This document shows positions 1-64,000 of a stretch of 64,000 bases of DNA, in pieces (within the stretch, counting starts at the first letter, position 1; every line of letters begins with the position of its first letter). Both the position numbers and the translations under genes were made by a program. The stretch lies in the NCBI RefSeq assembly GCF_036248255.1, contig NZ_CP109178.1:1488001-1552000 (forward strand), written 5' to 3'. The notes below the pieces were generated by a model, which saw only the letters and a list, made by a program, of their open reading frames with translations, was not told where the DNA came from and did no database searches. The DNA is from Streptomyces sp. NBC_01717. Its GTDB lineage: Bacteria > Actinomycetota > Actinomycetes > Streptomycetales > Streptomycetaceae.

Positions 1-1
1 G

Positions 2-472
2 CCGATCATCCTCGGGTCGATCGCCGTCCATCTCGCGGACGAACCGGAATTGCAGCAACGGCTGCGTTCACGTCCGGAGCTGATTCCCGACGCCCTGGAG
101 GAGTTCCTCCGGCTCTACGCACCGTACCGGGGGTTCGCACGCACCCCGTCCGAGCCCGTGGAGATTCTGGGTCGCACCATTCGCCCGGAAGAGCCCATCA
201 CGCTCGCGTACGCGTCAGCGAACCGGGACGCCGCGGTCTTCGACGATCCCGACACGTTCCGGATCGATCGGAGGAACATCGCCGAGCATCTCGCTTTCGG
301 CCGGGGACGGCACCGCTGCCCCGGGGCGCCCATGGCGCGGACGATGCTGAGGATCGCGCTCGAGGAACTCCTGTCCCGTACCACGTCGTTCACCGCCGTC
401 GGTGAGCGCGAGGGCGCCAGAATGCCTGAACTGGGCATTGTCTCGGCCGAGTTGCAGCTCAGTCCTGCCTAG
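2..472 (+). CDS. Cytochrome P450, C-terminal part (5' end outside window)
   Basis: The window opens inside this gene, and the frame is open from base 2 to the TAG at 470-472 (156 codons). It carries the two hallmark P450 motifs: an ExxR in EEFLRLYAP, and the heme-ligand loop FGRGRHRCPGAPMAR with the axial cysteine. P450s are heme-thiolate monooxygenases that hydroxylate small molecules with electrons from ferredoxin. The soluble Streptomyces CYP105/107-like layout (about 400 residues) implies that roughly 60% of the protein lies upstream. It converges on the PaaX-type gene with only 18 bp between stops. The substrate cannot be read, but the neighbouring acyl-CoA genes make a catabolic or tailoring hydroxylation plausible. 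Confidence 0.95.
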   Translation, partial: PIILGSIAVHLADEPELQQRLRSRPELIPDALEEFLRLYAPYRGFARTPSEPVEILGRTIRPEEPITLAYASANRDAAVFDDPDTFRIDRRNIAEHLAFGRGRHRCPGAPMARTMLRIALEELLSRTTSFTAVGEREGARMPELGIVSAELQLSPA

Positions 473-490
473 CAGATGGTACTGACCGCC

Positions 491-1447
491 TCACGGCGCG
501 CCGCGCCGTTCTTCTCCGGATGCCCAGTCGGCGGTGGTGCGGTGGCCGGCCAGTTCGGCCACCGCACCGTCGTGGACTGCGGCGAGCTGCCGGAACCGCA
601 GCTCCGCGAGAGGCGCGAGCCCGTCGTACAGGGCCACGAACAGCGACCGCGCCGTTGTCCGGGGCCAGTCGGGGGGAAGCAGTGCGTCCGGTAGGTCCGG
701 GTCGATTCCCGGAAAGGTACGCCAGGCGTCCAAGACCTGGATCCGGCCGGCCAGGGCGGCGCTGGGGCTGACCTCTCCCGCCGTCATTCGTACCGCCAGT
801 TCCTGGTGGTCGGCGACGAAGGTCCGGTAAGCCGCGGCAACGTCGCTCAGATTCCACGCCGCCAGCGGCAGGGTCTCTCCTGCCTCCTCGGCCCTGAAAA
901 TCGTCAGGCTGTCCACTCCCGCGGCCCGGAAGATCGGTTCGAGAGCCGCCGGATCGGCGTGCGCCGAAACCCACAGCCCGTCGAACAGCGGCGCGAACCC
1001 GAGCCACCTCAGATAGCTGCGTACCCGGTGGCGGACATGGCGCTGCTGTTCCGGAATACTGAAAGCAGCCACCGTCCACAGGCCGTCCCAGTCCGGCTGC
1101 AGCGCGCCGAAACGCACAATGCTCGCGGTCTTGTGCCGGGTGTCCTCGCAGCCGATCGCGCTCAGCCGCAAGTAGGACTGGCGCCCGGACCGCTCGGTCT
1201 CCAGCACTCCTCGCTTGACGAGCCGGTTCGCGGTCGCGCGTGCGCTCGTCTCGCTGATACCGAACTCCGCCAGCAGGGTGATGACCGTACTCATCGACAG
1301 AGCCGCCGGGGCGTCCAGCCAGTGCTCGCCCAGCAACGTGGTCAGCAGCCGTTGCGGAGACGCCCCGGTCTGCTGGCGCGGGAGGACGGATCCCTCCTGT
1401 GCGCGGCGCAGCACAAGCGCCTCGATCGACGGGTTCTTCTCCGGCAT
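491..1447 (-). CDS. PaaX-family transcriptional regulator
   Basis: This 318-residue protein has the PaaX layout. A winged-helix N-terminus (about residues 28-100, with PQRLLTTLLGEHWLD and the helix SETSARATANRLVKRG) is followed by a long effector domain (LQPDWDGLWTVAAFSIPE). PaaX is known as the phenylacetyl-CoA-responsive repressor of phenylacetate degradation, and family members generally sense aryl- or acyl-CoA thioesters. Here it ends the leftward MaoC/acyl-CoA-synthetase group, which fits a CoA-thioester ligand. The ATG at 1447 has a GGAG unusually close upstream. No paa oxygenase genes are visible, so the ligand may not be phenylacetyl-CoA. Confidence 0.85.
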   Translation of the reverse strand: MPEKNPSIEALVLRRAQEGSVLPRQQTGASPQRLLTTLLGEHWLDAPAALSMSTVITLLAEFGISETSARATANRLVKRGVLETERSGRQSYLRLSAIGCEDTRHKTASIVRFGALQPDWDGLWTVAAFSIPEQQRHVRHRVRSYLRWLGFAPLFDGLWVSAHADPAALEPIFRAAGVDSLTIFRAEEAGETLPLAAWNLSDVAAAYRTFVADHQELAVRMTAGEVSPSAALAGRIQVLDAWRTFPGIDPDLPDALLPPDWPRTTARSLFVALYDGLAPLAELRFRQLAAVHDGAVAELAGHRTTADWASGEERRGAP

Positions 1448-1594
1448 CGCTCCAGCTTAGTACCCCGACCCTCGCGGCCTGGCGACGGTGGAGACAGGGC
1501 TGGTGGCGGGCCGGCAGACCGGCGGGAGGAGCCCGGGGCTGGTCGTCGCCTCCCGCCCGCGGCCCCGGGGCACGCTCCTCCCACCGGCGGGGTG

Positions 1595-2059
1595 CTACGC
1601 GTAGTGACGGAAGATGGCCTGCGCGACGCAGGCCGGCTTGTCGGCACCGTCGATCTCGATGGTGAAGGCCAGGCGCATTTCCACGCCGTTGCCCTTGACG
1701 TCCTCGACCGAGTCGACCACGCCGTGCAGACGCACCTTGGCACCCACCTTCACGGGGTGCGGAAAACGCACCTTGTCGAGGCCGTAGTTGATGCTCATCG
1801 AGGTTCCCTGAATGGTCAGCAACTGGTTGAAAAGAGGAATGATCAGGGACAGTGTCAGGTAGCCGTGAGCGATGGTGCCACCGAAGGGGCCGTCGGCGGC
1901 ACGAGCGGGATCGGTGTGGATCCACTGGTGGTCACCGGTGGCGTCGGCGAAGGTGTTCACCCTTTCCTGGGTGATCTCAAGCCACTCGGTACGGCCGAGC
2001 TCGGTGCCCGCCAGGGCCTTGATCTCGTCGAGTCCGGTGGCGGTGCGCAGGGCGGTCAT
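1595..2059 (-). CDS. MaoC-family (R)-enoyl-CoA hydratase/dehydratase
   Basis: This single-domain MaoC-like hot-dog protein of 154 residues has the typical length. It contains the hydratase-2 motif ATGDHQWIHTD with the expected catalytic Asp43 and His48, followed by the HGYLTLSL helix. Such enzymes add water across trans-2-enoyl-CoA to give the (R)-3-hydroxyacyl-CoA. An AAGGAG ribosome-binding site sits about 10 bp before the ATG. The gene follows the acyl-CoA synthetase by 14 bp and is surely co-transcribed with it. The upstream SDR could then oxidise the hydroxyacyl-CoA, giving a short beta-oxidation-like sequence (inference). Confidence 0.88.
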   Translation of the reverse strand: MTALRTATGLDEIKALAGTELGRTEWLEITQERVNTFADATGDHQWIHTDPARAADGPFGGTIAHGYLTLSLIIPLFNQLLTIQGTSMSINYGLDKVRFPHPVKVGAKVRLHGVVDSVEDVKGNGVEMRLAFTIEIDGADKPACVAQAIFRHYA

Positions 2060-2073
2060 GACAGGGAACTCCT

Positions 2074-3558
2074 TCAGTTGGATGTGCCGAATTGTTCGCG
2101 GATGCGGTGCTTGAGCAGTTTTCCGGCGCCGCTACGGGGCAGCGCATCGGCGACGACGACGGATTTGGGGATCTTGTAACGGGCCAAGCGCCCGTCGAGA
2201 GAGGCGATGATGTCGCCGGCCGTCGCCTCGGCGGCCGGGTCGAGGACGACGACCACGCGGGGCACTTCGCCCCACGTCTCGTCCGGGACACCGATGACGG
2301 CGCAGTCAATGACGGCCGGGTGGTCGTAGAGAGCCTTTTCGACCTCGGCGGGATAGATGTTCTCCCCACCTGAAATGATCAAATCCTTCACGCGGTCGAC
2401 GATGGTGACGTACCCGTCCTCGTCGGTGCAGACGACGTCACCGGAGCGGAACCAGCCGTTGTGGAAGGCAGCAGCGGTCTCGTCGGGCAGATTCCAGTAC
2501 CCGCTCATCACATTGGGTCCCTCGACCAGCAGTTCACCGCGTGCGGCGTCGTTGCCGTGGGCATCGACGACACGGATGTCGCTGAAGAAATGCGGCAGAC
2601 CTGCTGTGCCGGTCTTGTCCAGAGCGTGCTCGGCGTCGAGCAAGCAGACGCCGGGCGAGGACTCCGTCATGCCGTAGCCCTGGATGAAACCGAGACCGCG
2701 TTGCTGGTAGAGGCGGACCAGGCCTTCGGGAACCGGCGCGCCGCCGCACAGCAGCATGCGCAACGACGACAGGTCGGCCTCGGCGAACCGGGGTTCCGCG
2801 GCGATCTGCTGGAACATGGCCGGCACCCCGAACAACACGGAGACGTGGTGCCGTTCGATGAGGTCGAGGGTGCGGCTCGGTGAGAAGTGTTCCTCGATGA
2901 CCAGGGTGCCACCCTTCAGGACGGTGGGCAGACTGGTCATGTTCAGTGCCGCGGTGTGGAACAGCGGAGCGGACAGCAGGGTCACGTCCCCGGTGACGAA
3001 GTCGCCGTCGACCAGGGTGTTGAAGCTGTTCCAGGTGAGGTTGCCGTGGGTCAGCACGGCTCCCTTGGCGCGGCCGGTGGTGCCCGACGTGTAGAGGATC
3101 ATCGCGTTGTCCTCAAGGCCGACCACGACATCGAGCGGCGCGTCCGAGGAGCGGGCGAGGGCCTCCTCCAGGTTTTCGTCCACGCTGACGGTCTGCCGGA
3201 CACCGCTGGAAGCCGCGAACTCCTCGTAGGAAGGCGAGTGCACCAGGACACTCGCCCCGGAGTCTGCCAGACAGTGCCGCAACTCCGGCTGCGCCAGACG
3301 GGTGTTCAGGGGCAAGAAGACGGCACCGAGCTGGCCGCTGGCGAAGAGCGTTTCGAGGAAGGCGGGGTGGTTGGGTCCCAGGAACGCGACGCGATCGCCG
3401 GGGCACACACCAAGACTGCGCAGGTGGTGGGCCAGACGCGTGGTGCGGTCGTGAAGTTGCGCGTAGGTGCGCCGGGTGGCGCCGTGGACGAGAGCCAGGT
3501 GGTCCGGGGACTTACGGGCGCGTCGCGCGGTCCAGGATCCGATGCCGTGGTTGCGCAT
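2074..3558 (-). CDS. Acyl-CoA synthetase (AMP-forming, FadD-like)
   Basis: This 494-residue ANL-superfamily ligase activates a carboxylic acid to its acyl-CoA through an acyl-adenylate. The A3 core YTSGTTGRAKGAVLTH (about residues 155-170), the A5 region GYGMTESSPG, the hinge RSGDVVCTDEDGY, and the C-terminal catalytic Lys in PRSGAGKLLKH are all present, so it should be active. Length and N-terminus match medium/long-chain or aryl-CoA ligases of Streptomyces. It leads the pair acyl-CoA synthetase-maoC. The 337 bp in front of it hold a possible FadR-type operator. The substrate acid is unknown. Confidence 0.92.
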   Translation of the reverse strand: MRNHGIGSWTARRARKSPDHLALVHGATRRTYAQLHDRTTRLAHHLRSLGVCPGDRVAFLGPNHPAFLETLFASGQLGAVFLPLNTRLAQPELRHCLADSGASVLVHSPSYEEFAASSGVRQTVSVDENLEEALARSSDAPLDVVVGLEDNAMILYTSGTTGRAKGAVLTHGNLTWNSFNTLVDGDFVTGDVTLLSAPLFHTAALNMTSLPTVLKGGTLVIEEHFSPSRTLDLIERHHVSVLFGVPAMFQQIAAEPRFAEADLSSLRMLLCGGAPVPEGLVRLYQQRGLGFIQGYGMTESSPGVCLLDAEHALDKTGTAGLPHFFSDIRVVDAHGNDAARGELLVEGPNVMSGYWNLPDETAAAFHNGWFRSGDVVCTDEDGYVTIVDRVKDLIISGGENIYPAEVEKALYDHPAVIDCAVIGVPDETWGEVPRVVVVLDPAAEATAGDIIASLDGRLARYKIPKSVVVADALPRSGAGKLLKHRIREQFGTSN

Positions 3559-3895
3559 GCGGGTGCCGTGCCTTTCGGATGTGGTCGGACGAGCCGGTCA
3601 GGAAAGGAATGGTGAAGACGGACGGCTCGGGGAGGTGTCGGATGAACCTTTGGCTCGGGAGCCGGTGGTGCCGCGGTTCCCAGCGGGGCTCCACAGGGCA
3701 GCCCGTCGCCTGCTACGCCGCGCAGGACCCGGCCGGCAACGGCACGCCTCGACGCAGCCGCGGAGTTACTGCCGTCGCCTCGACGCGTGCGGCAAAACCT
3801 ACGGAGCCACGCCCCGCTCGCGGCACCGGCCCCGTACCGCGACAGGGTTCCGGCACGGTACGCCGGAGACAACACGAACCGGCCTGAGACGGCGG
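3559..3895. other. Intergenic region upstream of the acyl-CoA synthetase
   Basis: I see no convincing gene in these 337 bases. The short open frames on either strand have no recognisable content. At 3582-3592 lies TGGTCGGACGA, which fits the FadR-subfamily GntR operator pattern TNGTNNNACNA and shares ATGTGGTCGGAC with the lut-regulator operator near 31950. It could be a regulatory site for the acyl-CoA synthetase, but the match is only 11 bp and no GntR gene lies nearby. Confidence 0.4.
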
Positions 3896-4786
3896 TCAGT
3901 CCTGAACCAGACCGAGCAGTCGCGCCGCATTGTCCTTGAGGATGCGCGGCCGAACCTCAGGCTTGATATCGAGCTTGTCGAAGTCGCTCAACCATCGGTC
4001 CGGAGTGATCACCGGATAGTCCGACCCGAAGAGCACCTTGTCCTTCAGCAGCGTGTTGGCGTACCGGACGAGCTGCGGCGGGAAGTACTTCGGGGACCAG
4101 CCGGACAGGTCGATGAAGACGTTCGGCTTGTGCGTCGCCACGGCCAGAGCCTCGTCCTGCCACGGAAAGGACGGATGGGCCAGGATGATACGCAGGCCCG
4201 GGAAGTCGGCCGCCACGTCGTCGATGAGCATGGGATTGGAATATTTCAGGCGGATACCGCCGCCTCCCGGCACACCGGCACCGATACCGGTCTGACCGGT
4301 ATGGAAGAGGGCGGGCACGCCCAGTTCCTCGATGGCCTCGTACAGGGGGTAGGCCATCCGGTCGTCCGGCGAGAAACCCTGCAGACTCGGGTGGAACTTG
4401 AACCCCCGTACGCCGTACTCCTGAACGAGACGCCGGGCCTGACGCACCCCCGCGCTGCCCCGCCACGGGTCGATCGAGGCGAAGGGGATGAGTACGTCCG
4501 CATGGTCGGCGCAGCTCTCGGCGACTTCTTCGTTCGGGATCGGCGGGTGCCCCAGCGCGTGCTCGGCGTCGACCGTGAAGACGACGGCGGCCATCCGGCG
4601 CTGCCGGTAGTACTCCGCCATCTCGTCGATGGTGGGCTGGCGGTGTCCGTGTGCCGCGAAGTACTTCTCGGAGGCGGCCATGAGTTCAGGACTGAGCGAG
4701 GGATGCCCCGTCCGCGACACCTCCGCATGCGTGTGCACATCGATCGCGGTGAGCTGCTCCGGGTCGATTGCGATGGACGCAGGCAT
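3896..4786 (-). CDS. Amidohydrolase-2 family protein (decarboxylase/hydrolase type)
   Basis: This 296-residue TIM-barrel metal-dependent hydrolase starts at the ATG 4786, one base after the stop of the SDR gene; a longer in-frame start would overlap that gene deeply. Motifs in order are the metal-binding DVHTH near the N-terminus, GFKFHPS, LFHTGQTG, LAHPSFPW and the metal-ligand Asp in LFGSDYPVIT. The family (ACMSD-like) contains both hydrolases and non-oxidative decarboxylases of aromatic or unsaturated acids. Translational coupling to the SDR and proximity to CoA-ester genes suggest a role in degrading a ring-derived acid, but the reaction is not certain. Confidence 0.88.
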   Translation of the reverse strand: MPASIAIDPEQLTAIDVHTHAEVSRTGHPSLSPELMAASEKYFAAHGHRQPTIDEMAEYYRQRRMAAVVFTVDAEHALGHPPIPNEEVAESCADHADVLIPFASIDPWRGSAGVRQARRLVQEYGVRGFKFHPSLQGFSPDDRMAYPLYEAIEELGVPALFHTGQTGIGAGVPGGGGIRLKYSNPMLIDDVAADFPGLRIILAHPSFPWQDEALAVATHKPNVFIDLSGWSPKYFPPQLVRYANTLLKDKVLFGSDYPVITPDRWLSDFDKLDIKPEVRPRILKDNAARLLGLVQD

Positions 4787-4787
4787 G

Positions 4788-5702
4788 TCAGGCTCCCGTC
4801 GGCGGCTGGGGGGCGGGAATGCCGCAGCTCTCCGGTTCCGCCCCGATGCCGCCGTCCCAGTCATGGGCGATCTCCTCGGCGGACCAGCCGCCGTCACGCA
4901 GCATCACCCCCTTCTCCTTGGGATGAGACCACAATGCGAGGCGGTCTCCGCCGGCGCCGATGGCCTGTCCGGTCACACCGCTGGAGGCGTCGGAGGCGAG
5001 GAAGGTGACGAGCCCGGTGACGTCGTCGACCGTGCCGAGTCCTTCGTCCTTGCGCATCCAGTCCGGCAGGGGCGCACCGGTACGTTCAGCCTCTTCGATG
5101 GCGGGCGCGAAGACCGGAATGGTCTTGGTCATCTCGGTGGCGGCGACCGGGATGACGGCGTTTACGGTGATCTGGGCCCGGGCCAGTTCCATGGCCCACG
5201 TGCGCGCCATGGCCACGATGCCCGCCTTGGCCGCCGCGTAGTTGGTCTGTCCAAAGTTCCCGCGCTGCCCCGCAGGCGAGCCGATCAGAATGATGCGTCC
5301 ACCCTCACCCTGCTCGCGCATCCGCACAGCTGCTGCCCGGGCACAGGTGAAGGTGCCGCGCAGATGGACACGCACGACGTCGTCGAAGTCGTCGTCGGTC
5401 ATCTTCCACAACACCCGGTCGCGCAAGATGCCGGCATTGGTGACGAGGACGTCCAACCGCCCGAAGTGCTCCACCGCCGCGGAGACCAGCTGTTCGGCCG
5501 CGGCGGTGTCACCGACGGCAGCCGTCACGCCGACAGCCTTGCCGCCGGCCGCTTCCACCGTCTTGACCGCAGCCTCGACCGCCTCCTCTTCTACGTCGTT
5601 GACGACAACGGAGGCTCCGGACGCGGCAAGCGCCCGAGCATATGCGAGACCCAGCCCGCGTCCGCTGCCGGTGACGACGGCGACCTTCCCGATCAAGTCC
5701 AT
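4788..5702 (-). CDS. SDR-family oxidoreductase (3-hydroxyacyl-CoA dehydrogenase-like)
   Basis: I place the start at ATG 5702 (GAAGGG upstream), not at the longer in-frame start near 5771, because the classical SDR N-terminus begins here and the longer version would read through the operator repeat. The 304-residue protein has the NAD(P)-binding TGSGRGLG (11-18), NAG at 89-91 and the catalytic Ser142-Tyr155-Lys159. A C-terminal extension of about 50 residues resembles the dehydrogenase part of multifunctional beta-oxidation enzymes. It heads the leftward operon and is one base from the amidohydrolase. It is probably controlled by the MarR protein encoded divergently. Confidence 0.92.
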   Translation of the reverse strand: MDLIGKVAVVTGSGRGLGLAYARALAASGASVVVNDVEEEAVEAAVKTVEAAGGKAVGVTAAVGDTAAAEQLVSAAVEHFGRLDVLVTNAGILRDRVLWKMTDDDFDDVVRVHLRGTFTCARAAAVRMREQGEGGRIILIGSPAGQRGNFGQTNYAAAKAGIVAMARTWAMELARAQITVNAVIPVAATEMTKTIPVFAPAIEEAERTGAPLPDWMRKDEGLGTVDDVTGLVTFLASDASSGVTGQAIGAGGDRLALWSHPKEKGVMLRDGGWSAEEIAHDWDGGIGAEPESCGIPAPQPPTGA

Positions 5703-5718
5703 GACTACCGACCCTTCA

Positions 5719-5771
5719 TTGACAGGATTCCTGGCAAGCGCCAGTTTTTCGATCAACAGGAATCCTGTCAA
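5719..5771. promoter_or_regulatory. Paired palindromic operator between SDR operon and marR
   Basis: A perfect 15-bp inverted repeat is formed by TTGACAGGATTCCTG (5719-5733) and CAGGAATCCTGTCAA (5757-5771), separated by 23 bp. Each arm is itself an 11-bp palindrome, CAGGAWTCCTG, which is the shape of a MarR dimer site. TTGACA, a consensus -35 hexamer, is embedded in each outer half and points inward on both strands. I infer that the MarR protein binds both sites and represses both directions. Confidence 0.75.
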
Positions 5772-5843
5772 TGGGCTAGAGTGGCTCTTCTACACGGGGC
5801 ATGCCACGAGCGACCCTCAGGGCAGCAACACCGGGAGGACGCC

Positions 5844-6299
5844 GTGCCGAAAGCAGTCACACCGACGGCCCGCCAAGAGGAGAAGGACCTTCCGTCGCTC
5901 CTCTACCTGGTCAAACGCACCGAACTTGTCGTCCGGGCCCGGCTGGACGAAGTGCTCAAGCCGTCTGGCGTGACCGCGCTGCAGTACACGGCGCTGACCG
6001 TGCTCCATCGGCACGACGGACTGACGGCCGCCCAGCTCGCGCGCAGCTCATTCGTCACCGCCCAGTCCATGGCGGACATGGTCCGCACCCTGGAAGCCTG
6101 CGGGTACGTCGTCCGCCGCGCCAATCCCACCAACCGGCGGGAACTCCTCATCGGCTTGACCGAGCTCGGCCGCCGGCTCCTTGCGGACCATGAAGAACCC
6201 GTACGCGAGCTGGAGCGGCGAATGACGGACGGCCTCACCCCGACGGAAACCGCCCAACTACGCAACGCGCTCACCCACGCCTGGCATCAACTGTCCTGA
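5844..6299 (+). CDS. MarR-family transcriptional regulator
   Basis: The start is GTG 5844, five bases after GGGAGG (5833-5838); upstream frame is open but has no ribosome site. The 151-residue product has the MarR winged helix: LQYTALTVLHRHDGLTAAQLARSSFVTAQSMADMVRTLEACGYVVRRA, a recognition helix and the beta-wing NPTNRRELLIGLTELGRRLL. MarR dimers commonly repress adjacent catabolic operons and are released by an aromatic or acyl ligand. It is divergent from the SDR/amidohydrolase operon, with a double palindrome in between, so autoregulation together with the operon is likely. Confidence 0.92.
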   Translation: MPKAVTPTARQEEKDLPSLLYLVKRTELVVRARLDEVLKPSGVTALQYTALTVLHRHDGLTAAQLARSSFVTAQSMADMVRTLEACGYVVRRANPTNRRELLIGLTELGRRLLADHEEPVRELERRMTDGLTPTETAQLRNALTHAWHQLS

Positions 6300-6325
6300 C
6301 CCCGCTCCTGCACGTGTGCGGGGTC
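6298..6325 (+). terminator. Hairpin after marR
   Basis: GACCCCG (6298-6304) pairs perfectly with CGGGGTC (6319-6325) around a 14-base loop, starting inside the marR stop codon. There is no T-run, as is usual in Streptomyces, so it is a probable rather than certain terminator. Confidence 0.5.
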
Positions 6326-6479
6326 CTGCAGCACCGCAGGACATCGAAGCCGCAACCTTCGCAGACAACGGCCACTGCCTCACCGGTTCTCCACGCGGCC
6401 CGCACCGGCGCGAACAGCTCTTCTTCGCTTTCCTGCCGAGCCGTTCACCCGTGATGGCAAAACCGTCGGTCACCGTCAA

Positions 6480-7223
6480 GCGACCTCGGGGCTGACCATT
6501 CCCTGCGTGTCGATGACGCGACCTGCATGGGTGGCTGTTGGAAGTCATCGAGCTGCTGTCGGCCCGCTCTCCATACCTGGACCGCGCCCTGAAGGAGATC
6601 GCCGGGAAGGGTGGAGCCGTCATGCTGCTCGACGGCACCCTCGTGCGCACCCGCAGACGCACCGGGAACGAGAGCCGGCCGAACTACTCGGGCAACCACC
6701 ACTGCTGTTCCTCGCCCTGACCGACAAGCACTGCAACCTGGTGTGGATCTCGGCGGCGAAGCCGGGGCGCTCCAGCGTTCACCACCGCCCTCCACAAACA
6801 GGATCAGCGCCCAACCACGGGAAGGCCGGCCTCAGGGTGTTGGCCGACCTCGGCTTCACCGGCCTGGACGACGACACCGACGACCCGGTCATCATCACCG
6901 GCCGCCAAGCCACCCGAGGCCACCCGGTCACCGCCGCTCAGAAAGACGCGAACCGACGGGTGAGCCGCGAACGCGCGCCGAACGAGCACAGCTTCGCCGA
7001 CGTGCAGAACTGGCGGATCCTCACCAAGATCCGTATGAATGCCCGACACGCGACCACACTGCTGCGGGCCCTGCTCGTACTGACGAACGCGGAGATCAGA
7101 CGCCGACCCGGCGTGGCCGATGATCTCCGCGAGACGATCACCGCAGCCACCAGCGTCAGTACACCCTCACCAGCTCACGCGAGCCCCGTGACCTGCAACT
7201 TCAGGATGAAAAGTTCCCATTGA
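6480..7223 (+). pseudogene. IS5-family (DDE) transposase remnant
   Basis: Pieces of one transposase lie in two frames. Around 6520-6720 the frame reads WLLEVIELLSARSP, then AVMLLDGTLVRTRRRTG, which holds the first catalytic Asp, and NYSG. From about 6700 to 7223 another frame reads LLFLALTDKH, WISAAKPGRSS, LADLGFTGLDDD, VIITGRQATRGH and SRERAPNEHSFADVQNWRILTKIR, which includes the catalytic Glu region. A frameshift near 6700 and loss of the N-terminal half make it inactive. The sequence between marR and 6480 holds no other recognisable gene. The family is known from many Streptomyces insertion sequences; no intact terminal repeats could be identified. Confidence 0.8.
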
Positions 7224-7226
7224 GCC

Positions 7227-7823
7227 TCAGGGAGCCGCGAGCAGCCCTTCCCCGTCGGTGGAGATGTCGCGCAGGAGCCGGTCCAGGTGCACGTGCACAA
7301 CGCTGACAAGGTCGAACGCCCTCCCACTCGCCAGCCACTGAAGCCGGATGCCCGCGTCGACCGCGAAGCACTCGCGGGCCAAGGCCACGTCGTTCACGCC
7401 CGGCTTGAGTTCGCCGGACTCGGAACCGGCGCGCAGGTTCGCGGCCAGCCGACGGACACCGCTCTCCTGCCACCCGGAGAAGAGGGCGTGCGCAGGATGG
7501 TCCGGGCTGATCGCCTCGGCAGCCAGTACGACCTCGAGCTCAATCATCCCGGGCTCGCGCAGATTGTCCTCGATGGCCTGCAGGTAGCTGCGGAAGACCT
7601 CCCTGGCGCCGGCGGAGGCTGAGACTTGCATCCAACGCTCGTCCTGACGCTGGAACCAGTACTCCACGACGGCGAGAAGCAGCTGCTGCTTGTCGCGGAA
7701 GTGGTGCAGCAGCCCGGCGTCGGTGATCCCGGCGTCTTCGGCGACCCGCGCCAGCGAGGTCCTGCGGTACCCATCGCGCCCGAAGCGGTTCAGGGCGGCG
7801 TCGAGGATCTGCGCGCGCCTCAT
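7227..7823 (-). CDS. TetR-family transcriptional regulator
   Basis: This 198-residue protein has a canonical N-terminal TetR helix-turn-helix (residues 4-50: ILDAALNRFGRDGYRRTSLARVAEDAGITDAGLLHHFRDKQQLL) and an all-helical ligand domain. The start ATG 7823 has an AGGGCAG just upstream. It lies alone between a dead transposase and the tRNA-Pro region, so its target is probably not an adjacent operon and its ligand cannot be guessed. Its 3' end is only 3 bp from the end of the transposase remnant, which suggests that the IS insertion or deletion removed former neighbours. Confidence 0.9.
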   Translation of the reverse strand: MRRAQILDAALNRFGRDGYRRTSLARVAEDAGITDAGLLHHFRDKQQLLLAVVEYWFQRQDERWMQVSASAGAREVFRSYLQAIEDNLREPGMIELEVVLAAEAISPDHPAHALFSGWQESGVRRLAANLRAGSESGELKPGVNDVALARECFAVDAGIRLQWLASGRAFDLVSVVHVHLDRLLRDISTDGEGLLAAP

Positions 7824-8083
7824 CTGCCCTGTCGCGTAGCCGGCCGCATTGCGTGAAGCACGATATTCGTCATGGCTCCACTACAACACCTGGGAGGACC
7901 GGATCCACGGCAGCACCACCTCGCGATCATTGCCACTGCTACGGCACCGCACCTGGCCTCAGCCGGCGAACCAGAACGTGGGCACGAACACAGGCCAGTG
8001 CCAGTCGGGGTTTGGAGGTGCGCGGCCGTGGTGGCATCTGCCCGCAGAGAGCGGTAGATCTCCTCAGGTGCGAAAGGCGTGAC

Positions 8084-8129
8084 GCACCTTGACTGGGTCA
8101 AGGTGCGCTTCAAATCGGTCAAGTGCGCT
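8084..8129. repeat. tRNA-like fragments: 10-bp hairpin and tRNA-Pro match
   Basis: GCACCTTGAC (8084-8093) and GTCAAGGTGC (8097-8106) form a perfect 10-bp stem with loop TGG that mimics the tRNA-Pro anticodon arm. GTCAAGTGCGCT (8118-8129) is identical to bases 8265-8276 inside the tRNA gene. These look like partial tRNA copies of the kind left at attachment sites. Confidence 0.45.
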
Positions 8130-8160
8130 GGTCCCCAACTGGTCCCCAACTGGTCCCCAG
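8129..8160. repeat. Three tandem 11-bp repeats (TGGTCCCCAAC)
   Basis: The unit TGGTCCCCAAC occurs at 8129-8139 and 8140-8150, with a partial third copy at 8151-8160. It lies between the tRNA-like fragment and the tRNA-Pro terminator region. Short tandem sites next to a tRNA would suit recombinase arm-binding sites, but they may equally be part of the decayed reading frame. Confidence 0.55.
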
Positions 8161-8202
8161 AAGCGGCCGAAGGGCCGCTTCAGATTACCTCTGAAACGGC
8201 CC
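8160..8202 (-). terminator. Hairpins downstream of tRNA-Pro
   Basis: Two alternative hairpins overlap. GAAGCGGCC (8160-8168) pairs with GGCCGCTTC (8173-8181), and the 13-base arms 8172-8184 and 8190-8202 pair with one mismatch. The second resembles the perfect hairpin behind the other tRNA-Pro copy (AACGGCCC...ACCTGCGAC shared), so it is probably the tRNA terminator. Confidence 0.5.
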
Positions 8203-8223
8203 CTGACCTGCGACTCTTACGAG

Positions 8224-8297
<74 letters not shown>

Positions 8298-8347
8298 CTG
8301 CGGTTCCCCCTGGCGTTCCCAGGCGGCCGCGCAGGACAAACATTACC

Positions 8348-10981
8348 TCACTCCGCCGACCGGATCGACGCCCGTGCCTGGTGGGCGCGGGTGGCGAGCG
8401 ATTCGGCGCCGCACGCGGTGGCCAGTTTCTGCGCCCGGGCGAGCTCCTTCGGGGAGCGGATCGCGATGCCGTAGTCGAAGCGGGCCAGGGCATGTTCGTA
8501 CGCGGACGGGGAGGCCTCCAGGTGCCGGACCGCGTCGGCGAGCAGGTGCTGGGCGTCCTCGGGGCGGGCGAACAGCGAGACGCAGCGCAGCGCCTCACCG
8601 ATCGCGGTCTCCGTGCCGAACCTCTCCGCGTGCACCCGGGCCGAGGTCGCGAGTTGGGCGGCGCGGGCCGGGTCGTCGTCGGCCAGGGCGCGGGCGAGAT
8701 CGCCGGCCCAGGGGGCCCAGATGCCGTTGAACCTGCCACGCGGTTCGAGTGCCTGGCCGGCCGCTTCGAGTTCGGTGACGGCCTCCTTCGTACGGCCTTC
8801 GGCGAGCAGGAGACGGCCCCGGACGCACGGCGCGTCGGGCAGCACCATGGCGCTGGGGTAGGGCAGCCCGAAGTGGTACCTGTCAGCTATCGTGCGCGCC
8901 TCGGAGACGCGGCCGCGGGCCAGCAGGGTGTCGATGAGCAGGCAGGCGGCGTCCCAGTGGACGGGCAGACCGCTGCCGACACGGTCGGCGAGCCGCAGCC
9001 CTTCGCGCAGAAAGCCCTCGGCCTCGGCCAGTCGGCCGCGACGGCGGTGGACCAGGCCGAGGAGGGTGTGCGCGAATGCGAGGTGGGCGCCGCTCCAGCC
9101 GGAGATCTCGAAGGCGCGCACTGCCTCGCCGAAGAGTTCCTCGGCCCGGTCGAGCTGGTCGGTGAAGGCATAGGTGATGCCGACCAGGGTGGGGAACTCG
9201 AAGCCCCATTCGGTGTCGGTCCAGCCGAGACCGCGGGCGGGGCGGCCGTCGACCAGGGCGCGTTCGCAGAGGTCGATGACGAGTTGGGAGTTCTCGCCGC
9301 GCAGCATGGCGTCGAACGCGCGGATGGTGAGCAGGGCGCGTTCGGCGTTGTCCTTGCCGGTGAGGTGGTCGGCGTTGCGGGCGAGCCGACGGGAGCGGCC
9401 GGGACCGTCGTCCTCGGCGGCCTGCATGCCCTCCCACATGAAGTGCGCGGCCTGGAGGCGCATCTGACCTGGGCCGGGGGCGGTGCGTCCGGCCTCGGCG
9501 GCGAGGGCCAGTGCGGCTTCCTTCAGCTGGTTGTTGTGGGAGAGGGCCGCGGCCAGCCGGAAGGTGGCGTCGACCCGTACGTCGTCGTCGAGTCCGGGCA
9601 GATCGAGGGCGGCGCGCAGATGCTGGACGGTGGTGGGCGGGGAGCTGAGCAGCGTGGCGCAGCCCAGTTCGTACAGCAGCGTGGCGCGCACCTGATGGCG
9701 CGGCGGTTCCCGCAGGGCTCGCTCCAGGCAGCGGCGCGCGGCCTCGGGTGCGCCGACGGCGAGGTGCTGGCCGGCTGCTTCACGGAGTTGCTCGACCAGC
9801 TCCTGGTCGTCGTCCGGGTGGACTTCGAGGAGGTGGCGGGAGGCCGCGGCGGCGCCCAGTCCGGCCCTGGCGATCGCCCAGGCCGCCCGGCCGTGCATGG
9901 CGGTGCGGGTGGCCGGCGGGATGGAGCGGTAGACGGCGGTGGCGATCAGCGGGTGGACGAATTCGAGCGGATCGAAGCCGCTGACGATACGGGCGTCGCG
10001 CAGCCGCGCGGTGCAGTCGGCGGCCTCGGCGGGGCTCATCCCGGCGAGGGTCGCGGCCAGGTCCTGGGAGATGTCGGTGCCGAGGACGGCGGCGGCCCAG
10101 GCGAACCGGTTGGCGTTGGTGCCGAGCCGTTCGAGCCGGGCGACGAGTCCGCTGCCGCGGGCCGAGGCGCCGAGTTCGCGCAGCAGCCCGGCCGACTCCT
10201 CCAGTGGCGGCAGTTCGCGGTCCTGCACCTTGGCGACGAGTTCGACCGCCTCGTACGGGTTGCCGCCGGTGACGGCCCACACCTCGCGGCAGAACGGATC
10301 GTCGGCGTGGTCGCCCAGCGCCGCCCTGACCAGTTCGGCGGTGGCGTCGGGGGTGAGAGCGCGCAGCGCGACCCGGACCTGCGCCGGGTGTCCGCCGCCG
10401 TTGCCACCCTCCGCCTTCCGCGCCGCCAGCTCGTCCGGGCGGTGCGCCTGGACGACCAGGACGGGCAGTTCGCCGAGGCGCGCGGTGAACGAGGCCAGCC
10501 AGGCGAGGGATTCACCGTCCGCCCAGTGCGCGTCGTCGACGATCAGCAGCAGCGGACGGTGGCTCAGCCGTGAGGCGAGCCGCGCGACGACCCAGTCGAT
10601 CCCGTCCCGCACACCCTGCGGATCGGGCTGCGGGCCGGTGGGCTCGGCGAGCCCGAGGGCGGGCGCGGCGATCTCGTACCAGGCCCCGAACAGACTCCTC
10701 ACCTCGTCGGGCGGGAACTGGTCGAGGGCGGGCTGCAGCAGTTGACGTACGACGTGGAACGGTACGGACGTGACCGTCTCGCCGCCGCGCGCGGACCAGA
10801 CGGTGCAGCGGTCCGCCGCCAGGGTCTCGATCTCGGCGAGCAGTGCGGTCTTACCGATGCCTGCCTCGCCACTGAAGATCAACAGCCCGCCGACCGCCTG
10901 GGCGCCGCACAGGGCATCCACGGCTTGTGCGGCGGCAGCGAGTTCCGGATCGCGCTCGTACAGCGGCCGGGACGGCTTCAT
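8348..10981 (-). CDS. AAA ATPase resembling a LAL-type regulator but lacking the LuxR HTH
   Basis: Start ATG 10981 is chosen for its GGGGAGGG ribosome site; the product has 877 residues. It opens with a STAND-type ATPase: Walker A GEAGIGKT at 38-45 and Walker B LLLIVDDAHWAD around 145-153. A long alpha-helical TPR-like region follows (for example DRAEELFGEAVRAFE and LAEAEGFLREGLRLAD). This is the architecture of large LuxR (LAL/MalT-like) activators, which carry a C-terminal LuxR helix-turn-helix. Here the protein stops at ATRAHQARASIRSAE, about where that domain would begin, so DNA binding is not evident. It may act through a partner or be a truncated regulator. Its target is unknown. Confidence 0.85.
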   Translation of the reverse strand: MKPSRPLYERDPELAAAAQAVDALCGAQAVGGLLIFSGEAGIGKTALLAEIETLAADRCTVWSARGGETVTSVPFHVVRQLLQPALDQFPPDEVRSLFGAWYEIAAPALGLAEPTGPQPDPQGVRDGIDWVVARLASRLSHRPLLLIVDDAHWADGESLAWLASFTARLGELPVLVVQAHRPDELAARKAEGGNGGGHPAQVRVALRALTPDATAELVRAALGDHADDPFCREVWAVTGGNPYEAVELVAKVQDRELPPLEESAGLLRELGASARGSGLVARLERLGTNANRFAWAAAVLGTDISQDLAATLAGMSPAEAADCTARLRDARIVSGFDPLEFVHPLIATAVYRSIPPATRTAMHGRAAWAIARAGLGAAAASRHLLEVHPDDDQELVEQLREAAGQHLAVGAPEAARRCLERALREPPRHQVRATLLYELGCATLLSSPPTTVQHLRAALDLPGLDDDVRVDATFRLAAALSHNNQLKEAALALAAEAGRTAPGPGQMRLQAAHFMWEGMQAAEDDGPGRSRRLARNADHLTGKDNAERALLTIRAFDAMLRGENSQLVIDLCERALVDGRPARGLGWTDTEWGFEFPTLVGITYAFTDQLDRAEELFGEAVRAFEISGWSGAHLAFAHTLLGLVHRRRGRLAEAEGFLREGLRLADRVGSGLPVHWDAACLLIDTLLARGRVSEARTIADRYHFGLPYPSAMVLPDAPCVRGRLLLAEGRTKEAVTELEAAGQALEPRGRFNGIWAPWAGDLARALADDDPARAAQLATSARVHAERFGTETAIGEALRCVSLFARPEDAQHLLADAVRHLEASPSAYEHALARFDYGIAIRSPKELARAQKLATACGAESLATRAHQARASIRSAE

Positions 10982-11089
10982 GCCTACCCTCCCCATAGTG
11001 GTACGGATGACTCCCGACACTAGTCGTGCGCGGGGGCCCACCGACAGTGGTTCGGACAGTTCGTCGCAGGTGCGGGGCACAATCGAAGG

Positions 11090-11635
11090 GTGGACGAGAC
11101 TCACAGGGACCGCGACGCCGAGGGCCGGGCGCGCAACGCGCGCCCCCGGGACGGGCTGGGGCGCCCGCTGCCGTACGGGACGCCGGGAGTGGAGCGGCAG
11201 CCGGAGGGGGTGATCCGCTCCCCCGACGAGACGCTGCGGGAGGCGCAGCGGCTGCTGGACGCGGGGATGCCGTTCCATGCGCACGAGGTGTTCGAGGATG
11301 CGTGGAAGTCGGGTCCCGAGGAGGAACGGGAGTTGTGGCGCGGGCTGGCACAACTGGCGGTGGGGCTGACGCATACGGCCCGCGGCAATACGACGGGCGG
11401 GGCGCGGCTGTTGCGACGGGGTGCGACGGCGCTCGCGGAGTGCGCGCGGTCCGGCGGGTTCGTGGAACCCGGGGAGTTCGGGGACGCGGTGCCCTACGGG
11501 ATCGGGGTCAGTGGACTGATCGACTGGGCGCAGGAGCTGGCCGGGCGGGTGGAGACGGCGCACGGGCAGGCGGCGGACGCGCAGCCGGTGGATGCGGCCG
11601 AGGAGGCGCCGTGTCTGCGGCCGGAGCGCCGGTAG
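11090..11635 (+). CDS. DUF309 domain protein
   Basis: This 181-residue protein starts at GTG 11090 and diverges from the LAL-like ATPase. The DUF309 signature is clear at residues about 62-110: HEVFEDAWKSGPEEERELWRGLAQLAVGLTH followed by RGNTTGGARLL. The conserved His, Glu and Trp residues in this small helical fold suggest a metal- or nucleotide-related site, but no biochemical function is established for the family. The N-terminal 40 residues are charged and probably disordered, and the C-terminal tail is Ala/Glu-rich. It may be co-transcribed with the small membrane protein 100 bp downstream. Confidence 0.82.
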   Translation: MDETHRDRDAEGRARNARPRDGLGRPLPYGTPGVERQPEGVIRSPDETLREAQRLLDAGMPFHAHEVFEDAWKSGPEEERELWRGLAQLAVGLTHTARGNTTGGARLLRRGATALAECARSGGFVEPGEFGDAVPYGIGVSGLIDWAQELAGRVETAHGQAADAQPVDAAEEAPCLRPERR

Positions 11636-11734
11636 ACCGGTGAGGCGGCGGGCCGGTCGGCTGCGACCATTTTTCGGGCTCCCCTCGCCCGGACCGGCGA
11701 ACACGGCGCCTCGAAGCTATTACCATCCCGCGTC

Positions 11735-12109
11735 ATGAGCACTTCTGACCAGGACCAGTCCGTGGACACTCCGATACCCGCCCCCGACGCCGGTGCAGCG
11801 GCCGAGGTTGAGGCCGAGACCGAGGCAGAGGTTGAGGCAGAGGTCGAGGGCCGCAGACTGACACCGCGTCAGGCGAGACGGCTGCGGATCGCCCTCTCAT
11901 CGGTCGGCATGGTGGCGATGGCGGTCGTGCTCGGGCTGCGGATCGCGAGCCGGTCCTCCGTTCTGGTGGTCGGGGTGTACGGGCTCGCACTGATCCTGTG
12001 CGGGATCGTGATCGAGCTCAGCCGCAACGGCCGGACACGGCTGGGCAGTTGGCTGCTGGCTGTGGGCCTGGTGGCGGCGATCGGTTCGGACTGGCTGCTG
12101 ATCCCCTGA
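11735..12109 (+). CDS. Small membrane protein with acidic N-terminus
   Basis: This 124-residue protein is not recognised as a named family. Residues 1-45 are acidic with an AEVEAE-type repeat, followed by the basic RRLTPRQARRLR. About three hydrophobic segments then appear (ALSSVGMVAMAVVLGLRI, VLVVGVYGLALILCGIVI and LLAVGLVAAIGSDWLLIP). The positive cluster before the first segment predicts a cytoplasmic N-terminus. Codon bias is normal for the window and the start ATG is unambiguous. It is convergent with the FAD oxidoreductase gene, with 15 bp between stops. Confidence 0.7.
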   Translation: MSTSDQDQSVDTPIPAPDAGAAAEVEAETEAEVEAEVEGRRLTPRQARRLRIALSSVGMVAMAVVLGLRIASRSSVLVVGVYGLALILCGIVIELSRNGRTRLGSWLLAVGLVAAIGSDWLLIP

Positions 12110-12124
12110 CGCCGCAGCGAGGGC

Positions 12125-13360
12125 TCAGTGCACCGTGATCCGCACGGTTCCGCCGTGCGGATCCACCCGGTCGAGCCAGTCACCCCGCAGCCGGAACGAC
12201 CGGTTCGGTACGGCAGGCAGCAGCAGCCGCTCCCGGTGGAGTACGCGTCCGTCCTGGCCGACGACGAGGAACGGGCGGAGCAGCCGCCGGCCGGTGCGCA
12301 GGGTGAAGCGGCCGTTGAGCGGGCGGCTGCCGTCCAGGGCGACGAGGTTCGGTGCGATCCATTCCAGCGGGGCGTCGACGGCGAGCGCCGGACGGCCGGT
12401 CGGCCACGGATCCGCTGCCAGGTGACGCAGTACGGGAGCGGCCACGGCCCGGCCCTCGGCGGCCGCGGTCCCCGCGCTCTCCACCGCGTGCAGCAGATTG
12501 CCGACGGCGAAGACACCGGTCGCCCGGGTGCGGTACGAGGCGTCGTACGCGGGACCACGGGTGCCGGGGTCCAGGGTCGCCCCGCCGCGCCGGGCCAGCT
12601 CGTGGTCGGGGATCCAGTCCCCGGTGAAGACGACGGTGTCGCAGCGCAGGGTCGTGGTCCGGCCGTCGCGGTGGCGCAGTGCGACCCCGGTGAGCCGCTC
12701 CCGGCCGGTCAGTCCGGTGATGGTGGCGTCGGTGAGGAGCGGTGTGCGGTGCCGTGGGCGCACCGGGACGGCGGGCAGCGGGGACGGCGGCTGGTCGGTG
12801 ACCAGGGCGACCACGTCGAGGCCGGCCACCCTCAGCGTGTCCGCCGCGGCGTGGCTGACGGGTTCGTGGCCGATGACGACCGCTCGCGTACCGATCCGCT
12901 GCCGGAAGAGGTGGACCGCCTGCTGGAGTTCGCCGGTGGTGTAGACGCCGGGCGGGCGGGTGCCGGGGACGAGCCGGGCACTGCGCGGGCGTTCGCGCGC
13001 GCCGGTGGCGAGGACGACGGCGCGCGCGGTGATGCGTTCGAGTCCGGTGGGTCCGGTGATGTCGAGGGTGCGGGGTCCGGCCCAGCCGGTGACGGTGACG
13101 GAGGTACGGAGGGTGGCTCCGGCCCGGACAGCCGCGGCGACGCACTGCTGTGCGTACACGGGCCCGATGGCCCCTCCCCCGATACGGCCGGCACCGAATC
13201 CGCCGTGGAAGCAGTGGCGCGGGATGCCGCCCGCGGCCTGTTCGCGTTCCAGGATCTCGACGTGGCCCGCGCCGGACGCGGCGAGTTCGGCCCCGGCGCC
13301 GAGACCGGCCGGTCCCGCCCCGACGACCAGGACATCGACGGTCCGCTCGCGCCGGGTCAT
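12125..13360 (-). CDS. FAD/NAD(P)-dependent oxidoreductase (GlpB-like partner)
   Basis: The 411-residue flavoprotein has the dinucleotide-binding GAGPAGLGAG at 14-23, the ATG-type motif VVLATGARERPRSARLVPG, and a later second Rossmann glycine region. It resembles the pyridine-nucleotide-disulfide-type subunit that accompanies GlpA-like dehydrogenases in actinobacteria. Its start overlaps the stop of the preceding gene by ATGA, so the two proteins are made together and probably form a complex that passes electrons from substrate to an acceptor. It is the last gene of the leftward kinase operon. Confidence 0.87.
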   Translation of the reverse strand: MTRRERTVDVLVVGAGPAGLGAGAELAASGAGHVEILEREQAAGGIPRHCFHGGFGAGRIGGGAIGPVYAQQCVAAAVRAGATLRTSVTVTGWAGPRTLDITGPTGLERITARAVVLATGARERPRSARLVPGTRPPGVYTTGELQQAVHLFRQRIGTRAVVIGHEPVSHAAADTLRVAGLDVVALVTDQPPSPLPAVPVRPRHRTPLLTDATITGLTGRERLTGVALRHRDGRTTTLRCDTVVFTGDWIPDHELARRGGATLDPGTRGPAYDASYRTRATGVFAVGNLLHAVESAGTAAAEGRAVAAPVLRHLAADPWPTGRPALAVDAPLEWIAPNLVALDGSRPLNGRFTLRTGRRLLRPFLVVGQDGRVLHRERLLLPAVPNRSFRLRGDWLDRVDPHGGTVRITVH

Positions 13361-14790
13361 GGCCGGGCCTCCTCGATCAGGGCACGGACCGCGGCCCCGC
13401 AGTAGAACCCCTGGCAGCGTCCGCCGCCGGCCCGGGTCCGGCGCCGCAGCCCGTCCTTCGACCGCGCCGGGATCGTACTGGTCAGCGCGTCCCGGATCTC
13501 GCCGGCGGAGACCCGTTCGCAGTGGCAGACGAGGGTGCCGTACGCCGGGTCGGCGGCGATCAGCTCCGCGCGCAGGTACGGGCGGGGGAAGGCCTCACCG
13601 AGCTGGGGCATGGTCAGCGGCGGCAGTTCGGCCGGCGCACCGAGGTCGAGGCCGGTGCCGGCGAGCAGTTCGGTGACGTACGCGGCGATGGCCATGGAGG
13701 CGGTGAGACCGGTGGAGCGGATACCGCCGACGGCGACGTACCGCTGGTCGGGGTAGGCCCGGATGCGGTAGTCCTCGTGACCGGTGGCGGCGCGCATCCC
13801 GGCGTAGACGGCCGTGACTTCCTCCTCGAGCAGCCCGGGCAGGATCCGGCGGCCCTTCTCGCGCAGGAGCGCGAGACCGTCGGCACTGGATCCGGTTGCG
13901 GTCTTGTCGTCGAGCTCTTCGGCGGTCGGGCCGAGCAGGACGTTGCCGAAGACGGTCGGTGCCACCAGCACGCCCTTGCCGGCCTCGGTGGGTACCGGCA
14001 GCAGGATGTGGTCGACGAGATCGCGGGCCAGCTTGTCGAAGACGATGAGCTGGCCACGGCGCGGAGTGACGGTGAAGGCGTCGTGGCCGAGTTGCCGATC
14101 GAGTTCATCGGCGTACAGACCGGCGACATTGATCAGGTAGCGGGTGCTCAGCGGGCCACGCGTGGTGATGAGGGTGTGGACGTCCTGGCCGCTGTCGATC
14201 TGCCGGACCCGGCAGTTGAGGTGGAGATGGACTCCTGCGCGCACGGCCTGGGTGGCGTACGCGAGGGGCGTCGTCCAAGGGCAGATGATGCTCTCGTCGG
14301 GGATCTCCAGCGCGCCGAGCGCACCCGGGCCCAGATGGGGTTCGCGGGCACGCAGTTCGTCGGCGTCGATGATGCGTGCCGCGTGGTAGTCGTTGCGTTC
14401 CGCCTTGGCCGCCAGGGCGGGGAGTGCGGCGAGCTGTTCCTCGTCCCAGGCGACGAGGAGGGCGCCGACGCGCTCGACCGGGATGCCGGTCGCGACGGCG
14501 TACGCGGCGAGTCTGCGTTGCCCGTCGCGCACGAGGCGGGCCTCCAGCGAGCCGGGCACGGCGTCGAAACCGGTGTGCAGGATCGCGGTGTTGGCCTTCG
14601 ACGTGCCGTTGCCGATGTCGTCGGATCCGTCGATGAGGGCGGTACGGAGCCGATAGCGGGCCAGTTCGCGGGCGACGGCGGTGCCGACGACTCCTGCGCC
14701 GATGACGGTGACGTCGTACGTCGTCGCATCCCCGTCGCCGTCACGCAGGCTGTGGGCCAGGGCTCCGGTCGCGGTGATCGTCGGTGTCAT
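13357..14790 (-). CDS. FAD-dependent glycerol-3-phosphate-dehydrogenase-like oxidoreductase (GlpA-like)
   Basis: The product is 477 residues. It begins a DAO-type FAD domain with VTVIGAGVVGTAVA at about 27-40 and an ED/DG-type motif (ALIDGSDDIGNGTS). It ends with a BFD-like [2Fe-2S] domain in which CHCERVSAGEIRDAL and RCQGFYCG supply four cysteines. GlpA of anaerobic glycerol-3-phosphate dehydrogenase has this same two-part layout. The neighbouring kinase would supply a phosphorylated polyol as substrate. It sits between the kinase (37 bp upstream) and the second flavoprotein (4-bp overlap). The exact polyol is not determined. Confidence 0.88.
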   Translation of the reverse strand: MTPTITATGALAHSLRDGDGDATTYDVTVIGAGVVGTAVARELARYRLRTALIDGSDDIGNGTSKANTAILHTGFDAVPGSLEARLVRDGQRRLAAYAVATGIPVERVGALLVAWDEEQLAALPALAAKAERNDYHAARIIDADELRAREPHLGPGALGALEIPDESIICPWTTPLAYATQAVRAGVHLHLNCRVRQIDSGQDVHTLITTRGPLSTRYLINVAGLYADELDRQLGHDAFTVTPRRGQLIVFDKLARDLVDHILLPVPTEAGKGVLVAPTVFGNVLLGPTAEELDDKTATGSSADGLALLREKGRRILPGLLEEEVTAVYAGMRAATGHEDYRIRAYPDQRYVAVGGIRSTGLTASMAIAAYVTELLAGTGLDLGAPAELPPLTMPQLGEAFPRPYLRAELIAADPAYGTLVCHCERVSAGEIRDALTSTIPARSKDGLRRRTRAGGGRCQGFYCGAAVRALIEEARP

Positions 14791-14827
14791 GTCGTCTTTC
14801 CCGGGCCGCGCCGGTCGCGGATGCCCG

Positions 14828-16261
14828 TCATGCCCGGTCCAGCAGGGTCTCCACCGCCGCGCGGAACCGGGCGAGGCGTTCGGCGGCCTCGTCCGCGCCG
14901 ATCCGCGGTTCGTACACGGCGGCCGGTTCCCATGCGGGTACCGCCTGGTGGAGCGGCAACTGCGGGTCGAGGCCGAGGCGGGCGACGGCCCCGACGCCGA
15001 GTGCGGTGACGTCCGGCAGTGCGGACACCTCGACCGGCCGCTGCAGGAGATCGGCCTGGGTCTGCATGAGGAGCGCGGAGCGGGTCAGGCCACCGTCGAC
15101 GCGGAGCGAGGTCAGGGGTCCGCCGAGGTCGGTGGCGACGGCATCGGCGAGTTCGACGACCTGCGCGGCGATGCCGTCGCACAGGGCCCGCACCAGGTGC
15201 CCCGCGGTGGTTTCCAGGCCGAGGCCGGTGACCGAGCCGCGCAGATCGCTGCGCCACCAGGGTGCGGCAAGTCCGGCGAGCGCCGGTACGAACGTGACCG
15301 TGCCGGCATCGGGGACGGTGGAGCCGACCGGGTCGAGGTCGGCGGCGCCGGAGATCACTCCGAGGTCGGTGAGCCACCGGACAGCGGACGCGGCGGTGTA
15401 CACCTGCCCGTCGAGGCAGTAGCTGGTACGTCCGCCGAGCTGCCAGGCGACACAGCTGACCAGCCCGGTGGAGCCGCGGCGTGGCGTGGGACCGGTCTGG
15501 GCGAGCAGGAAGGCGCCGGTGCCGTAGGTGCATTTGGCGGTGCCCGGCTCCAGGGCGCCCTGGGCGAGGAGGGCGGCCTGCTGGTCGACGAGCAGTCCGG
15601 TCAGCGGGAGTTCACCGCCGAAGACGCGCGTCGCACCGACGGGCCCGGCGGCGTCGACGACGGACGGGAGCCGTTCACCGGAGAGGCCGAAGATGTCCAG
15701 GGCGGCGGGTGACCAGCCGACCCGGTCGAGATCGAGCAGCTGGGTCCGTCCGGCGGTCGCCGCGTCCGTGACGAACGCCCCGGTCAGCCGGTGGACGAGC
15801 CAGGCGTCGCTGGTGGTGACGACGCCTTCGCGGGTCAGTTCACGGCGGATCCAGGCCATCTTCGGGGCGGCGAAGTACGGATCGAGCGGCAGCCCGGTGA
15901 GTTGTTTCAACTCCTCTTCATGTCCGGCCAGTTCGGCGCAGAGCGATGCGGACCGCCGGTCCTGCCAGACGATGGCGTCGGTGAGCGGCCGCCCGGTCGC
16001 GGGATCCCAGGCGAGCACGGTCTCGCCCTGGTTCGCGAGTCCGACGGCGGCCACCGGCTCACCGGCTTCGCGTACCGCCTGCTGTCCGGCGTCGACGACC
16101 GAGGCGAGCAGCTCGGCGGGGTCGGCCTCGACCGCTCCTCCGGCGCCGTACCGCGGCCGCACCGGGGCCGATCCGGAACCAATCACTCCGCGCTCCGGAC
16201 AGACCACCAGCGCCTTGGTGCCGGAGGTGCCCTGGTCCACGGCGAGTACCGGGCCTGTCAT
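14828..16261 (-). CDS. FGGY-family carbohydrate kinase (glycerol kinase-like)
   Basis: Start ATG 16261 (GGAG nine bases upstream) gives 477 residues, close to the usual 490-500. The ATP/phosphate motif DQGTSGTKALVV lies at 9-20; AWDPATGRPLTDAIVWQDRR and the FGGY signature region GLAAPWWRSDLRG followed by LRVDGGLTRSALLMQTQADLL are in place. These kinases phosphorylate glycerol or related polyols and sugars at the expense of ATP. As first gene of the kinase-dehydrogenase-oxidoreductase operon it would trap the substrate for oxidation. No GlpF channel or IclR-type gylR gene lies beside it, unlike the classical Streptomyces gyl operon, so a substrate other than glycerol is possible. Confidence 0.9.
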   Translation of the reverse strand: MTGPVLAVDQGTSGTKALVVCPERGVIGSGSAPVRPRYGAGGAVEADPAELLASVVDAGQQAVREAGEPVAAVGLANQGETVLAWDPATGRPLTDAIVWQDRRSASLCAELAGHEEELKQLTGLPLDPYFAAPKMAWIRRELTREGVVTTSDAWLVHRLTGAFVTDAATAGRTQLLDLDRVGWSPAALDIFGLSGERLPSVVDAAGPVGATRVFGGELPLTGLLVDQQAALLAQGALEPGTAKCTYGTGAFLLAQTGPTPRRGSTGLVSCVAWQLGGRTSYCLDGQVYTAASAVRWLTDLGVISGAADLDPVGSTVPDAGTVTFVPALAGLAAPWWRSDLRGSVTGLGLETTAGHLVRALCDGIAAQVVELADAVATDLGGPLTSLRVDGGLTRSALLMQTQADLLQRPVEVSALPDVTALGVGAVARLGLDPQLPLHQAVPAWEPAAVYEPRIGADEAAERLARFRAAVETLLDRA

Positions 16262-16699
16262 CGACACTCCAGCTGTGCGGAAGCTCTGCGGCTTGAACGG
16301 AATCGTGATCACTGGTCGCTGACGCACAGAGTGGTGCAGACCACCGCGTACGTCAAGCGCCGCCCGCACCCCGAGGGAACGACCGGATGGTGGTCAACTC
16401 GCCGTTGTTTCGAAGGACTTGAGTAAGATCCGCGAATCGGCCAGGTGGTCGACACCAGGCGTTCTACACTCACCGCCGAGCAACACCCCCACACCCCACA
16501 GCAGTTCGTTCTCCAACAGCTGCTACACCCCCCACGTGCTTGAGGATTGATGGGACCGACACGCTTTCCGGTGCACCGACATCACGGTCGCCGGGTCTTC
16601 CGCCTTCGCATGGCTGTACCGCCTCCGGGCGGCGAGACGTGCTGAGAACACCTCCGATCCGCCCCGTCCGGCCCTCTCGCACGGGAGCGGGGCGAGCCC
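16262..16699. other. Divergent intergenic region (kinase operon / 16700 gene)
   Basis: These 438 bases should hold both promoters. I see an 8-bp palindrome GTGATCAC at 16306-16313, close to the kinase start and in position for an operator. There are no convincing small genes or strong hairpins. Confidence 0.4.
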
Positions 16700-17707
16700 A
16701 TGGCCAACAGTGACTTCCGGCCGGTCTATCACCCTGCCGGACATGACAACGAGTTACGTGCCGCGTTACAGGACCTGCGAACCGGCCGCTGGGTCTCCAT
16801 GCGCAATCTTTTGGAGAGCACCCCGGACTGGGCGCTGTGGACCCAGCGCACCCAGGTGCTCGGAGCGGTCGCCGCGGGATCTGACGCGGTACAGGCCTGG
16901 CGGGTCGAGGAGCCCGGGAGTGTCGTAGCTGTCGTGATGCACGCACGGGTTGTCGTGGAGCGGACGGTACGTGCCCATCGCGAGGGCCATCACCGGGCGC
17001 AGGAACTGTGGCAGGAAGCCTGGGAGGCCTGCGAAGCCGCCGCGCACGCCACCCCGACCGACCCGGTGCCATGGGTGTGCCTGCTGGCCCTGTCCCAGCT
17101 GGACGAGGAGCAGCGACTGAGCGAGCACCGGCTGCATCCGCCGGGGCCGATGCTCTTTCCCGGTCCGTGGGGCCTGCTGGCCGAGGCCGACCGGCGCGAT
17201 CCGGGCAACCGCGAGGCCTACCACCGGATGCTCCAGTTCGTATACGCACGCAAAGCCGGCAGCACCCTCTCGGAGGCGGTCAATTTCGCACAGTGGGCGG
17301 CCTCTTCGGCGCCCGACGGCTCCGCGCTCCATGTCCTGCCGCTGTACGTGCGGGTCGAGCGGTACCGCCGCGAGCACGGTCAGGAGAAGGCGCTGGACCT
17401 TCACTGGGTCACCGAGGACGCCGAACGGGATGCCGAGCGCGCCCTGCGCCTGTGGTTCCACCGCACGGATCCGGCCGGACATTCCCTGCTCGACGTCAAT
17501 CATCTGGCCCACGCACTGTGGGGCTCCCTGCGGTTCGCCGACGCGGTCCCCGTGTTCCGGGCGCTCGGGCCGTACTTCACCACGCTGCCCTGGTCCCACC
17601 GCACCCGCACTCCCCGTGACCCCTCGGCCGCCGAGGACGTGTTCCTGCGCGCCCGGGGCCGCTGTCTCGCCGCAGCACGCGAACCGGGACGCGGACCGCA
17701 CGGCTGA
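16700..17707 (+). CDS. Uncharacterised protein, tetratricopeptide-like
   Basis: This 335-residue protein is not assigned to a named family. It has no signal peptide or membrane segment and is rich in helix-forming Ala, Glu, Arg and Trp. Segments such as AQELWQEAWEACEAAAHATPTDPVPWVCLLALSQL and WGLLAEADRRDPGNREAYHRMLQFVY have the A-G-Y/W spacing of tetratricopeptide helices, and DLHWVTEDAERDAERALRLWF forms a likely amphipathic helix. A scaffolding or protein-binding role is a guess. It reads toward the APC permease 65 bp downstream and may be co-transcribed. Codon usage matches the genome. Confidence 0.75.
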   Translation: MANSDFRPVYHPAGHDNELRAALQDLRTGRWVSMRNLLESTPDWALWTQRTQVLGAVAAGSDAVQAWRVEEPGSVVAVVMHARVVVERTVRAHREGHHRAQELWQEAWEACEAAAHATPTDPVPWVCLLALSQLDEEQRLSEHRLHPPGPMLFPGPWGLLAEADRRDPGNREAYHRMLQFVYARKAGSTLSEAVNFAQWAASSAPDGSALHVLPLYVRVERYRREHGQEKALDLHWVTEDAERDAERALRLWFHRTDPAGHSLLDVNHLAHALWGSLRFADAVPVFRALGPYFTTLPWSHRTRTPRDPSAAEDVFLRARGRCLAAAREPGRGPHG

Positions 17708-17772
17708 GTCCACCGAGCCATCGCCCCGCAGCAGACCGATCCATCCCCGTCCCGCTCATGGAGGTTCCTGTC

Positions 17773-19302
17773 ATGTCCATATCCACCTCGGCCCAGCCGG
17801 GCGCGGAGGCCACCCCCCAGAAGGACGAGGAGCAGCGGCTGCGCGAACTCGGCTACCAGCCGGTGCTGGCCCGCCGCATGGGCGGCTTCGGCAACTTCGC
17901 CATCAGCTTCTCCGTCATCTCGATCCTGTCCGGCTGCATGACCCTGTACGGCTTCGGCATGTCGACCGGCGGACCATCGGTGATGCTGTGGGGCTGGGCG
18001 GGCGTCGGCCTGTTCGTGCTCTGCGTCGGCATGGCGCTCGCCGAGGTCACCAGCGCATACCCGACGTCCGGCGCGCTGTACTACATGGCGGACCGGCTCG
18101 GTGGCCGCAAATGGGGCTGGTACACCGGCTGGCTGAATCTACTCGGCCTGCTCGGCGCCATCGCGGGCATCGACTACGGCGCCGCGCTGTTCACCGGTGC
18201 GCTGATGAACCTGCAGTGGGGCTTCGACCCGACACCCGGCCACACCATGATCATTTTTGTCTGCATCCTGCTGGTGCATGCCGTGCTGAACCTCTTCGGG
18301 GTCCGCCTCGTCAGCGTTCTCAACTCGATCAGCGTGTGGTGGCATCTGGCCGGTGTCGCCGTGATCGTCGCCGTGCTGGCGATCGTCCCCTCGCACCACC
18401 AGTCGCCGTCGTTCGTCTTCACCGAGTTCGTCAATGACACGGGATGGCAGAACCCGCTCTATGTGGCGGCGATCGGTCTGCTCCTCGCGCAGTACACCTT
18501 CTGCGGTTACGACGCCTCCGCCCATCTGTCGGAGGAGACGTCGAACGCCTCGGTGACGGCGGCCCGCGGCATCGTCCGCTCGATCTGGGTCTCCTGGATC
18601 GCCGGGTTCGTGCTGCTCGCCGGTCTGACGTTCGCGATCCAGGACTACGCGGGCACCCAGGACACCGCCACCGGTGTCCCGCCCGCCCAGATCCTGATCG
18701 ACGCGCTCGGCACCTCGGGCGCCACCGCCATGCTGCTGATCGTGATCGCCGCCCAACTGTTCTGCGGCAACGCCGAGGTCGCCGCGGCCAGCCGGATGGT
18801 GTTCGCGTTCAGCCGGGACAACGCGCTGCCCGGTTCGGCGCTGTGGCGCAAGGTGAGCGCCCGCACCCAGACACCCGTGAACGCGGTGTGGCTGTCCGTC
18901 GTCGTGGCCGGCCTGCTCGCGCTTCCGTCCCTGTACTCCGCGACCGCGTACGGTGCGGTGACCGCGATCAATGTCATCGGCATCACGCCCGCCTATGCGA
19001 TCCCGATCTTCCTGAAGCTGCGTGCGGGTGACCGCTTCCAGCGCGGCCCCTGGCACCTGGGCCGCTGGTCGAAGCCGATCGGCTGGATCGCCGTGGTGTG
19101 GGTGGCGATCGTGACCGTACTGTTCCTGCTTCCGCAGTCGTCGCCGGTGACCATCAACTCGATGAACTATGCCTCGATCGCACTGGTGGCGGTACTGGTG
19201 CTGGCCACCGTCTGGTGGTTCGTCGCGCGCCGTTCGTACGGCACGCCGTCCGCGTACGGGAACGCCCGTGAGCAGGCGGAGATCGCGGCGGACATCGTCT
19301 GA
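17773..19302 (+). CDS. APC-superfamily amino acid/choline permease (GABA-permease-like)
   Basis: The start is ATG 17773, eight bases after GGAGG (17760-17764); the ATG at 17758 overlaps that ribosome site and is less likely. The 509-residue protein has about 12 hydrophobic segments. ACT-subfamily signatures include MGGFGNFAISFSVISILSGCMTLYGFGM near residue 35 and GYDASAHLSEETSNAS near 255, with the conserved Glu-Glu of eukaryotic-type GABA/choline permeases. It should import an amino acid, GABA or an amine with protons across the plasma membrane. No catabolic enzyme is linked on the same strand, so the substrate is open. Confidence 0.9.
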   Translation: MSISTSAQPGAEATPQKDEEQRLRELGYQPVLARRMGGFGNFAISFSVISILSGCMTLYGFGMSTGGPSVMLWGWAGVGLFVLCVGMALAEVTSAYPTSGALYYMADRLGGRKWGWYTGWLNLLGLLGAIAGIDYGAALFTGALMNLQWGFDPTPGHTMIIFVCILLVHAVLNLFGVRLVSVLNSISVWWHLAGVAVIVAVLAIVPSHHQSPSFVFTEFVNDTGWQNPLYVAAIGLLLAQYTFCGYDASAHLSEETSNASVTAARGIVRSIWVSWIAGFVLLAGLTFAIQDYAGTQDTATGVPPAQILIDALGTSGATAMLLIVIAAQLFCGNAEVAAASRMVFAFSRDNALPGSALWRKVSARTQTPVNAVWLSVVVAGLLALPSLYSATAYGAVTAINVIGITPAYAIPIFLKLRAGDRFQRGPWHLGRWSKPIGWIAVVWVAIVTVLFLLPQSSPVTINSMNYASIALVAVLVLATVWWFVARRSYGTPSAYGNAREQAEIAADIV

Positions 19303-19337
19303 CGCGACGGCTGTCGCGGTCTCTTCGGGTGCCCTTC

Positions 19338-19371
19338 AGGCCCTCCTGGACCCTCGGATCCGGGAGGGCCT
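19338..19371 (+). terminator. Hairpin between permease and TauE/SafE genes
   Basis: AGGCCCTCC (19338-19346) pairs perfectly with GGAGGGCCT (19363-19371) around a 16-base loop. It lies between two convergent genes and can serve both strands. Confidence 0.65.
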
Positions 19372-19391
19372 TGCCGTGCCGCCGGGTGCGC

Positions 19392-20159
19392 TCAGCCCAC
19401 GAGCAGCTGGAGGCCGCCGAGCACGGTCGCGCCGATCACCAGTCGTTCGAAGAGCTTCTGGTTGATCCGGTCCACGCACTTGCGGCCGATATAGGCGCCG
19501 GGAATGACGAACAGCAGCATCGCGGCGTCCAGCAGCAGTGACTGGGCGTCGATGAGGCCGAGGCCCACGCTGAACGGCACCTTGGAGGTGTTGACGATCA
19601 GGAAGAACCACGCCGACGTGCCAAGGAATCCGAGCTTCCGGAAACCGGCCGAGAGCAGATAGAGCGACATCACGGGGCCGCCCGCGTTGGCGACCATGGT
19701 GGTGAAGCCGCCGAGCACTCCGTACGAACGGGCCTTGAGCCGGCCCGTCCGGGACGGGCGGCCGGACTCCTCCGGAGGCTCCTTGCCCTCGGCGCCCGAG
19801 CGGCGCCGCCAGACGGTGACGCCCGCCATGAAGAGCAGAATCGCGCCGATCGACGTCCTCACCGCGTCGTCGTCGGCCCACATCATGAAGAGCGTGCCGG
19901 CCACCACGCCCACGGCGACGGCGGGGAACAGCCGCAGCAGCGTCGGCCAGTGCGCGTGTCTGCGGTAGGTGAGGACGGCGAGCACATCGCCTGCGATGAG
20001 GATCGGGAGCAGTACCCCGGTGGACTCGCGGGCCGGGAGCACGGCCGCGAAGACCGCGAGACTGATCGTATTGGCACCGCTGACGGCCGTCTTGGAGAAG
20101 CCTACGAGTGCGGATGCCGCGGCCAGCGCCGCCAGTTGCCAGAGTGTGAGGGTGTCCAT
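19392..20159 (-). CDS. TauE/SafE-family sulfite/anion exporter-like membrane protein
   Basis: With the start at ATG 20159 the protein has 255 residues and about eight hydrophobic segments. The family signature GFSKTAVSGANTISLAVFAAVLPARESTG in the first half and GGFTTMVANAGGPVMSLYLLSAGFRKLGFLGTSAWFF in the second half show the internal duplication typical of TauE/SafE. Members move sulfite, sulfonates or other organic anions. No sulfur-metabolism genes are adjacent. A GTG at 20183 is an alternative start, but neither has a good ribosome site. Confidence 0.87.
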   Translation of the reverse strand: MDTLTLWQLAALAAASALVGFSKTAVSGANTISLAVFAAVLPARESTGVLLPILIAGDVLAVLTYRRHAHWPTLLRLFPAVAVGVVAGTLFMMWADDDAVRTSIGAILLFMAGVTVWRRRSGAEGKEPPEESGRPSRTGRLKARSYGVLGGFTTMVANAGGPVMSLYLLSAGFRKLGFLGTSAWFFLIVNTSKVPFSVGLGLIDAQSLLLDAAMLLFVIPGAYIGRKCVDRINQKLFERLVIGATVLGGLQLLVG

Positions 20160-20534
20160 GCCAGGAACAGATGGTAGTCGCACCCATTTTCGGGCCGCGG
20201 TCGAGTCCCTTGTTCAACGCCCGGCTTTGCACCGGCTCATCCGATGTGTGGTCACACGGCTCACTCCATCACCGGCCTTCCCCAGCGGCCTCTGAGGTGT
20301 GCCGGCCGTCCGCCGGGTCGGGAACCACTGCGCCTCCCACGTCACGGGGAGGGCGACTCGCAAAGATGCCCCGGTGTCTGAGGGGCGTATGGGGCGACGA
20401 TCTTCGGCCATGGAGGCCATGAAGCCCTCGGACGCCATGGACGGCGCGGGGGTGATGGTTATGCTGCGACCAAAGCGCGCACGCGAAGCGTTCAAACGAA
20501 CAGTGCGCCAGCGGTACGGCGAGAGGGCAACAGC
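20160..20534. other. Divergent intergenic region upstream of the DeoR/LacI regulator
   Basis: This 375-bp gap between the TauE/SafE gene and the regulator has no supportable gene. A small palindrome GTTC-AAAC-GAAC at 20490-20501 lies 33 bp before the regulator start and could be an autoregulatory site, but the match is short. Confidence 0.35.
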
Positions 20535-21704
20535 ATGCGGGAGCCGGTTGAACTCAGACGTCAGCGAATCCTGTCGGTGGTGCAGTCGCGGGGTGCCGTC
20601 AAGGTCAGCGTGCTCGCCGCCGAGCTGGATGTCTCGGTGGTCACGATCCGGCGGGACGTGGAGGAGCTGACCCGGGTGGGGAGGCTGCGGCGCGGACACG
20701 GGGTGGCCCGTCCGGTGGTCGACGCGCCGGAACCCACCACGGTCCCGGCGGCGCGGACCGAGGAGCCGGCCGGGGACGGCGCCGCGGTGGCCCTCGTCGT
20801 ACCGGAGCGGCATTCGTACCTGTACGAGACGCTGCACGGCGCCCGGACCGTGCTGGAGGAGTCCGGGATGCGGATCGCCCTGCACATCGCGCCGCAGTCG
20901 GCAGGTGCCGAACGGCCGCTGGTGGAACGGGCGCTGGCGGACGGGGCCCGCGGGCTGCTGATCGCCCCCCGGTGGCGCAACGCGGGCTCGGAGGAGCTGG
21001 ACTACGGCTGGCTGGCGGAGGTGGGGGTGCCGACCGTGCTGATGGAGCGGCGGCCCCGGCCGGGCAGTGCGCTGCACGCCCTGGACTCCGTCTGTTCCGA
21101 CCACTGGTACGGGACGCATCTGGCCGTGGACCATCTGGTGTCGCTGGGCCACCGCCGTATCGTCCTGGCCGCCCGCGACGACAGTCCGACGGCGCGCACC
21201 ATCCGGACGGCGTTCGCCGAGATCGCGGCGGCCCGTCCGGAGGTGGAGGACTGGTCGACGGTGCTCAGTTCGCCTGCGGCGGTGCCCGGCCCCGGTCCGC
21301 AGACGCCCGGCGCACCGGCCGAGGCCGCGCCCGCTTTCGATCCCGACGGCGACGCCACGGCGGTCGACCTTGCCGCACTGCTGCGCGAACGGGGCGCCAC
21401 GGCAGCCGTGCTGCACGGCGATGTGGACGCGCTGATGCTGGTGCAGCGACTGGCGGAGGGCGGCGTCCAGGTGCCGCGGGACTGCTCGGTGGTGGCGTAC
21501 GACGATGTGGTCGCCGCGCTGGGCAGTACGCCGCTGACCGCGGTGGCGCCACCGAAGGCGGAGATCGGACGGGCGGCGGCCGAGTTGCTGCTGTACCGGC
21601 TGGCCGGGACCGCCGGCGCAACCGGTCCGGTGCGCAGGACGGAATTGCTGCCCACGCTGAAGATCCGCGGTTCGGCACAGCCGATTCCCATTCCCGAAGA
21701 CTGA
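20535..21704 (+). CDS. DeoR-HTH / LacI-type sugar-binding hybrid transcriptional regulator
   Basis: This 389-residue regulator joins a DeoR N-terminal helix-turn-helix (residues 6-58; recognition helix in LDVSVVTIRRDVEEL) to a periplasmic-binding-protein-like effector domain of LacI type. Signatures of the latter are VALVVPERHSYLYETLHGARTVLEESG, HLAVDHLVSLGHRRIVLAARDD and DCSVVAYDDVVAALGSTPLTAVAPPKAEIGRAAAELLL. Such regulators usually control the adjacent sugar-uptake operon and respond to its sugar. The next gene begins 101 bp downstream after a promoter that carries tandem repeats, so this gene is very likely the local repressor. Confidence 0.9.
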   Translation: MREPVELRRQRILSVVQSRGAVKVSVLAAELDVSVVTIRRDVEELTRVGRLRRGHGVARPVVDAPEPTTVPAARTEEPAGDGAAVALVVPERHSYLYETLHGARTVLEESGMRIALHIAPQSAGAERPLVERALADGARGLLIAPRWRNAGSEELDYGWLAEVGVPTVLMERRPRPGSALHALDSVCSDHWYGTHLAVDHLVSLGHRRIVLAARDDSPTARTIRTAFAEIAAARPEVEDWSTVLSSPAAVPGPGPQTPGAPAEAAPAFDPDGDATAVDLAALLRERGATAAVLHGDVDALMLVQRLAEGGVQVPRDCSVVAYDDVVAALGSTPLTAVAPPKAEIGRAAAELLLYRLAGTAGATGPVRRTELLPTLKIRGSAQPIPIPED

Positions 21705-21740
21705 TCGTTTGACCGCTTTAATTTTCTTCTGAGCGATCTA

Positions 21741-21769
21741 TTGACCCGTACCGATCAGCCGATCAGGAT
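21741..21769 (+). promoter_or_regulatory. Promoter with tandem CCGATCAG repeats before the ABC operon
   Basis: TTGACC (21741-21746) and CAGGAT (21764-21769) are spaced by 17 bp, a plausible sigma-70-type promoter. Two perfect tandem copies of CCGATCAG (21751-21758 and 21759-21766) occupy the spacer. DeoR-type regulators commonly bind short direct repeats, so this is a good operator candidate for the protein encoded just upstream. Confidence 0.55.
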
Positions 21770-21805
21770 TCCCGTGTCTCGAATCAGGAGCCGCGGGAGG
21801 CACCC

Positions 21806-23173
21806 ATGCCTGGTCGACAGAGCCGTCGATCCGTGCTCGCCTCGATCGCCGCCCTGCCGCTGACGGGCGCGCTCAGCGCCTGCAGCAGCAGTGACGGCGC
21901 ATCGAAGTCGGGCAGCACGAGCAAGACCAGCACCATCAGCAGCAAGGGCGCGAAGCGCGCCACGCACATCACCTTCTGGTCTGCCCTGCGCGGCAGCCAG
22001 GAGGTCGTGGACGCGTTCAACCGCACCCACGACCGCATCCAGGTCGACTTCCAGCAGATCCCCACCGGGGGCCAGGGAGGTTACGCCAAGCTCAGCAACG
22101 CCTTTCGGGCGGGCAACGCGCCGGACGTCGCCACCATCGAGTACCCCCAGGTTCCCGGCTTCGCCATCGACGGTGTCGCCCGGGAGCTCACCGATCTGAT
22201 CGGCGACGGACTGCGCGCCAAACTGCTGCCGCAGGCGCTCGGGCTGACCACCTTCGAAAAGCGTGTCTTCAGCGTGCCGTTGGACGTCGAGCCGATGATG
22301 ATGCACTACCGCACCGACCTGTTCCAGCAGTTCGGTCTCGAAGTGCCGCGCACCTGGGACGAGTTCGAGGAAGTGGCCCGGACCGTCCGCCGCCAGGCCC
22401 CGGACCGGCGACTGGCGACCTTCGCCACCGACGGCGCCATGCAGTTCGCGGCGCTCTCCTGGCAGGCTGGCGCCCAGTGGTTCGACACCTCGGACGGTGC
22501 CTGGAACGTGTCGCTCGCCGACGAGCCGACCCGCCGCGTCGCGTCGTACTGGCAACGGCTGATCGACCAGGACCTGGTCTTCATGAACGCCGTGGACAGC
22601 AGGCAGAGCGACGCCCAGATCAGCAACGGCCAGATCCTCGTCCGGCTCAGCGGCGCCTGGGACGCCGGGGCGCAGATGAACGCCCGGCCCGCCCAGAAGG
22701 GCCAGTGGGCCGTGGCCCCGCTCCCCCAGTGGGATCCGGCGAAACCGGCGATCGGCACCCACGGCGGCTCCACGTTCGCGGTCACCAAGGACAGCCGGCA
22801 CCCGGAGGCCGCCCTGGAGTTCATCGAGTGGCAGGTGTCGCACCCGGACGCACTGCGGGCCCGGCTCTCCAGTGGCAGCAGCAGCCAGTATCCGGCCGCC
22901 CCCGGTCTCGTCGCCGTCGGCCGCAAGGCCTTCGACCGCAGCTACTACGCGGGCCAGGACATCTACACGGTGTTCGAGGAGGAGGCACACAAGATCCGCG
23001 ACGGCTGGATCTGGGGACCCCGGATGACCGCCACCGCAAAGGTGATGCAGGACGGCTTCGCCCGGGCGAGCGGCGGCCAGGGCTCGCTGATCGACGCGGT
23101 GCGCGCCGCCCAGCAGGGCACCATGCCGGACCTCAAGGCACTCGGCCTCGCCACCACCGAGCGCAGCAGCTGA
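21806..23173 (+). CDS. ABC sugar transporter, extracellular solute-binding lipoprotein
   Basis: This 455-residue lipoprotein has an N-terminal RRSVLAS and the lipobox LSAC with Cys26 as the lipid-modified residue; a Ser/Lys linker follows. The family-1 binding domain is recognisable from THITFWSALRGSQEVVDAFNRTH, FRAGNAPDVATIEYPQVPGFA, and IGTHGGSTFAVTKDSRHPEAALEFIEWQ. It should capture an oligosaccharide or sugar at the outer membrane face and deliver it to the two permeases that follow. A GGGAGG ribosome site precedes the ATG. As usual in Streptomyces, no ATPase is encoded in the operon; the shared MsiK-type ATPase probably energises it. Confidence 0.94.
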   Translation: MPGRQSRRSVLASIAALPLTGALSACSSSDGASKSGSTSKTSTISSKGAKRATHITFWSALRGSQEVVDAFNRTHDRIQVDFQQIPTGGQGGYAKLSNAFRAGNAPDVATIEYPQVPGFAIDGVARELTDLIGDGLRAKLLPQALGLTTFEKRVFSVPLDVEPMMMHYRTDLFQQFGLEVPRTWDEFEEVARTVRRQAPDRRLATFATDGAMQFAALSWQAGAQWFDTSDGAWNVSLADEPTRRVASYWQRLIDQDLVFMNAVDSRQSDAQISNGQILVRLSGAWDAGAQMNARPAQKGQWAVAPLPQWDPAKPAIGTHGGSTFAVTKDSRHPEAALEFIEWQVSHPDALRARLSSGSSSQYPAAPGLVAVGRKAFDRSYYAGQDIYTVFEEEAHKIRDGWIWGPRMTATAKVMQDGFARASGGQGSLIDAVRAAQQGTMPDLKALGLATTERSS

Positions 23174-23228
23174 CACCGTTCGCCACCCCTTCCCCCCATT
23201 CCCAGCAGCAGAGAGGCAGGTGAGACGC

Positions 23229-24221
23229 ATGACCACCCCCGCTTCCACCCCCACGGTCGCCCCTGTGCGGCCGGCGAACGCCCGGTCGGCCGCCGTGCCC
23301 GCGCGCTCCACCCGCAGGTCGGCCCGGCGCCGTGAACTCGGTGCCTGCGGCGCCCTGATGACACCGTTCTTCGTACTTCTCGTCACGGTCTTCCTGATCC
23401 CCGTCGGAACGGCCGTCTGGCTCAGCTTCTTCAGCGACGACCAGCCTGGGCTCGGCTTCGGTCCGGAGCGCACGGTCTTCGTCGGACTGCGCAGCTATAC
23501 GGCCGTGCTCACCGACCCGACATTCCTCGGCAGCCTGGCCACCGTCTTCCTGTACTGCCTGATCTATATTCCGATGCTGGTGATCGCCTCGCTCGCACTG
23601 GCGCTGCTGCTGGACTCCGGGGTGGTACGGCTGCGCTCCTGGGCCCAGCTCGGCCTGTTCCTGCCGCACGCCGTGCCCGGCATCATCGCCGCCGTCATCT
23701 GGCTGTATCTGTACACACCGGGGCTCAGCCCGGTGATCGACCTGCTCGGCAGCGCCGACATCACCATCGACTTCCTGGGCGTGCACACCGTGGTGCCGTC
23801 CATGGTGAACATCGCCCTGTGGAGCAATCTCGGCTACAACATGGTGGTCTTCTATGCCGCCCTGCAGGCCGTGCCCCACGAGGTCATCGAGGCCTCGGTC
23901 GTCGACGGGGCCGGACCGGTCCGTACCGCGCTCCAGGTCAAGGCGCCGCTGGTGCGCTCGTCCATCGTCATGGTCGCGATGTTCACCCTGATCTTCGCGC
24001 TCCAGCTGTTCACCGAGCCGATGCTGCTCAGCCAGTCCACCCCGATGATCAACTCGCGGTTCTCGCCCAGCATGTACATCTACGACGCGGCGTTCACCCG
24101 TAACAACTACGGGCTGGCCGCTGCCGCCTCGGTCGTCCTGCTGATCTGCACGATCGCCCTCTCCTACGGCGTCACCCGCTGGACCAACCGCGCCAACGCC
24201 CCCGAGGAGGACGCCCGATGA
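23229..24221 (+). CDS. ABC sugar transporter permease (MalF-type)
   Basis: ATG 23229 (GGCAGG upstream) is preferred to the GTG at 23220. The 330-residue protein has a long charged N-terminus followed by six hydrophobic segments. The cytoplasmic EAA loop reads EVIEASVVDGAGPVRTALQVKAPLVRS, which contacts the ATPase. It is the first of two permeases and pairs with the overlapping downstream gene. The nearest relatives belong to the carbohydrate uptake transporter-1 family. The substrate is not predicted by the sequence alone; the DUF2264 and hydroxyacid dehydrogenase genes suggest an uronate-containing or otherwise acidic saccharide (inference). Confidence 0.93.
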   Translation: MTTPASTPTVAPVRPANARSAAVPARSTRRSARRRELGACGALMTPFFVLLVTVFLIPVGTAVWLSFFSDDQPGLGFGPERTVFVGLRSYTAVLTDPTFLGSLATVFLYCLIYIPMLVIASLALALLLDSGVVRLRSWAQLGLFLPHAVPGIIAAVIWLYLYTPGLSPVIDLLGSADITIDFLGVHTVVPSMVNIALWSNLGYNMVVFYAALQAVPHEVIEASVVDGAGPVRTALQVKAPLVRSSIVMVAMFTLIFALQLFTEPMLLSQSTPMINSRFSPSMYIYDAAFTRNNYGLAAAASVVLLICTIALSYGVTRWTNRANAPEEDAR

Positions 24222-25093
24222 GCGCGACGAGCCCCACCCGTACCGCCGCCACACTGCGGCCCCGGCTTCTCGGCCGCTCCGTCGTCCAGGTCGTGGTGGG
24301 CATCTCGGTTCTGTACACGCTGCTGCCGGTGCTGTGGCTGGTGCTCGCCGCGTCGAAGGACCGGGACGCCCTGTTCGGCAGCGACGTGCTGTCGCTGAAC
24401 CACTTCGCCTTCGTACAGAACCTCAAGGACCTGTTCGCGATGGACGGCGGACTGTACGGCCGGTGGTACGGGAACAGCCTGCTGTACGCGGTCCTCGGCG
24501 CCGCGCTGGGCGCCCTCGTGAGCATCGCCTGCGGCTACGCCTTCGACAAGTACCGCTTCCCGCACAAGGAGAAGCTGTTCGGCCTGGTCCTCGCCGCCGT
24601 CATGGTGCCGCAGACGGTGCTGGCCCTGCCGCTGTATCTGATGGCGTCCGGCACCGGGCTGGTCAACACCTTCTGGTCGGTCTTCATCCCGGTGCTCTTC
24701 AATCCGTTCGGTGTGTATCTCGGCCGGATATTCAGTCAGGGGTACGTGCCGAACGAAGTGCTCGAAGCGGCGCGTGTGGACGGCGCCGGCGAGCTGACCA
24801 CCTACTTCCGGGTCGCGCTGCGGATGCTGGGACCCGGCCTGGTCACCGTCTTCCTCTTCCAGCTCACCGCCATCTGGAACAACTTCTTCCTGCCGATGGT
24901 GATGCTCTCCGACCAGGACCTGTATCCGGTCAGTCTGGGGCTCTACACCTGGAACAGTTCCGCCACCGTGTCCCCCGAGTACTACCCCGTCGTGATCATG
25001 GGCTCGCTGCTCGCCGTCCTCCCGCTGATCCTCGCCTTCGCACTGCTCCAGCGGTTCTGGAAGTCGGGGCTCACCGCGGGCGCCGTCAAGTAG
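24218..25093 (+). CDS. ABC sugar transporter permease (MalG-type)
   Basis: The ATG overlaps the stop of the first permease (ATGA), so translation is coupled. The 291-residue protein has six membrane segments. Its EAA loop is EVLEAARVDGAGELTTYFRVALRMLGPG, typical of carbohydrate uptake transporter-1 permeases. The central sequence AFDKYRFPHKEKLFGLVLAAVMVPQTVLALPLYLM is characteristic of MalG-like subunits. It forms the translocation pore together with the upstream permease. It is followed after 36 bp by the dehydrogenase gene of the same operon. Confidence 0.93.
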   Translation: MSATSPTRTAATLRPRLLGRSVVQVVVGISVLYTLLPVLWLVLAASKDRDALFGSDVLSLNHFAFVQNLKDLFAMDGGLYGRWYGNSLLYAVLGAALGALVSIACGYAFDKYRFPHKEKLFGLVLAAVMVPQTVLALPLYLMASGTGLVNTFWSVFIPVLFNPFGVYLGRIFSQGYVPNEVLEAARVDGAGELTTYFRVALRMLGPGLVTVFLFQLTAIWNNFFLPMVMLSDQDLYPVSLGLYTWNSSATVSPEYYPVVIMGSLLAVLPLILAFALLQRFWKSGLTAGAVK

Positions 25094-25129
25094 CCGGGCC
25101 ACCCGGACCACTTCCGTACCAGGAGCAAG

Positions 25130-26161
25130 ATGTCCAGCACCACCCGCACCGCAGCCCGTCGGCCGCGCGCCGTCGTCGCCATGAAGCCGGATGCCGCGGC
25201 CGCCGTCCTCGCCCCCCGATCTCTGGCCGCACTCGCCGAGGTGTGCGCCCTCGCACCACTGCCCGTCCTCGACGACTTCACCACCGACCGTGCCCGCGCC
25301 GCGCTCGCGGACGTCGAACTCCTGGTCACCGGCTGGGGCTGCCCGCCGCTCGACGAGGTCGTGCTGGCGGCGGCTCCCCGGCTGCGCGCCGTCGTGCACA
25401 CGGCGGGCTCCGTCCGCGGGCACGTCACCGAGGCCTGCTGGGACCGGGGCATCGAAGTGTCCTCGGCCGCCGCCGCCAACGCGCTGCCGGTCGCGGAGTA
25501 CACCGTCGCGATGATCCTGCTCTCCGGCAAGCGGGCTCTGGAGCGGGCCCGCGACTACCGGGCCGAGCGGCGCCGTGACGACTGGCTGCGGACCTCGCCC
25601 GAGGTCGGCAACTACGGCCGCACCGTGGGCATCCTGTCCGCCTCGTTGATCGGCCGGCGCGTCATCGAGCTGCTGCGCCCGTACGACCTGCGGGTGCTGC
25701 TGCACGATCCCTACGTCTCCACGGCGGACGCCGCCGAGCTGGGTGTCCGGCCGGTCGAACTCACTGAGCTGTTCGCGCAGAGCGATGTGGTGAGCGTCCA
25801 CACCCCGCTGCTGCCCGCCACCCGCGGGCTCGTCAGTCGTGAACTCCTCACCTCGATGCGCCCGGACGGTGTGCTCATCAACACCTCGCGGGGCGCCGTC
25901 GTCGACCAGGACGCGCTCACCGACGTACTCCGGCAGGACCGGATCCGCGCAATCCTCGACGTCACCGACCCCGACACGCTGCCGTCCGCGCACCCCCTGT
26001 GGGAGTGCGACAACGCCCTTATCACTCCGCATCTCGCGGGCTCGCAGGGCAACGAGTGGCAGCGACTGGTCGACCTGGCGGTCCGCGAGATCGGCCGCTG
26101 GGCCGCGGGCGACGGTTTCGCCCACCCCGTACGACGCGAAAGGCTGGCATTCCTCGCATGA
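25130..26161 (+). CDS. D-isomer-specific 2-hydroxyacid dehydrogenase family protein
   Basis: The 343-residue protein has the family's two-domain form. The Rossmann motif VGILSASLIGRRVIELL replaces two glycines of the usual GxGxxG with serines. The catalytic Arg region INTSRGAVVDQDAL and the His in ITPHLAGS are present, while the usual catalytic Glu of DxxEPEPL appears as Asp in DVTDPDTLP. These enzymes reduce 2-keto acids with NAD(P)H or oxidise 2-hydroxyacids. Its place between permease and DUF2264 genes implies that it handles a product of the imported compound. An AGGAGC precedes the ATG. Confidence 0.88.
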   Translation: MSSTTRTAARRPRAVVAMKPDAAAAVLAPRSLAALAEVCALAPLPVLDDFTTDRARAALADVELLVTGWGCPPLDEVVLAAAPRLRAVVHTAGSVRGHVTEACWDRGIEVSSAAAANALPVAEYTVAMILLSGKRALERARDYRAERRRDDWLRTSPEVGNYGRTVGILSASLIGRRVIELLRPYDLRVLLHDPYVSTADAAELGVRPVELTELFAQSDVVSVHTPLLPATRGLVSRELLTSMRPDGVLINTSRGAVVDQDALTDVLRQDRIRAILDVTDPDTLPSAHPLWECDNALITPHLAGSQGNEWQRLVDLAVREIGRWAAGDGFAHPVRRERLAFLA

Positions 26162-28044
26162 CCTCCCCCCTTGAACTTCCCTCCGACGACCGAGACCTGA
26201 GCCCGCACACCGGCTACACCCGGGCGCACTGGGAGGCGGCGGCGGACGGGCTGCTGCGGGCCGCGTGGCAGTGGTCGACACCCGGGCGCGCGCTGCTGGA
26301 CCTGCCGGGCCGACCGTCCGGATCCGGGGTGCGCTCGGACGGCCTGGAGGGCTACGCCCGTACGTTCCTCGCGGCGGCGTTCCGGGTCGCGGGCGCGGAC
26401 GGGAAGGATCCGCACGGCTGGCTCGACCGGTACGCGGACGGACTCGCCGCCGGTACCCGGACGCCCGGCCGGGACGATCTGGAGTCCTGGCCGTGGATCC
26501 TCGACCACCATGTCCAGGGCCAGCCCATGGTCGAATCCGCCTCGGTCGCCATCGGGCTGCGGCTGACCCGCCCCTGGCTGTGGGACCGGCTCGACCCCGG
26601 CGTCCAGGACCGGGCCGAGGAGTGGCTGCGCGGTGCGCTGCGGCACACCCCCGCACCCAACAACTGGTACCTGTTCCCCTACTCCGTGGCCGCGTTCCTG
26701 GAGTCGGTCGGCCGCGGCGACGCGGAGACGACCCGGGCGAAGGAGCGGGCGCTCGACCTGCTGGAGGGCTGGTACCGAGGACAGGGCTGGTACGCGGACG
26801 GCGACGGCGCCGCCTTCGACCACTACAACGGCTGGGCGCTACACCTGTACCCGGTACTGGACGCGCATCTGTCGGGCGACCCCGAGCTGTCCGCGCACTA
26901 CGGCTCCCGGTTGCGCGAACACCTGGACAGTTTCTCGCTGCTGTTCGGCGGCGACGGCGCGCCGATCCATTTCGGCCGCTCGCTGACCTACCGCTTCGCG
27001 GCCGGTTCGGCGGTCGCACTGGGCGCCGTCACCGGGCACACCCCGCTCTCCCCCGGCGCCTCGCGGCGGGTGATCAGCGGATCGCTGCGCTACTTCCTGG
27101 ACCGCGGTGCGACGGGCACGGACGGGCTGCTGAGCCTGGGCTGGCACGGCCCGCACGAGGCGACGCTGCAGCACTACTCCGGCCCCGCGTCCCCGTACTG
27201 GGCGTCCAAGGCGTTCGTCTCGCTGCTGGCCTCGGAGAGCCATCCGCTGTGGACCGCGACGGAGGAACCCGCGCCCAGTGAGGGCCCCGACCGGGTGCTG
27301 GCGCTGCCCGCGCCCGGTCTGCTGATCCAGTCCACCCGGGCGGACGGCATCGTACGGCTGCACAACCACGGCAGTGACCATGTCCGGCCGCACGAGGGCG
27401 AGTCGGGCGTGCAGGACGATCCGCTGTACAGCCGCCAGTCGTACTCCACGGTGACCGGCCCCACGTCGAAGGTGAACGCGGCGGACAACCATCTGGCCGT
27501 GGTCGTCGCGGGGGCGCGCAGCGGCCGCCGCAGCATCCGCGCGCTGGGCGCCGGACAGGGTGACGGCTGGGGCTGGGCCGCGTCCTGGCACCGTCCGGTC
27601 TTCACGTCGGGTGCGCCGATGGTGCCGGGGCTGCGGGTCGAGAGCGTCACGGTGGTCCGCGGGAGGTACGAGCTGCGGGCGCACCGGGTGCTGGGCGCGC
27701 CGGCCGGGGCACGGGTCGAGCAGACGGGCTGGGCGACCGGCCCGGACGACGCCGTACGGTCCGCGCTGCACGGACTGCACGGCTGGGAGACTTCGGACGA
27801 GGTACGGGCCCCGCAGGGCACGGCGTACACCCGCTGGGCGGTGGTGCCCCGGCTGGGCGCGGACGCGGAGGGGACAGTCCTGCTGGTGTCCCTGTCGTCC
27901 CTGACGGCGGAGCCGGACGCCACGGCGCTCGCGGCGGCGGTGAGCGCGGTGAACGTGGACGGTGACACGGTCGAGGTCGGCTGGGCGGAGGACGGGGCGA
28001 CGACCCGGATCGACTTCGAACCGCTGAAGGTCGAGCACCGCTGA
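26158..28044 (+). CDS. DUF2264 domain protein (predicted alpha/alpha-toroid enzyme)
   Basis: The ATG overlaps the previous stop (ATGA); 628 residues. The DUF2264 domain (about residues 15-370) is recognised by ALLDLPGRPSGSGVRSDGLEGYARTFLAAAFRVAG, NNWYLFPYSVAAFLESVGRG, YADGDGAAFDHYNGWALHLYPVL and GSRLREHLDSF. A beta-rich C-terminal region of about 250 residues follows. Helical-toroid proteins of this kind resemble polysaccharide lyases and unsaturated glucuronyl hydrolases, but the family has no settled function. There is no signal peptide, so it acts in the cytoplasm on imported material. It is the last gene of the operon, before a strong terminator. Confidence 0.88.
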   Translation: MTSPLELPSDDRDLSPHTGYTRAHWEAAADGLLRAAWQWSTPGRALLDLPGRPSGSGVRSDGLEGYARTFLAAAFRVAGADGKDPHGWLDRYADGLAAGTRTPGRDDLESWPWILDHHVQGQPMVESASVAIGLRLTRPWLWDRLDPGVQDRAEEWLRGALRHTPAPNNWYLFPYSVAAFLESVGRGDAETTRAKERALDLLEGWYRGQGWYADGDGAAFDHYNGWALHLYPVLDAHLSGDPELSAHYGSRLREHLDSFSLLFGGDGAPIHFGRSLTYRFAAGSAVALGAVTGHTPLSPGASRRVISGSLRYFLDRGATGTDGLLSLGWHGPHEATLQHYSGPASPYWASKAFVSLLASESHPLWTATEEPAPSEGPDRVLALPAPGLLIQSTRADGIVRLHNHGSDHVRPHEGESGVQDDPLYSRQSYSTVTGPTSKVNAADNHLAVVVAGARSGRRSIRALGAGQGDGWGWAASWHRPVFTSGAPMVPGLRVESVTVVRGRYELRAHRVLGAPAGARVEQTGWATGPDDAVRSALHGLHGWETSDEVRAPQGTAYTRWAVVPRLGADAEGTVLLVSLSSLTAEPDATALAAAVSAVNVDGDTVEVGWAEDGATTRIDFEPLKVEHR

Positions 28045-28050
28045 CCAGCT

Positions 28051-28084
28051 GTCCGCCGGACGGTTTCATGGCCGTCCGGCGGAC
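28051..28084. terminator. Bidirectional terminator between DUF2264 gene and lutC
   Basis: GTCCGCCGGACGG (28051-28063) and CCGTCCGGCGGAC (28072-28084) form a perfect 13-bp stem with an 8-base loop. It lies between convergent genes, 7 bp after one stop and 13 bp from the other. Confidence 0.85.
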
Positions 28085-28096
28085 GATGCCCCCGCC

Positions 28097-28729
28097 CTAC
28101 GCGTCGATGCGGATCACGACCACCAGCGACCGCGGGCCGTGTACGCCCTCGACCCGCTCCAGCTCGATGTCCGAGGTGGCCGACGGCCCGCTGATCAGCG
28201 TCGTCGGCCGCTCCGGCACCAGCCGGCCCACCGCCTCCGGCACCCCCACCTCGACGGCCGACAGATCCACCACGCACACGTGCAGGTCCGGGACGAGCGA
28301 CAGCGCCCGTCGCCCCTGGTCGGGCGAGCCGTCGAGGAAGATCGTGCCGGTCTCGGCGCAGCCGACGGCCGACCCGGTGACGACACCGTCCAGCACATCG
28401 AGCCGGGGCGCCGGAATGTCGGCGCAGTCCTGCTGGACCTCCCCGTCGTACGCCTCGAGCCACCGCTCGTCGAGTCCTGCGGGAATCCCGACCTTCCGGA
28501 CACCACGCTCCCGCAGGACCTGCGCGATCACTTCGGCGGTGCGGTCGCCGGTGCAGGCGTGCACCTGTGCCTTGTAGTCGACGAGCCGGTCGGTGAAGAG
28601 CGCGAGGCGCTCGTCGTCGGGGAGCGTGCGGCCGGTCCGGTAGTCGCGCGGGACGGCAGTGTCGGGGGTAGGTGCGAGAGCCAGGGCGTCCCGGATCCGG
28701 CCGAGCACCGTTTCGCGAGCGGTCGTCAC
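28097..28729 (-). CDS. lutC: Lactate utilisation protein C (LUD domain)
   Basis: GTG 28729, preceded by GGAGGAGAA and overlapping the lutB stop (GTGA), gives 210 residues. The LUD domain is seen in GVRKVGIPAGLDERWLEAYDGEVQQDCA, SAVGCAETGTIFLDGSPDQGRRALSLVPDLHVCVV and LISGPSATSDIELERVEGVHGPRSLVVVI. LutC is the third component of the LutABC iron-sulfur complex that oxidises L-lactate to pyruvate. Order and overlaps lutA-lutB-lutC are the classical operon. Expression should depend on the GntR-family regulator encoded upstream. Confidence 0.93.
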   Translation of the reverse strand: MTTARETVLGRIRDALALAPTPDTAVPRDYRTGRTLPDDERLALFTDRLVDYKAQVHACTGDRTAEVIAQVLRERGVRKVGIPAGLDERWLEAYDGEVQQDCADIPAPRLDVLDGVVTGSAVGCAETGTIFLDGSPDQGRRALSLVPDLHVCVVDLSAVEVGVPEAVGRLVPERPTTLISGPSATSDIELERVEGVHGPRSLVVVIRIDA

Positions 28730-30261
28730 TTCTCCTCCTGCTGCTGGTTCCTGCCGTCCTCGGCGGCGGCCCGCATGGTCGCGGCGCCCTCGTCCGACGC
28801 CAGCCAAGCGCGGAAGGACTGCTTCGGCGGCGCCGCGGTGTCACGGCTGTCGCTCCACCCGTTGAACGGGGGCGGCAGGTGCGAGATCTTCCCGTCCCGC
28901 CCGGCAAGGACCCGGCCCAGCCCCGCGGCCTTCTGCGCGGCCGTGAACAGCTTCGGCCTCCTCATCACGCCGGCCGCCGCCTTCATGGCCAGCTTCTCCG
29001 CCGTCGTACCGGACTGTTCGGTGTGCTGGTGGCGCAGCTCGACCAGCAGCGACGGGATGTCGATCTTGACCGGGCAGGCGTCGAAACAGGCGCCGCAGAG
29101 ACTGGAGGCGTACGGCAGCGAGCTGTTGGGGTCGTCCTTGGCGGCGTGCATCCCGGCGAGCTGCGGGGTGAGGACCGCACCGATCGGGCCGGGGTAGGTC
29201 GATCCGTACGCATGGCCGCCGGCGCGTTCGTACACCGGGCAGACGTTCAGACAGGCCGAGCACCGGATGCAGTTGAGCGCCTCGCGCCCGATCCGGTCGG
29301 CGAGCGCGGCCGTGCGTCCGTTGTCGAGGAGGACCAGGTGGAAGTCCTGCGGACCGTCACCGGGCGTCACCCCCGTCCACATGGAGGTGTACGGGTTCAT
29401 CCTCTCCCCGGTCGACGAGCGCGGCAGCAACTGCAGGAAGACTTCGAGGTCCTGATAGCGCGGCAGCACCTTCTCGATGCCCATGACGGTGATCAGGGTG
29501 TCGGGCAGGGTCAGGCACATCCGGCCGTTGCCCTCGGACTCGACGACGGACAGGGTGCCGGTCTCGGCGATCCCGAAGTTGGCTCCCGAGACCGCAACCT
29601 TCGTCGTCATGAACTTCTCGCGCAGATAGGCGCGGGCCGCGGCGGCGAGATGGGCGGGTACGTTGTCGAGCCGCGGATCCACACCGGGGATCTCCTTGAG
29701 GAAGATCTGCCGGATCTCGTCGCGGTTGCGATGGATCGCGGGCACCAGGATGTGCGACGGCTTGTCGTGGGCGAGCTGCACGATGAGCTCGGCGAGGTCC
29801 GTCTCGTACGGGGTGATGCCGATCGATTCGAGGTGCTCGTTGAGGCCGATCTCCTGGGTGGCCATCGACTTGACCTTGATGACCTCCTTCGATCCGGTCG
29901 CGCGGACGAGCCGCGCGACGATCTCGTTGGCCTCGACGCCGTCGCGCGCCCAGTGGACGGTGCCACCGCGCTCGGTGACCTTCCGCTCCAGCTGCTCCAG
30001 GAGTTCGGGGAGCCGGTTCATGGTGTCGGTCTTGATGGCCGAGCCGGCATCGCGCAGCTGCTCCCAATCGGGCAGTTCAGCGGTGACGTTGAGGCGTTTG
30101 GCGCGGATGGTACGGGTGGCCTTGCCGAGGTTGCGGCGCAGCTGCTCGTTGCCCAGTTCGTCGTGGGCGGCCGCGGGGAACTTCCGGTCGCCGCGCAGAT
30201 TGCCCGTCCCGTAGGGAGAGCGGGGCGGGGCGGCGGGCATGCCGAGAAAGGTGCTGCTCAT
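28726..30261 (-). CDS. lutB: Lactate utilisation iron-sulfur protein B
   Basis: ATG 30261, overlapping lutA's stop (ATGA), gives 511 residues, close to the typical 470-500. An N-terminal LUD domain (GTVHWARDGVEANEIVARLVRATGSKEVIKVKSMATQEIGLNEHLE and NFGIAETGTLSVVESEGN) is followed by two [4Fe-4S] ferredoxin motifs, CIRCSACLNVCPVYE and CGACFDACPVKID, at about residues 330-400. It carries electrons within the LutABC lactate dehydrogenase complex at the cytoplasmic membrane face. All eight cluster cysteines are present, so the protein should be functional. Confidence 0.94.
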   Translation of the reverse strand: MSSTFLGMPAAPPRSPYGTGNLRGDRKFPAAAHDELGNEQLRRNLGKATRTIRAKRLNVTAELPDWEQLRDAGSAIKTDTMNRLPELLEQLERKVTERGGTVHWARDGVEANEIVARLVRATGSKEVIKVKSMATQEIGLNEHLESIGITPYETDLAELIVQLAHDKPSHILVPAIHRNRDEIRQIFLKEIPGVDPRLDNVPAHLAAAARAYLREKFMTTKVAVSGANFGIAETGTLSVVESEGNGRMCLTLPDTLITVMGIEKVLPRYQDLEVFLQLLPRSSTGERMNPYTSMWTGVTPGDGPQDFHLVLLDNGRTAALADRIGREALNCIRCSACLNVCPVYERAGGHAYGSTYPGPIGAVLTPQLAGMHAAKDDPNSSLPYASSLCGACFDACPVKIDIPSLLVELRHQHTEQSGTTAEKLAMKAAAGVMRRPKLFTAAQKAAGLGRVLAGRDGKISHLPPPFNGWSDSRDTAAPPKQSFRAWLASDEGAATMRAAAEDGRNQQQEEK

Positions 30262-31025
30262 CGGACGGCCTCCGTCAGGACGTACGGCGAGGTGCGGGTG
30301 GAGGAGAGGATCTGCGCGAGGTGCAGGGTTTGGGTGCCGGATGCGATACGGGAGAGTCCGCCGCCGATGTGCATCAGACAGGACGAGTCGCCCGCGGTGC
30401 ACACGGCCGCCCCGGTGGAGGTGATGTTGCGCATCTTGTCCTGAAGCATCGCGGTCGACGTCTCGGCGTTCTTCACGGCGAAGGTGCCGCCGAACCCGCA
30501 GCAGGAGTCGGCTTCCGGAAGCTCGACGAGGTCGATGGAGTCGACGGCCCGCAGCAGCTTCAGGGGCTTCTCACCCACGCGCAACATGCGCAAGGAGTGA
30601 CAGGTGGGGTGGTACGTGACGCGGTGCGGGAAGTACGCGCCGACGCCGGTGACGCCCAGGACGTCGACGAGGAACTCCGACAGCTCGTAGGTCTTGGACT
30701 TGACCGTGGCGACGCCCGCGCGCAGCGCCGCGTCCCCGTACCGCTCGGCGATGATCTCGTGCTGATGGCGGACCGATCCGGCGCAGGACCCCGAGGGCAT
30801 GACGACGGCGTCGATCGACGCGTCGCCGAACTGCTCGGCGAAGTTCCGCACGAGCGGGACGGGCTCGCGCTGGTAGCCGGTATTGACGTGCATCTGGCCG
30901 CAGCAGGTCTGCTCCGGCGGGAACACCACCTCGTGCCCCAGGCGGGCGAGCAGCACCGCGGTGGATTTCACCGCCTCGGGAAAGAGCGTGTCTCCCAGAC
31001 AGGTGGCGAAGAGTCCGATACGCAT
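30258..31025 (-). CDS. lutA: Lactate utilisation protein A (CCG-domain iron-sulfur subunit)
   Basis: ATG 31025, with GGAGAGG six bases upstream, gives 255 residues, the usual LutA length. The two cysteine-rich CCG domains are complete: FATCLGDTLFPE, EQTCCGQMHVNTGY, SGSCAGSVRHQH, then YHPTCHSLRML and EADSCCGFGGTF. These bind the noncubane-type iron-sulfur centre in heterodisulfide-reductase-like proteins. It is the first gene of the lut operon; the operator palindrome TATGGTCGGACCATA lies 32 bp upstream of the start, in position to block transcription. Confidence 0.94.
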   Translation of the reverse strand: MRIGLFATCLGDTLFPEAVKSTAVLLARLGHEVVFPPEQTCCGQMHVNTGYQREPVPLVRNFAEQFGDASIDAVVMPSGSCAGSVRHQHEIIAERYGDAALRAGVATVKSKTYELSEFLVDVLGVTGVGAYFPHRVTYHPTCHSLRMLRVGEKPLKLLRAVDSIDLVELPEADSCCGFGGTFAVKNAETSTAMLQDKMRNITSTGAAVCTAGDSSCLMHIGGGLSRIASGTQTLHLAQILSSTRTSPYVLTEAVR

Positions 31026-31056
31026 GGGGCCTCTCCGATCGTTTCTCTGGCCTTTG

Positions 31057-31071
31057 TATGGTCGGACCATA
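31057..31071. promoter_or_regulatory. GntR/FadR-type operator in front of lutA
   Basis: TATGGTCGGACCATA is a 15-bp palindrome broken only at its centre. It contains TGGTCGGACCA, which fits the FadR-subfamily operator pattern TNGTNNNACNA. The same 11-bp core recurs upstream of the regulator gene at 31950-31960. Confidence 0.8.
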
Positions 31072-31125
31072 CTAGCCTCGGTCCGGAACGTGAACCGGAA
31101 CGTGAAGAGGGGCAGGATATGCCGC

Positions 31126-31153
31126 GGGGACGGCACGCGTTCGCGCCGTCCCC
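31126..31153 (-). terminator. Terminator of the GntR-family regulator gene
   Basis: GGGGACGGC (31126-31134) pairs with GCCGTCCCC (31145-31153) around a 10-base loop, 21 bp past the regulator's stop and between it and the lut promoter. Confidence 0.7.
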
Positions 31154-31174
31154 TTGATTGCTGTCGTGTTGCGG

Positions 31175-31900
31175 CTACGACTTCTCGTCCACCAGCGTGC
31201 CGTGCAGGCTGCGGATGTGCCGCTCGGCCAGACCGGCCGCCTTCGCTCCCTTGCCCGCGCGCACCAACCGCAGGAGTTCGGTGTGCTCGGCGTTGAGTCC
31301 GGCCGCCGCCGCCGGCCAGTCCTCGGCCTCCTCCAGTGCGCGCAGGATCAGCGGGCGCACGGACTCGCGTACGGCGGAGGTGAGTGTGGAGGTCAGGTCA
31401 TTGCCGGAACTGCGGGCGATCTGGACGTGGAACCGGGTGTCCAGATCGTTGAACTCGGCCACACCGACATCCGGTTCCGCCATCCGTACGAGCAACTGCT
31501 CCGCCTCGTCGAGGTCCTCCGCGGAAGCGTGCGTGGCCGCCGCCTCGAAGCTGGACCGCTCCAGCACGACGCGCGCCTCCAGGACGTCCTCCAGGCTGTA
31601 GCTGCCGAGGGCGAAGTGCAGTCGCAGCAGCCGGCCGAGGGCGCCGTCGGGGTTACGTACGATCCGCGCCCCGGCGTCCGGGCCACGACCGGGTTGGGCG
31701 ACGAGGACTCCGATCGTCTCCAGCACCCGCAGCGCCTCACGCAGGGCGGACCTGCTGACTCCGAGAACCGGCGCGAGCTCCCGCTCGGGCGGCAGCCGGT
31801 CCCCGGCCTTGAGCTCTCCGGCGAACACCCGCTCCTCGATGCTCTGGAGCACGAGCTCATGCGTACGGGACTGCCGTACGGGTTGCCACTCGACGGGCAT
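31175..31900 (-). CDS. GntR-family (FadR/LldR-like) regulator of the lut operon
   Basis: The 241-residue protein has an N-terminal GntR winged helix (SIEERVFAGELKAGDRLPPERELAPVLGVSRSALREALRVLETIGVLVAQPGRG, residues 19-72). The all-helical FCD effector domain follows, with its metal- and ligand-binding residues in RVVLERSSFEAAA, NDLDTRFHVQIARSSGN and LNAEHTELLRLVRAGK. LldR/LutR proteins of this type are lactate-responsive repressors. It lies just upstream of lutABC in the same orientation but separated by a terminator, and matching palindromes precede both, so it probably represses itself and lut. Confidence 0.92.
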   Translation of the reverse strand: MPVEWQPVRQSRTHELVLQSIEERVFAGELKAGDRLPPERELAPVLGVSRSALREALRVLETIGVLVAQPGRGPDAGARIVRNPDGALGRLLRLHFALGSYSLEDVLEARVVLERSSFEAAATHASAEDLDEAEQLLVRMAEPDVGVAEFNDLDTRFHVQIARSSGNDLTSTLTSAVRESVRPLILRALEEAEDWPAAAAGLNAEHTELLRLVRAGKGAKAAGLAERHIRSLHGTLVDEKS

Positions 31901-31949
31901 CGTTCACCCCCTGCCTAGCTCTTCATCCCACTATGTCACACACGACATG

Positions 31950-31960
31950 TGGTCGGACCA
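31950..31960. promoter_or_regulatory. GntR/FadR-type operator upstream of the lut regulator
   Basis: TGGTCGGACCA lies 50 bp upstream of the regulator start and equals the core of the lutA operator. It is embedded in CACACGACATGTGGTCG (31939-31955), a 17-mer that also occurs at 37362-37378. Confidence 0.72.
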
Positions 31961-32607
31961 AACATCACCGACAGAAGACGCTACCCCCCGCGCAGGAAAG
32001 CCACGCGGCAAGCGAACCTGCGATCGCGGTACGGAACGTGATCCAGAACCACTTCTCCGCCGTCCCGCTCGCAGCCGGAGTCGATCTTTTGCACACTTCG
32101 CTCTTGCCAAGCGCTACGGCACCGGAAGTCGTCGGGAGGCCACAGAACCTCACATGCCCGTTCCGCGCCGCCGTTCGAGTGCGGGCCCGCGACAGACACC
32201 GGCTGCCGCGTTCCGGTGGCGTCGTGAAGGACATCTCCTCTCGGCGAACCGTGCAGCGCGGCATCCGCCGTGCACGGGGAATCGAGTGCGCCCACCGGTG
32301 CAGCAACACCCACGCGACCTGCACCAAGGGCGGACTGCAGATCGCCACGCCCGACGGCGGAGGCCGACAGTTCCGCCTCATCAGGTCCATAGATAGGACA
32401 GGAAGATGGTGTCTACAGCACTTGACCGCCCTTTGGGTGATCTTCACTCACGACACGGAACTGTCCGCACACGTTCAATCACTGAGTGTGAAGGATGCCT
32501 GTGTCCGTGGCTGTCAGCGACGTGACGCGCATGCAAATAAACCGCGCTTATCGAGTGCGCCCGCACGCGGTGTGGTCACTCCAAGTTCCGTGAGGAAGGT
32601 TCCCTAG
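31961..32607. other. Long intergenic region upstream of the collagen-like gene
   Basis: This stretch of about 650 bases is less GC-biased by codon position than its neighbours. Open frames on both strands have no recognisable protein features or ribosome sites, and I do not call a gene. It should contain the promoter of the collagen-like gene, and its length suggests multiple regulatory inputs. The only clear element is AGGAAGG at 32593-32599, the ribosome site for GTG 32608. Confidence 0.4.
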
Positions 32608-34272
32608 GTGAGCCGTAAAACGATCCGAAGCTCCCGCATCAAAACCGCAACCCTGGTTTCTGCGGGCACCCTTGCTCTTGTGCTCAATGTTGTCCCGAGC
32701 ACGGTGGCGATCGCCGACGCGATCCACAGGTCCGGCACCGGGCACAGCACGGGGCTGCCGGGCCCGAACGGCGCCACCAGTGCCGACCGTGACAACGACC
32801 ACGACGGCCGCGACGGCCGCGACGGCGACCGTGGCCCGCAGGGACCGCGGGGCCAAGGAGGCCCGCAGGGACCGCGGGGACAGGTAGGCCCGCAGGGACC
32901 CCAGGGTGTGCCGGGCGAGGACGGCGTGGACGGCGTGCAGGGCGCGCAGGGTGTGCCGGGCGTGGGCACCCAGGGCCCGCAGGGTACTCAGGGCCCCTCC
33001 GGTGGCGTCGGTGGCCCCATGGGCCCCCAGGGCCCCCAGGGGTTCCAGGGCGTCCAGGGCGTCCCGGGCCTGGACGGCTTGGACGGCGTGGACGGCGTGG
33101 ACGGCGCCCAGGGCCCCCAGGGTGACCCGGGCGTGGACGGCACCGACGGCGTGGACGGCGCCCAGGGCGGCACGGGCCCCCAGGGCGGCACGGGCCCCCA
33201 GGGCGGCACGGGCGCCCAGGGCGGCACGGGCGCGCAGGGCGTCCCGGGCGTGGACGGCACCGACGGCACCGACGGCCTGGACGGCGCACAGGGTGCCGAC
33301 GGTGCCGATGGCCTCGACGGCGCCCAGGGCGCACAGGGCGGCACGGGCCCCCAGGGCGGCACGGGCGCGCAGGGCGTCCCGGGCGTGGACGGCACCGACG
33401 GCACCGACGGCCTGGACGGCGCACAGGGTGCCGACGGTGCCGATGGCCTCGACGGCGCCCAGGGCGCACAGGGCGGCACGGGCCCCCAGGGCGGCACGGG
33501 CGCGCAGGGCGTCCCGGGCGTGGACGGCACCGACGGCACCGACGGCCTGGACGGCGCACAGGGTGCCGACGGTGCCGATGGCCTCGACGGCGCCCAGGGC
33601 GCACAGGGCGGCACGGGCCCCCAGGGCGCCAACGGTCTCAACGGTCTCAATGGCACCGACGGTGCCCAGGGCGCCAACGGCGCCAACGGTCTCAACGGCA
33701 CCAACGGTGCCCAGGGCGCCAACGGCGCCAACGGTCTCAACGGCACCAACGGTGCCCAGGGCGCCAACGGCGCCAACGGTCTCAACGGCACCAACGGTGC
33801 CCAGGGCCCGCAGGGCGCCCTCGGTCCGCAGGGCATCCCGGGCGTGGACGGCACCGACGGTGCCAACGGCGCCCAGGGCGCGCCGGGCGCAACAGGTACG
33901 CAGGGCGCAACAGGTGCGACGGGCCCCGTCGGTCCGCAGGGCCCCATCGGCACTACCGGCGGCCAGGGCGTCCAGGGCCCCCCGGGCCTCCAGGGCGTCC
34001 AGGGCCCCCAGGGCACAACATCACTTGACACCTACGTCGTGACCGGCAACGTCGCGACCGGCGTCCTGGGGGTCGAGTCGACCGCCCTGTGCAGCCCGGG
34101 CGACGTTGCTGTCGGTGGCGGATACAACTCCGACGCCGTCACCATCAATGTCACGCAGAATGCGCCGGTGTTCACCGGTAGCGGCCCTGCCACCGGTTGG
34201 CAGACCTCCGCCACCGTCGGCCTCATCACCGACTCGCTCACCTCCTTCGCGATCTGCCACTTCGAGGCATAA
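32608..34272 (+). CDS. Secreted collagen-like (Gly-X-Y) repeat protein
   Basis: GTG 32608 with AGGAAGG eight bases upstream; 554 residues. Residues 1-37 form a signal peptide (basic start, then TLVSAGTLALVLNVVPSTVAIADA). A His/Asp/Arg-rich linker leads into about 130 Gly-X-Y triplets (residues 69-468) with only two small register breaks (at GVGTQ and GGPMG). The triplets are Gln-, Asp- and Thr-rich (GPQ, GAQ, GTD, GGT, GAN), not Pro-rich. The C-terminal 85 residues are a globular domain with CSPGDVAVGGGY and a final ICHFEA, which could form a disulfide. There is no LPxTG or membrane anchor. It probably makes a trimeric, secreted or surface-associated fibre. Confidence 0.92.
   Translation: MSRKTIRSSRIKTATLVSAGTLALVLNVVPSTVAIADAIHRSGTGHSTGLPGPNGATSADRDNDHDGRDGRDGDRGPQGPRGQGGPQGPRGQVGPQGPQGVPGEDGVDGVQGAQGVPGVGTQGPQGTQGPSGGVGGPMGPQGPQGFQGVQGVPGLDGLDGVDGVDGAQGPQGDPGVDGTDGVDGAQGGTGPQGGTGPQGGTGAQGGTGAQGVPGVDGTDGTDGLDGAQGADGADGLDGAQGAQGGTGPQGGTGAQGVPGVDGTDGTDGLDGAQGADGADGLDGAQGAQGGTGPQGGTGAQGVPGVDGTDGTDGLDGAQGADGADGLDGAQGAQGGTGPQGANGLNGLNGTDGAQGANGANGLNGTNGAQGANGANGLNGTNGAQGANGANGLNGTNGAQGPQGALGPQGIPGVDGTDGANGAQGAPGATGTQGATGATGPVGPQGPIGTTGGQGVQGPPGLQGVQGPQGTTSLDTYVVTGNVATGVLGVESTALCSPGDVAVGGGYNSDAVTINVTQNAPVFTGSGPATGWQTSATVGLITDSLTSFAICHFEA
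33226..33630 (+). repeat. Three 135-bp direct repeats within the collagen-like gene
   Basis: Units lie at 33226-33360, 33361-33495 and 33496-33630. The first two are identical base for base and the third differs only in its last few bases. Each encodes 45 residues (15 Gly-X-Y triplets). Identity at synonymous positions indicates very recent duplication or gene conversion. Confidence 0.95.
33664..33798 (+). repeat. Three 45-bp direct repeats within the collagen-like gene
   Basis: Identical units at 33664-33708, 33709-33753 and 33754-33798 each encode GAQGANGANGLNGTN. The Asn-rich triplets differ in composition from the preceding Asp/Gln-rich block. Confidence 0.93.
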
Positions 34273-34325
34273 CCCCATGTGAGCGGCGGTGCGGTACCGG
34301 CTGCCCGCTTCACTCGGGAGTAAGT

Positions 34326-34367
34326 GACGGTGCCCCGAGGCTTCGCCTCGGGGCACCGTCTGCTTTT
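34326..34367 (+). terminator. Strong terminator of the collagen-like gene
   Basis: GACGGTGCCCCGAGG (34326-34340) and CCTCGGGGCACCGTC (34346-34360) form a perfect 15-bp stem with loop CTTCG, followed by TGCTTTT. It lies 53 bp past the stop codon. Confidence 0.93.
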
Positions 34368-34642
34368 CGTGCGACGGCCGCACACGTCAGCACCAGCGCG
34401 AACAGGCCCTGCCTGCCGGCAAGATGCCGCGGCCCTGAGTGGCGTGGATGGCGCTCGTAGTACGTCCGCCCGGCGACCGGCTCGAGCGCGGCCGCGGCCG
34501 TGTTGCTCGGCGAGAAGTCCCGCCGGCCGCATCCCCACGCAGGACCCGGTCCTGTCGAAGTGCCGGGCCGAGTTCCCGAACAGCAAGTGCACGGCCCGGC
34601 CATCAGGAGAGCATTCACGTCCCGCCCGACCGCTCCGAACGG

Positions 34643-34687
34643 CAAAGAGGCGCCCGGCGGGAGCTCTCAGCTCCCGCCGGGCGCCTC
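34643..34687 (-). terminator. Strong terminator of the glycosyltransferase operon
   Basis: The 19-base arms 34647-34665 and 34669-34687 are perfectly complementary around a 3-base loop. On the minus strand the stem is followed by TCTTTGCC. It lies 20 bp past the glycosyltransferase-methyltransferase stop. The 275 bp between this and the previous terminator show no gene. Confidence 0.92.
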
Positions 34688-34706
34688 GGACATGTCCTCG
34701 GACGTC

Positions 34707-35981
34707 CTAGACCTTCAGGAGTCCGCCGCACCGTGCGGCGCCGTCCTTCACCGCGATGAGGTTCGCCACGACGTAGGAGATGTTGTTCTTGGAGTGCCAG
34801 TCGGTCGGGTAGTAGGTGACCAGGCGCGAGTTCTGGAACCGGGCCTCGATCTCGGGTACGAATGTCCGGTACTGGTTGTCCGTGTAGTACCAGAAGGAAT
34901 TCTCGTTGTAGAAGGAGACGTGTGTCGGATCCTGGTACGCGCCGCGGCCGTCGGAGCTGGGGGTCATGGTGAGGAGCATGCCCCCGGGCGCCAGCAGCCG
35001 GTACAGCTCGTTGATCAGCGGCACCTTCGCGGGCACATGCTCGAGGAAGTCCACCGCCCGCAGCAGGCCGACGGAGCCGTCGGGCAGGTCGAGCTTCCCG
35101 GGCAGGGTCGCGACGATGTCGACGCCCTCTCCCGGATACTGGTCCACGCCCAGGTAGCCGGGCGGCTTCCGGTGGGCTGCGCCGAGGTCCAGCGCGAACA
35201 ATCCGCGGCGCTGGGTCCAGGCCAGGGCATTGGCCTCGATGTACTTGTCGTACAGGGCGACCGTCTCACGCTGGATGTGTGCGTTGATCTCCGGATCGCG
35301 CTGCGTGTTCGCGGGATGGATCCGCTGCAGGTACAGGCAGCGAGGGATGTGGTGGAAGTCGCCGGCCTGGAAGAGACGGCACATCAGGTCCTGGTCGTCC
35401 AGGACCGTACGGGTGGCGTCGTATCCGCCGACCTTCTCGTAGACATCCTTGCGGAACGCCCGAACGTGGTTGGGCGCGTACCAGATGTACGAGACGTTGT
35501 GCGGCGTCGGAGCCATGGACACAGCCTGCAGCAGCCGACGGCGGTCGACGCTCACATCCTCGTACTGCCAGCCGTGCTCCTTGTTGAAGCGGCTCTCGTC
35601 CCGCCCGCCGTCCTGGGTGATCTGCGCGGTGTTGCTGTACACGAAAACGGCCTCGGGATTGGCGTCGAACGCCTTGGCGAGCTCCGCCAGGCACGCCTTC
35701 GCCAGAAGGTCGTCGTGGTCGAGCTCCACGAGGATCTCCCCTCGTGCCAGTTCACAGGCCCTTCGTTTGGCGGCCCCGACACCGTGGACGTCGTCCGCGA
35801 TCTCCACGCGGACACGCTCATCGGGGAACTCCGGACGCCAGCGGGCGCCGTTGTTGAGAAGGACGATCCACTCCCAGTCCGAACAGGTCTGTGCCTGCAA
35901 GGTGGTCAGGCACTCATCGAGGAATCGCGGCCTGTGGCTGGGGGTGAAGACGGAGAACCTCGGTGTCGCAGTCGACGTCAT
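34707..35981 (-). CDS. Fused family-2 glycosyltransferase and SAM-dependent methyltransferase
   Basis: This 424-residue protein joins two enzymes. Residues 9-230 are a GT-A glycosyltransferase: FSVFTPSHRPRFLDECLTTL, the metal-binding DHD at 88-90 in LVELDHDDLL, and LDDQDLMCRLF near 195. Residues 260-400 form a class I methyltransferase with FALDLGAAH, VDIVATLPGKLDLPDGSVGLLRAVDFLEHV and LLAPGGMLLTMTPS. It has no membrane segment. The likely role is to add a sugar and methylate it on a polymer or protein. Its ATG overlaps the TPR gene's stop (ATGA). The gene converges on the collagen-like gene, whose Thr-rich repeats are a conceivable acceptor (inference). Confidence 0.88.
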   Translation of the reverse strand: MTSTATPRFSVFTPSHRPRFLDECLTTLQAQTCSDWEWIVLLNNGARWRPEFPDERVRVEIADDVHGVGAAKRRACELARGEILVELDHDDLLAKACLAELAKAFDANPEAVFVYSNTAQITQDGGRDESRFNKEHGWQYEDVSVDRRRLLQAVSMAPTPHNVSYIWYAPNHVRAFRKDVYEKVGGYDATRTVLDDQDLMCRLFQAGDFHHIPRCLYLQRIHPANTQRDPEINAHIQRETVALYDKYIEANALAWTQRRGLFALDLGAAHRKPPGYLGVDQYPGEGVDIVATLPGKLDLPDGSVGLLRAVDFLEHVPAKVPLINELYRLLAPGGMLLTMTPSSDGRGAYQDPTHVSFYNENSFWYYTDNQYRTFVPEIEARFQNSRLVTYYPTDWHSKNNISYVVANLIAVKDGAARCGGLLKV

Positions 35982-36613
35982 TCGGTATTACCTGCTTGGC
36001 TAGTTGACGGTGATGGGCTTGCGGAATCCTGGAATGGTTCCGGTACGAAGGAGAGCAGCTTGGGGTCGGCCGCAACGGCGCGGCCGAATGCGTCCTGGGC
36101 CTCGTCGTCGCGGCCTTTCTTCGCCAGGGCCTCCCCGAGGTGCAGGTAGGCCGTGGAGGCCTTCGAGTTGTGGGCGACGACACGCTTGAGGAGTTTGATG
36201 GAGCGGTCGGGCTCGCTCGACTTGAGCAATAGCGCCTCGTTGAAAAGGGCGGAGTCGAACGACGGATCGATCTTCAACGCCTTGTCATAGGCTGCGCGAG
36301 CATCAGCCTTCTTGCCGTCGCGCTGCGCGATGACGCCCAGGTTGTACCAGGCGATTTTGTTGCGCGGATCCATGGCCACCACCCGCTTGAAGCTGGTGGC
36401 CGCCCCGGAATAATCCTGGTACTGCGACTGCATAAGGCCGGCATTCAGAAGCGCCTGCGCCTCCGCGACGGTCCGGGACGCAGATTTGGCCTCGGATTCC
36501 GAGGTGGCGGCCGGCTGGGACAAGATCGCCCAGACTGCCGCCCCGGCGCCAACCACGGCCGCTGCGGCGAGCCCTGTCCACAATCGCCTACGTTTCACTT
36601 GGTCACATCTCAT
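35978..36613 (-). CDS. Membrane-anchored TPR protein
   Basis: The 211-residue protein has a basic N-terminus and one hydrophobic segment (LWTGLAAAAVVGAGAAVWAIL, about residues 11-31) that should anchor it in the membrane with the rest outside. About four tetratricopeptide repeats follow (AEAQALLNAGLMQSQYQDYSGAATSFKRV; AWYNLGVIAQRDGKKADARAAYDKAL; ALFNEALLLKSSEPDRSIKLLKRV; AYLHLGEALAKKGRDDEAQDAFGRAV), then a Ser/Pro-rich tail. TPRs bind proteins, so it may scaffold the glycosyltransferase or its target. The start is uncertain: an in-frame GTG 15 bp downstream is possible. Confidence 0.85.
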   Translation of the reverse strand: MRCDQVKRRRLWTGLAAAAVVGAGAAVWAILSQPAATSESEAKSASRTVAEAQALLNAGLMQSQYQDYSGAATSFKRVVAMDPRNKIAWYNLGVIAQRDGKKADARAAYDKALKIDPSFDSALFNEALLLKSSEPDRSIKLLKRVVAHNSKASTAYLHLGEALAKKGRDDEAQDAFGRAVAADPKLLSFVPEPFQDSASPSPSTSQAGNTE

Positions 36614-37336
36614 GGAGTCGGTGTGGGATGGGATGGAATGGATCCGACGGAAGCCGAACGGCTGACACGGGCGCCCGAGGGGGTGCCGGAGAGGCCGGAG
36701 TCCGAACCTCCGTCATTGTCACCAAAGTTACGAGGTGACCGTTATGGCGTCACGATTCGTCACGGACTTCGGGCGTACAGACCACCCGAACGTACGCATC
36801 CAGGTGCGTCATTCACTTGAAGTCGATGACGCGAATCTCGGGGTGACACCGGATTCTTGAGCGGGCCGACCGGTAATTCGTCCGCCAATGAGGGTGGTCA
36901 TCGTGGTCAAGAATCTGATGATCTGCATGAGGGGTCCCATTGCCACACACGGCGCAATGTCCTCCGCATGGTGAAGTGGGCAGAATTTTTGGCGAGTTCA
37001 CCGGCTCAGGCGTCAACATCGTCCCATTGCAAGGCGAGCAATGCTGTCAGCTGCACGGTACGCCGTGGACCCGGGCACAGGGCTCCAGTCGCTCCGTCCG
37101 CCAACCGCCCGGCCGACACAGCGAGATGCGAGGCACTCAACGGGACCGACGACTCATTCCGTGCCGGTATCAGCATCGGAATGTGTGACAGTAACGGCGG
37201 CCCGTGGCGACGTCGGCCGGCACCGGCCTGATCGGGGTGCCGCCGACCCGCTCGACCCCGCTGTCACGCTCGCCAACTGGTGGGCCACCCCGTCGCGCAG
37301 ACGCGCGCGTTCAGTTCAAGCGTACGTATGGCGCCC
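36614..37336. other. Gene-poor region
   Basis: I find no supportable gene in these 720 bases. Open frames on both strands lack codon-position bias and recognisable motifs. The segment nearest 36614 presumably holds the promoter of the TPR-glycosyltransferase operon. The composition suggests decayed sequence. Confidence 0.4.
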
Positions 37337-37618
37337 TCATGTCCTGCACCCCATTTCCGGGCACACGACATGTGGTCGAACCGAACAGCGACGCGCCGGC
37401 AGGACAGCGACGATCGGCCCGGCTGCCATGGCGGCGACACCCGCTCCGGCCACCGCGGACCAGCCGCCGCCCGTCCAGGCGACTGTTCCGACGAGCGAGC
37501 CGACCGCGATGCCGAGGAAGCGGAACGTGCAGTAGAGAGTGTCGAGGCGGTTGTGCAGAGCGGGATCGATGCCGATCCCCAGCTGCTCGGACGACGCGAC
37601 ACCCAGTGCGTTCACAGC
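37337..37618 (-). pseudogene. C-terminal remnant of an MFS transporter
   Basis: The minus-strand frame reads DPALHNRLDTLYCTFRFLGIAVGSLVGTVAW, then GGGWSAVAGAGVAAMAAGPIVAVLPARR. This resembles the last two to three transmembrane helices of a DHA1-type major-facilitator efflux pump (xDPxxxxRLNTxY...GxxxGSxxGxxxW). The upstream nine or so helices are missing, and the frame runs past the expected end into unrelated sequence. It is too short to function and marks a deletion. Confidence 0.6.
37362..37383. promoter_or_regulatory. Orphan copy of the lut-type operator element
   Basis: CACACGACATGTGGTCG (37362-37378) repeats exactly the 17-mer at 31939-31955. It continues as TGGTCGAACCG (37373-37383), one position short of the TNGTNNNACNA pattern. 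It lies in decayed sequence, not in front of an intact gene. Confidence 0.4.
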
Positions 37619-37696
37619 GATGTTCCGCCGCGCGGTGGGAACGACGCCTTCGGCATACTTCGCCGACGCAGCAGGAGCCCACCGGCAGGCGGGTTC

Positions 37697-38740
37697 TCAG
37701 TAGGTCACGACGATACGGCGGGCGGTCCCGTCGACCCGGATGTTCCCGCCGTACGGGATCACCACCTGCGGGTCCGTGTGGCCGAGGTCGACGTCGAGGA
37801 CGGCCATCGTGTCGGGGGCGTACTCGCTCAACGCGCGCAGAACCGCCTGCCGTTGCTCCGCGCGGTACCGGTCTCCCTCCTCGGCGCCGAGCGGCTGCGC
37901 GAACGACCAGCACTTCGCCCGCCCCATGATCAGCGCGGGGAACTGCTGCAGGAGCCCGCGCTCCCCCATGTTCCGCAGAATCCGGTAGACCTCGTCGGCA
38001 GGGGGCATCTCCTCGGACGTCTCCAGGAAGAGCACGCTGCCCGCGTAGTCGCCGACCGGCCGGATCTCGCGGTCGGCCATGAGCAGCCACCCCAGGATCT
38101 CCAGGTTGCCTCCCCAGCCGGGCCCTTCGACGACCCGGTCGGCGTTGTGCCAGACCCAGTCGTCGGCGGGTCGCATCTCGGGCTCGGAGTCGAAGGTCCG
38201 GGGGTCCTCCCAGCGGCGGTTGACGTGGTCGGTCTCCTTGGCAGGAGTCAGTTCGTAGGTGCCACGGGTGAAGAGGGCCGCTCGCAAGGAGTCTGCGGTC
38301 AGAGGGTGCATCGCACCGGGGCGTCCGAGTTCGACCATCACCGACCCGCCGTGGTAGCCCACGATGCCCAGGTTCCGGAGGAGGGCCAGCAGGTTGGTGT
38401 TGTCGCTGTACCCGAAGAACGGCTTGGGATTGGCGCGCAGGAGCCCACGGTCCAGGTGCGGGAGGACGGTGATCTGGTCGTCACCACCGATGCTGGCGAT
38501 CACGGCCTTGATCTCCGGGTCGGCGAACGCCGCGTGGATGTCGGCGGCCCGCTCGGCCGGGGTCGACCCCATGGTGCGCGTCGTCGGATACTCCACCGCT
38601 TCGAGCCCGAACTCGTCGCGGAGTCTGCGCAGTCCCAACTCGTAGGGCAGAGGAAGAATCCCGGGAAGCCCGGAGGACGGGGAGATGACGGCGATACGGT
38701 CGCCGGGGCGGGGCTTGTCCCGGTACCTGGGTGTCGTCAT
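37697..38740 (-). CDS. S66-family peptidase (LD-carboxypeptidase / MccF-like)
   Basis: The 347-residue protein is an S66 serine peptidase. The nucleophile is Ser112 in FFGYSDNTNL, the Glu appears in GWGGNLEILGWLL, and the His in DVDLGHTDPQ completes the Ser-Glu-His triad. The N-terminal half has DRIAVISPSSG and VIASIGGDDQITVLPHLD. Family members are cytoplasmic LD-carboxypeptidases of murein recycling, or MccF-type enzymes that cleave peptide-nucleotide or acyl-sulfamoyl-adenylate antibiotics. The length and the long insertion (EMRPADDWVWHNADR) are closer to the MccF-like group. It neighbours only an MFS efflux remnant; with it, the gene could once have formed a resistance pair. Confidence 0.9.
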   Translation of the reverse strand: MTTPRYRDKPRPGDRIAVISPSSGLPGILPLPYELGLRRLRDEFGLEAVEYPTTRTMGSTPAERAADIHAAFADPEIKAVIASIGGDDQITVLPHLDRGLLRANPKPFFGYSDNTNLLALLRNLGIVGYHGGSVMVELGRPGAMHPLTADSLRAALFTRGTYELTPAKETDHVNRRWEDPRTFDSEPEMRPADDWVWHNADRVVEGPGWGGNLEILGWLLMADREIRPVGDYAGSVLFLETSEEMPPADEVYRILRNMGERGLLQQFPALIMGRAKCWSFAQPLGAEEGDRYRAEQRQAVLRALSEYAPDTMAVLDVDLGHTDPQVVIPYGGNIRVDGTARRIVVTY

Positions 38741-38788
38741 CCGGCGAGCGTAGGACGAGCCCGTTTCCGGTGTCAGCCGGGTTTCGGC

Positions 38789-39571
38789 TCACTCGTCGAA
38801 CGACCCGTGGCGGCCCGCACCGCCGCCGAACCGGTCTGCCCCGGCCTGGGTTTCCCCCCCGGTCAGCGGAACCAGGCCGTGCCGGTACTCTGCCGCCAGG
38901 GCGTCCGGCTCGGAGAGGCCGTGCTGTTCGCGGACGGAGAGCCTGTCGTGACGCAGACACAGTTGGGGGAACGCGGCGATCTCCCGGGCGAGTTGCTCCG
39001 CCGCGCGACGTGCTTCACCGGTCGGCACGAGCCGGTTGGCGAGTCCGATGGCGTACGCCTCCGTCGCCGGCACCGGGCGGCCGGTGAGGATCAGGTCCAT
39101 CGCGCGGCTCTCACCGATCAGGCGCGGCAGCCGCACCGTGCCGCCGTCCACCAGAGGCACGCCCCAGCGGCGGCAGAAGACACCGAAGACCGCGTCCTCC
39201 TCGGCGACCCGCAGATCGCACCAGACGGCGAGTTCCAGGCCGCCGGCCACCGCGTGTCCGGAGACCGCGGCGATGACCGGTTTACTCAGCCGCATCCGGG
39301 TGGGTCCCATGGGCCCGTCGCCCTCGGCGTGGACCTTGTTGCCGCGTTCCGTGCCGATGCCCTTGAGGTCCGCTCCGGCGCAGAAGGTGCCGCCCTCGCC
39401 CCACAGGACGGCGACAGACGCGTCCGGGTCGGACTCGAACTCACGGAAAGCGTCCGCGAGTTGATCGGCGGTCGGTCCGTCGACGGCGTTGCGGACCTCG
39501 GGGCGGCTGAGAATCACCGTGAGGACGGGGCCGTCGCGCTCGATCCGTACGGCGGGGTGTTCGGTCGTCAT
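38789..39571 (-). CDS. Enoyl-CoA hydratase/isomerase (crotonase family)
   Basis: ATG 39571 overlaps the stop of the acyl-CoA synthetase gene (ATGA); 260 residues, the standard crotonase length. The oxyanion-hole motifs are GGTFCAGADLKGIG (about 65-78) and SGHAVAGGLELAVWCDLRVA (about 105-124), followed by FGVFCRRWGVPLVDGGTVRLPRLIG. The position after GGT is the second-residue region where catalytic glutamates sit; Asp-Gly-Gly-Thr here is common in crotonase-family proteins of actinobacteria. It hydrates or isomerises an enoyl-CoA made by the preceding ligase. It is the second gene of a two-gene operon controlled by the divergent TetR gene. Confidence 0.92.
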   Translation of the reverse strand: MTTEHPAVRIERDGPVLTVILSRPEVRNAVDGPTADQLADAFREFESDPDASVAVLWGEGGTFCAGADLKGIGTERGNKVHAEGDGPMGPTRMRLSKPVIAAVSGHAVAGGLELAVWCDLRVAEEDAVFGVFCRRWGVPLVDGGTVRLPRLIGESRAMDLILTGRPVPATEAYAIGLANRLVPTGEARRAAEQLAREIAAFPQLCLRHDRLSVREQHGLSEPDALAAEYRHGLVPLTGGETQAGADRFGGGAGRHGSFDE

Positions 39572-41097
39572 TTTCCCTCCCACAGGGGGTCGCGCAGGGC
39601 CCGGCGGAGGATCTTTCCGACCGGCGAGTACGGGATGGTCTCGACGAAGTGCACGGTCTTGGGAACCTTGTAGCCGGCCAGCCGCGCGCGCACGTGATCG
39701 CGCAGGGCCGCTTCGGAGACCGCGCCCCCGGGCCGCAGCGTGACGAAGGCGGTGACGGCCTCGACCCAGGTGGCGTCGGGGGCGCCGACAACAGCGCACT
39801 GCCCGACCGCGGGGTGGCTCGCGAGGGCGTCCTCGACCTCTCGCGGGTAGACGTTGTAGCCGCCCGTGATGATCATGTCGCTGCTGCGGTCGACGAGGTG
39901 AAGGTAGCCGCGGTCGTCGAAGCGCGCGAGATCCCTGGTGCGGATCCAGCCGTCGCCGGTGAGGCTCTCGGCGGTCAGTTCGGGCGCGTCGTAGTACCCG
40001 GCCATGGCGAACGGTGCCTTGACCCGGACCTCTCCGATCCCGCCCGGTGCGACCGGGGCGCCGTCCTCGTCGGTGACGACGAGTCGCGCGTCGACCACCG
40101 GGTGTCCGGCGGCGCCGAGCAGTTCACCGCCCTCGGCATGGTCGTCCTTGTCGAGCACGGTCAGACACAGCGGCGCCTCGGTCTGTCCGAAGTACTGGAC
40201 GAACTTGGGGCCCCAGGCGTCCAGTGCGTGCTCGATGAGCGGGCGCGGCATCGGACTGGCCCCGTAGACGACGGTATGCAGGCGGGCGAGGTCGGCACGC
40301 TCGGCGTTCCCGTCGGCGAAGAGCATGCCGAGCATGGTGGGGACGAGGTTGACCGCGGTCACCCCGTAGCGGGCGATGGCCGCCAGGTACTCGTCCGGGT
40401 CGAAGCCGCCGAGGACGACGGAGGCGCCACCCCGTACCCAGTAGGGCAGCACGAAGGTGCCGCTGGCGTGGATGAGCGATGCGGCGTGCAGCATCACGTC
40501 GTCGCGGCCGGGTGAGACGAGGTTGGACAGGATGTTCGCGCTGATCGCGGCATAGCTGGCCTGCGTGTGCTGCGCGGCTTTGAGGGTTCCGGTGGTGCCG
40601 GACGTGTAGAGGATCAGGATCACGTCGTCCGCCGCCGCAGGCAGCATCGGGTCTGCGGGGCTCGCCTCACGCATGGCCGCCAGCAGGTCGAGGTGGCCGG
40701 CCGTACCGGGGCTGCCGAGGCATGCCAACGCCAGCCCCGGTACGGCGGCGCCGAGTTCGAGCGCACGCTCGGCAAGTTCCGGCCCGTACACCAGGAGGGT
40801 CACGCCGGTGTCCTGGAGCATGCGGGTGTGTTCGGGGGCGGAGAGGCGGCCGTTGAGGGGGACGCGGGCAGCCCCGGCCTTCAGGCAGGCGAAGTCGACG
40901 GAGATGGACCACAGGCCGTTGCCGAGGAGCAGCCCGACCCGGTCGCCACGGCCGACGCCCAGTCCCGCGAGGACGTGGGCCAGGCGGTTGGCGGCCTCGT
41001 CGACCTCCGCGTAGGTGAGGGAACGGTTTTCGAAATGCACGGCGGTACGTCCTGCGAAACGCGCGGCACCGCGGCGAACCAGGTCTACGGCAAGCAT
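39568..41097 (-). CDS. Acyl-CoA synthetase (AMP-forming)
   Basis: I take ATG 41097 as the start (509 residues); longer in-frame versions would cross the operator and the divergent TetR start. ANL motifs are complete: YTSGTTGTLKAAQHT (A3), YFGQTEAPLC (A5), TRDLARFDDRGYLHLVDRSSDMIITGGYNVYP (A7-A8) and the catalytic Lys in YSPVGKILRR. It activates a carboxylic acid as acyl-adenylate and then acyl-CoA. The start has no clear ribosome site and may be leaderless. The operon with the crotonase gene is a small fatty- or aryl-acid degradation module. Confidence 0.92.
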   Translation of the reverse strand: MLAVDLVRRGAARFAGRTAVHFENRSLTYAEVDEAANRLAHVLAGLGVGRGDRVGLLLGNGLWSISVDFACLKAGAARVPLNGRLSAPEHTRMLQDTGVTLLVYGPELAERALELGAAVPGLALACLGSPGTAGHLDLLAAMREASPADPMLPAAADDVILILYTSGTTGTLKAAQHTQASYAAISANILSNLVSPGRDDVMLHAASLIHASGTFVLPYWVRGGASVVLGGFDPDEYLAAIARYGVTAVNLVPTMLGMLFADGNAERADLARLHTVVYGASPMPRPLIEHALDAWGPKFVQYFGQTEAPLCLTVLDKDDHAEGGELLGAAGHPVVDARLVVTDEDGAPVAPGGIGEVRVKAPFAMAGYYDAPELTAESLTGDGWIRTRDLARFDDRGYLHLVDRSSDMIITGGYNVYPREVEDALASHPAVGQCAVVGAPDATWVEAVTAFVTLRPGGAVSEAALRDHVRARLAGYKVPKTVHFVETIPYSPVGKILRRALRDPLWEGK

Positions 41098-41122
41098 GCG
41101 CCGGACGATAGACCCGTCACAT

Positions 41123-41140
41123 ACAGTCCGTCCAGACTGT
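41123..41140. promoter_or_regulatory. TetR-type operator between acyl-CoA synthetase and tetR
   Basis: ACAGTC (41123-41128) and GACTGT (41135-41140) form an inverted repeat with a 6-bp centre, 26 bp from one start and 36 bp from the other. Size and position suit the TetR protein encoded alongside. Confidence 0.68.
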
Positions 41141-41175
41141 TTGTTGGTTCCCCGTCCTGTCGTACGCTCGCTGCC

Positions 41176-41769
41176 ATGCCCGCTCCACGCCGCACCCAGC
41201 AGCAACGCCGGGAGGAGACCCGTCAACGCCTCCTCGATGCCACGATCGACTGTCTGGTCGAGCACGGCTTCGCGGGCACCACGACCCAGCGGGTACAGGA
41301 GCGGGCGGGCGTCTCCCGCGGCGCGCTGTTGCACCACTTCGCCTCGAAGGCCGATCTGCTGGCGGCCGCCACCCACCATGTCGCCGAGTTGCGACTCGCG
41401 CACATCCGCGCCGAGACGGGCGGCGGCGCGGCGAGCCGCGAGAAGGGGCTCGCCCTGCTGCGCACGGCGATGTCGGGCCCATACTTCCTCGCGGGCCTGG
41501 AACTGTGGCTGGCAGCGCGCACCGACGCCGACCTCAGGGCAGCACTGCTTCCGGCCGAGCGGGACGTGGGCGCGGCCCAGCGTGCGGTGATGGCCGACAT
41601 CTTCGGTGCGGAGACCGCGGCGCGCGAGGACTTCGGCCTGCTCTGCGAATCACTGCTCGTCCTGCACCGCGGCCTGGCGCTCACCGGCGTGCTGCGCGAG
41701 GACCCGACATTCGACGACGAGATGCTGCGCCTGTGGGTGGACAGGTTCCTGACCGCCCGGACGTACTGA
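41176..41769 (+). CDS. TetR-family regulator of the acyl-CoA operon
   Basis: The 197-residue protein begins MPAPRRTQQQRREETRQRLLDATIDCLVEHGFAGTTTQRVQERAGVSRGALLHHFASKADLL (helix-turn-helix at about 17-62), followed by a helical ligand domain. It is divergent from the acyl-CoA synthetase/crotonase operon with a palindromic site between them. Autoregulation and derepression by an acyl-CoA or its acid is the usual scheme for this arrangement (inference). Confidence 0.92.
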   Translation: MPAPRRTQQQRREETRQRLLDATIDCLVEHGFAGTTTQRVQERAGVSRGALLHHFASKADLLAAATHHVAELRLAHIRAETGGGAASREKGLALLRTAMSGPYFLAGLELWLAARTDADLRAALLPAERDVGAAQRAVMADIFGAETAAREDFGLLCESLLVLHRGLALTGVLREDPTFDDEMLRLWVDRFLTARTY

Positions 41770-41892
41770 TCGTTTCAGAGGACACCGCGTCGTCCGAGGG
41801 CGCGGCCGGTGCCGCGCACCCCCTGCGTCGGCTGTGAAAATCGCTGTCCGGTCGTCGGAGCACGGTGATGGACAGCCGGAGAGGAAAAGGCT

Positions 41893-42681
41893 CTGGACTT
41901 CCCCGATCTGCTGCGGCTGATCGACGAACGATCGACCGCCTTTCGCGCCGCGGTCGCCTCGGCGCCCAGCCTCGACGTGCAGGTGCCCACCTGCCCCGAG
42001 TGGACGCTTTTTGATCTGGTGCAGCACCTGGGCGAGGGGCGCCGCTCCTGGGCCGCCACCATCGCCGCAGGGCCTGCCGCCACGGCCAAGTCGGCATCGG
42101 AGGGCGCCCCGGCCGCGCCTCGGGAGCGCGAGGCGCTGCTGGCCTGGTCGGCCGCATCGACGCAGGAACTGCTGGACGCACTGCGGGAAGCCGGCCCGGA
42201 TCGCGGTTGCTGGACGTGGTGGGGTATGTCGCAGTCGCCGCAGACGTGCGGTGCCGTCGCCCGGCACCAGCTCCACGAGGTCGCGGTGCACACCTACGAC
42301 GCCCAGGTCACCCTGGGCGCCCCGCAGCCGCTGCCGGACGAGGTGGCACTCGACGGTGTCGACGAGTTCCTGTCCACCTGCTGTGCAACGACGAGCGCCT
42401 GGCCGCACGAGCCCGCTGCCGTCGACATCCACGCCACCGAGGGCCGCTCCTGGCACCTCTCGCTCTCCGTCGACGGCGCACGGATCGCCCGACTCCCCAC
42501 GCCCGGCACGATGCCCGCCACCGCTGCCGGCGAGGGCCCGGCCGCGGCCGACGCCGCTCTCCGGGGCACGGCCGGTGAGCTGGTCCTGGCCCAGTACGGC
42601 CGTATTCCGGTGGACTCCCTGAAGCTCGACGGCGACCGACGTCTGCTCGACCTGCTCTGGGCCTGGAACCCGGACGAGTAG
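41893..42681 (+). CDS. Maleylpyruvate-isomerase-family mycothiol-dependent enzyme (CTG start)
   Basis: The frame is closed by TGA at 41866-41868, and no ATG, GTG or TTG occurs before the GTG at 41977, which is already inside conserved sequence. A CTG at 41893 follows GGAGAGG (41878-41884) by eight bases and gives the expected N-terminus (M)DFPDLLRLIDERSTAFRAAV, so CTG is the likely start; 262 residues. The metal ligands expected for this DinB-like fold are His45 in LVQHLGEG and Glu129/His133 in LHEVAVHTYDA. The family uses mycothiol as cofactor or substrate; the small molecule handled here is unknown. It stands alone downstream of tetR. Confidence 0.87.
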   Translation: MDFPDLLRLIDERSTAFRAAVASAPSLDVQVPTCPEWTLFDLVQHLGEGRRSWAATIAAGPAATAKSASEGAPAAPREREALLAWSAASTQELLDALREAGPDRGCWTWWGMSQSPQTCGAVARHQLHEVAVHTYDAQVTLGAPQPLPDEVALDGVDEFLSTCCATTSAWPHEPAAVDIHATEGRSWHLSLSVDGARIARLPTPGTMPATAAGEGPAAADAALRGTAGELVLAQYGRIPVDSLKLDGDRRLLDLLWAWNPDE

Positions 42682-42770
42682 GACGTGACGATGCGCCACC
42701 TCGTGCGCCCCGAGGGCATGCCTCCCAATAACGGCTGCAGCCACGCGTCTCCGGGCCTCACGGCGAGGGC

Positions 42771-43625
42771 TCAGCCTGTGCGATAGAGCGCCGTGAGCAG
42801 TTCGATCGCGGCCTGGGTGGCTGGATGCGGGTCGTCCCGCCACCAGGCGAGCCGCACCGCGATCGGCTCGGCGTCGCGCACCGGCCGGTAGACGATGCCG
42901 GGCCGCGGATACTGGTTGGCGGTGGATTCCGCCGTCATTCCCACGCAGCGGCCCGTGGAGATGACGGTGAGCCAGTCGTCGACATCGTGCGTGTCCTCGG
43001 TCGACGGGCGGGAGTCCGGTGGCCACAGTTCCGTGGTGGTGGTGCCGGTCCGCCGGTCGATGAGCAGCGTGCGCCCGCTGATGTCCGAGAGCCTGACCGA
43101 GCGGCGCCTGGCCAAGGGGTCGTCGGCGGCCATGGCGCACAGACGCCGTTCCAGCCCCACGATGGCGGAGTCGAATCGGCGGTCGTCCAGCGGCCGGCGC
43201 ACCACGGCGAGGTCGCAGGCGCCCTCCGCCAGCCCGGCCGTACCGGAGTTGACGCGGACGAGCTGCAGCTCGGTCTCGGGGTGCGCGCCGCTCCAGCGTC
43301 GCTGAAAGGCGAGCGTGTGGCGGCCAAGGGCCGACCAGGCGTATCCGATCCGCACCCGGGTGTGGCCCGACGTGGCCTCCCGGACGAGATCCGCCACCTC
43401 GCCCAGCACGCGTCGGGCTTGCGCCACCACGCGCAGCCCGGTCGCGGTCGGAGTCACCTCACGGGAGGTGCGCCGCAACAGCCGTACCCCAAGAGCGCGT
43501 TCGAGCGAGGCCAGCGTGCGGGACACGGCCGCCTGGGAGACACCGAGCGCGACGGCGGCATCGGTGAAGCTGCCCTCGTCGACGATCGCGACGAGACAGC
43601 GCAACTGCCGCAGCTCCACATCCAT
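42771..43625 (-). CDS. LysR-family transcriptional regulator
   Basis: This 284-residue regulator starts MDVELRQLRCLVAIVDEGSFTDAAVALGVSQAAVSRTLASLERALGVRLLRRTSREVTPTATG, the standard LysR winged helix (residues 4-63). It is followed by a substrate-binding-like effector domain (TRVRIGYAWSALGRHTLAFQRRW). It is divergent from the EamA transporter gene with 68 bp between the starts, the normal layout for a LysR protein that activates the adjacent gene and represses itself. The ligand is probably the substrate exported by that transporter. Confidence 0.93.
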   Translation of the reverse strand: MDVELRQLRCLVAIVDEGSFTDAAVALGVSQAAVSRTLASLERALGVRLLRRTSREVTPTATGLRVVAQARRVLGEVADLVREATSGHTRVRIGYAWSALGRHTLAFQRRWSGAHPETELQLVRVNSGTAGLAEGACDLAVVRRPLDDRRFDSAIVGLERRLCAMAADDPLARRRSVRLSDISGRTLLIDRRTGTTTTELWPPDSRPSTEDTHDVDDWLTVISTGRCVGMTAESTANQYPRPGIVYRPVRDAEPIAVRLAWWRDDPHPATQAAIELLTALYRTG

Positions 43626-43654
43626 GACTCAAGCGTATAGATGGATCGGCTCAT

Positions 43655-43667
43655 GCATTTTGCGCAA
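43655..43667. promoter_or_regulatory. Candidate LysR-binding site between lysR and eamA
   Basis: The short LysR-EamA gap holds TTGCGCAA (43660-43667), an 8-bp palindrome, directly after TGCATT. Their position 35 bp upstream of the LysR start is suitable, but the motif is too short for a firm call. Confidence 0.35.
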
Positions 43668-43693
43668 GGGGTGTGCGGTCGCACGATCGGGGC

Positions 43694-44596
43694 ATGCAAG
43701 CAGCTACCGCAGGCTCAGCAGCACCCGCGCACCGCACTGCCTCGGCGCCCCCTGCCCCGGGGTCCGGCGGCAAGCGCCTGGCCGGTGTGGTCACCATGTT
43801 CGGCAGCGGTCTCTCCAACCAGACCGGCGCCGCGATCGGTTCACTTGCCTTCCCCGTCCTCGGACCTGTCGGTGTCGTCGCGGCACGCCAGTACGTCGCC
43901 GCGATCGTCCTGCTGACGGTCGGCCGGCCCCGCCTGCGGTCCTTCACCTGGCGTCAGTGGTGGCCGGTGCTGCTGCTGGCGCTGGTGTTCGGAACGATGA
44001 ACCTGTCGCTGTACAGCGCCATCGACCGCATCGGCCTCGGGCTGGCGGTGACCCTGGAGTTCCTCGGACCGCTCGGCATCGCCCTGGCCGCCTCACGTCG
44101 CCGCGCGGACGCGTGCTGTGCGGTGATCGCCGCGGCGGGCGTCGTCACTCTGCTGCGCCCGCAACCGTCCGCCGACTACGTCGGGATGGGTCTGGGGCTG
44201 CTGGCCGCCGTCTGCTGGGCGTCCTACATCCTGCTCAACCGCACCGTCGGCCGCCGCATCGCCGGAGTGGAGGGATCGGCGGCCGCGGCAGGCCTCTCCG
44301 CCCTGATGTTCCTGCCGGTCGGACTCGTCGTCGTGCAGCATCCGCCGTCCGCGGGGGCCGCCGTCTGCGCTGTCGCCGCCGGCATCCTGTCCTCAGCCGT
44401 GCCGTATCTCGCAGACCTGTTCGCCCTGCGGCACGTGCCTGCGCAGACCTTCGGTCTGTTCATGAGCGTCAACCCCGTCCTGGCGGCCGTGGTCGGATGG
44501 ATCGTTCTGGGGCAGAACCTGGGCTGGATCGAGTGGGCCGGCATGGCAACCGTCGTCTGGGCCAACGCGATCAGCATCCTCATACGTCGCACCTGA
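43694..44596 (+). CDS. EamA/RhtA-type drug/metabolite exporter
   Basis: ATG 43694 gives 300 residues; the GTG at 43673 is an alternative. After a flexible Ala-rich N-terminus the protein has about ten membrane segments in two EamA halves. Signatures are VFGTMNLSLYSAIDRIGLGLAVTLEFLGPLGIAL and, in the second half, YLADLFALRHVPAQTFGLFMSVNPVLAAVVGWIVLGQ. RhtA-like members export threonine, homoserine and related metabolites. It is regulated in all likelihood by the divergent LysR protein. Confidence 0.9.
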   Translation: MQAATAGSAAPAHRTASAPPAPGSGGKRLAGVVTMFGSGLSNQTGAAIGSLAFPVLGPVGVVAARQYVAAIVLLTVGRPRLRSFTWRQWWPVLLLALVFGTMNLSLYSAIDRIGLGLAVTLEFLGPLGIALAASRRRADACCAVIAAAGVVTLLRPQPSADYVGMGLGLLAAVCWASYILLNRTVGRRIAGVEGSAAAAGLSALMFLPVGLVVVQHPPSAGAAVCAVAAGILSSAVPYLADLFALRHVPAQTFGLFMSVNPVLAAVVGWIVLGQNLGWIEWAGMATVVWANAISILIRRT

Positions 44597-45001
44597 CGGA
44601 ACGCCCCGCACGTCCGGGTGTGGGAATACGGCCGCCCGCACGGTCCCCGGCCATGTCGCCCTGCTCTGACCGTGGAGGAGCCGGAGCCGCTGCCTGCCGG
44701 GGGGCGGGCGCACCGGCGCCGGGAGTGGAGAACGAACTCCCACCGTCGGCCTCCGCAGTTCGGTGATCGCTCACGGAGGCCTCGCGCGGCGCGGCGTACG
44801 CGTCTCTTCCGGCGCCGCTGTCCGGCCTGCACGCACGCTTCGCGCATCCCGAAGGTGTGCCGACGCCCTACCTGTCCACCGACCGGGAATCACCTCCGTC
44901 CCATCCCTTGCGCCGACAGCGTGCAGCGATCAAGATGCTGACTGCATGTGACCGCCGGTAACCGCCGCCCATCAGGGCTGGGACGTGAAGAAGGTCCTGC
45001 T
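44597..45001. other. Intergenic region upstream of the GMC operon
   Basis: This stretch of about 400 bases has no supportable gene; overlapping open frames on both strands lack motifs. It must carry the promoter for the four-gene operon that begins at 45002. GAAGAAGG at 44987-44994 is the probable ribosome site. Confidence 0.4.
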
Positions 45002-45601
45002 GTGCCCGTAGTCCGCCACACGACGAGCGCCCTCGGCGCCCTGTCCACAAGCGTCCGTCTCACCGTCTTCGGCGCGGTGGTGGCGGCAGCCGCCGCCCTG
45101 CTCCCCGCCGCTTCCGCCTCGGCTGCAGAACCAGGCGTCGGCGGTTACACCGACCCCTCGTACGCCTCCGCGTGTACCTTCCACCGCTACGGCGAGGGCG
45201 AGACGCCGCCGCTCTCCCTGTTCGGCGTCGACCCGCTGTGCGTGGAGTACGCCAAGCGGGACATCACCGTGACCAACGGCGGCGCGGCACGCTTTCTGCT
45301 GGCCGAGCCGGCCCGCTTCGCGCTCGCCGTACCGGCCTGCCGCTACTGGCAGTTGGACCACTGGAGCGTGCAGGCCACGGCCGGTGGAACCGAACTGGTC
45401 GGCTGGGACGGCAGTTACTGGTTCGACAAGGCGGAGGGCAGCGCGGCGGCGAGAGTACGCAACATCACCGTCGCCGGGCAGCCCGCGCGGGCCGAGGACG
45501 CCGCGAAGGCGATCCGGCCGTACGACGCCCGGCTCGCCGACGCGCTCGTGCGCGACGCCGCGGGTGTGATGGTGCGGCTGCCGGTGAGCGGGCTGTGCTG
45601 A
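45002..45601 (+). CDS. Secreted protein of unknown function (first gene of GMC operon)
   Basis: GTG 45002, eight bases after GAAGAAGG, gives 199 residues; a GTG at 44948 is possible. A signal peptide spans about residues 1-41 (STSVRLTVFGAVVAAAAALLPAASASA). The mature part begins EPGVGGYTDPSYASACTFHRYGEGE and has five Cys. Four of these (ACTF, DPLCV, PACRYW and the C-terminal LC) may form disulfides outside the cell. I do not recognise a family. It overlaps the next gene by seven bases, so it is co-translated with a Tat-exported DUF5987 protein and a GMC oxidoreductase and is probably an extracellular partner of them. Confidence 0.85.
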   Translation: MPVVRHTTSALGALSTSVRLTVFGAVVAAAAALLPAASASAAEPGVGGYTDPSYASACTFHRYGEGETPPLSLFGVDPLCVEYAKRDITVTNGGAARFLLAEPARFALAVPACRYWQLDHWSVQATAGGTELVGWDGSYWFDKAEGSAAARVRNITVAGQPARAEDAAKAIRPYDARLADALVRDAAGVMVRLPVSGLC

Positions 45602-46317
45602 GCGAACCACCCGCACGTCCCACTCGGCGCCGGCTGCTCGTCGGGCTGACCGCCGCCGTCGCCGCCCTGCGGGCAGGGGAGCTGACCGCCGAGGCCGCGC
45701 CTTCGGCGCGTTCTGTGCCCGAGTCTGTCCCGGTGGATCGGGCCGGGCTGCAGCCCGCTTCCCTCGCGCTGCCCGACCCGACGACCGCCACGCTGGAGGC
45801 GTTTGCGGACACCATGGTCCCGGGCGAGAAGCGGTACGGCGGTGACGTGGTGATCGCCGGGGCGGCCCCCGGTCCCGGCGCCGTACAGGCAGGGGCCGTC
45901 GAGCTGCTCAACCTTCCCGAACTCGGCATCGGCGTACTGCTGCCCGAGCTGGCACTGCTCGTCAACACCCGGGCCCTCGCCTATGCGGCCACCCACGGCC
46001 GGATCCTGCTGCCCACTCAACCTCCCTTCGTCGCCCTGCGGTTCACCGACCGCACCGCGCTCGCGGGAGAGCTGCTCACGCCCGGCGCCCCGGACCGGCA
46101 GCTGTACGTGCTGCTCGCGCTCTTCGCCGCCGCGGCCTTCGACACCGCAGCCCACCTGCACACCGCCGTGGCCATCCGGCAACGCCACCCTGGCCTGGCC
46201 TGGATCGGCTTCCCGGCGCCCGGCGCCGACGGACTGTGGCGCTTCCCCGACTACTCGTACGGCCGAAGGCTCGCCTCCGAGCACCCGCTCACCACCCGCG
46301 GAGGGCACCCCGCATGA
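45595..46317 (+). CDS. DUF5987 family protein with Tat signal (putative small oxidoreductase subunit)
   Basis: GTG 45595 overlaps the previous stop by seven bases; 240 residues. A twin-arginine signal (TRRRLLVGLTAAVAAL) directs folded export. The mature part has TLEAFADTMVPGEKRYGGD, VELLNLPELGIGVLLPELALLVNTRALAYAA and AAAFDTAAHLHTAVAIRQRHPGLAWIGFPAPGADG. Size, Tat signal and the TLEAFADTMVPG start are reminiscent of the small third subunit of gluconate-2-dehydrogenase-type GMC complexes, which chaperones export of the flavoprotein. I infer the same role here because the next gene is a GMC oxidoreductase lacking its own signal. Confidence 0.85.
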   Translation: MLSEPPARPTRRRLLVGLTAAVAALRAGELTAEAAPSARSVPESVPVDRAGLQPASLALPDPTTATLEAFADTMVPGEKRYGGDVVIAGAAPGPGAVQAGAVELLNLPELGIGVLLPELALLVNTRALAYAATHGRILLPTQPPFVALRFTDRTALAGELLTPGAPDRQLYVLLALFAAAAFDTAAHLHTAVAIRQRHPGLAWIGFPAPGADGLWRFPDYSYGRRLASEHPLTTRGGHPA

Positions 46318-47909
46318 GCGTCACCGAACGCACCGACGTGCTGGTCATCGGCAGCGGCTTCGGGGGCGCCATCCCCGCCTACCATCTGGCCGCGGGTGGC
46401 GCCGAGGTGGTGATCCTGGAACGCGGACCGCACCTCACCGCCCCCGACTTCACCCACGACCTGCGTCTGGGCAGCTATACCCGGATCGTCGACCTCGTAC
46501 AGGGCGACGGCATCACCGTCGTCGCCGGGAACTGCGTCGGCGGGTCCAGCGTGGTCTACTTCGCCGCTTCGCTGCGCGCTCCAAGCTTCGTCTTCGACCG
46601 CCGCGGCAGTCTGGGCCACCGCCTGTGGCCCTCGACCCTGACGCGCGCGGCCCTCGACCCGTGGTACGACCGGGTCGAGGAGGCTCTGCCCGTCGCCCAG
46701 CAGAGCTGGGACCAAGTCCCCTACCCCGGAGGGCTGTTCGCTGCGGCGTGCGCCCGTGCGGGCCGCACCTGCAACCCTGCACCCGTCGCCGTCGACCTGG
46801 CCCGCTGCACCAACTGCAACTGGATGCTGAACGGCTGCCACTTCGACGCCAAGCGCTCCATGCTGCTGAACTACCTCCCCGCCGCGACCGCGCACGGCGC
46901 CGAGATCCGCCCCCTCCACGAGGCACAGACGATCGCGCCTGCCACCACACCCGGTTACCGCTACCGCGTCTCGTACACGCAGCTCGACGCCGGCGACTAC
47001 CGGCTGCCGGTCGGCGTGGGGGCGATCGAGGCCAAGACCGTGGTGCTGGCCGCGGGCGCTCTGGCCACCCCCGTGCTGCTGCAGCGCTCGGCTCCCCTGC
47101 TCGGCGGTGTCCCGCAAGCCGTCGGGCGCTACTTCTCGGGCAACGGCGACCGCGTGTCCATCGCCGACGTCGACGAAGGCAAGGTGCGCGACCTGCTCGG
47201 TCTCGAGCGCGCCCCGGGCATCCCGTACCAGGGCTTCCCCATCGGGAAGCCCATCGGCTCCATGTCGTACGACCGGCTCGACCCGGCGACGGCGGAGTTC
47301 ACCCGTTTCTCCCTTCAGCAGATCTACTTCCCCGGCATCACCGACCTGCTGGCCCAGGCCACCGACACCCCGGCGACGAGCTGGTTCGGCGTCCGCAAGA
47401 AGGAGATGCGGGCACGCTGGCCGTCGTGGCTCTCCGTGCTCGCCATGACCGAGGACGACAACGAGGGCGTCTTCGGCCCGCCGCCGCCCACCGGAAGCTC
47501 GACGCGCGTGGCCACGTCGCTCTGCCTGTCCACGCTCTCGTACCGGCCGACGGCGAACACCCTGCGCGGCTGGGCCGCCGCGGATGCCGAGGCCCGCGCA
47601 GTGCTGGAGCGCGACGGTCTTGCGCGGGTGCGGCCCTGGAGCGAGAACGCCGCCGGGTCCGTGAGCGCACACCCTCTCGCCTCCTGCCGGATGGGTGACG
47701 ACCCCGCCACCTCGGCGCTCGACGAACGCGGCGAACTACGAGGCCATCCCGGCCTGTTCGTCACCGACGGTTCGGCAGTACCGACCTCGCTCTGCGTCAA
47801 CCCCTCGCTGACGATCGCGGCGCTGGCCGAACGGGCCTGTCCCGGCATCGTGGAGAGCACCGCCGAGGCAGGCGTGCGCGCACGGTACGGGGCCCCCGCG
47901 CCCCGGTGA
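46314..47909 (+). CDS. GMC-family FAD oxidoreductase
   Basis: ATG overlaps the DUF5987 stop (ATGA); 531 residues. The FAD-binding GSGFGGAIPAYHLA lies at 13-26, with GGSSVVYFAAS around 80, VVLAAGALATPVLLQRS around 245, and the active-site His in SAHPLASCRMGDD with Asn in CVNPSLTIAALAE near the end. An internal cluster CTNCNWMLNGCHFDAKRS holds three Cys, a feature of GMC dehydrogenases rather than plain oxidases. There is no signal peptide, so it may be exported with the Tat-tagged DUF5987 partner. The substrate could be an alcohol, sugar or sterol-like hydroxyl. Confidence 0.92.
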   Translation: MSVTERTDVLVIGSGFGGAIPAYHLAAGGAEVVILERGPHLTAPDFTHDLRLGSYTRIVDLVQGDGITVVAGNCVGGSSVVYFAASLRAPSFVFDRRGSLGHRLWPSTLTRAALDPWYDRVEEALPVAQQSWDQVPYPGGLFAAACARAGRTCNPAPVAVDLARCTNCNWMLNGCHFDAKRSMLLNYLPAATAHGAEIRPLHEAQTIAPATTPGYRYRVSYTQLDAGDYRLPVGVGAIEAKTVVLAAGALATPVLLQRSAPLLGGVPQAVGRYFSGNGDRVSIADVDEGKVRDLLGLERAPGIPYQGFPIGKPIGSMSYDRLDPATAEFTRFSLQQIYFPGITDLLAQATDTPATSWFGVRKKEMRARWPSWLSVLAMTEDDNEGVFGPPPPTGSSTRVATSLCLSTLSYRPTANTLRGWAAADAEARAVLERDGLARVRPWSENAAGSVSAHPLASCRMGDDPATSALDERGELRGHPGLFVTDGSAVPTSLCVNPSLTIAALAERACPGIVESTAEAGVRARYGAPAPR

Positions 47910-47921
47910 AAGGAATCCCTC

Positions 47922-48860
47922 GTGAACTCGCTCTACCCGCCACGGATGACCGGCCGTCCAGGGCGTCTCGAAGTCTGGTACGCGACGTTGACCGATCCCC
48001 GTACCGGGACCGGCGTGTGGATCCACCACGAAGTGGTGGCGCCCAAGCACGGCGGCCCGGCCCGGGCACACGGCTGGATATCCGTCTTCCCGCCGGACGG
48101 ACCGCCGGTCACCGAGCGGTTCGGGGTCCCGGACTCCCCGCCACCCCAGGGCGAGGCGTACTTCGAGGTGCCGGGGGTACGGGCAACGCCCCGGCTGCTG
48201 GAGGGCACCGCGGGCGCGATCACCTGGCGCCTGACGGTCACCGGCGGCGGAGAGCCCCTCTACACCTTTCCACGCTGGTCCTGGCAGCGTGAACTGCTGC
48301 CCGCCGCCCAGATCGTGCCTGCCCCCGACGCCATTTTCGACGGGGAACTCGTCGTCGGAGAAAGGCGGTTCACCCTTTCCGACGCCGTCGGAGGGGTCGC
48401 CCGGATCGCCGGTCACGGCAATGCCCAACGGTGGGCGTGGCTCCATGCGGGTCTCGGCGGCGGGGACGTACTGGAAGTGGTGGCCGCCGTCGCCCGCCGT
48501 CCCACGATGCGGTGGCTGCCACCGCTGCCCATGCTTCAGTTGCGGATCGGTGGCACGGACTGGCCGCGCGACCCGTTCCTGACCGCGCCACTGCTGCGCG
48601 CACGGATCGGGCTGCCCGACTGGTCGGTCGCAGGTGGCACCGCGCGGCGCAGGGTACGGATCGATGTGACCCAGGACCCGGCCGACTGTGTGTCGCTCTC
48701 CTACACCGACCCCGACGGAGCGACCGCCACGTGTACCAACACGGAACGTGCCACCGTCGACGTGATCGTCGAACGCCGCACCGGGCTGCACCGCTTCGAG
48801 GTGGAACACCGCTGGCATCTGGATCGCACGGGTCACGCGGAGGTGGGGACGCGACCGTGA
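47922..48860 (+). CDS. Lipocalin-like protein (CrtC/AttH-type fold suspected)
   Basis: GTG 47922 lies 12 bp after the GMC stop, behind GAAAGGAA; 312 residues, no signal. The sequence is beta-rich, with RLEVWYATLTDPRTGTGVWIHHEVVAPKHGGPARAHGWISVF in the first half and GVARIAGHGNAQRWAWLHAGLGGGDVLEVVAA in the second. This pattern (two halves, GHGxAQRWAWxHA) reminds me of the tandem-lipocalin fold of CrtC/AttH-type hydratases and tocopherol-cyclase-like proteins. If so, it would bind or transform a hydrophobic molecule. It closes the operon and may process the product of the GMC enzyme (inference). Confidence 0.75.
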   Translation: MNSLYPPRMTGRPGRLEVWYATLTDPRTGTGVWIHHEVVAPKHGGPARAHGWISVFPPDGPPVTERFGVPDSPPPQGEAYFEVPGVRATPRLLEGTAGAITWRLTVTGGGEPLYTFPRWSWQRELLPAAQIVPAPDAIFDGELVVGERRFTLSDAVGGVARIAGHGNAQRWAWLHAGLGGGDVLEVVAAVARRPTMRWLPPLPMLQLRIGGTDWPRDPFLTAPLLRARIGLPDWSVAGGTARRRVRIDVTQDPADCVSLSYTDPDGATATCTNTERATVDVIVERRTGLHRFEVEHRWHLDRTGHAEVGTRP

Positions 48861-48985
48861 GCACGGCCCGCCGCCCCCGTGACGCGGACCGCGCACCCAC
48901 GCCCCGGACGAACCCACCGAGTCGTTCGCCGCGCAGACCTCGGTCCAGGTGTTTCAAGAGACCGGGTTAGTCTGACCGTCGTACC

Positions 48986-49062
48986 GGACACGGGGTGCCC
49001 TACCCGAGGGCTGAGATCACACCCGTCGAACCTGAACCAGTTCGCACTGGCGGAGGGATGTC
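48986..49062 (+). promoter_or_regulatory. TPP riboswitch (THI element)
   Basis: The conserved THI-box sequence is easy to read: ACACGGGGTGCCC, then GGGCTGAGATCACACCCG, GAACCTGAACCAG, and TTCGCACTGGCGGAGGGATG. The CTGAGA and ACCTGA(A)CCAG segments contact the pyrimidine and pyrophosphate of thiamine pyrophosphate. GGAGGG at 49052-49057 at its 3' edge is also the ribosome site of the next gene, so TPP binding should sequester it and block translation of the thiamine operon. Confidence 0.96.
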
Positions 49063-49066
49063 TTTC

Positions 49067-50473
49067 ATGCCTTTGACGCATGTTTCCGGCGGGCTGCCCG
49101 CCGACGGCCGGCAGACCGTCTTCGACGGACGGATGCCGGCGGCCCCCGGCGACCTCCGCGTCGAGACGCACGGCATCGATCCGGTCCCCGAGAGCAACCG
49201 CTACGGCGGTCCCGGGCGCCTGTTCACCGTGTGGTTCGCTCCCAATCTGACCATGACCGGCGTATTCACCGGCACCGTCGGCATCGCCCTCGGCCTGGAC
49301 TTCGCCACCGCGCTCGCCGCCGTCGTGCTGGGAACGGTGATCGGCGCGGTGCCCACCGCCTACCTGGGCACCTGGGGGAGCCAGACCGGCGCCGGGCAGC
49401 TGCCGCTGGCCCGGCTCGCCTTCGGCCGGGCCGTGACGGTGCCGGGCATCCTGCAGTGGCTGTCCTCGGTCGCCTGGGACGCGCTGATCGGGCTGTTCGG
49501 CGGGGACGCGCTCGCGCGGCTGTGCGGCTGGCCGTTCTGGCTCGGCGTGCTGGCCATGATGCTGGCCCAGGGCGCCCTCGGCGTCCTGGGCTACGAGGCC
49601 ATCCACCGGCTCCAGATCGTGATGACCTTCGTGCTCGCCGCTGCGTTCGCGCTGATCGCGTGGCGGCTGCTCGACGGGGTCCACCCGGTCGGCACGGGCA
49701 CCGCGCACGGCGCCGATCAGGCCGGCGCTTTCGTTCTCACCAGCACCATCGCGCTGAGTCTGAGCCTGTCCTGGGCCCCGTACGCCAGCGACTTCAGCCG
49801 CTATCTGCCGCGCACCACCTCGCGCCCGCGCATGTTCTGGTTCACGCTTCTCGGCCTCGTGGTGTCCTTCGTGGCCGTCCAGGCCCTCGGGTTGCTGGGC
49901 GCGTCCGTGCTGACCGACCAGACCGCCGCAGGGGTGGACAAGCTGCTGGGCGGTGGGGTGTTGGGCGCGTTCGGGCTGCTTGCCGTGGCGCTGGCTGCGC
50001 TCTGCAGCAACGCCATGAACGACTACAGCGGTTCCTTGGCTCTGCAGACCGTCGGCGTGCGCCTTCCGCGCCCGGCGGCCGCCGCTCTCGCCGCCGTGCT
50101 CGGCTTCCCTCTGGTGCTGTGGATGCACGCTGCCGATACCACTGCCCGCTTCCAGAACGTGCTGCTGTTCGTCGGCTACTGGATCCCCGGATTCGTGGCG
50201 ATCGTCATCGTCGACTGGATCGCACGGGCCCGGGCACGGGGAGGTGCGGCGATCGACCTCGCCGCCGAGACCGCCCGGCCGCACTCCGGATGGCCCCCGT
50301 TGCTGGCATTCGCCGTCGCCTTCGCCGCGGCCGTGCCGTTCATGGACACCAGTCTGTACGTGGGCCCGGTGGCGGCCGCCCTGCACGGCGCCGACCTCTC
50401 GTACTACGTGGCGTTCCTCGTGGCGCTCGCCGTCTACGCACCGCTGCGGCTACGCCACCGCCCGCAGGACTGA
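49067..50473 (+). CDS. cytX: NCS1-family permease, probable thiamine-precursor (HMP) transporter
   Basis: ATG 49067 lies 10 bp after GGAGGG; the ATG at 49058 is too close to the ribosome site. The 468-residue protein has about 12 membrane segments and NCS1 features ([65 protein letters not shown]). Purine-cytosine permeases have this fold. Control by a TPP riboswitch and linkage to thiM and thiE point to CytX, the predicted hydroxymethylpyrimidine transporter. It brings the pyrimidine half of thiamine into the cell for salvage. Confidence 0.92.
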
Positions 50474-50547
50474 CCTGCCGCCGACCGACGGACCCCGCCG
50501 TCCGCCGGCGCCCGAACGACATCCCCTCCCCCACGGAGCGAAATCCC

Positions 50548-51357
50548 ATGCCCGTTGCATCCGCCGATCACACCGCCTTCGTCCCGCAGGCCCTCGCACG
50601 CGTGCGGGCGGACTCCCCTCTGGTTCAGTGCCTGACGAACTCGGTGGTCACGGGCTTCACCGCCAACGTCCTGCTGGCGCTGGACGCCTCGCCGGCCATG
50701 GTCGACATTCCGGAGGAGGCCGGCCCGTTCGCCCGGGTCGCCTCCGGTGTCCTGATCAATCTCGGCACCCCGCATGCGGAGCAGCGCTCCGCGATGGTCG
50801 AGGCCGCACGGGCGGCGGGTTCGGCCGGCACGCCGTGGGTCCTCGACCCGGTGGCGGTCGGCGCGCTGCCGGTGCGCACCGCGCTGGCACAAGAGCTCCT
50901 GCGGCTGCGACCGACTGTGATCCGGGGCAACGCGTCCGAGATCATCGCACTCGCGGGCGCGGGCGACGGCGGCCGCGGCGTGGACTCCTCCGACGGCGTC
51001 GGGGCCGCCGAGGAGTCAGCACGCGAGCTGGCGCGTACAGCCGGCTGCGTGGTCGCTGTCTCCGGGCCTGTCGACTTCGTCACCGACGGGGTGCGCGGCA
51101 CCCGGATCGCCAACGGTGACGCCCTGTTGACCCGGGTGACAGGGGGCGGCTGCGCGCTGGGGGCGGTGATGGCGGCCTTCGCGGCGGTCGACGAGGACCG
51201 GTTCGCCGCGGTGGTGGCCGCCGTCACCGCGTACACGGTGGCCGCCGAGCTGGCCGCGAAGGAGGCCTCCGGGCCCGGCAGCTTCGCCGTCGCCTTCCTG
51301 GACGCGCTCGCCGCGCTGGAGGAAGCGGACCTCAGCGAGCGGGCGGCTCTCTCGTGA
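50548..51357 (+). CDS. thiM: Hydroxyethylthiazole kinase
   Basis: The 269-residue protein matches ThiM in length and motifs: [37 protein letters not shown] near the N-terminus, [32 protein letters not shown], and the ribokinase-fold anion hole [15 protein letters not shown]. It phosphorylates 4-methyl-5-hydroxyethylthiazole for thiamine salvage. It is the second gene of the TPP-riboswitch operon and overlaps thiE by GTGA. Its ATG at 50548 follows GGAGCGAAAT. Confidence 0.95.
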
Positions 51358-52031
51358 CGGCGGCACCGGTCGATCTGTCGGTCTACCTGGTCACGGACAC
51401 GGCCCAGTGCGCCGCCCACGGCCGGAGCGTGGCCGAGACCGTCGCTCTGGCAGTGGCCGGGGGCGTCACCGCCGTGCAGATCCGGGAGAAGCACACCGAC
51501 GGCGGGGAGTTCCTGCGCACCGTGCAGGAGGTGGCCGCCGTACTCCCCGAACGAGTGGCGCTGATCGTCAACGACCGGGTGGACGTGTTCCTGGCCGCCC
51601 GGGCCGCCGGCGCACGCGTGACAGGTGTTCACGTAGGCCAGTCGGATCTGCCGCCGGCCGCCGTACGCGAACTGATCGGCGAGGACGCGGTTCTGGGCCT
51701 GAGTGCAGCCACCCCCGACCAACTGCGGGCCGCCGCCGAGGATCCGGCGCGGGTCCACCACGTCGGCATCGGCGCGTTGCATGCGACCCGGACCAAGGCG
51801 GACGCCCCGGCCCCGCTCGGCCATGCAGGCTTCGCCCACCTCGCCCGACTCGGTGGCCTGCCCGCCGTGGCCATCGGCGGCATCACCCCGGACGACCTGC
51901 CACACCTGCGGGAGGCCGGGGCGGTGGGGGCCGCCGCCGTCTCCGGTATCTGCGCCGCCGAGGATCCCCGCGCGGCGGCACGTGCGTACGCCCGGGCATG
52001 GACCCGTGCCCGGGAGGAGAGCCTCGCTTGA
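51354..52031 (+). CDS. thiE: Thiamine phosphate synthase
   Basis: GTG 51354 overlaps the thiM stop; 225 residues. The TIM barrel carries VSLYLVTD-like [25 protein letters not shown] (pyrophosphate-binding Gln-Arg-Lys), [23 protein letters not shown], and [15 protein letters not shown] and [15 protein letters not shown]. It joins HMP-pyrophosphate to thiazole phosphate to give thiamine phosphate. It completes the salvage set with thiM and CytX; the thiD kinase that should supply HMP-pyrophosphate follows only as a broken fragment. Confidence 0.95.
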
Positions 52032-52203
52032 CCGTGCCGGGCCGAGTGCTGACGATCGGCGGATCCGGCTCCGGTCTCGAGCCGGAATTCGGCCCGGCCT
52101 GAAGTCGATGCCGACGCCGGGCGCCCGCGGAATGAGCGTGCTCACGGCTGTCATGGGACAGCACTCCCTGCGCATGGCGCGTCCCTCGCGACGTTCCGGG
52201 TGA
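52028..52203 (+). pseudogene. thiD: thiD remnant (HMP/HMP-phosphate kinase), 5' fragment
   Basis: A TTG overlapping the thiE stop (TTGA) opens a frame reading PGRVLTIGGSGSG, the ThiD N-terminal signature (normally [21 protein letters not shown]). The frame dies at about 52102. A second frame continues with LKSMPTPGARGMSVLTAVMGQHSL, which corresponds to the next conserved segment (LKTMxxxGxxGMSVxTAVxxQNSL). The frame then ends at 52203 and about 80% of the gene is missing. It is clearly a decayed fourth gene of the thiamine operon; HMP phosphorylation must be supplied by another thiD. Confidence 0.8.
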
Positions 52204-52349
52204 CGGCATTCCGCGCGTTCCCGTGAAGGACCGCCGGTGACTGACCGTACCCGTGCAGTGATCCGAGTTGTGAAAGTCTGTTCATACATGAGCGGGTTTC
52301 CCACCCGCGACTTGCGCGTCCGATGTACCGCCGAGTAACAACATGTTCC

Positions 52350-52991
52350 ATGAACCTTTTCAGCCGCGGCACCACGCTTCGACGCCCGGCGGCGCCCGCC
52401 GCACCGACAACCCCCGCTGCTGCCGTGATGCCGGATCCCGCCCTGGCAGCTCTCACCGGGGAGTGGATGATCGACCCCGCCCACAGCAGGATCGGTTTCT
52501 CCGTGCGACACGCCATGGTGACGACGGTGCGCGGATCCTTCGGTTCGTACGAGAGTCGCCTCTACTTCGACGGCCGGAACCCGGCACGCTCCCGCGCGGA
52601 GATCGTGCTGCACACCGCGAGCGTCGACACCGGGGTGGAGCAGCGTGACGCCCACCTGATCGGCCGTGACTTCCTCGACGCCGCGAAGTATCCGCGGATG
52701 AGCTTCACCAGTACCGCCGTTCAGCTCGTGGGCAAGGACGTCTACCGCATGACCGGCGACCTCACCATCAGGGGCACCACTCACCCCGTGGAGCTGGACC
52801 TCACCTACATCGGCCATGTCACCGACCCGTTCGGCTACGAACGGGTCGGCTTCGACGGCACCACCACCATCAACCGCTCGGACTGGGGCCTGACCTACAA
52901 CGCCCGGCTGGCGGAGGGCGGGGCGATGGTCAGCGAGCGGCTCCGCCTCCAGTTCGACATCGCCGCGATCCGTTCCACCTCGGAGCACTGA
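52350..52991 (+). CDS. YceI-family lipid-binding protein
   Basis: ATG 52350 gives 213 residues. The YceI lipocalin-like domain (about residues 45-210) shows GEWMIDPAHSRIGFSVRHAMVTTVRGSFGSYE, AEIVLHTASVDTGVEQRDAHLIGRDFLDAAKYPRMSFTST, MTGDLTIRGTTHPVELDLTYIG and FDGTTTINRSDWGLTYN. YceI proteins bind polyprenoid or other amphipathic lipids. The first 35 residues are Ala/Pro/Thr-rich without a clear signal peptide, so the protein is probably cytoplasmic here. It stands alone between the thiamine operon and a decay zone. Confidence 0.9.
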   Translation: MNLFSRGTTLRRPAAPAAPTTPAAAVMPDPALAALTGEWMIDPAHSRIGFSVRHAMVTTVRGSFGSYESRLYFDGRNPARSRAEIVLHTASVDTGVEQRDAHLIGRDFLDAAKYPRMSFTSTAVQLVGKDVYRMTGDLTIRGTTHPVELDLTYIGHVTDPFGYERVGFDGTTTINRSDWGLTYNARLAEGGAMVSERLRLQFDIAAIRSTSEH

Positions 52992-53193
52992 CCCGGACGG
53001 GAGGTATCCGGGACGGGCCGATCACGCCTGGCAGCAGGCTGTCCGGTCCCGGCGCCGCGTCGGCGTCGGGGCTCACCAATCCCGTCGCCTGACTCGCCCC
53101 GCCCGCAGCCCGGCGGGCCCCGCGCGCATCACAGCCCCTCGGGCCGTCAAGGAGCCGCAGCAGGGGACTGGGACCGTCCAATCAACGGCGGCA

Positions 53194-53727
53194 GTGGGGG
53201 CGGCCGCGGCGATCGTCAACGCTTTCCGGGAGGCGGCCTACGCAGAGACCGACATGGTCAACGTCGCACGCCGGCTGAACCCAGGTGCACCCGTTACAAC
53301 GCAGCCTTTCCCTCCGACGGGACGATGGGGCGCTTCGCCACCGCCCTTCTCGCCGAGATCCCGCACGAGGGCAGACGTATCGACATCCTCAACTGCGGAC
53401 ACCCCTCGCCGCTGCTCCTGAACCGCAGGAATCTCCGTGTCCTCGAATCTGCCATCCCCTCGCCACCGCTCAACCCCGCGGAGCCGATCAGCGATCACTA
53501 CCCCATCGACTTCCCCCGGCGACCTGCTGCTCCTCTGTACGGACGGGCTCGCCGAGGCCCGCGCCCCTGACTGGGAGTTCTTCCCGCTGGCAGCTCGGGT
53601 GCGTCGACAGCCCCCGACACCGCCACGCGAACTGCCCACGGCTCTTCACCGCGACCTCCTCCGCTACAGCAGTGGACGCCTTGACGACGACATCGCCGCC
53701 CTCGCCGTACGCCTGGGCAAACCCTGA
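53194..53727 (+). pseudogene. Decayed PP2C/SpoIIE-type serine phosphatase
   Basis: Three frames carry adjoining pieces of one phosphatase. IVNAFREAAYAETDMVNVARRL lies near 53210-53275. RFATALLAEIPHEGRRIDILNCGHPSPLLLNRRNLRVLE lies near 53330-53450. GDLLLLCTDGLAEARAPDWEFFPLA and RYSSGRLDDDIAALAVRLGKP lie near 53520-53727. These match the core of RsbU/SpoIIE-like PP2C domains, including the metal-binding DG and DD motifs, but at least two frameshifts and loss of the N-terminal sensor half make it non-functional. Confidence 0.75.
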
Positions 53728-54396
53728 GGCACGGAAGCCGAGCGAGCGGCCCGCACCGCTCAACCTCGATGGCACGCGCTCAAGTGTCCCGTCTCAGTCG
53801 TCACGGTTGAGACGGACCACCAACCATTCCCGCAAGCCGGTATGCATACACCCGGAGGTGCCGGCGTCCAGACCAAGGATGAAGGCGGTAGCCGTGGCGA
53901 CGGTGCATCGAGGCCATGCCTGACCGGTTCCCAGCGAACGGCAGTCACGAGGCCCTGGTGGTGCTTGAACACGCCGACGTGGAGGGTCTGTTGGGATTCG
54001 GTCAGGGGGTCGTCGGACATGCTTCGGGGATGGATGGTCATGCTGCCCTTGCCTTCCCAGCCCTGCCCGGGGTGAAGGAGTTTGCCGCACTCGTGGCAGC
54101 GGACGCGTCAGACGCAGGTGGCGGCAGGGGCGAGCGCCGGCCCGACGGCATGGACGGGTCGCTACGCCAGGCGATTATCGCTCCCCACGGTGTCCAGCCA
54201 TTGGTCGACCAGCAGAGCAACACCCGCGATTGCTCCCCTGCTCAAGGAATCTCGCGATGCGCAATGCGGTGATTTCAAGGGAATATCGGAACAATCGGTG
54301 GAACGGTAGTAGATTCCGCTGACGGCGGCATCGCTCCTGCGGGCCACATGCGGCAACCCGACTCTTCATCATCAACAGCCCAGCGAAAGGCCGCCC
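53728..54396. other. Gene-poor decay zone before the PLD gene
   Basis: I see no supportable gene in these 670 bases. Frames on both strands have weak codon bias and no recognisable motif. The last 60 bases must contain the promoter and ribosome site (GCGAAAGG at 54382-54389) for the PLD gene. Confidence 0.4.
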
Positions 54397-55701
54397 ATGA
54401 AGCGAACGTTCACGTTGATCACCGCGCTGGTCGTCACCGTAATGTCGCTGACAACGGCGCACGCCGCGGTCAAGAAGGCCAAGCCCCCGCTCAGTTGCGA
54501 GTCGCGGACGTTCACCTCCAGCCCGGGCCCGCGCTTCAACGACCCGGAGGACCCCGCCGGCCAGATGAAGATCATGGGCCCGATCATCGAATCGATCAAC
54601 AGCGCCGGCTGCGGGCAGACCATACGCGTCGCCATGTACTCGATCAGCATCGCGCAGCCGGGCCCGGACTTCGCCAACGCCCTTATCGCCGCGCACCAGC
54701 GCGGCGTCATCGTAAAGGCGCTGATGGACGCTCACAGCGACAATACGATCTGGCAGTCGATGGTCACCGAGTTGGGCAACGACCCGCGAGCCTCCAGCTT
54801 CGCCGCGCTGTGCCCGGGCGGCTGCCTGTCCCACTTCGGCGGCTCCGCCCTGCACGCGAAGTACTACATGCTCAGCGGCGGGCGCGACGCGAACAGGACT
54901 GTGACCGTCAGCAGCGCCAACCCCACCTCCGCCCAGGCCAGCACAGCGTGGAACAGCAGCGCCACCGTCAAGGGCAACGTCGACCTGTACAACTCCTACG
55001 TCCGCTACTTCACCGCCATGGCCAGGGGGGCGATCTACGGCCCGGGCCCGCTGACACCCGACTACTACAACTCCACCAGCGCCACGGCCGCCAGGAAACT
55101 GTCCCCGCCCTCCTACCAGTGGCCCAAGGCGCGCACCAGAAGCGACACCTGGGTCGACTTCCTGAGCAACATCAAGGCGCCGGCCACGATCAACATCGCC
55201 ATGTTCCAGTGGACCTCTCACGGGCAGCCGGGCGACCGGAACTATCTGGAGCTGCCGAAGAAGCTGGTGAGTCTGGCACGAACCGGCGTCGAGATCCACA
55301 TTCTCATCACCGCCGGCCAGGTAGATGACAGCGTGCAGAGCTACCTGAAGAACCGGCCGAATATCGACGTGCACGACACCACCCGCGGCACCGACGCGAA
55401 CGGCAACGCTCTGCACTACACGCACGACAAGTACATGATGGTCAGCGGCGGTTACGCGGGTGCGTCCGACTCCAGGATCGTGTTCGTCGGGTCCTCGAAC
55501 TGGACGAGCAACGGCGTCTGGCACAACGACGAGTCGGACCTGAAGCTGATCGGCCGGTCCAGCTACGACACGTTCATGGCGGACTGGCAGAACCAGTACG
55601 ACCGCTGCTGCGGGACCGCGGCGCGGCAGTTGAGCGCCGAGGAGCGCGCCGAGAATACGGCACGAGAGATTCCGATCGATCCGAGGCAGGTCCGGGAATA
55701 G
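54397..55701 (+). CDS. Secreted phospholipase-D-like domain protein
   Basis: The 434-residue protein has a signal peptide (MKRTFTLITALVVTVMSLTTAHA, cleavage near residue 23). Two PLD half-domains follow. The first HKD-type motif is SALHAKYYMLSGG followed by VTVSSANPTS; the second is LHYTHDKYMMVSGG with IVFVGSSNWTSNG. Both His and Lys pairs are present, with Asn downstream, so a phosphatidyl- or nucleic-acid phosphodiesterase active site is likely. The sequence between them (CESRTFTSSPGPRFNDPEDPAGQMKIM, MYSISI) resembles extracellular PLD-like proteins of Streptomyces. It is lower in GC bias than neighbours and flanked by pseudogenes, which suggests transfer. Confidence 0.9.
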   Translation: MKRTFTLITALVVTVMSLTTAHAAVKKAKPPLSCESRTFTSSPGPRFNDPEDPAGQMKIMGPIIESINSAGCGQTIRVAMYSISIAQPGPDFANALIAAHQRGVIVKALMDAHSDNTIWQSMVTELGNDPRASSFAALCPGGCLSHFGGSALHAKYYMLSGGRDANRTVTVSSANPTSAQASTAWNSSATVKGNVDLYNSYVRYFTAMARGAIYGPGPLTPDYYNSTSATAARKLSPPSYQWPKARTRSDTWVDFLSNIKAPATINIAMFQWTSHGQPGDRNYLELPKKLVSLARTGVEIHILITAGQVDDSVQSYLKNRPNIDVHDTTRGTDANGNALHYTHDKYMMVSGGYAGASDSRIVFVGSSNWTSNGVWHNDESDLKLIGRSSYDTFMADWQNQYDRCCGTAARQLSAEERAENTAREIPIDPRQVRE

Positions 55702-56089
55702 GCATTCTCGGTCCGAACAGTGCCAGTGAGCTACAACCTGGCTGCTCTGGCGGATAGTTGGGGTGGGTGGCGTCCGGACGTGAAGATGCTCCTGATAGTC
55801 GAGGGCGCGACCCAGATCGCCTCTCCACCAGGAGCTTCCGCGTGCTTGTCTGCCCAGCCCCCCGCGTCGATCGTCCACCTCGGCTCTGCGCTTCCTCGCC
55901 TGACAGGCGCAGCATGGCGAACGCGTTCGTCACGCCCAGGTAAGCCAGTCGCAGCAGCACGGTCGATCATGTTCCCGCAGCGCTCGGCACTCGCGCCAGA
56001 CCGTAGGCCCAACCGACCGGGATCAAGATCCGCGAGACCCGCATAACGCTCTCACCTGTAAGGATGGGGTTTCGGCAAGGGCAAGGTTC
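55702..56089. other. Gene-poor stretch with a transposase fragment
   Basis: These 390 bases contain no intact gene. A small piece (minus strand, about 55890-55960) is described separately as a transposase fragment. The rest shows no motif. Confidence 0.4.
55890..55960 (-). pseudogene. Fragment of an integrase-core transposase N-terminus
   Basis: The minus strand reads LLRLAYLGVTNAFAMLRL, the start typical of an integrase-core transposase common in Streptomyces (LLRLAYLxVTNAxAxLRLLPMSDRDKD). The match stops abruptly after 20 residues. It is only a scar. Confidence 0.45.
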
Positions 56090-56398
56090 GTGGAGCAGCT
56101 CGCAGTGCCGAACGCCCGGTTCTTCACCATGCCGGCCGACGACGGCGCCGTGAACACGTACGTGCTCGACTCGACAAACGACTCGTTCTCAGTGATGTCA
56201 CCGGACGGCGACGGGTGGACGGTCCGGCAAGGCGGCCCGGTGCTGCTGTGGGACGAGGCCGAGCGGTCTCTCGCGCTCTGGCATACGGCCGGGGCGCCGG
56301 GCCCGTCCGAGTTCGTCGTTAAGGGCACCGGGAGCGAGCGCGCCCCCTCCCATCGCTCCCCGGGAGCGAGCCCGGGAACAGAAAAAGGGCCGTTATGA
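56090..56398 (+). pseudogene. C-terminal tail of an FxLD-type/PCMT-like methyltransferase
   Basis: The frame (102 residues as drawn) contains DGWTVRQGGPVLLWDEAERSLALWHTAGAPGPSEFVV. This looks to me like the C-terminal extension of the protein-L-isoaspartate-type methyltransferases associated with FxLD lanthipeptides (xWTVRxxGPxRLWDxxExAxxxWxxAGxPG). The catalytic Rossmann domain is absent, and the frame then runs into the tRNA terminator. An intact small protein cannot be excluded, but the truncation is more likely. Confidence 0.45.
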
Positions 56399-56409
56399 GA
56401 ACGGCCCTT
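56382..56409 (-). terminator. Terminator of the second tRNA-Pro
   Basis: GGGCCGTT (56387-56394) and AACGGCCC (56400-56407) form a perfect stem with a 5-base loop. On the minus strand it is followed by five T. It lies 30 bp downstream of the tRNA gene. Confidence 0.88.
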
Positions 56410-56438
56410 CACCTGCGACGTTCGATACGTTCGAACCG

Positions 56439-56512
<74 letters not shown>

Positions 56513-56602
56513 TTGCTCGCCTGACCTGGGCTTTTCCCTTGGCCGAACGCGCATGAGAACAATACCGCACTTGGGCCGGTGCTCACGAACGCCTTTCGGT
56601 AC

Positions 56603-56641
56603 TTGACCTCGACCAAACTTGAGGTTGAACGCTGGAACGCA
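56603..56641 (+). promoter_or_regulatory. SoxR-box-like promoter of the transketolase genes
   Basis: CCTCGACCAAACTTGAGG (56607-56624) matches the SoxR box pattern CCTCAASYTARSTTGAGG at 16 of 18 positions. It sits just after TTGACC (56603-56608), in the spacer of a MerR-type promoter. A 19-bp spacer would place a weak -10 (AACGCT) at 56628-56633 and the transcript start close to the ATG at 56641. Confidence 0.55.
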
Positions 56642-57342
56642 TGACGATCAAGACCGCCCCACCGATGCTCCCGTACCGCGACCTGAACCGCCTGATGAGC
56701 CTGATGACGGGCGACGAGAAACACGGACCCGCGGCCACCTCGACCCTCGACGCACTCTGGGTGCTGTACCACCGCGTGCTGCGCGTCACACCGGCCACGG
56801 TGGACGATCCGGAGCGCGACAGGTTCCTGCTCTCGAAGGGCCACGGGCCGATGGCGTACTACGCGGTCCTCGTCGCACACGGCTTCTTCGACGAGGTTCT
56901 GCTGCCCGGTTTCGGCGGGTACGACTCGCCGCTGGGACACCACCCGGACCGACTGCTCGTCCCGGGCGCCGAGATCGGCAGCGGATCACTGGGACACGGG
57001 CTGCCGCTGGCCGTCGGCAGCGTGCTCGGCCTTCGGGCGCAGGGGCTCACCGATCCGCGGGTGTGGGTCCTGATCGGGGACGCCGAGCTGGACGAGGGCA
57101 GCAACCACGAGGCGATCGCCTACGCCGGTCCGGCCGGCCTCGACCAGCTGCACACCCTGGTGATCGACAACGCCTCCGCGACCTATGGCCGGCCCGGCGG
57201 CATCTCGTCCAGGTTCGAAGCGGCCGGCTGGTCGGTCCGGACCGTGGACGGGCGCGATCACGACGCGATGCACGCGGCCTTCACCGCACCACACCCCGGC
57301 CGACCCCACGCAGTGATCGCCCGCGTCGCCCCCAAGAGCTGA
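56641..57342 (+). CDS. Transketolase, N-terminal (TPP-binding) subunit
   Basis: The 233-residue protein corresponds to the first third of transketolase. KGHGPMAYYAVL at about 60-72 and GSLGHGLPLAVGSVLG at about 115-130 precede the TPP motif GDAELDEGSNHEA (about 145-157) with VIDNASATYG. It forms a heterodimer with the next gene product, as in split transketolases of actinobacteria and archaea, and moves two-carbon units between sugar phosphates with TPP and Mg. No leader of useful length exists between the SoxR-like box and the ATG, so a leaderless transcript is possible. Confidence 0.92.
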   Translation: MTIKTAPPMLPYRDLNRLMSLMTGDEKHGPAATSTLDALWVLYHRVLRVTPATVDDPERDRFLLSKGHGPMAYYAVLVAHGFFDEVLLPGFGGYDSPLGHHPDRLLVPGAEIGSGSLGHGLPLAVGSVLGLRAQGLTDPRVWVLIGDAELDEGSNHEAIAYAGPAGLDQLHTLVIDNASATYGRPGGISSRFEAAGWSVRTVDGRDHDAMHAAFTAPHPGRPHAVIARVAPKS

Positions 57343-57400
57343 CGCCCGCACCACGGCACACCCGCAGATCCGATCACCGGAACGAGGAGTACCACATCTC

Positions 57401-58303
57401 ATGGACACCATGCGCGAACGCTTCATCACCACCGCGGCCCGGCTACTGGACGACGACCCCAGGCTGGCTGTCGTGCTGGCCGAGATCAGCAGCGACGGCT
57501 TCGACCGGGCCGAGCGCGCCCATCCGGACCGGGTGATCAATGTCGGCATCCGGGAGCAGCTGCTGATCGGCGCCGGGGCCGGACTGGCGCTGACCGGGAT
57601 GCGGCCGATCATCCATACGTTCGCCCCCTTCCTGGTGGAGCGGCCGTTCGAGCAGGTGAAGCTCGACTTCGGGCATCAGGGCGTGTCCGGGGTGCTGGTC
57701 AGCGCCGGAGGTTCGTACGACTGGCCGGCTGCGGGGATCACCCATATGGCGCCGGGCGATGTCGCCCTGATGGATACCCTCGACGGCTGGACCGTGCAGG
57801 TCCCGGGCCACCCAGACGAGGCGGAGACCCTGCTGCGCCAGGCCGCCGCCGGGGAGGACCGGGTCTATCTGCGGCTCTCGCTCCAGCAGAACGAGCGGGC
57901 TCGGCCGGTCGGCGCCGGGTCAGGATTCACTCCGGTGCGGGAGGGGGCCCAAGGGGTGGTGATCGCCGTCGGGCCGATGCTCGACAACGTGCTTGCAGCG
58001 ACGGACGGCCTGGATGTCACGGTGCTGTACGCGACGACGGTGCGACCGTTCGACGCGCCGGGGCTGCGGCGGGCGGTCGGGGCGAGGGAGACGGCGGACG
58101 TGGTGCTGGTGGAGCCGTACCTGGCGGGCACCTCGACGGGCGCGGCCAACGACGCACTCGCCGATCTGCCGCACCGGGTGCTGGGGCTCGGGGTGGGCAA
58201 GGCCGAGCTGCGCCGTTACGGGCAGATGGACGAACAACTCGCCGCGCACGGCCTGGATCCGCGCGGGCTACGGGAGCGGATCGGCGGTTTCCTGACCAGC
58301 TGA
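57401..58303 (+). CDS. Transketolase, C-terminal (pyrimidine-binding) subunit
   Basis: The 300-residue partner begins 58 bp downstream after ACGAGGAG. It holds the pyrimidine-binding domain with RVINVGIREQLLIGAGAGLALTGMRPIIHTFAPFLVERPFEQVKLDFG (the catalytic Glu of IREQ) and then the transketolase C-terminal domain (VTVLYATTVRPFDAPGLRRAVGARETADVVLVEPYLAGT). Both parts together make a full enzyme. The shortness of the N-terminal subunit and the gene pair suggest a role outside the main pentose pathway, possibly one oriented to a special sugar. Confidence 0.92.
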   Translation: MDTMRERFITTAARLLDDDPRLAVVLAEISSDGFDRAERAHPDRVINVGIREQLLIGAGAGLALTGMRPIIHTFAPFLVERPFEQVKLDFGHQGVSGVLVSAGGSYDWPAAGITHMAPGDVALMDTLDGWTVQVPGHPDEAETLLRQAAAGEDRVYLRLSLQQNERARPVGAGSGFTPVREGAQGVVIAVGPMLDNVLAATDGLDVTVLYATTVRPFDAPGLRRAVGARETADVVLVEPYLAGTSTGAANDALADLPHRVLGLGVGKAELRRYGQMDEQLAAHGLDPRGLRERIGGFLTS

Positions 58304-58311
58304 GACCGAGT

Positions 58312-58333
58312 GGGGGCACACCGGCGCGCCCCC
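58312..58333 (+). terminator. Possible terminator after the transketolase pair
   Basis: GGGGGC (58312-58317) pairs with GCCCCC (58328-58333) around a 10-base loop, nine bases after the stop codon. A second GC-rich hairpin lies at 58389-58412. Neither has a T-run. Confidence 0.45.
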
Positions 58334-58465
58334 TCAGCGGGATGCGGCCGGCCGAGTTGGACAGTCGGCCCCTCCGCCGCCGTGGGGCCGGGCGGCTGGG
58401 CCCGGCCGCCCGCACCAGCCGCCACCCCCCGTCACAGCGAAGTCACAGAGAGCCCTTCCGACCCA

Positions 58466-58523
58466 TTGACCCCGCGGATGACGTGAACCTACTCTGAACG
58501 GCGAACTCCAGAAAGCGCTTTCT
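58466..58523 (+). promoter_or_regulatory. Promoter and LacI-type operator of the ThuA/sugar-dehydrogenase gene
   Basis: TTGACC (58466-58471) and TACTCT (58490-58495), spaced 18 bp, form a good promoter. AGAAAGCGCTTTCT (58510-58523) is a perfect 14-bp palindrome with a central CG, the shape of LacI/CcpA-family operators. It lies just downstream of the expected transcript start, as a repressor site would. No LacI gene is adjacent, so the regulator is encoded elsewhere. Confidence 0.75.
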
Positions 58524-58561
58524 ACATCCCGCAGTCGGCATCTACCGCACAGGGAGCGCCC

Positions 58562-61500
58562 ATGAGTCACCACCCGCCCCGCAGAAATCCGCTGAGCAGA
58601 CACCTGCTGAGCAGGCACCCCTCGCGAGGATTACCTTCGCCTCTCCTCGCTCTCACCGCACTCCTGGCCCTGGTCCTCGGCCTGCTGGTGGCCTCGCCAC
58701 CCCGCGCCCACGCGGCCCCCTTCCGGGTCCTGGTCTATTCCGAGGTCACCAACTTCAGGCACGACTCGATCCCCGCAGGGGTCGACGCGATCAAGAAGCT
58801 CGGCGCGGAGAACGGCTTCGACGTGGAGGCCACCGACGATTCGGCGGTCTTCAACGACACCGATCTCGCCCGCTTCCAGGCCATCGTCTTCAACAACACC
58901 AACTCCACCCCGGAGACGGGTGACTTGCTGAGTGCCGACGAGCGGGCCGCCCTGCAGAAGTTCATACGTGGGGGCGGCGGCTGGGTCGGGCTGCATGCCG
59001 CGTCCGCCAGCGAGCGCGACTGGGACTGGTACGAGGGACTGGTCGGCGCGATCTTCGACCAGCATCCAGCCGTGCAGACCGGCCGGATCAAGGTCCTCGA
59101 CCATGCGCACCCGTCCACCAAGGGCCTTCCGGACCTCTGGGAGCGCACGGAGGAGTGGTACAACTGGCGCACCAACCCGACCTCCAAGGTGCACACGCTC
59201 GCGCAGATCAAGGTGCGCGACGGCATCACCGGCCTGGACGAGGGCGTGGACCATCCGTGGTCCTGGTGCCAGAACTACGACGGCGGACGCTCCTGGTTCA
59301 CCGCGGGCGGCCATGCGGCGTCGGCCTTCCAGGAGGAGGGCTTCGTCAAGCATCTGCTGGGCGGCATCGAATGGGCCGCGGGTGCCGCGCCGGGTGACTG
59401 CACGGCGACCCGTACGGGTTCGTTCCAGCGCACCGCCCTGGCCACCAGCGATCTCGCCGACCCGTTCGAGCTGGCCGTCGCCCCCGACCGCCGGGTGTTC
59501 TTCGCCCAGCGCACCGGGAAGCTGAAGGCCATCGACCAGCAGACCATGAAGGTCACGACGGCACTGGACTTCGCGTACACGCCGGAGATGACCAGCCAGT
59601 CCGACGGGCTGCTCGGCCTCGCGCTCGACCCCGGCTTCGCCACGAACAACTGGCTCTATCTACTGCACTCCGACAAGACCGAGAAACAGCTCGACCTCTC
59701 CCGCTTCACCGTCACCGGCAACACGGTCGACCCGGCGTCGGAGAAGCGACTGCTGACCATTCCGACCTGGCGGGGCGAGGGCCGGGCCAACTCCCACATG
59801 GCAGGCTCGCTCGCCTTCGACAAGGACGGCAATCTGTACGCGGCGACGGGCGACAACACCGACCCGTTCGCCTCGGACGGCTTCAACCCGATCGACGAGA
59901 GCGAGGGCCGGCGCGCCTGGGACGCCCAGGGCACGGCGGGCAACACGAACGATCTGCGCGGCAAGATCCTGCGCATCACGCCGAAGGACGACGGCACGTA
60001 CACCGTCCCGGAGGGCAATCTCTTCGCACCCGGTACGGAGAAGACGCGTCCGGAGATCTACGCGATGGGGATGCGCAACCCGTTCCGGATCACCACGGAT
60101 CCGCTGAGTGGCGCGCTGATGGTCGCCGACTACGGTCCGGACGCCAAGGCCGCGGTCGCCGACCGCGGGCCCGAGGGCACGGTCGAGTACACCCGTATCA
60201 CCAAGGCGGGGAACTTCGGCTGGCCGTACTGCGTCGGCGACAACACCCCGTTCAACGACTACGACTTCGCGGCGAAGAAGTCGGGCCCGAAGTTCGACTG
60301 TGCAGCGCTCGTCAACGATTCGCCGAACAACACGGGGCTGCGGGAGCTGCCACCGGCCCAGCCGGCCACGGTCTGGTACGCCTACTCCGCGTCCGCCGAA
60401 TTCCCGGAGCTCGGCACCGGCGGCGGTGGTCCGATGAGCGGTCCGGTCTACGACTACGACCCCGACAACACGTACCGCACCAAGTTCCCCGAGTACTTCG
60501 AGGGGAAGTGGCTCACCTATGAGCTGACCCGCCAGTGGTTCAAGACGTTCTCGTTCCAGCAGAAGGACCAGACGTTCACCGATCCGCGGTTCGCTCCGGT
60601 CAAGGCCGGTGATCTCCAGTCGATCAACGGCGTCTTCGCGGACATGAAATGGAACCAGCCGTTCGATGCCGACTTCGGTCCTGACGGGGCGCTGTACGTC
60701 ATCGACTTCGGGCTCGGCAGCGGCACCGGACGCGGCGGCAGCAACGAGGGGGCGGGCATCTACCGGATCGACTACGTCGGTGACGGACGGCTGCCCGACG
60801 CGAAGATCAGCGCGAGCCGGGACAGCGGTCCCGCACCGCTCACCGTCGCGTTCTCCAGCGCGGGATCCGGACTCCCGGAGGGCCAACCGGTCACGTACGC
60901 CTGGGACTTCGACGGCAACGGCACCACCGACTCGACGGAGCCGAACCCCTCGTACACGTACCGCGCCAAGGGGCTCATCACGGCACGCCTGACCGTCACC
61001 GGGCCCGGTGGTCTGACCGCGCAGGCCGTGCAGGACATCACCGTCGGCAACACCAGGCCCGAGGTGACGATCAAACAGCCGCCGAACGGGGGGATGTTCA
61101 GCTTCGGCGACACCATCCCGTTCACGGTCAAGGTGAAGGACAAGGAGGACGGGCGGAACGGGGCACCGATCGACTGCTCCCGAGTGGTCGTACAGTCGCA
61201 GCTCGGCCATGACACCCATCTGCATCCGCTCGACAACTACACCGGCTGCACGGGCGAGATCGTCACGGACGCCGGGGACAGCCACGGCCCGGGACAGAAC
61301 CTGTACTACGGGATCACCGCCCAGTACGAGGACAAGGGCGCCCCGGACGCCCCCGCGCTCACCGGCTCGACCTCGCTGACGCTGCGCACCACGTTCCGTG
61401 AGGCGGAGCACTTCACGGCGACCGGCGGGGCGCACGACGGCGTGGCGGTCGCGAACAGGACCGACGCCTCCGGCGGGAAGCGGCTGACGGAGATCGAGGA

Positions 61501-62080
61501 CGGTGACTGGGTCAGCTTCGATCCGGTGCATCTGAAGAACATCGACTCGGTGACGGTCGGCGCGGCCTCCGGCGGGATCGGCGGCACCGTGGAGTTCCGG
61601 TCCGGTTCCCCGACGGGCCCCCTGCTCGGCAAGGTGACCGTTCCGAACACCGGTGACTGGGGCAAGGTCGTCTCGCCGACGACGCCCCTGCAGAACCCGG
61701 GGAGCAGCGTGAAGCTGTACGCGGTGTTCAGCAATCCGGAGTGGTCGAGCGACAAGGCCGATCTGTTCGCGGTGGACTGGCTGCACTTCAACGGGTCCGG
61801 CGTCGAGAAGAAGCCCGGTACGAAGGTCAAGGTGAAAGCGGCCCCGGCCACGGGCACGTCACCGCTCGCCGTCGCGCTGAGCGGTGCGGTCGAGCCGGTC
61901 GCCGGGCGCACCATCACCTCCTACCACTGGGACTTCGGCGACAACGTCGAACCCACGGGCCCGGAAGGCGCGACCGCGACACACACCTACGACCGCAAGG
62001 GTGCGTACACCGCACATCTGACCGTCACCGACGACAAGGGCGACACGAGCACCGGTTCCGTCCGCATCGACGTCAGCTGA
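58562..62080 (+). CDS. Secreted ThuA / sugar-dehydrogenase-like / PKD-CBM multidomain protein
   Basis: The 1172-residue protein has a signal peptide ending near residue 51 (PPRAHA). A ThuA-like domain spans about 55-275 (VLVYSEVTNFRHDSIPAGVDAIKKL, GGGGWVGLHAASAS). A six-bladed propeller of the soluble glucose/sorbosone-dehydrogenase type spans about 290-740 (PFELAVAPDRRVFFAQRTGKLKAI, GLLGLALDPGFATNNWLYL, LRGKILRITPKDDG, MGMRNPFRITTDP, PFDADFGPDGALYVIDFG). Then come a PKD domain (about 742-830), a CBM6-like domain (about 940-1080) and a second PKD domain to the end. It should act outside the cell on carbohydrate, the CBM and PKD domains binding polysaccharide. PQQ dependence is not certain. 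Confidence 0.93.
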   Translation: MSHHPPRRNPLSRHLLSRHPSRGLPSPLLALTALLALVLGLLVASPPRAHAAPFRVLVYSEVTNFRHDSIPAGVDAIKKLGAENGFDVEATDDSAVFNDTDLARFQAIVFNNTNSTPETGDLLSADERAALQKFIRGGGGWVGLHAASASERDWDWYEGLVGAIFDQHPAVQTGRIKVLDHAHPSTKGLPDLWERTEEWYNWRTNPTSKVHTLAQIKVRDGITGLDEGVDHPWSWCQNYDGGRSWFTAGGHAASAFQEEGFVKHLLGGIEWAAGAAPGDCTATRTGSFQRTALATSDLADPFELAVAPDRRVFFAQRTGKLKAIDQQTMKVTTALDFAYTPEMTSQSDGLLGLALDPGFATNNWLYLLHSDKTEKQLDLSRFTVTGNTVDPASEKRLLTIPTWRGEGRANSHMAGSLAFDKDGNLYAATGDNTDPFASDGFNPIDESEGRRAWDAQGTAGNTNDLRGKILRITPKDDGTYTVPEGNLFAPGTEKTRPEIYAMGMRNPFRITTDPLSGALMVADYGPDAKAAVADRGPEGTVEYTRITKAGNFGWPYCVGDNTPFNDYDFAAKKSGPKFDCAALVNDSPNNTGLRELPPAQPATVWYAYSASAEFPELGTGGGGPMSGPVYDYDPDNTYRTKFPEYFEGKWLTYELTRQWFKTFSFQQKDQTFTDPRFAPVKAGDLQSINGVFADMKWNQPFDADFGPDGALYVIDFGLGSGTGRGGSNEGAGIYRIDYVGDGRLPDAKISASRDSGPAPLTVAFSSAGSGLPEGQPVTYAWDFDGNGTTDSTEPNPSYTYRAKGLITARLTVTGPGGLTAQAVQDITVGNTRPEVTIKQPPNGGMFSFGDTIPFTVKVKDKEDGRNGAPIDCSRVVVQSQLGHDTHLHPLDNYTGCTGEIVTDAGDSHGPGQNLYYGITAQYEDKGAPDAPALTGSTSLTLRTTFREAEHFTATGGAHDGVAVANRTDASGGKRLTEIEDGDWVSFDPVHLKNIDSVTVGAASGGIGGTVEFRSGSPTGPLLGKVTVPNTGDWGKVVSPTTPLQNPGSSVKLYAVFSNPEWSSDKADLFAVDWLHFNGSGVEKKPGTKVKVKAAPATGTSPLAVALSGAVEPVAGRTITSYHWDFGDNVEPTGPEGATATHTYDRKGAYTAHLTVTDDKGDTSTGSVRIDVS

Positions 62081-62107
62081 GCGCGCGCCGGCTGAGAGGA
62101 GAAACGA

Positions 62108-62965
62108 ATGAACAGCACACGACGTGCGTTTCTCGGTACGGCTCTGGGTGCCACCGCGGCCGCCGGTCTCGGTACGGTCCCGGCGTCCGCCGCCGGTTCC
62201 CGCCGCTGCCGCCGCATCCCGCCGTCCGGGATCGGCATGCACCTGTACACCATGCGCACGCCGCTGGCGACGGACTTCCGGGGCACGCTGGAACGGCTCG
62301 CGGAGATCGGGTACGCGACGGTCGGAGTGAGCGGCCGGCACGGCAACAGCGCCGCCGACATCCGGCGGATGCTCGACGAGACACAGCTCAAGGCGGTCCT
62401 CGAACATGTCGGGTACGACATCGTGAGGGGCGCCGGGATGCCGCAGGCGCTGGAGGACATCCATACGCTGGGCGGCAAGTGGATCGTCGTACCCAGTCTG
62501 CCGGGGTCGCTGCACAGTCCGGCCGGATACCGGGAGGTGGCCCGGGAGTTCAACAAGGCGGGGCTGGCGGCCCGCGAGTCCGGGCTGAAGCTGCTCTACC
62601 ACAATCACGGCACGGACCATCAGGTGGTGGACGGCGTCAGCCTGTACGACATCCTGCTCGCCGAGACCGATCCGGAACTCGTCGGCTTCGAGCTGGATCT
62701 GTACTGGGCAGCCAACGGGGGCGCCTCGGCGCCCGGCGAGTTGTTCGTACGCCATCCCCGGCGCTTCCCGGCGCTGCATGTGAAGGACATGGCACCGGAC
62801 GGGGACTTCGCCGATGTCGGGTCGGGGGTGCTGGACTTCCCGGCCATGTTCGACACGGCTCGGCAGGGCGGGGTGAAGCAGTGGCTGGTGGAGCACGACT
62901 CGCCGGCTGATCCGTTCGCGTCGGCGCTCGCCAGCTATACGTATCTGTCGCGGCTGCGGTACTGA
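62108..62965 (+). CDS. Tat-exported sugar phosphate isomerase/epimerase-like TIM-barrel protein
   Basis: The 285-residue protein has a Tat signal (NSTRRAFLGTALGATAAAGLG, cleavage near ASAA) followed by a xylose-isomerase-like barrel. Segments are IGMHLYTMRTPLATDFRGTLERLAEIGYATVGVSG, KLLYHNHGTDHQVVDGVSLYDILL, VGFELDLYWAANGG, LHVKDMAPDGDFADVGSGVLDF and WLVEHDSPADP. Metal ligands (His, Glu, Asp, Glu) are in place. It follows the ThuA/dehydrogenase gene by 27 bp and is probably co-transcribed. Proteins of this type act on keto-sugars, so the pair suggests oxidation and rearrangement of a sugar outside the cell (inference). Confidence 0.92.
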   Translation: MNSTRRAFLGTALGATAAAGLGTVPASAAGSRRCRRIPPSGIGMHLYTMRTPLATDFRGTLERLAEIGYATVGVSGRHGNSAADIRRMLDETQLKAVLEHVGYDIVRGAGMPQALEDIHTLGGKWIVVPSLPGSLHSPAGYREVAREFNKAGLAARESGLKLLYHNHGTDHQVVDGVSLYDILLAETDPELVGFELDLYWAANGGASAPGELFVRHPRRFPALHVKDMAPDGDFADVGSGVLDFPAMFDTARQGGVKQWLVEHDSPADPFASALASYTYLSRLRY

Positions 62966-62983
62966 GCGGTCCGGCGCGCGGCA

Positions 62984-63019
62984 CGGCCCCGGAGAGCGTC
63001 GCTCGAGTCTCCGGGGCCG
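62984..63019. terminator. Bidirectional terminator between isomerase and SDR genes
   Basis: CGGCCCCGGAGA (62984-62995) and TCTCCGGGGCCG (63008-63019) form a perfect 12-bp stem with a 12-base loop between two convergent genes. Confidence 0.87.
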
Positions 63020-63028
63020 CTGCGGTGC

Positions 63029-63976
63029 TCAGTGGGCGGCAAGCAGCTGCTCGTACCAGGCGAGGGTCGCGTCCACCGTGGCCGGGAGCGGGTTCGGGGT
63101 GAGGCCGTAGGCCTTCTCGATGGCCGACGAGTCGACGATCTGCGGCTCGGTGTGCTGGTAGAACATCTCCGCGTACTCCGCCATGAAGACCTCGTCGAAC
63201 GGGCCGAACGGGCGGGGCTCGTCGACGACGGTGATGTCGAGCGGACGACCGGTGCGTTGCTCGATCATCGTGAAGATCTGCCGGGTGGTCAGCGCGGGTG
63301 CGGTGGGCAGGTGCCAGACCCGGCCGTCGCTGTCGGGGTGCGCGCCGAGGGTGGCGAGTCCGGCAGCCACGTCTGCGATGTACGTGTAGCTGTGCGGCAG
63401 GTCGATGTCGCCGAGGGCCGGCACCGCTCCCCCGGTCAGCGCGGCCGGGAATACGGCGCCGCCGAGGGTGGAGTTGAGCACGCCGGGTCCGACGAAGTCG
63501 GCCGACCGGCCGAGGACGACACGGAGCCGCCCTTCGGCGTGCGCCGCGAGGTAGCGGGCGTCGAGCTCGGCGCGCATCCGGCCCTTGCGGGTCGTCGTGT
63601 TCCACGGTGAGTCCTCGGTCATCACTGCGCCATGCGTCTCGCCGTACGGGTAGAGCGTGTCGAGTACGACGAGCCGCGCACCGACCGCCTCGGCCGCGGC
63701 GAGGACGGCCTCCTGGATCCGCGGCATGACGTCGACCTGGAGGTGGTAGCCGACGTTGACGCAGTGGTACACGACCGCGGCGCCCTCGACCGCGGCCCGG
63801 GCGCCGTCCGCGGTGGCCACATCTGCGGCGAACCGCTCGACACCTTCGATCGCCGCCCCGTCGCCTGCCCGGTCGACGAGCCGGACCGGGTGGCCGCGGT
63901 CGACGAGTTCACGGGCGAGCGTGGTGCCGGCCGGGCCTGCGCCGAGAACTACCTGGAGATCACGTACTGCGGTCAC
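63029..63976 (-). CDS. NAD-dependent epimerase/dehydratase family protein (extended SDR)
   Basis: GTG 63976, with GAGGGG upstream, gives 315 residues. The Rossmann motif is VLGAGPAGTTLARELVDRGHPVRLVDR (about 10-36, a GxGxxG variant), followed by VYHCVNVGYHLQVDVMPRIQEAVLAAAEAVGARLVVLDTLYPYG. The usual YxxxK is not obvious: the conserved area reads TRKGRMRAELDARYLAAH. It therefore may be an atypical, NmrA-like or reductase-type SDR. SYTYIADVAAGLATLG and VWHLPTAPALTTRQIFTMIEQ in the C-terminal half are typical of extended SDRs. It stands alone at the window edge; the gene ends inside the window at both sides. Confidence 0.87.
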   Translation of the reverse strand: MTAVRDLQVVLGAGPAGTTLARELVDRGHPVRLVDRAGDGAAIEGVERFAADVATADGARAAVEGAAVVYHCVNVGYHLQVDVMPRIQEAVLAAAEAVGARLVVLDTLYPYGETHGAVMTEDSPWNTTTRKGRMRAELDARYLAAHAEGRLRVVLGRSADFVGPGVLNSTLGGAVFPAALTGGAVPALGDIDLPHSYTYIADVAAGLATLGAHPDSDGRVWHLPTAPALTTRQIFTMIEQRTGRPLDITVVDEPRPFGPFDEVFMAEYAEMFYQHTEPQIVDSSAIEKAYGLTPNPLPATVDATLAWYEQLLAAH

Positions 63977-64000
63977 TGCGTACCCCTCTACATCGCTGAC

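Follow-up and report, generated by a model that had tools for sequence, protein, structure and literature searches.

A candidate exported DUF5987-GMC flavoenzyme and its putative secreted partner in Streptomyces sp. NBC_01717

A four-gene operon of Streptomyces sp. NBC_01717 is best read as encoding an exported two-subunit GMC flavoenzyme, probably an iron-sulfur dehydrogenase, together with a secreted partner protein. We put the probability of this reading at about 0.6. The argument is built from sequence, namely from gene order and coupling, family assignments, conserved cysteines, leader motifs and the linkage of the secreted partner (g1) with leader-bearing DUF5987 proteins. From these features we infer a complex of the DUF5987 protein (g2) with the GMC protein (g3), Tat export of the latter, a cluster, a type of substrate, a route for electrons and a role for g1.

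The operon and its products

The operon occupies positions 45002-48860 of the window (the whole 64,000-nucleotide stretch that was analysed) and consists of four plus-strand open reading frames without internal stops. The first, g1 (45002-45601, +; GTG start, 199 aa), encodes a protein of unassigned family with a Sec-type leader by eye. It overlaps by 7 bp with g2 (45595-46317, +; GTG start, 240 aa), the DUF5987 small subunit, which in turn overlaps by 4 bp with g3 (46314-47909, +; ATG start, 531 aa), the leaderless GMC flavoenzyme and putative catalytic subunit. After a gap of 12 bp follows g4 (47922-48860, +; GTG start, 312 aa), an accessory protein with a weak likeness to Tocopherol_cycl and leaderless by eye. 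Genes, positions, overlaps and gap are all as the original prediction had them. Upstream of the operon are an EamA-type transporter and a LysR regulator. Downstream, a TPP riboswitch (48981-49075, +; Rfam RF00059, 69.1 bits) precedes an NCS1-type transporter and marks the start of a different unit; the two ORFs after the transporter resemble ThiM and ThiE by eye, as in a thiamine unit separate from the operon. No CxxCH cytochrome motif was found in g1-g4 or the six neighbouring genes, and therefore no electron acceptor is visible there. At 41977-42681 (+) the window also encodes a mycothiol-dependent maleylpyruvate isomerase-like protein, and a family of the same superfamily (TIGR03084) recurs near many leaderless DUF5987-GMC loci. 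Its presence near this operon is probably due to chance.

The g2 protein matches DUF5987 (PF19449) at 255.9 bits against a cut-off of 27 (E 2.5e-76), is the sole DUF5987 copy found in the 10.2-Mb genome and contains no cysteines. Its N-terminal region carries TRRRLLVGLTAAVAAL, the motif of a twin-arginine-type leader. The g3 protein matches PF00732 (73.7 bits against a cut-off of 23) and PF05199 (67.9 against 24.6), and all 19 aligned rows share its His453 and Asn496. Since the FAD-binding GxGxxG motif of g3 starts at residue 13, there is no room for a leader. The earlier descriptions of a Tat-tagged DUF5987 protein and of a GMC flavoprotein without its own signal thus both hold. The literature searched contained no paper on DUF5987.

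Two forms of the DUF5987-GMC pair

A DUF5987 alignment was scanned against genome contigs, which yielded 151 encoding stretches, and the best 80 of the 151 were kept; being seeded on DUF5987, this sample is silent on GMC genes without it. A GMC gene was found directly downstream of DUF5987 in all 80 loci. With the window included, an ATGA or GTGA (or TTGA) stop-start overlap joins the two genes in 80 of 81 pairs, the exception being L063, a recurrence that is more than chance. DUF5987 and GMC are therefore a fixed pair and form a single unit. At two loci (L022 and L046) the GMC frame is split into two overlapping ORFs, through either a sequencing error or a broken gene.

The pair exists in two forms, one with a leader and g1 and the other leaderless near enediyne genes. 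Among the best 80 of the 151 stretches, 21 loci contain g1 and 59 do not. When neighbouring genes were clustered and the cluster representatives scanned for families, the recurrent ones were polyketide synthase, DUF1702, UnbV, thioesterase, flavin reductase and cytochrome P450, which are the usual content of enediyne clusters. At least one enediyne marker lies near 54 of the 59 g1-free loci (48 with at least two of the five markers, 6 with one, 5 with none); none was found at the 21 g1-containing loci, nor was an enediyne marker cluster found in the 18 kb around the window operon. Among the 120 DUF5987 relatives listed, 9 bear the JGI name enediyne biosynthesis protein E8, whose GMC neighbour goes by the name E9.

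An HMM-anchored script called a leader wherever DUF5987 was preceded by an RR motif and then a hydrophobic stretch. The 86 loci scored comprise 24 with g1 (the 21 named loci, the window, L108 and L111) and 62 without (the 59 named loci, L109, L113 and L114). A leader was called in 23 of the 24 g1-containing loci, and in the remaining one, L028, it was seen by eye, the RR and hydrophobic stretch being present but no usual start codon lying in range. Only two of the 62 g1-free loci had a leader. One is L068, which comes from a Binataceae MAG and falls outside the enediyne clade, with no g1 detected on its short contig; the other is L109, where g1 is present in the genome but on a different contig. 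Among the 54 g1-free loci with enediyne markers there was none.

DUF5987 was present in 17 of 246 Streptomyces genomes and g1 in two, the window's genome and G161. DUF1702 was present in all five Streptomyces tested that have DUF5987 without g1, and was not found in the window's genome or G161. A phylum draw of 396 genomes gave g1 in 4 and DUF5987 in 5, the window's genome having both. As the genome searches for g1 and DUF5987 scored 8 or 13 candidates per genome, their absences are not absolute, and genomes surveyed may coincide with named loci, so that the two sets of counts may overlap.

The g1 gene is upstream of DUF5987 in 21 of the 80 loci, that is, in every named locus that has it. A protein search gave 336 relatives at E<=1e-3. 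The four cysteines of g1 (58, 80, 113 and 199) are invariant or nearly so across 78 aligned rows, no Pfam or NCBIfam family was matched and the g1 model matched no known fold. Judged by its leader and conservation, g1 appears to belong to a well-conserved secreted family without annotation. Of the earlier label "secreted Cys-rich protein" the first word agrees with the Sec-type leader, and the second was generous for four cysteines. Further linkage is seen on plasmid NZ_CP109361.1 (L146), where positions 5063-10747 are annotated in the order hypothetical protein (g1), DUF5987, GMC. This is a 64-kb linear Streptomyces plasmid on which the three genes adjoin IS6 and IS5 family transposases; the three-gene unit may therefore move. 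In the remote genome G617, small subunit, GMC and g1 are consecutive, and a g4 relative follows 3.2 kb further downstream; the small subunit scores 18.8 bits for DUF5987, below the cut-off of 27. In G299, also remote, g1 is divergent from the small subunit and GMC, and in G509 g1 and the DUF5987-GMC pair are on different contigs. Apart from g4, no other clustered family occurs in more than three of the 21 g1 loci. The predicted linkage of a secreted partner is thus borne out by the 21 of 80 loci, the plasmid unit and the two remote genomes in which g1 adjoins the GMC or small-subunit gene.

The fourth gene fared less well. It had been called lipocalin-like and placed in the extracellular set, but a Pfam scan of the window g4 gave nothing up to an E of 10, and 11 of its 25 aligned relatives match Tocopherol_cycl (PF14249; precomputed on listed relatives) at E up to 1, the best at 0.0035. 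Nine of the 21 g1 loci have a g4 relative no more than about 10 kb away, compared with 0 of the 59 g1-free loci; six of these nine relatives are downstream, two are upstream and divergent, and one is weak (67 bits, L079). Thus g4 is optional, and the idea of all four genes as one conserved set was dropped for this reason. Leaderless by eye, its product is probably cytoplasmic, and at most a cytoplasmic accessory. Five relatives (P0156, P0166, P0174, L037 and L041) have an extra N-terminal stretch of about 150 residues. The literature searched contained nothing on a GMC oxidoreductase with a tocopherol cyclase in Streptomyces.

Cysteine site and probable remote kinship with gluconate dehydrogenases

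The g3 gene has a cysteine site at 46806-46853 (+), Cys165-x2-Cys168-x6-Cys175-x4-Lys180. A six-frame scan detected the pattern C-x2-C-x6-C-x-F-x-A-K in 81 of 81 loci, and the GMC alignment shows it in 80 of 81 rows, the L022 row covering the C-terminal part only. For comparison, 149 actinobacterial genomes were searched for Gluconate_2-dh3 proteins; 31 gave matches, and 29 ORFs were recovered. In the alignment the g3 site falls, column for column, on the Cys loop of the GMC proteins linked to Gluconate_2-dh3; a three-Cys-Lys pattern is present in 22 of the 29 loci and absent from 7. In the main DUF5987 group the cysteines stand at 0, +3 and +10, with Met at +6. In L108, L109 and several Gluconate_2-dh3-linked GMC proteins they stand at 0, +6 and +10, and the remote G617 protein has four, at 0, +3, +6 and +10. 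According to its crystal-structure paper, the catalytic subunit of BcGDH, the FAD glucose dehydrogenase of Burkholderia cepacia, holds a 3Fe-4S cluster on Cys212, 218 and 222 and has a His/Asn catalytic pair (PMC6719666). The site of g3, with Met at the place of the middle ligand, may likewise hold an iron-sulfur cluster, with Cys165, Cys168 and Cys175 as proposed ligands and one ligand changed.

The small subunits point in the same direction. The same paper describes BcGDH gamma as a Tat hitchhiker that is required both for folding and for secretion (PMC6719666). Aligned by hhalign, DUF5987 and Gluconate_2-dh3 reached 93.9%, rising to 97.7% once three remote members were included; with leaders cut off, the values were 94.7% and 96.7%. 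The controls, made up of four pairs of unrelated alignments, five column shuffles and one reversal, stayed at 0.0-0.3%; these percentages are pairwise and not calibrated on a database. In a direct scan, PF13618 (Gluconate_2-dh3) did not match g2 even at an E of 10 and matched nothing in the window's genome, and the g2 model (pLDDT 78.5) had no fold match in the Foldseek or VIA lists, BcGDH gamma included. The original suggestion that DUF5987 is a gluconate-dehydrogenase-type hitchhiker subunit is nevertheless favoured by the profile homology, the leader in the g1 class and the fixed, coupled pairing with GMC.

Two GMC trees were built, the first leaving out twelve rows under 380 residues and the second including 26 of 58 leaderless rows drawn at random with 21 exported rows (L068 included). 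In the second tree the 26 leaderless rows formed one clade (100/100), and the exported rows fell into more than one group outside it, that is, paraphyletic to the enediyne clade. A single exported clade was not rejected by the AU test (p 0.246). The leaders of L108, L109 and L068, which all lie outside the enediyne clade, make it simpler to take the exported form as the older one, by a parsimony argument over few and partly long branches. A wider and more tentative view, to which we give somewhat less than even odds, is that DUF5987-GMC proteins are a distinct iron-sulfur branch of GMC dehydrogenases with a relocated ligand, that the exported form is older and has g1 as its secreted working partner, and that enediyne clusters recruited the pair, dropped leader and g1, and kept DUF5987. 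If this were true, the hitchhiker subunit would be needed for folding or cluster maturation beyond export, and enediyne assembly would use an unrecognised iron-sulfur flavoenzyme. Since the pair is leaderless in enediyne clusters, export cannot be the only job of the small subunit, and the two forms of one pair amount to a natural experiment that could separate hitchhiker export from a role in folding or maturation.

Proposed mechanism, alternatives and known systems

In the mechanism proposed, g3 would fold in the cytoplasm with FAD and a putative iron-sulfur cluster on Cys165/168/175, g2 would bind it, and the twin-arginine leader of g2 would carry the folded pair out via Tat. Outside the cell the enzyme would oxidise an alcohol, perhaps a hydrophobic one, and electrons would pass through the cluster to an acceptor. 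The g1 protein would exit separately by Sec and work with the exported enzyme, and the leaderless pair of enediyne clusters would be a related form retained inside the cell. This offers a mechanism both for DUF5987 and for a pair present in many enediyne clusters.

Alternatively, g3 could be a secreted oxidase like cholesterol oxidase, using oxygen to oxidise sterols or other alcohols and producing H2O2, with structural cysteines and g2 only as export chaperone. The best PDB sequence matches of g3 are indeed cholesterol oxidases (1coy; E 1.1e-15 with a single sequence, 1.3e-24 with a profile), with which it has the His/Asn pair in common. However, it scores 89.1 bits against a cut-off of 850 for the NCBIfam cholesterol oxidase (NF058674), and its invariant Cys loop, which aligns with that of Gluconate_2-dh3-linked GMC proteins, has no counterpart in the printed cholesterol oxidase alignments. 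Overall we consider this unlikely. Slightly less probable still is that g1 is an independent secreted protein sharing the transcript, with no working link to the enzyme; the unlinked g1 of G509 would fit, as would the fact that no function or fold is known for g1, but g1 precedes g2 in all 21 named g1 loci, recurs on a plasmid and adjoins the GMC or small-subunit gene in G617 and G299, which speaks for a link.

The leader might also anchor or target g2 alone. The GMC protein would then work in the cytoplasm like its enediyne counterpart, whether or not g2 accompanies it, while g1 acts by itself outside. The pair lacks a leader in the enediyne class, so the GMC protein, itself leaderless, can evidently work without export. 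Against this stand the joint presence of leader and secreted g1 in 24 of 24 loci and the remote homology of g2 to hitchhiker subunits, which make such an arrangement quite improbable. It is very improbable that the operon is the remnant of an enediyne cluster or of some other secondary-metabolite cluster, or a portion split off from one, and serves to modify a small molecule. In favour of this, the GMC protein shares 58-64% identity with nine enediyne-type rows of the alignment, the name enediyne E8 is given to DUF5987 relatives, and a hydrophobic substrate is hinted at by the g4-like genes found near some loci; yet DUF1702 is absent from the window's genome and G161, as opposed to its presence in 5 of 5 tested g1-free Streptomyces, no enediyne marker occurs at 21 of 21 g1 loci, and window-type GMC rows lie outside the enediyne clade (100/100). 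The exported two-subunit enzyme with g1 as partner remains the preferred reading.

Two findings considered in advance as damaging to that reading apply in part. GMC relatives standing mostly without the other three genes is true of g1 and g4 in this DUF5987-seeded sample but not of DUF5987, which is always present; a purely cytoplasmic GMC enzyme is presumably the case for most relatives, which are of the leaderless enediyne type, but not for the window's class. The statement that no described system of this composition was known overlooked the leaderless pair of enediyne clusters, and because of that pair the composition is not wholly undescribed. The g1 partner family, on the other hand, was not met in the papers searched, and the searches gave nothing relevant on enediynes with a GMC oxidoreductase and nothing on SgcE9 or like names.

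Among known systems, the mycofactocin dehydrogenase MftG has the GMC fold in common with g3, which scores 55.9 bits against its cut-off of 400. The enediyne E8/E9 pair has the same two families, gene order, stop-start overlap and Cys motif, but lacks leader and g1 and sits with polyketide synthase, DUF1702 and UnbV genes, with which the window pair is not encoded. The glucose dehydrogenase BcGDH and complexes of the gluconate 2-dehydrogenase type have in common with the window a leader-bearing small subunit and a leaderless GMC subunit, with remotely homologous small subunits, a Cys-rich loop at the same aligned place and the His/Asn pair. They differ in that the window small subunit is a DUF5987 protein unrecognised by PF13618, in the spacing of the cysteines (C-x2-C-x6-C in place of Cys212/218/222 of BcGDH), in a subunit disulfide for which g2 offers no cysteine, in a multi-haem cytochrome c subunit that has no equivalent among g1-g4 and the six neighbouring genes, and in the absence of a secreted partner like g1. 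By these sequence comparisons the window system appears to be a hitchhiker-GMC variant, related to gluconate dehydrogenase complexes but not a member of them as defined.
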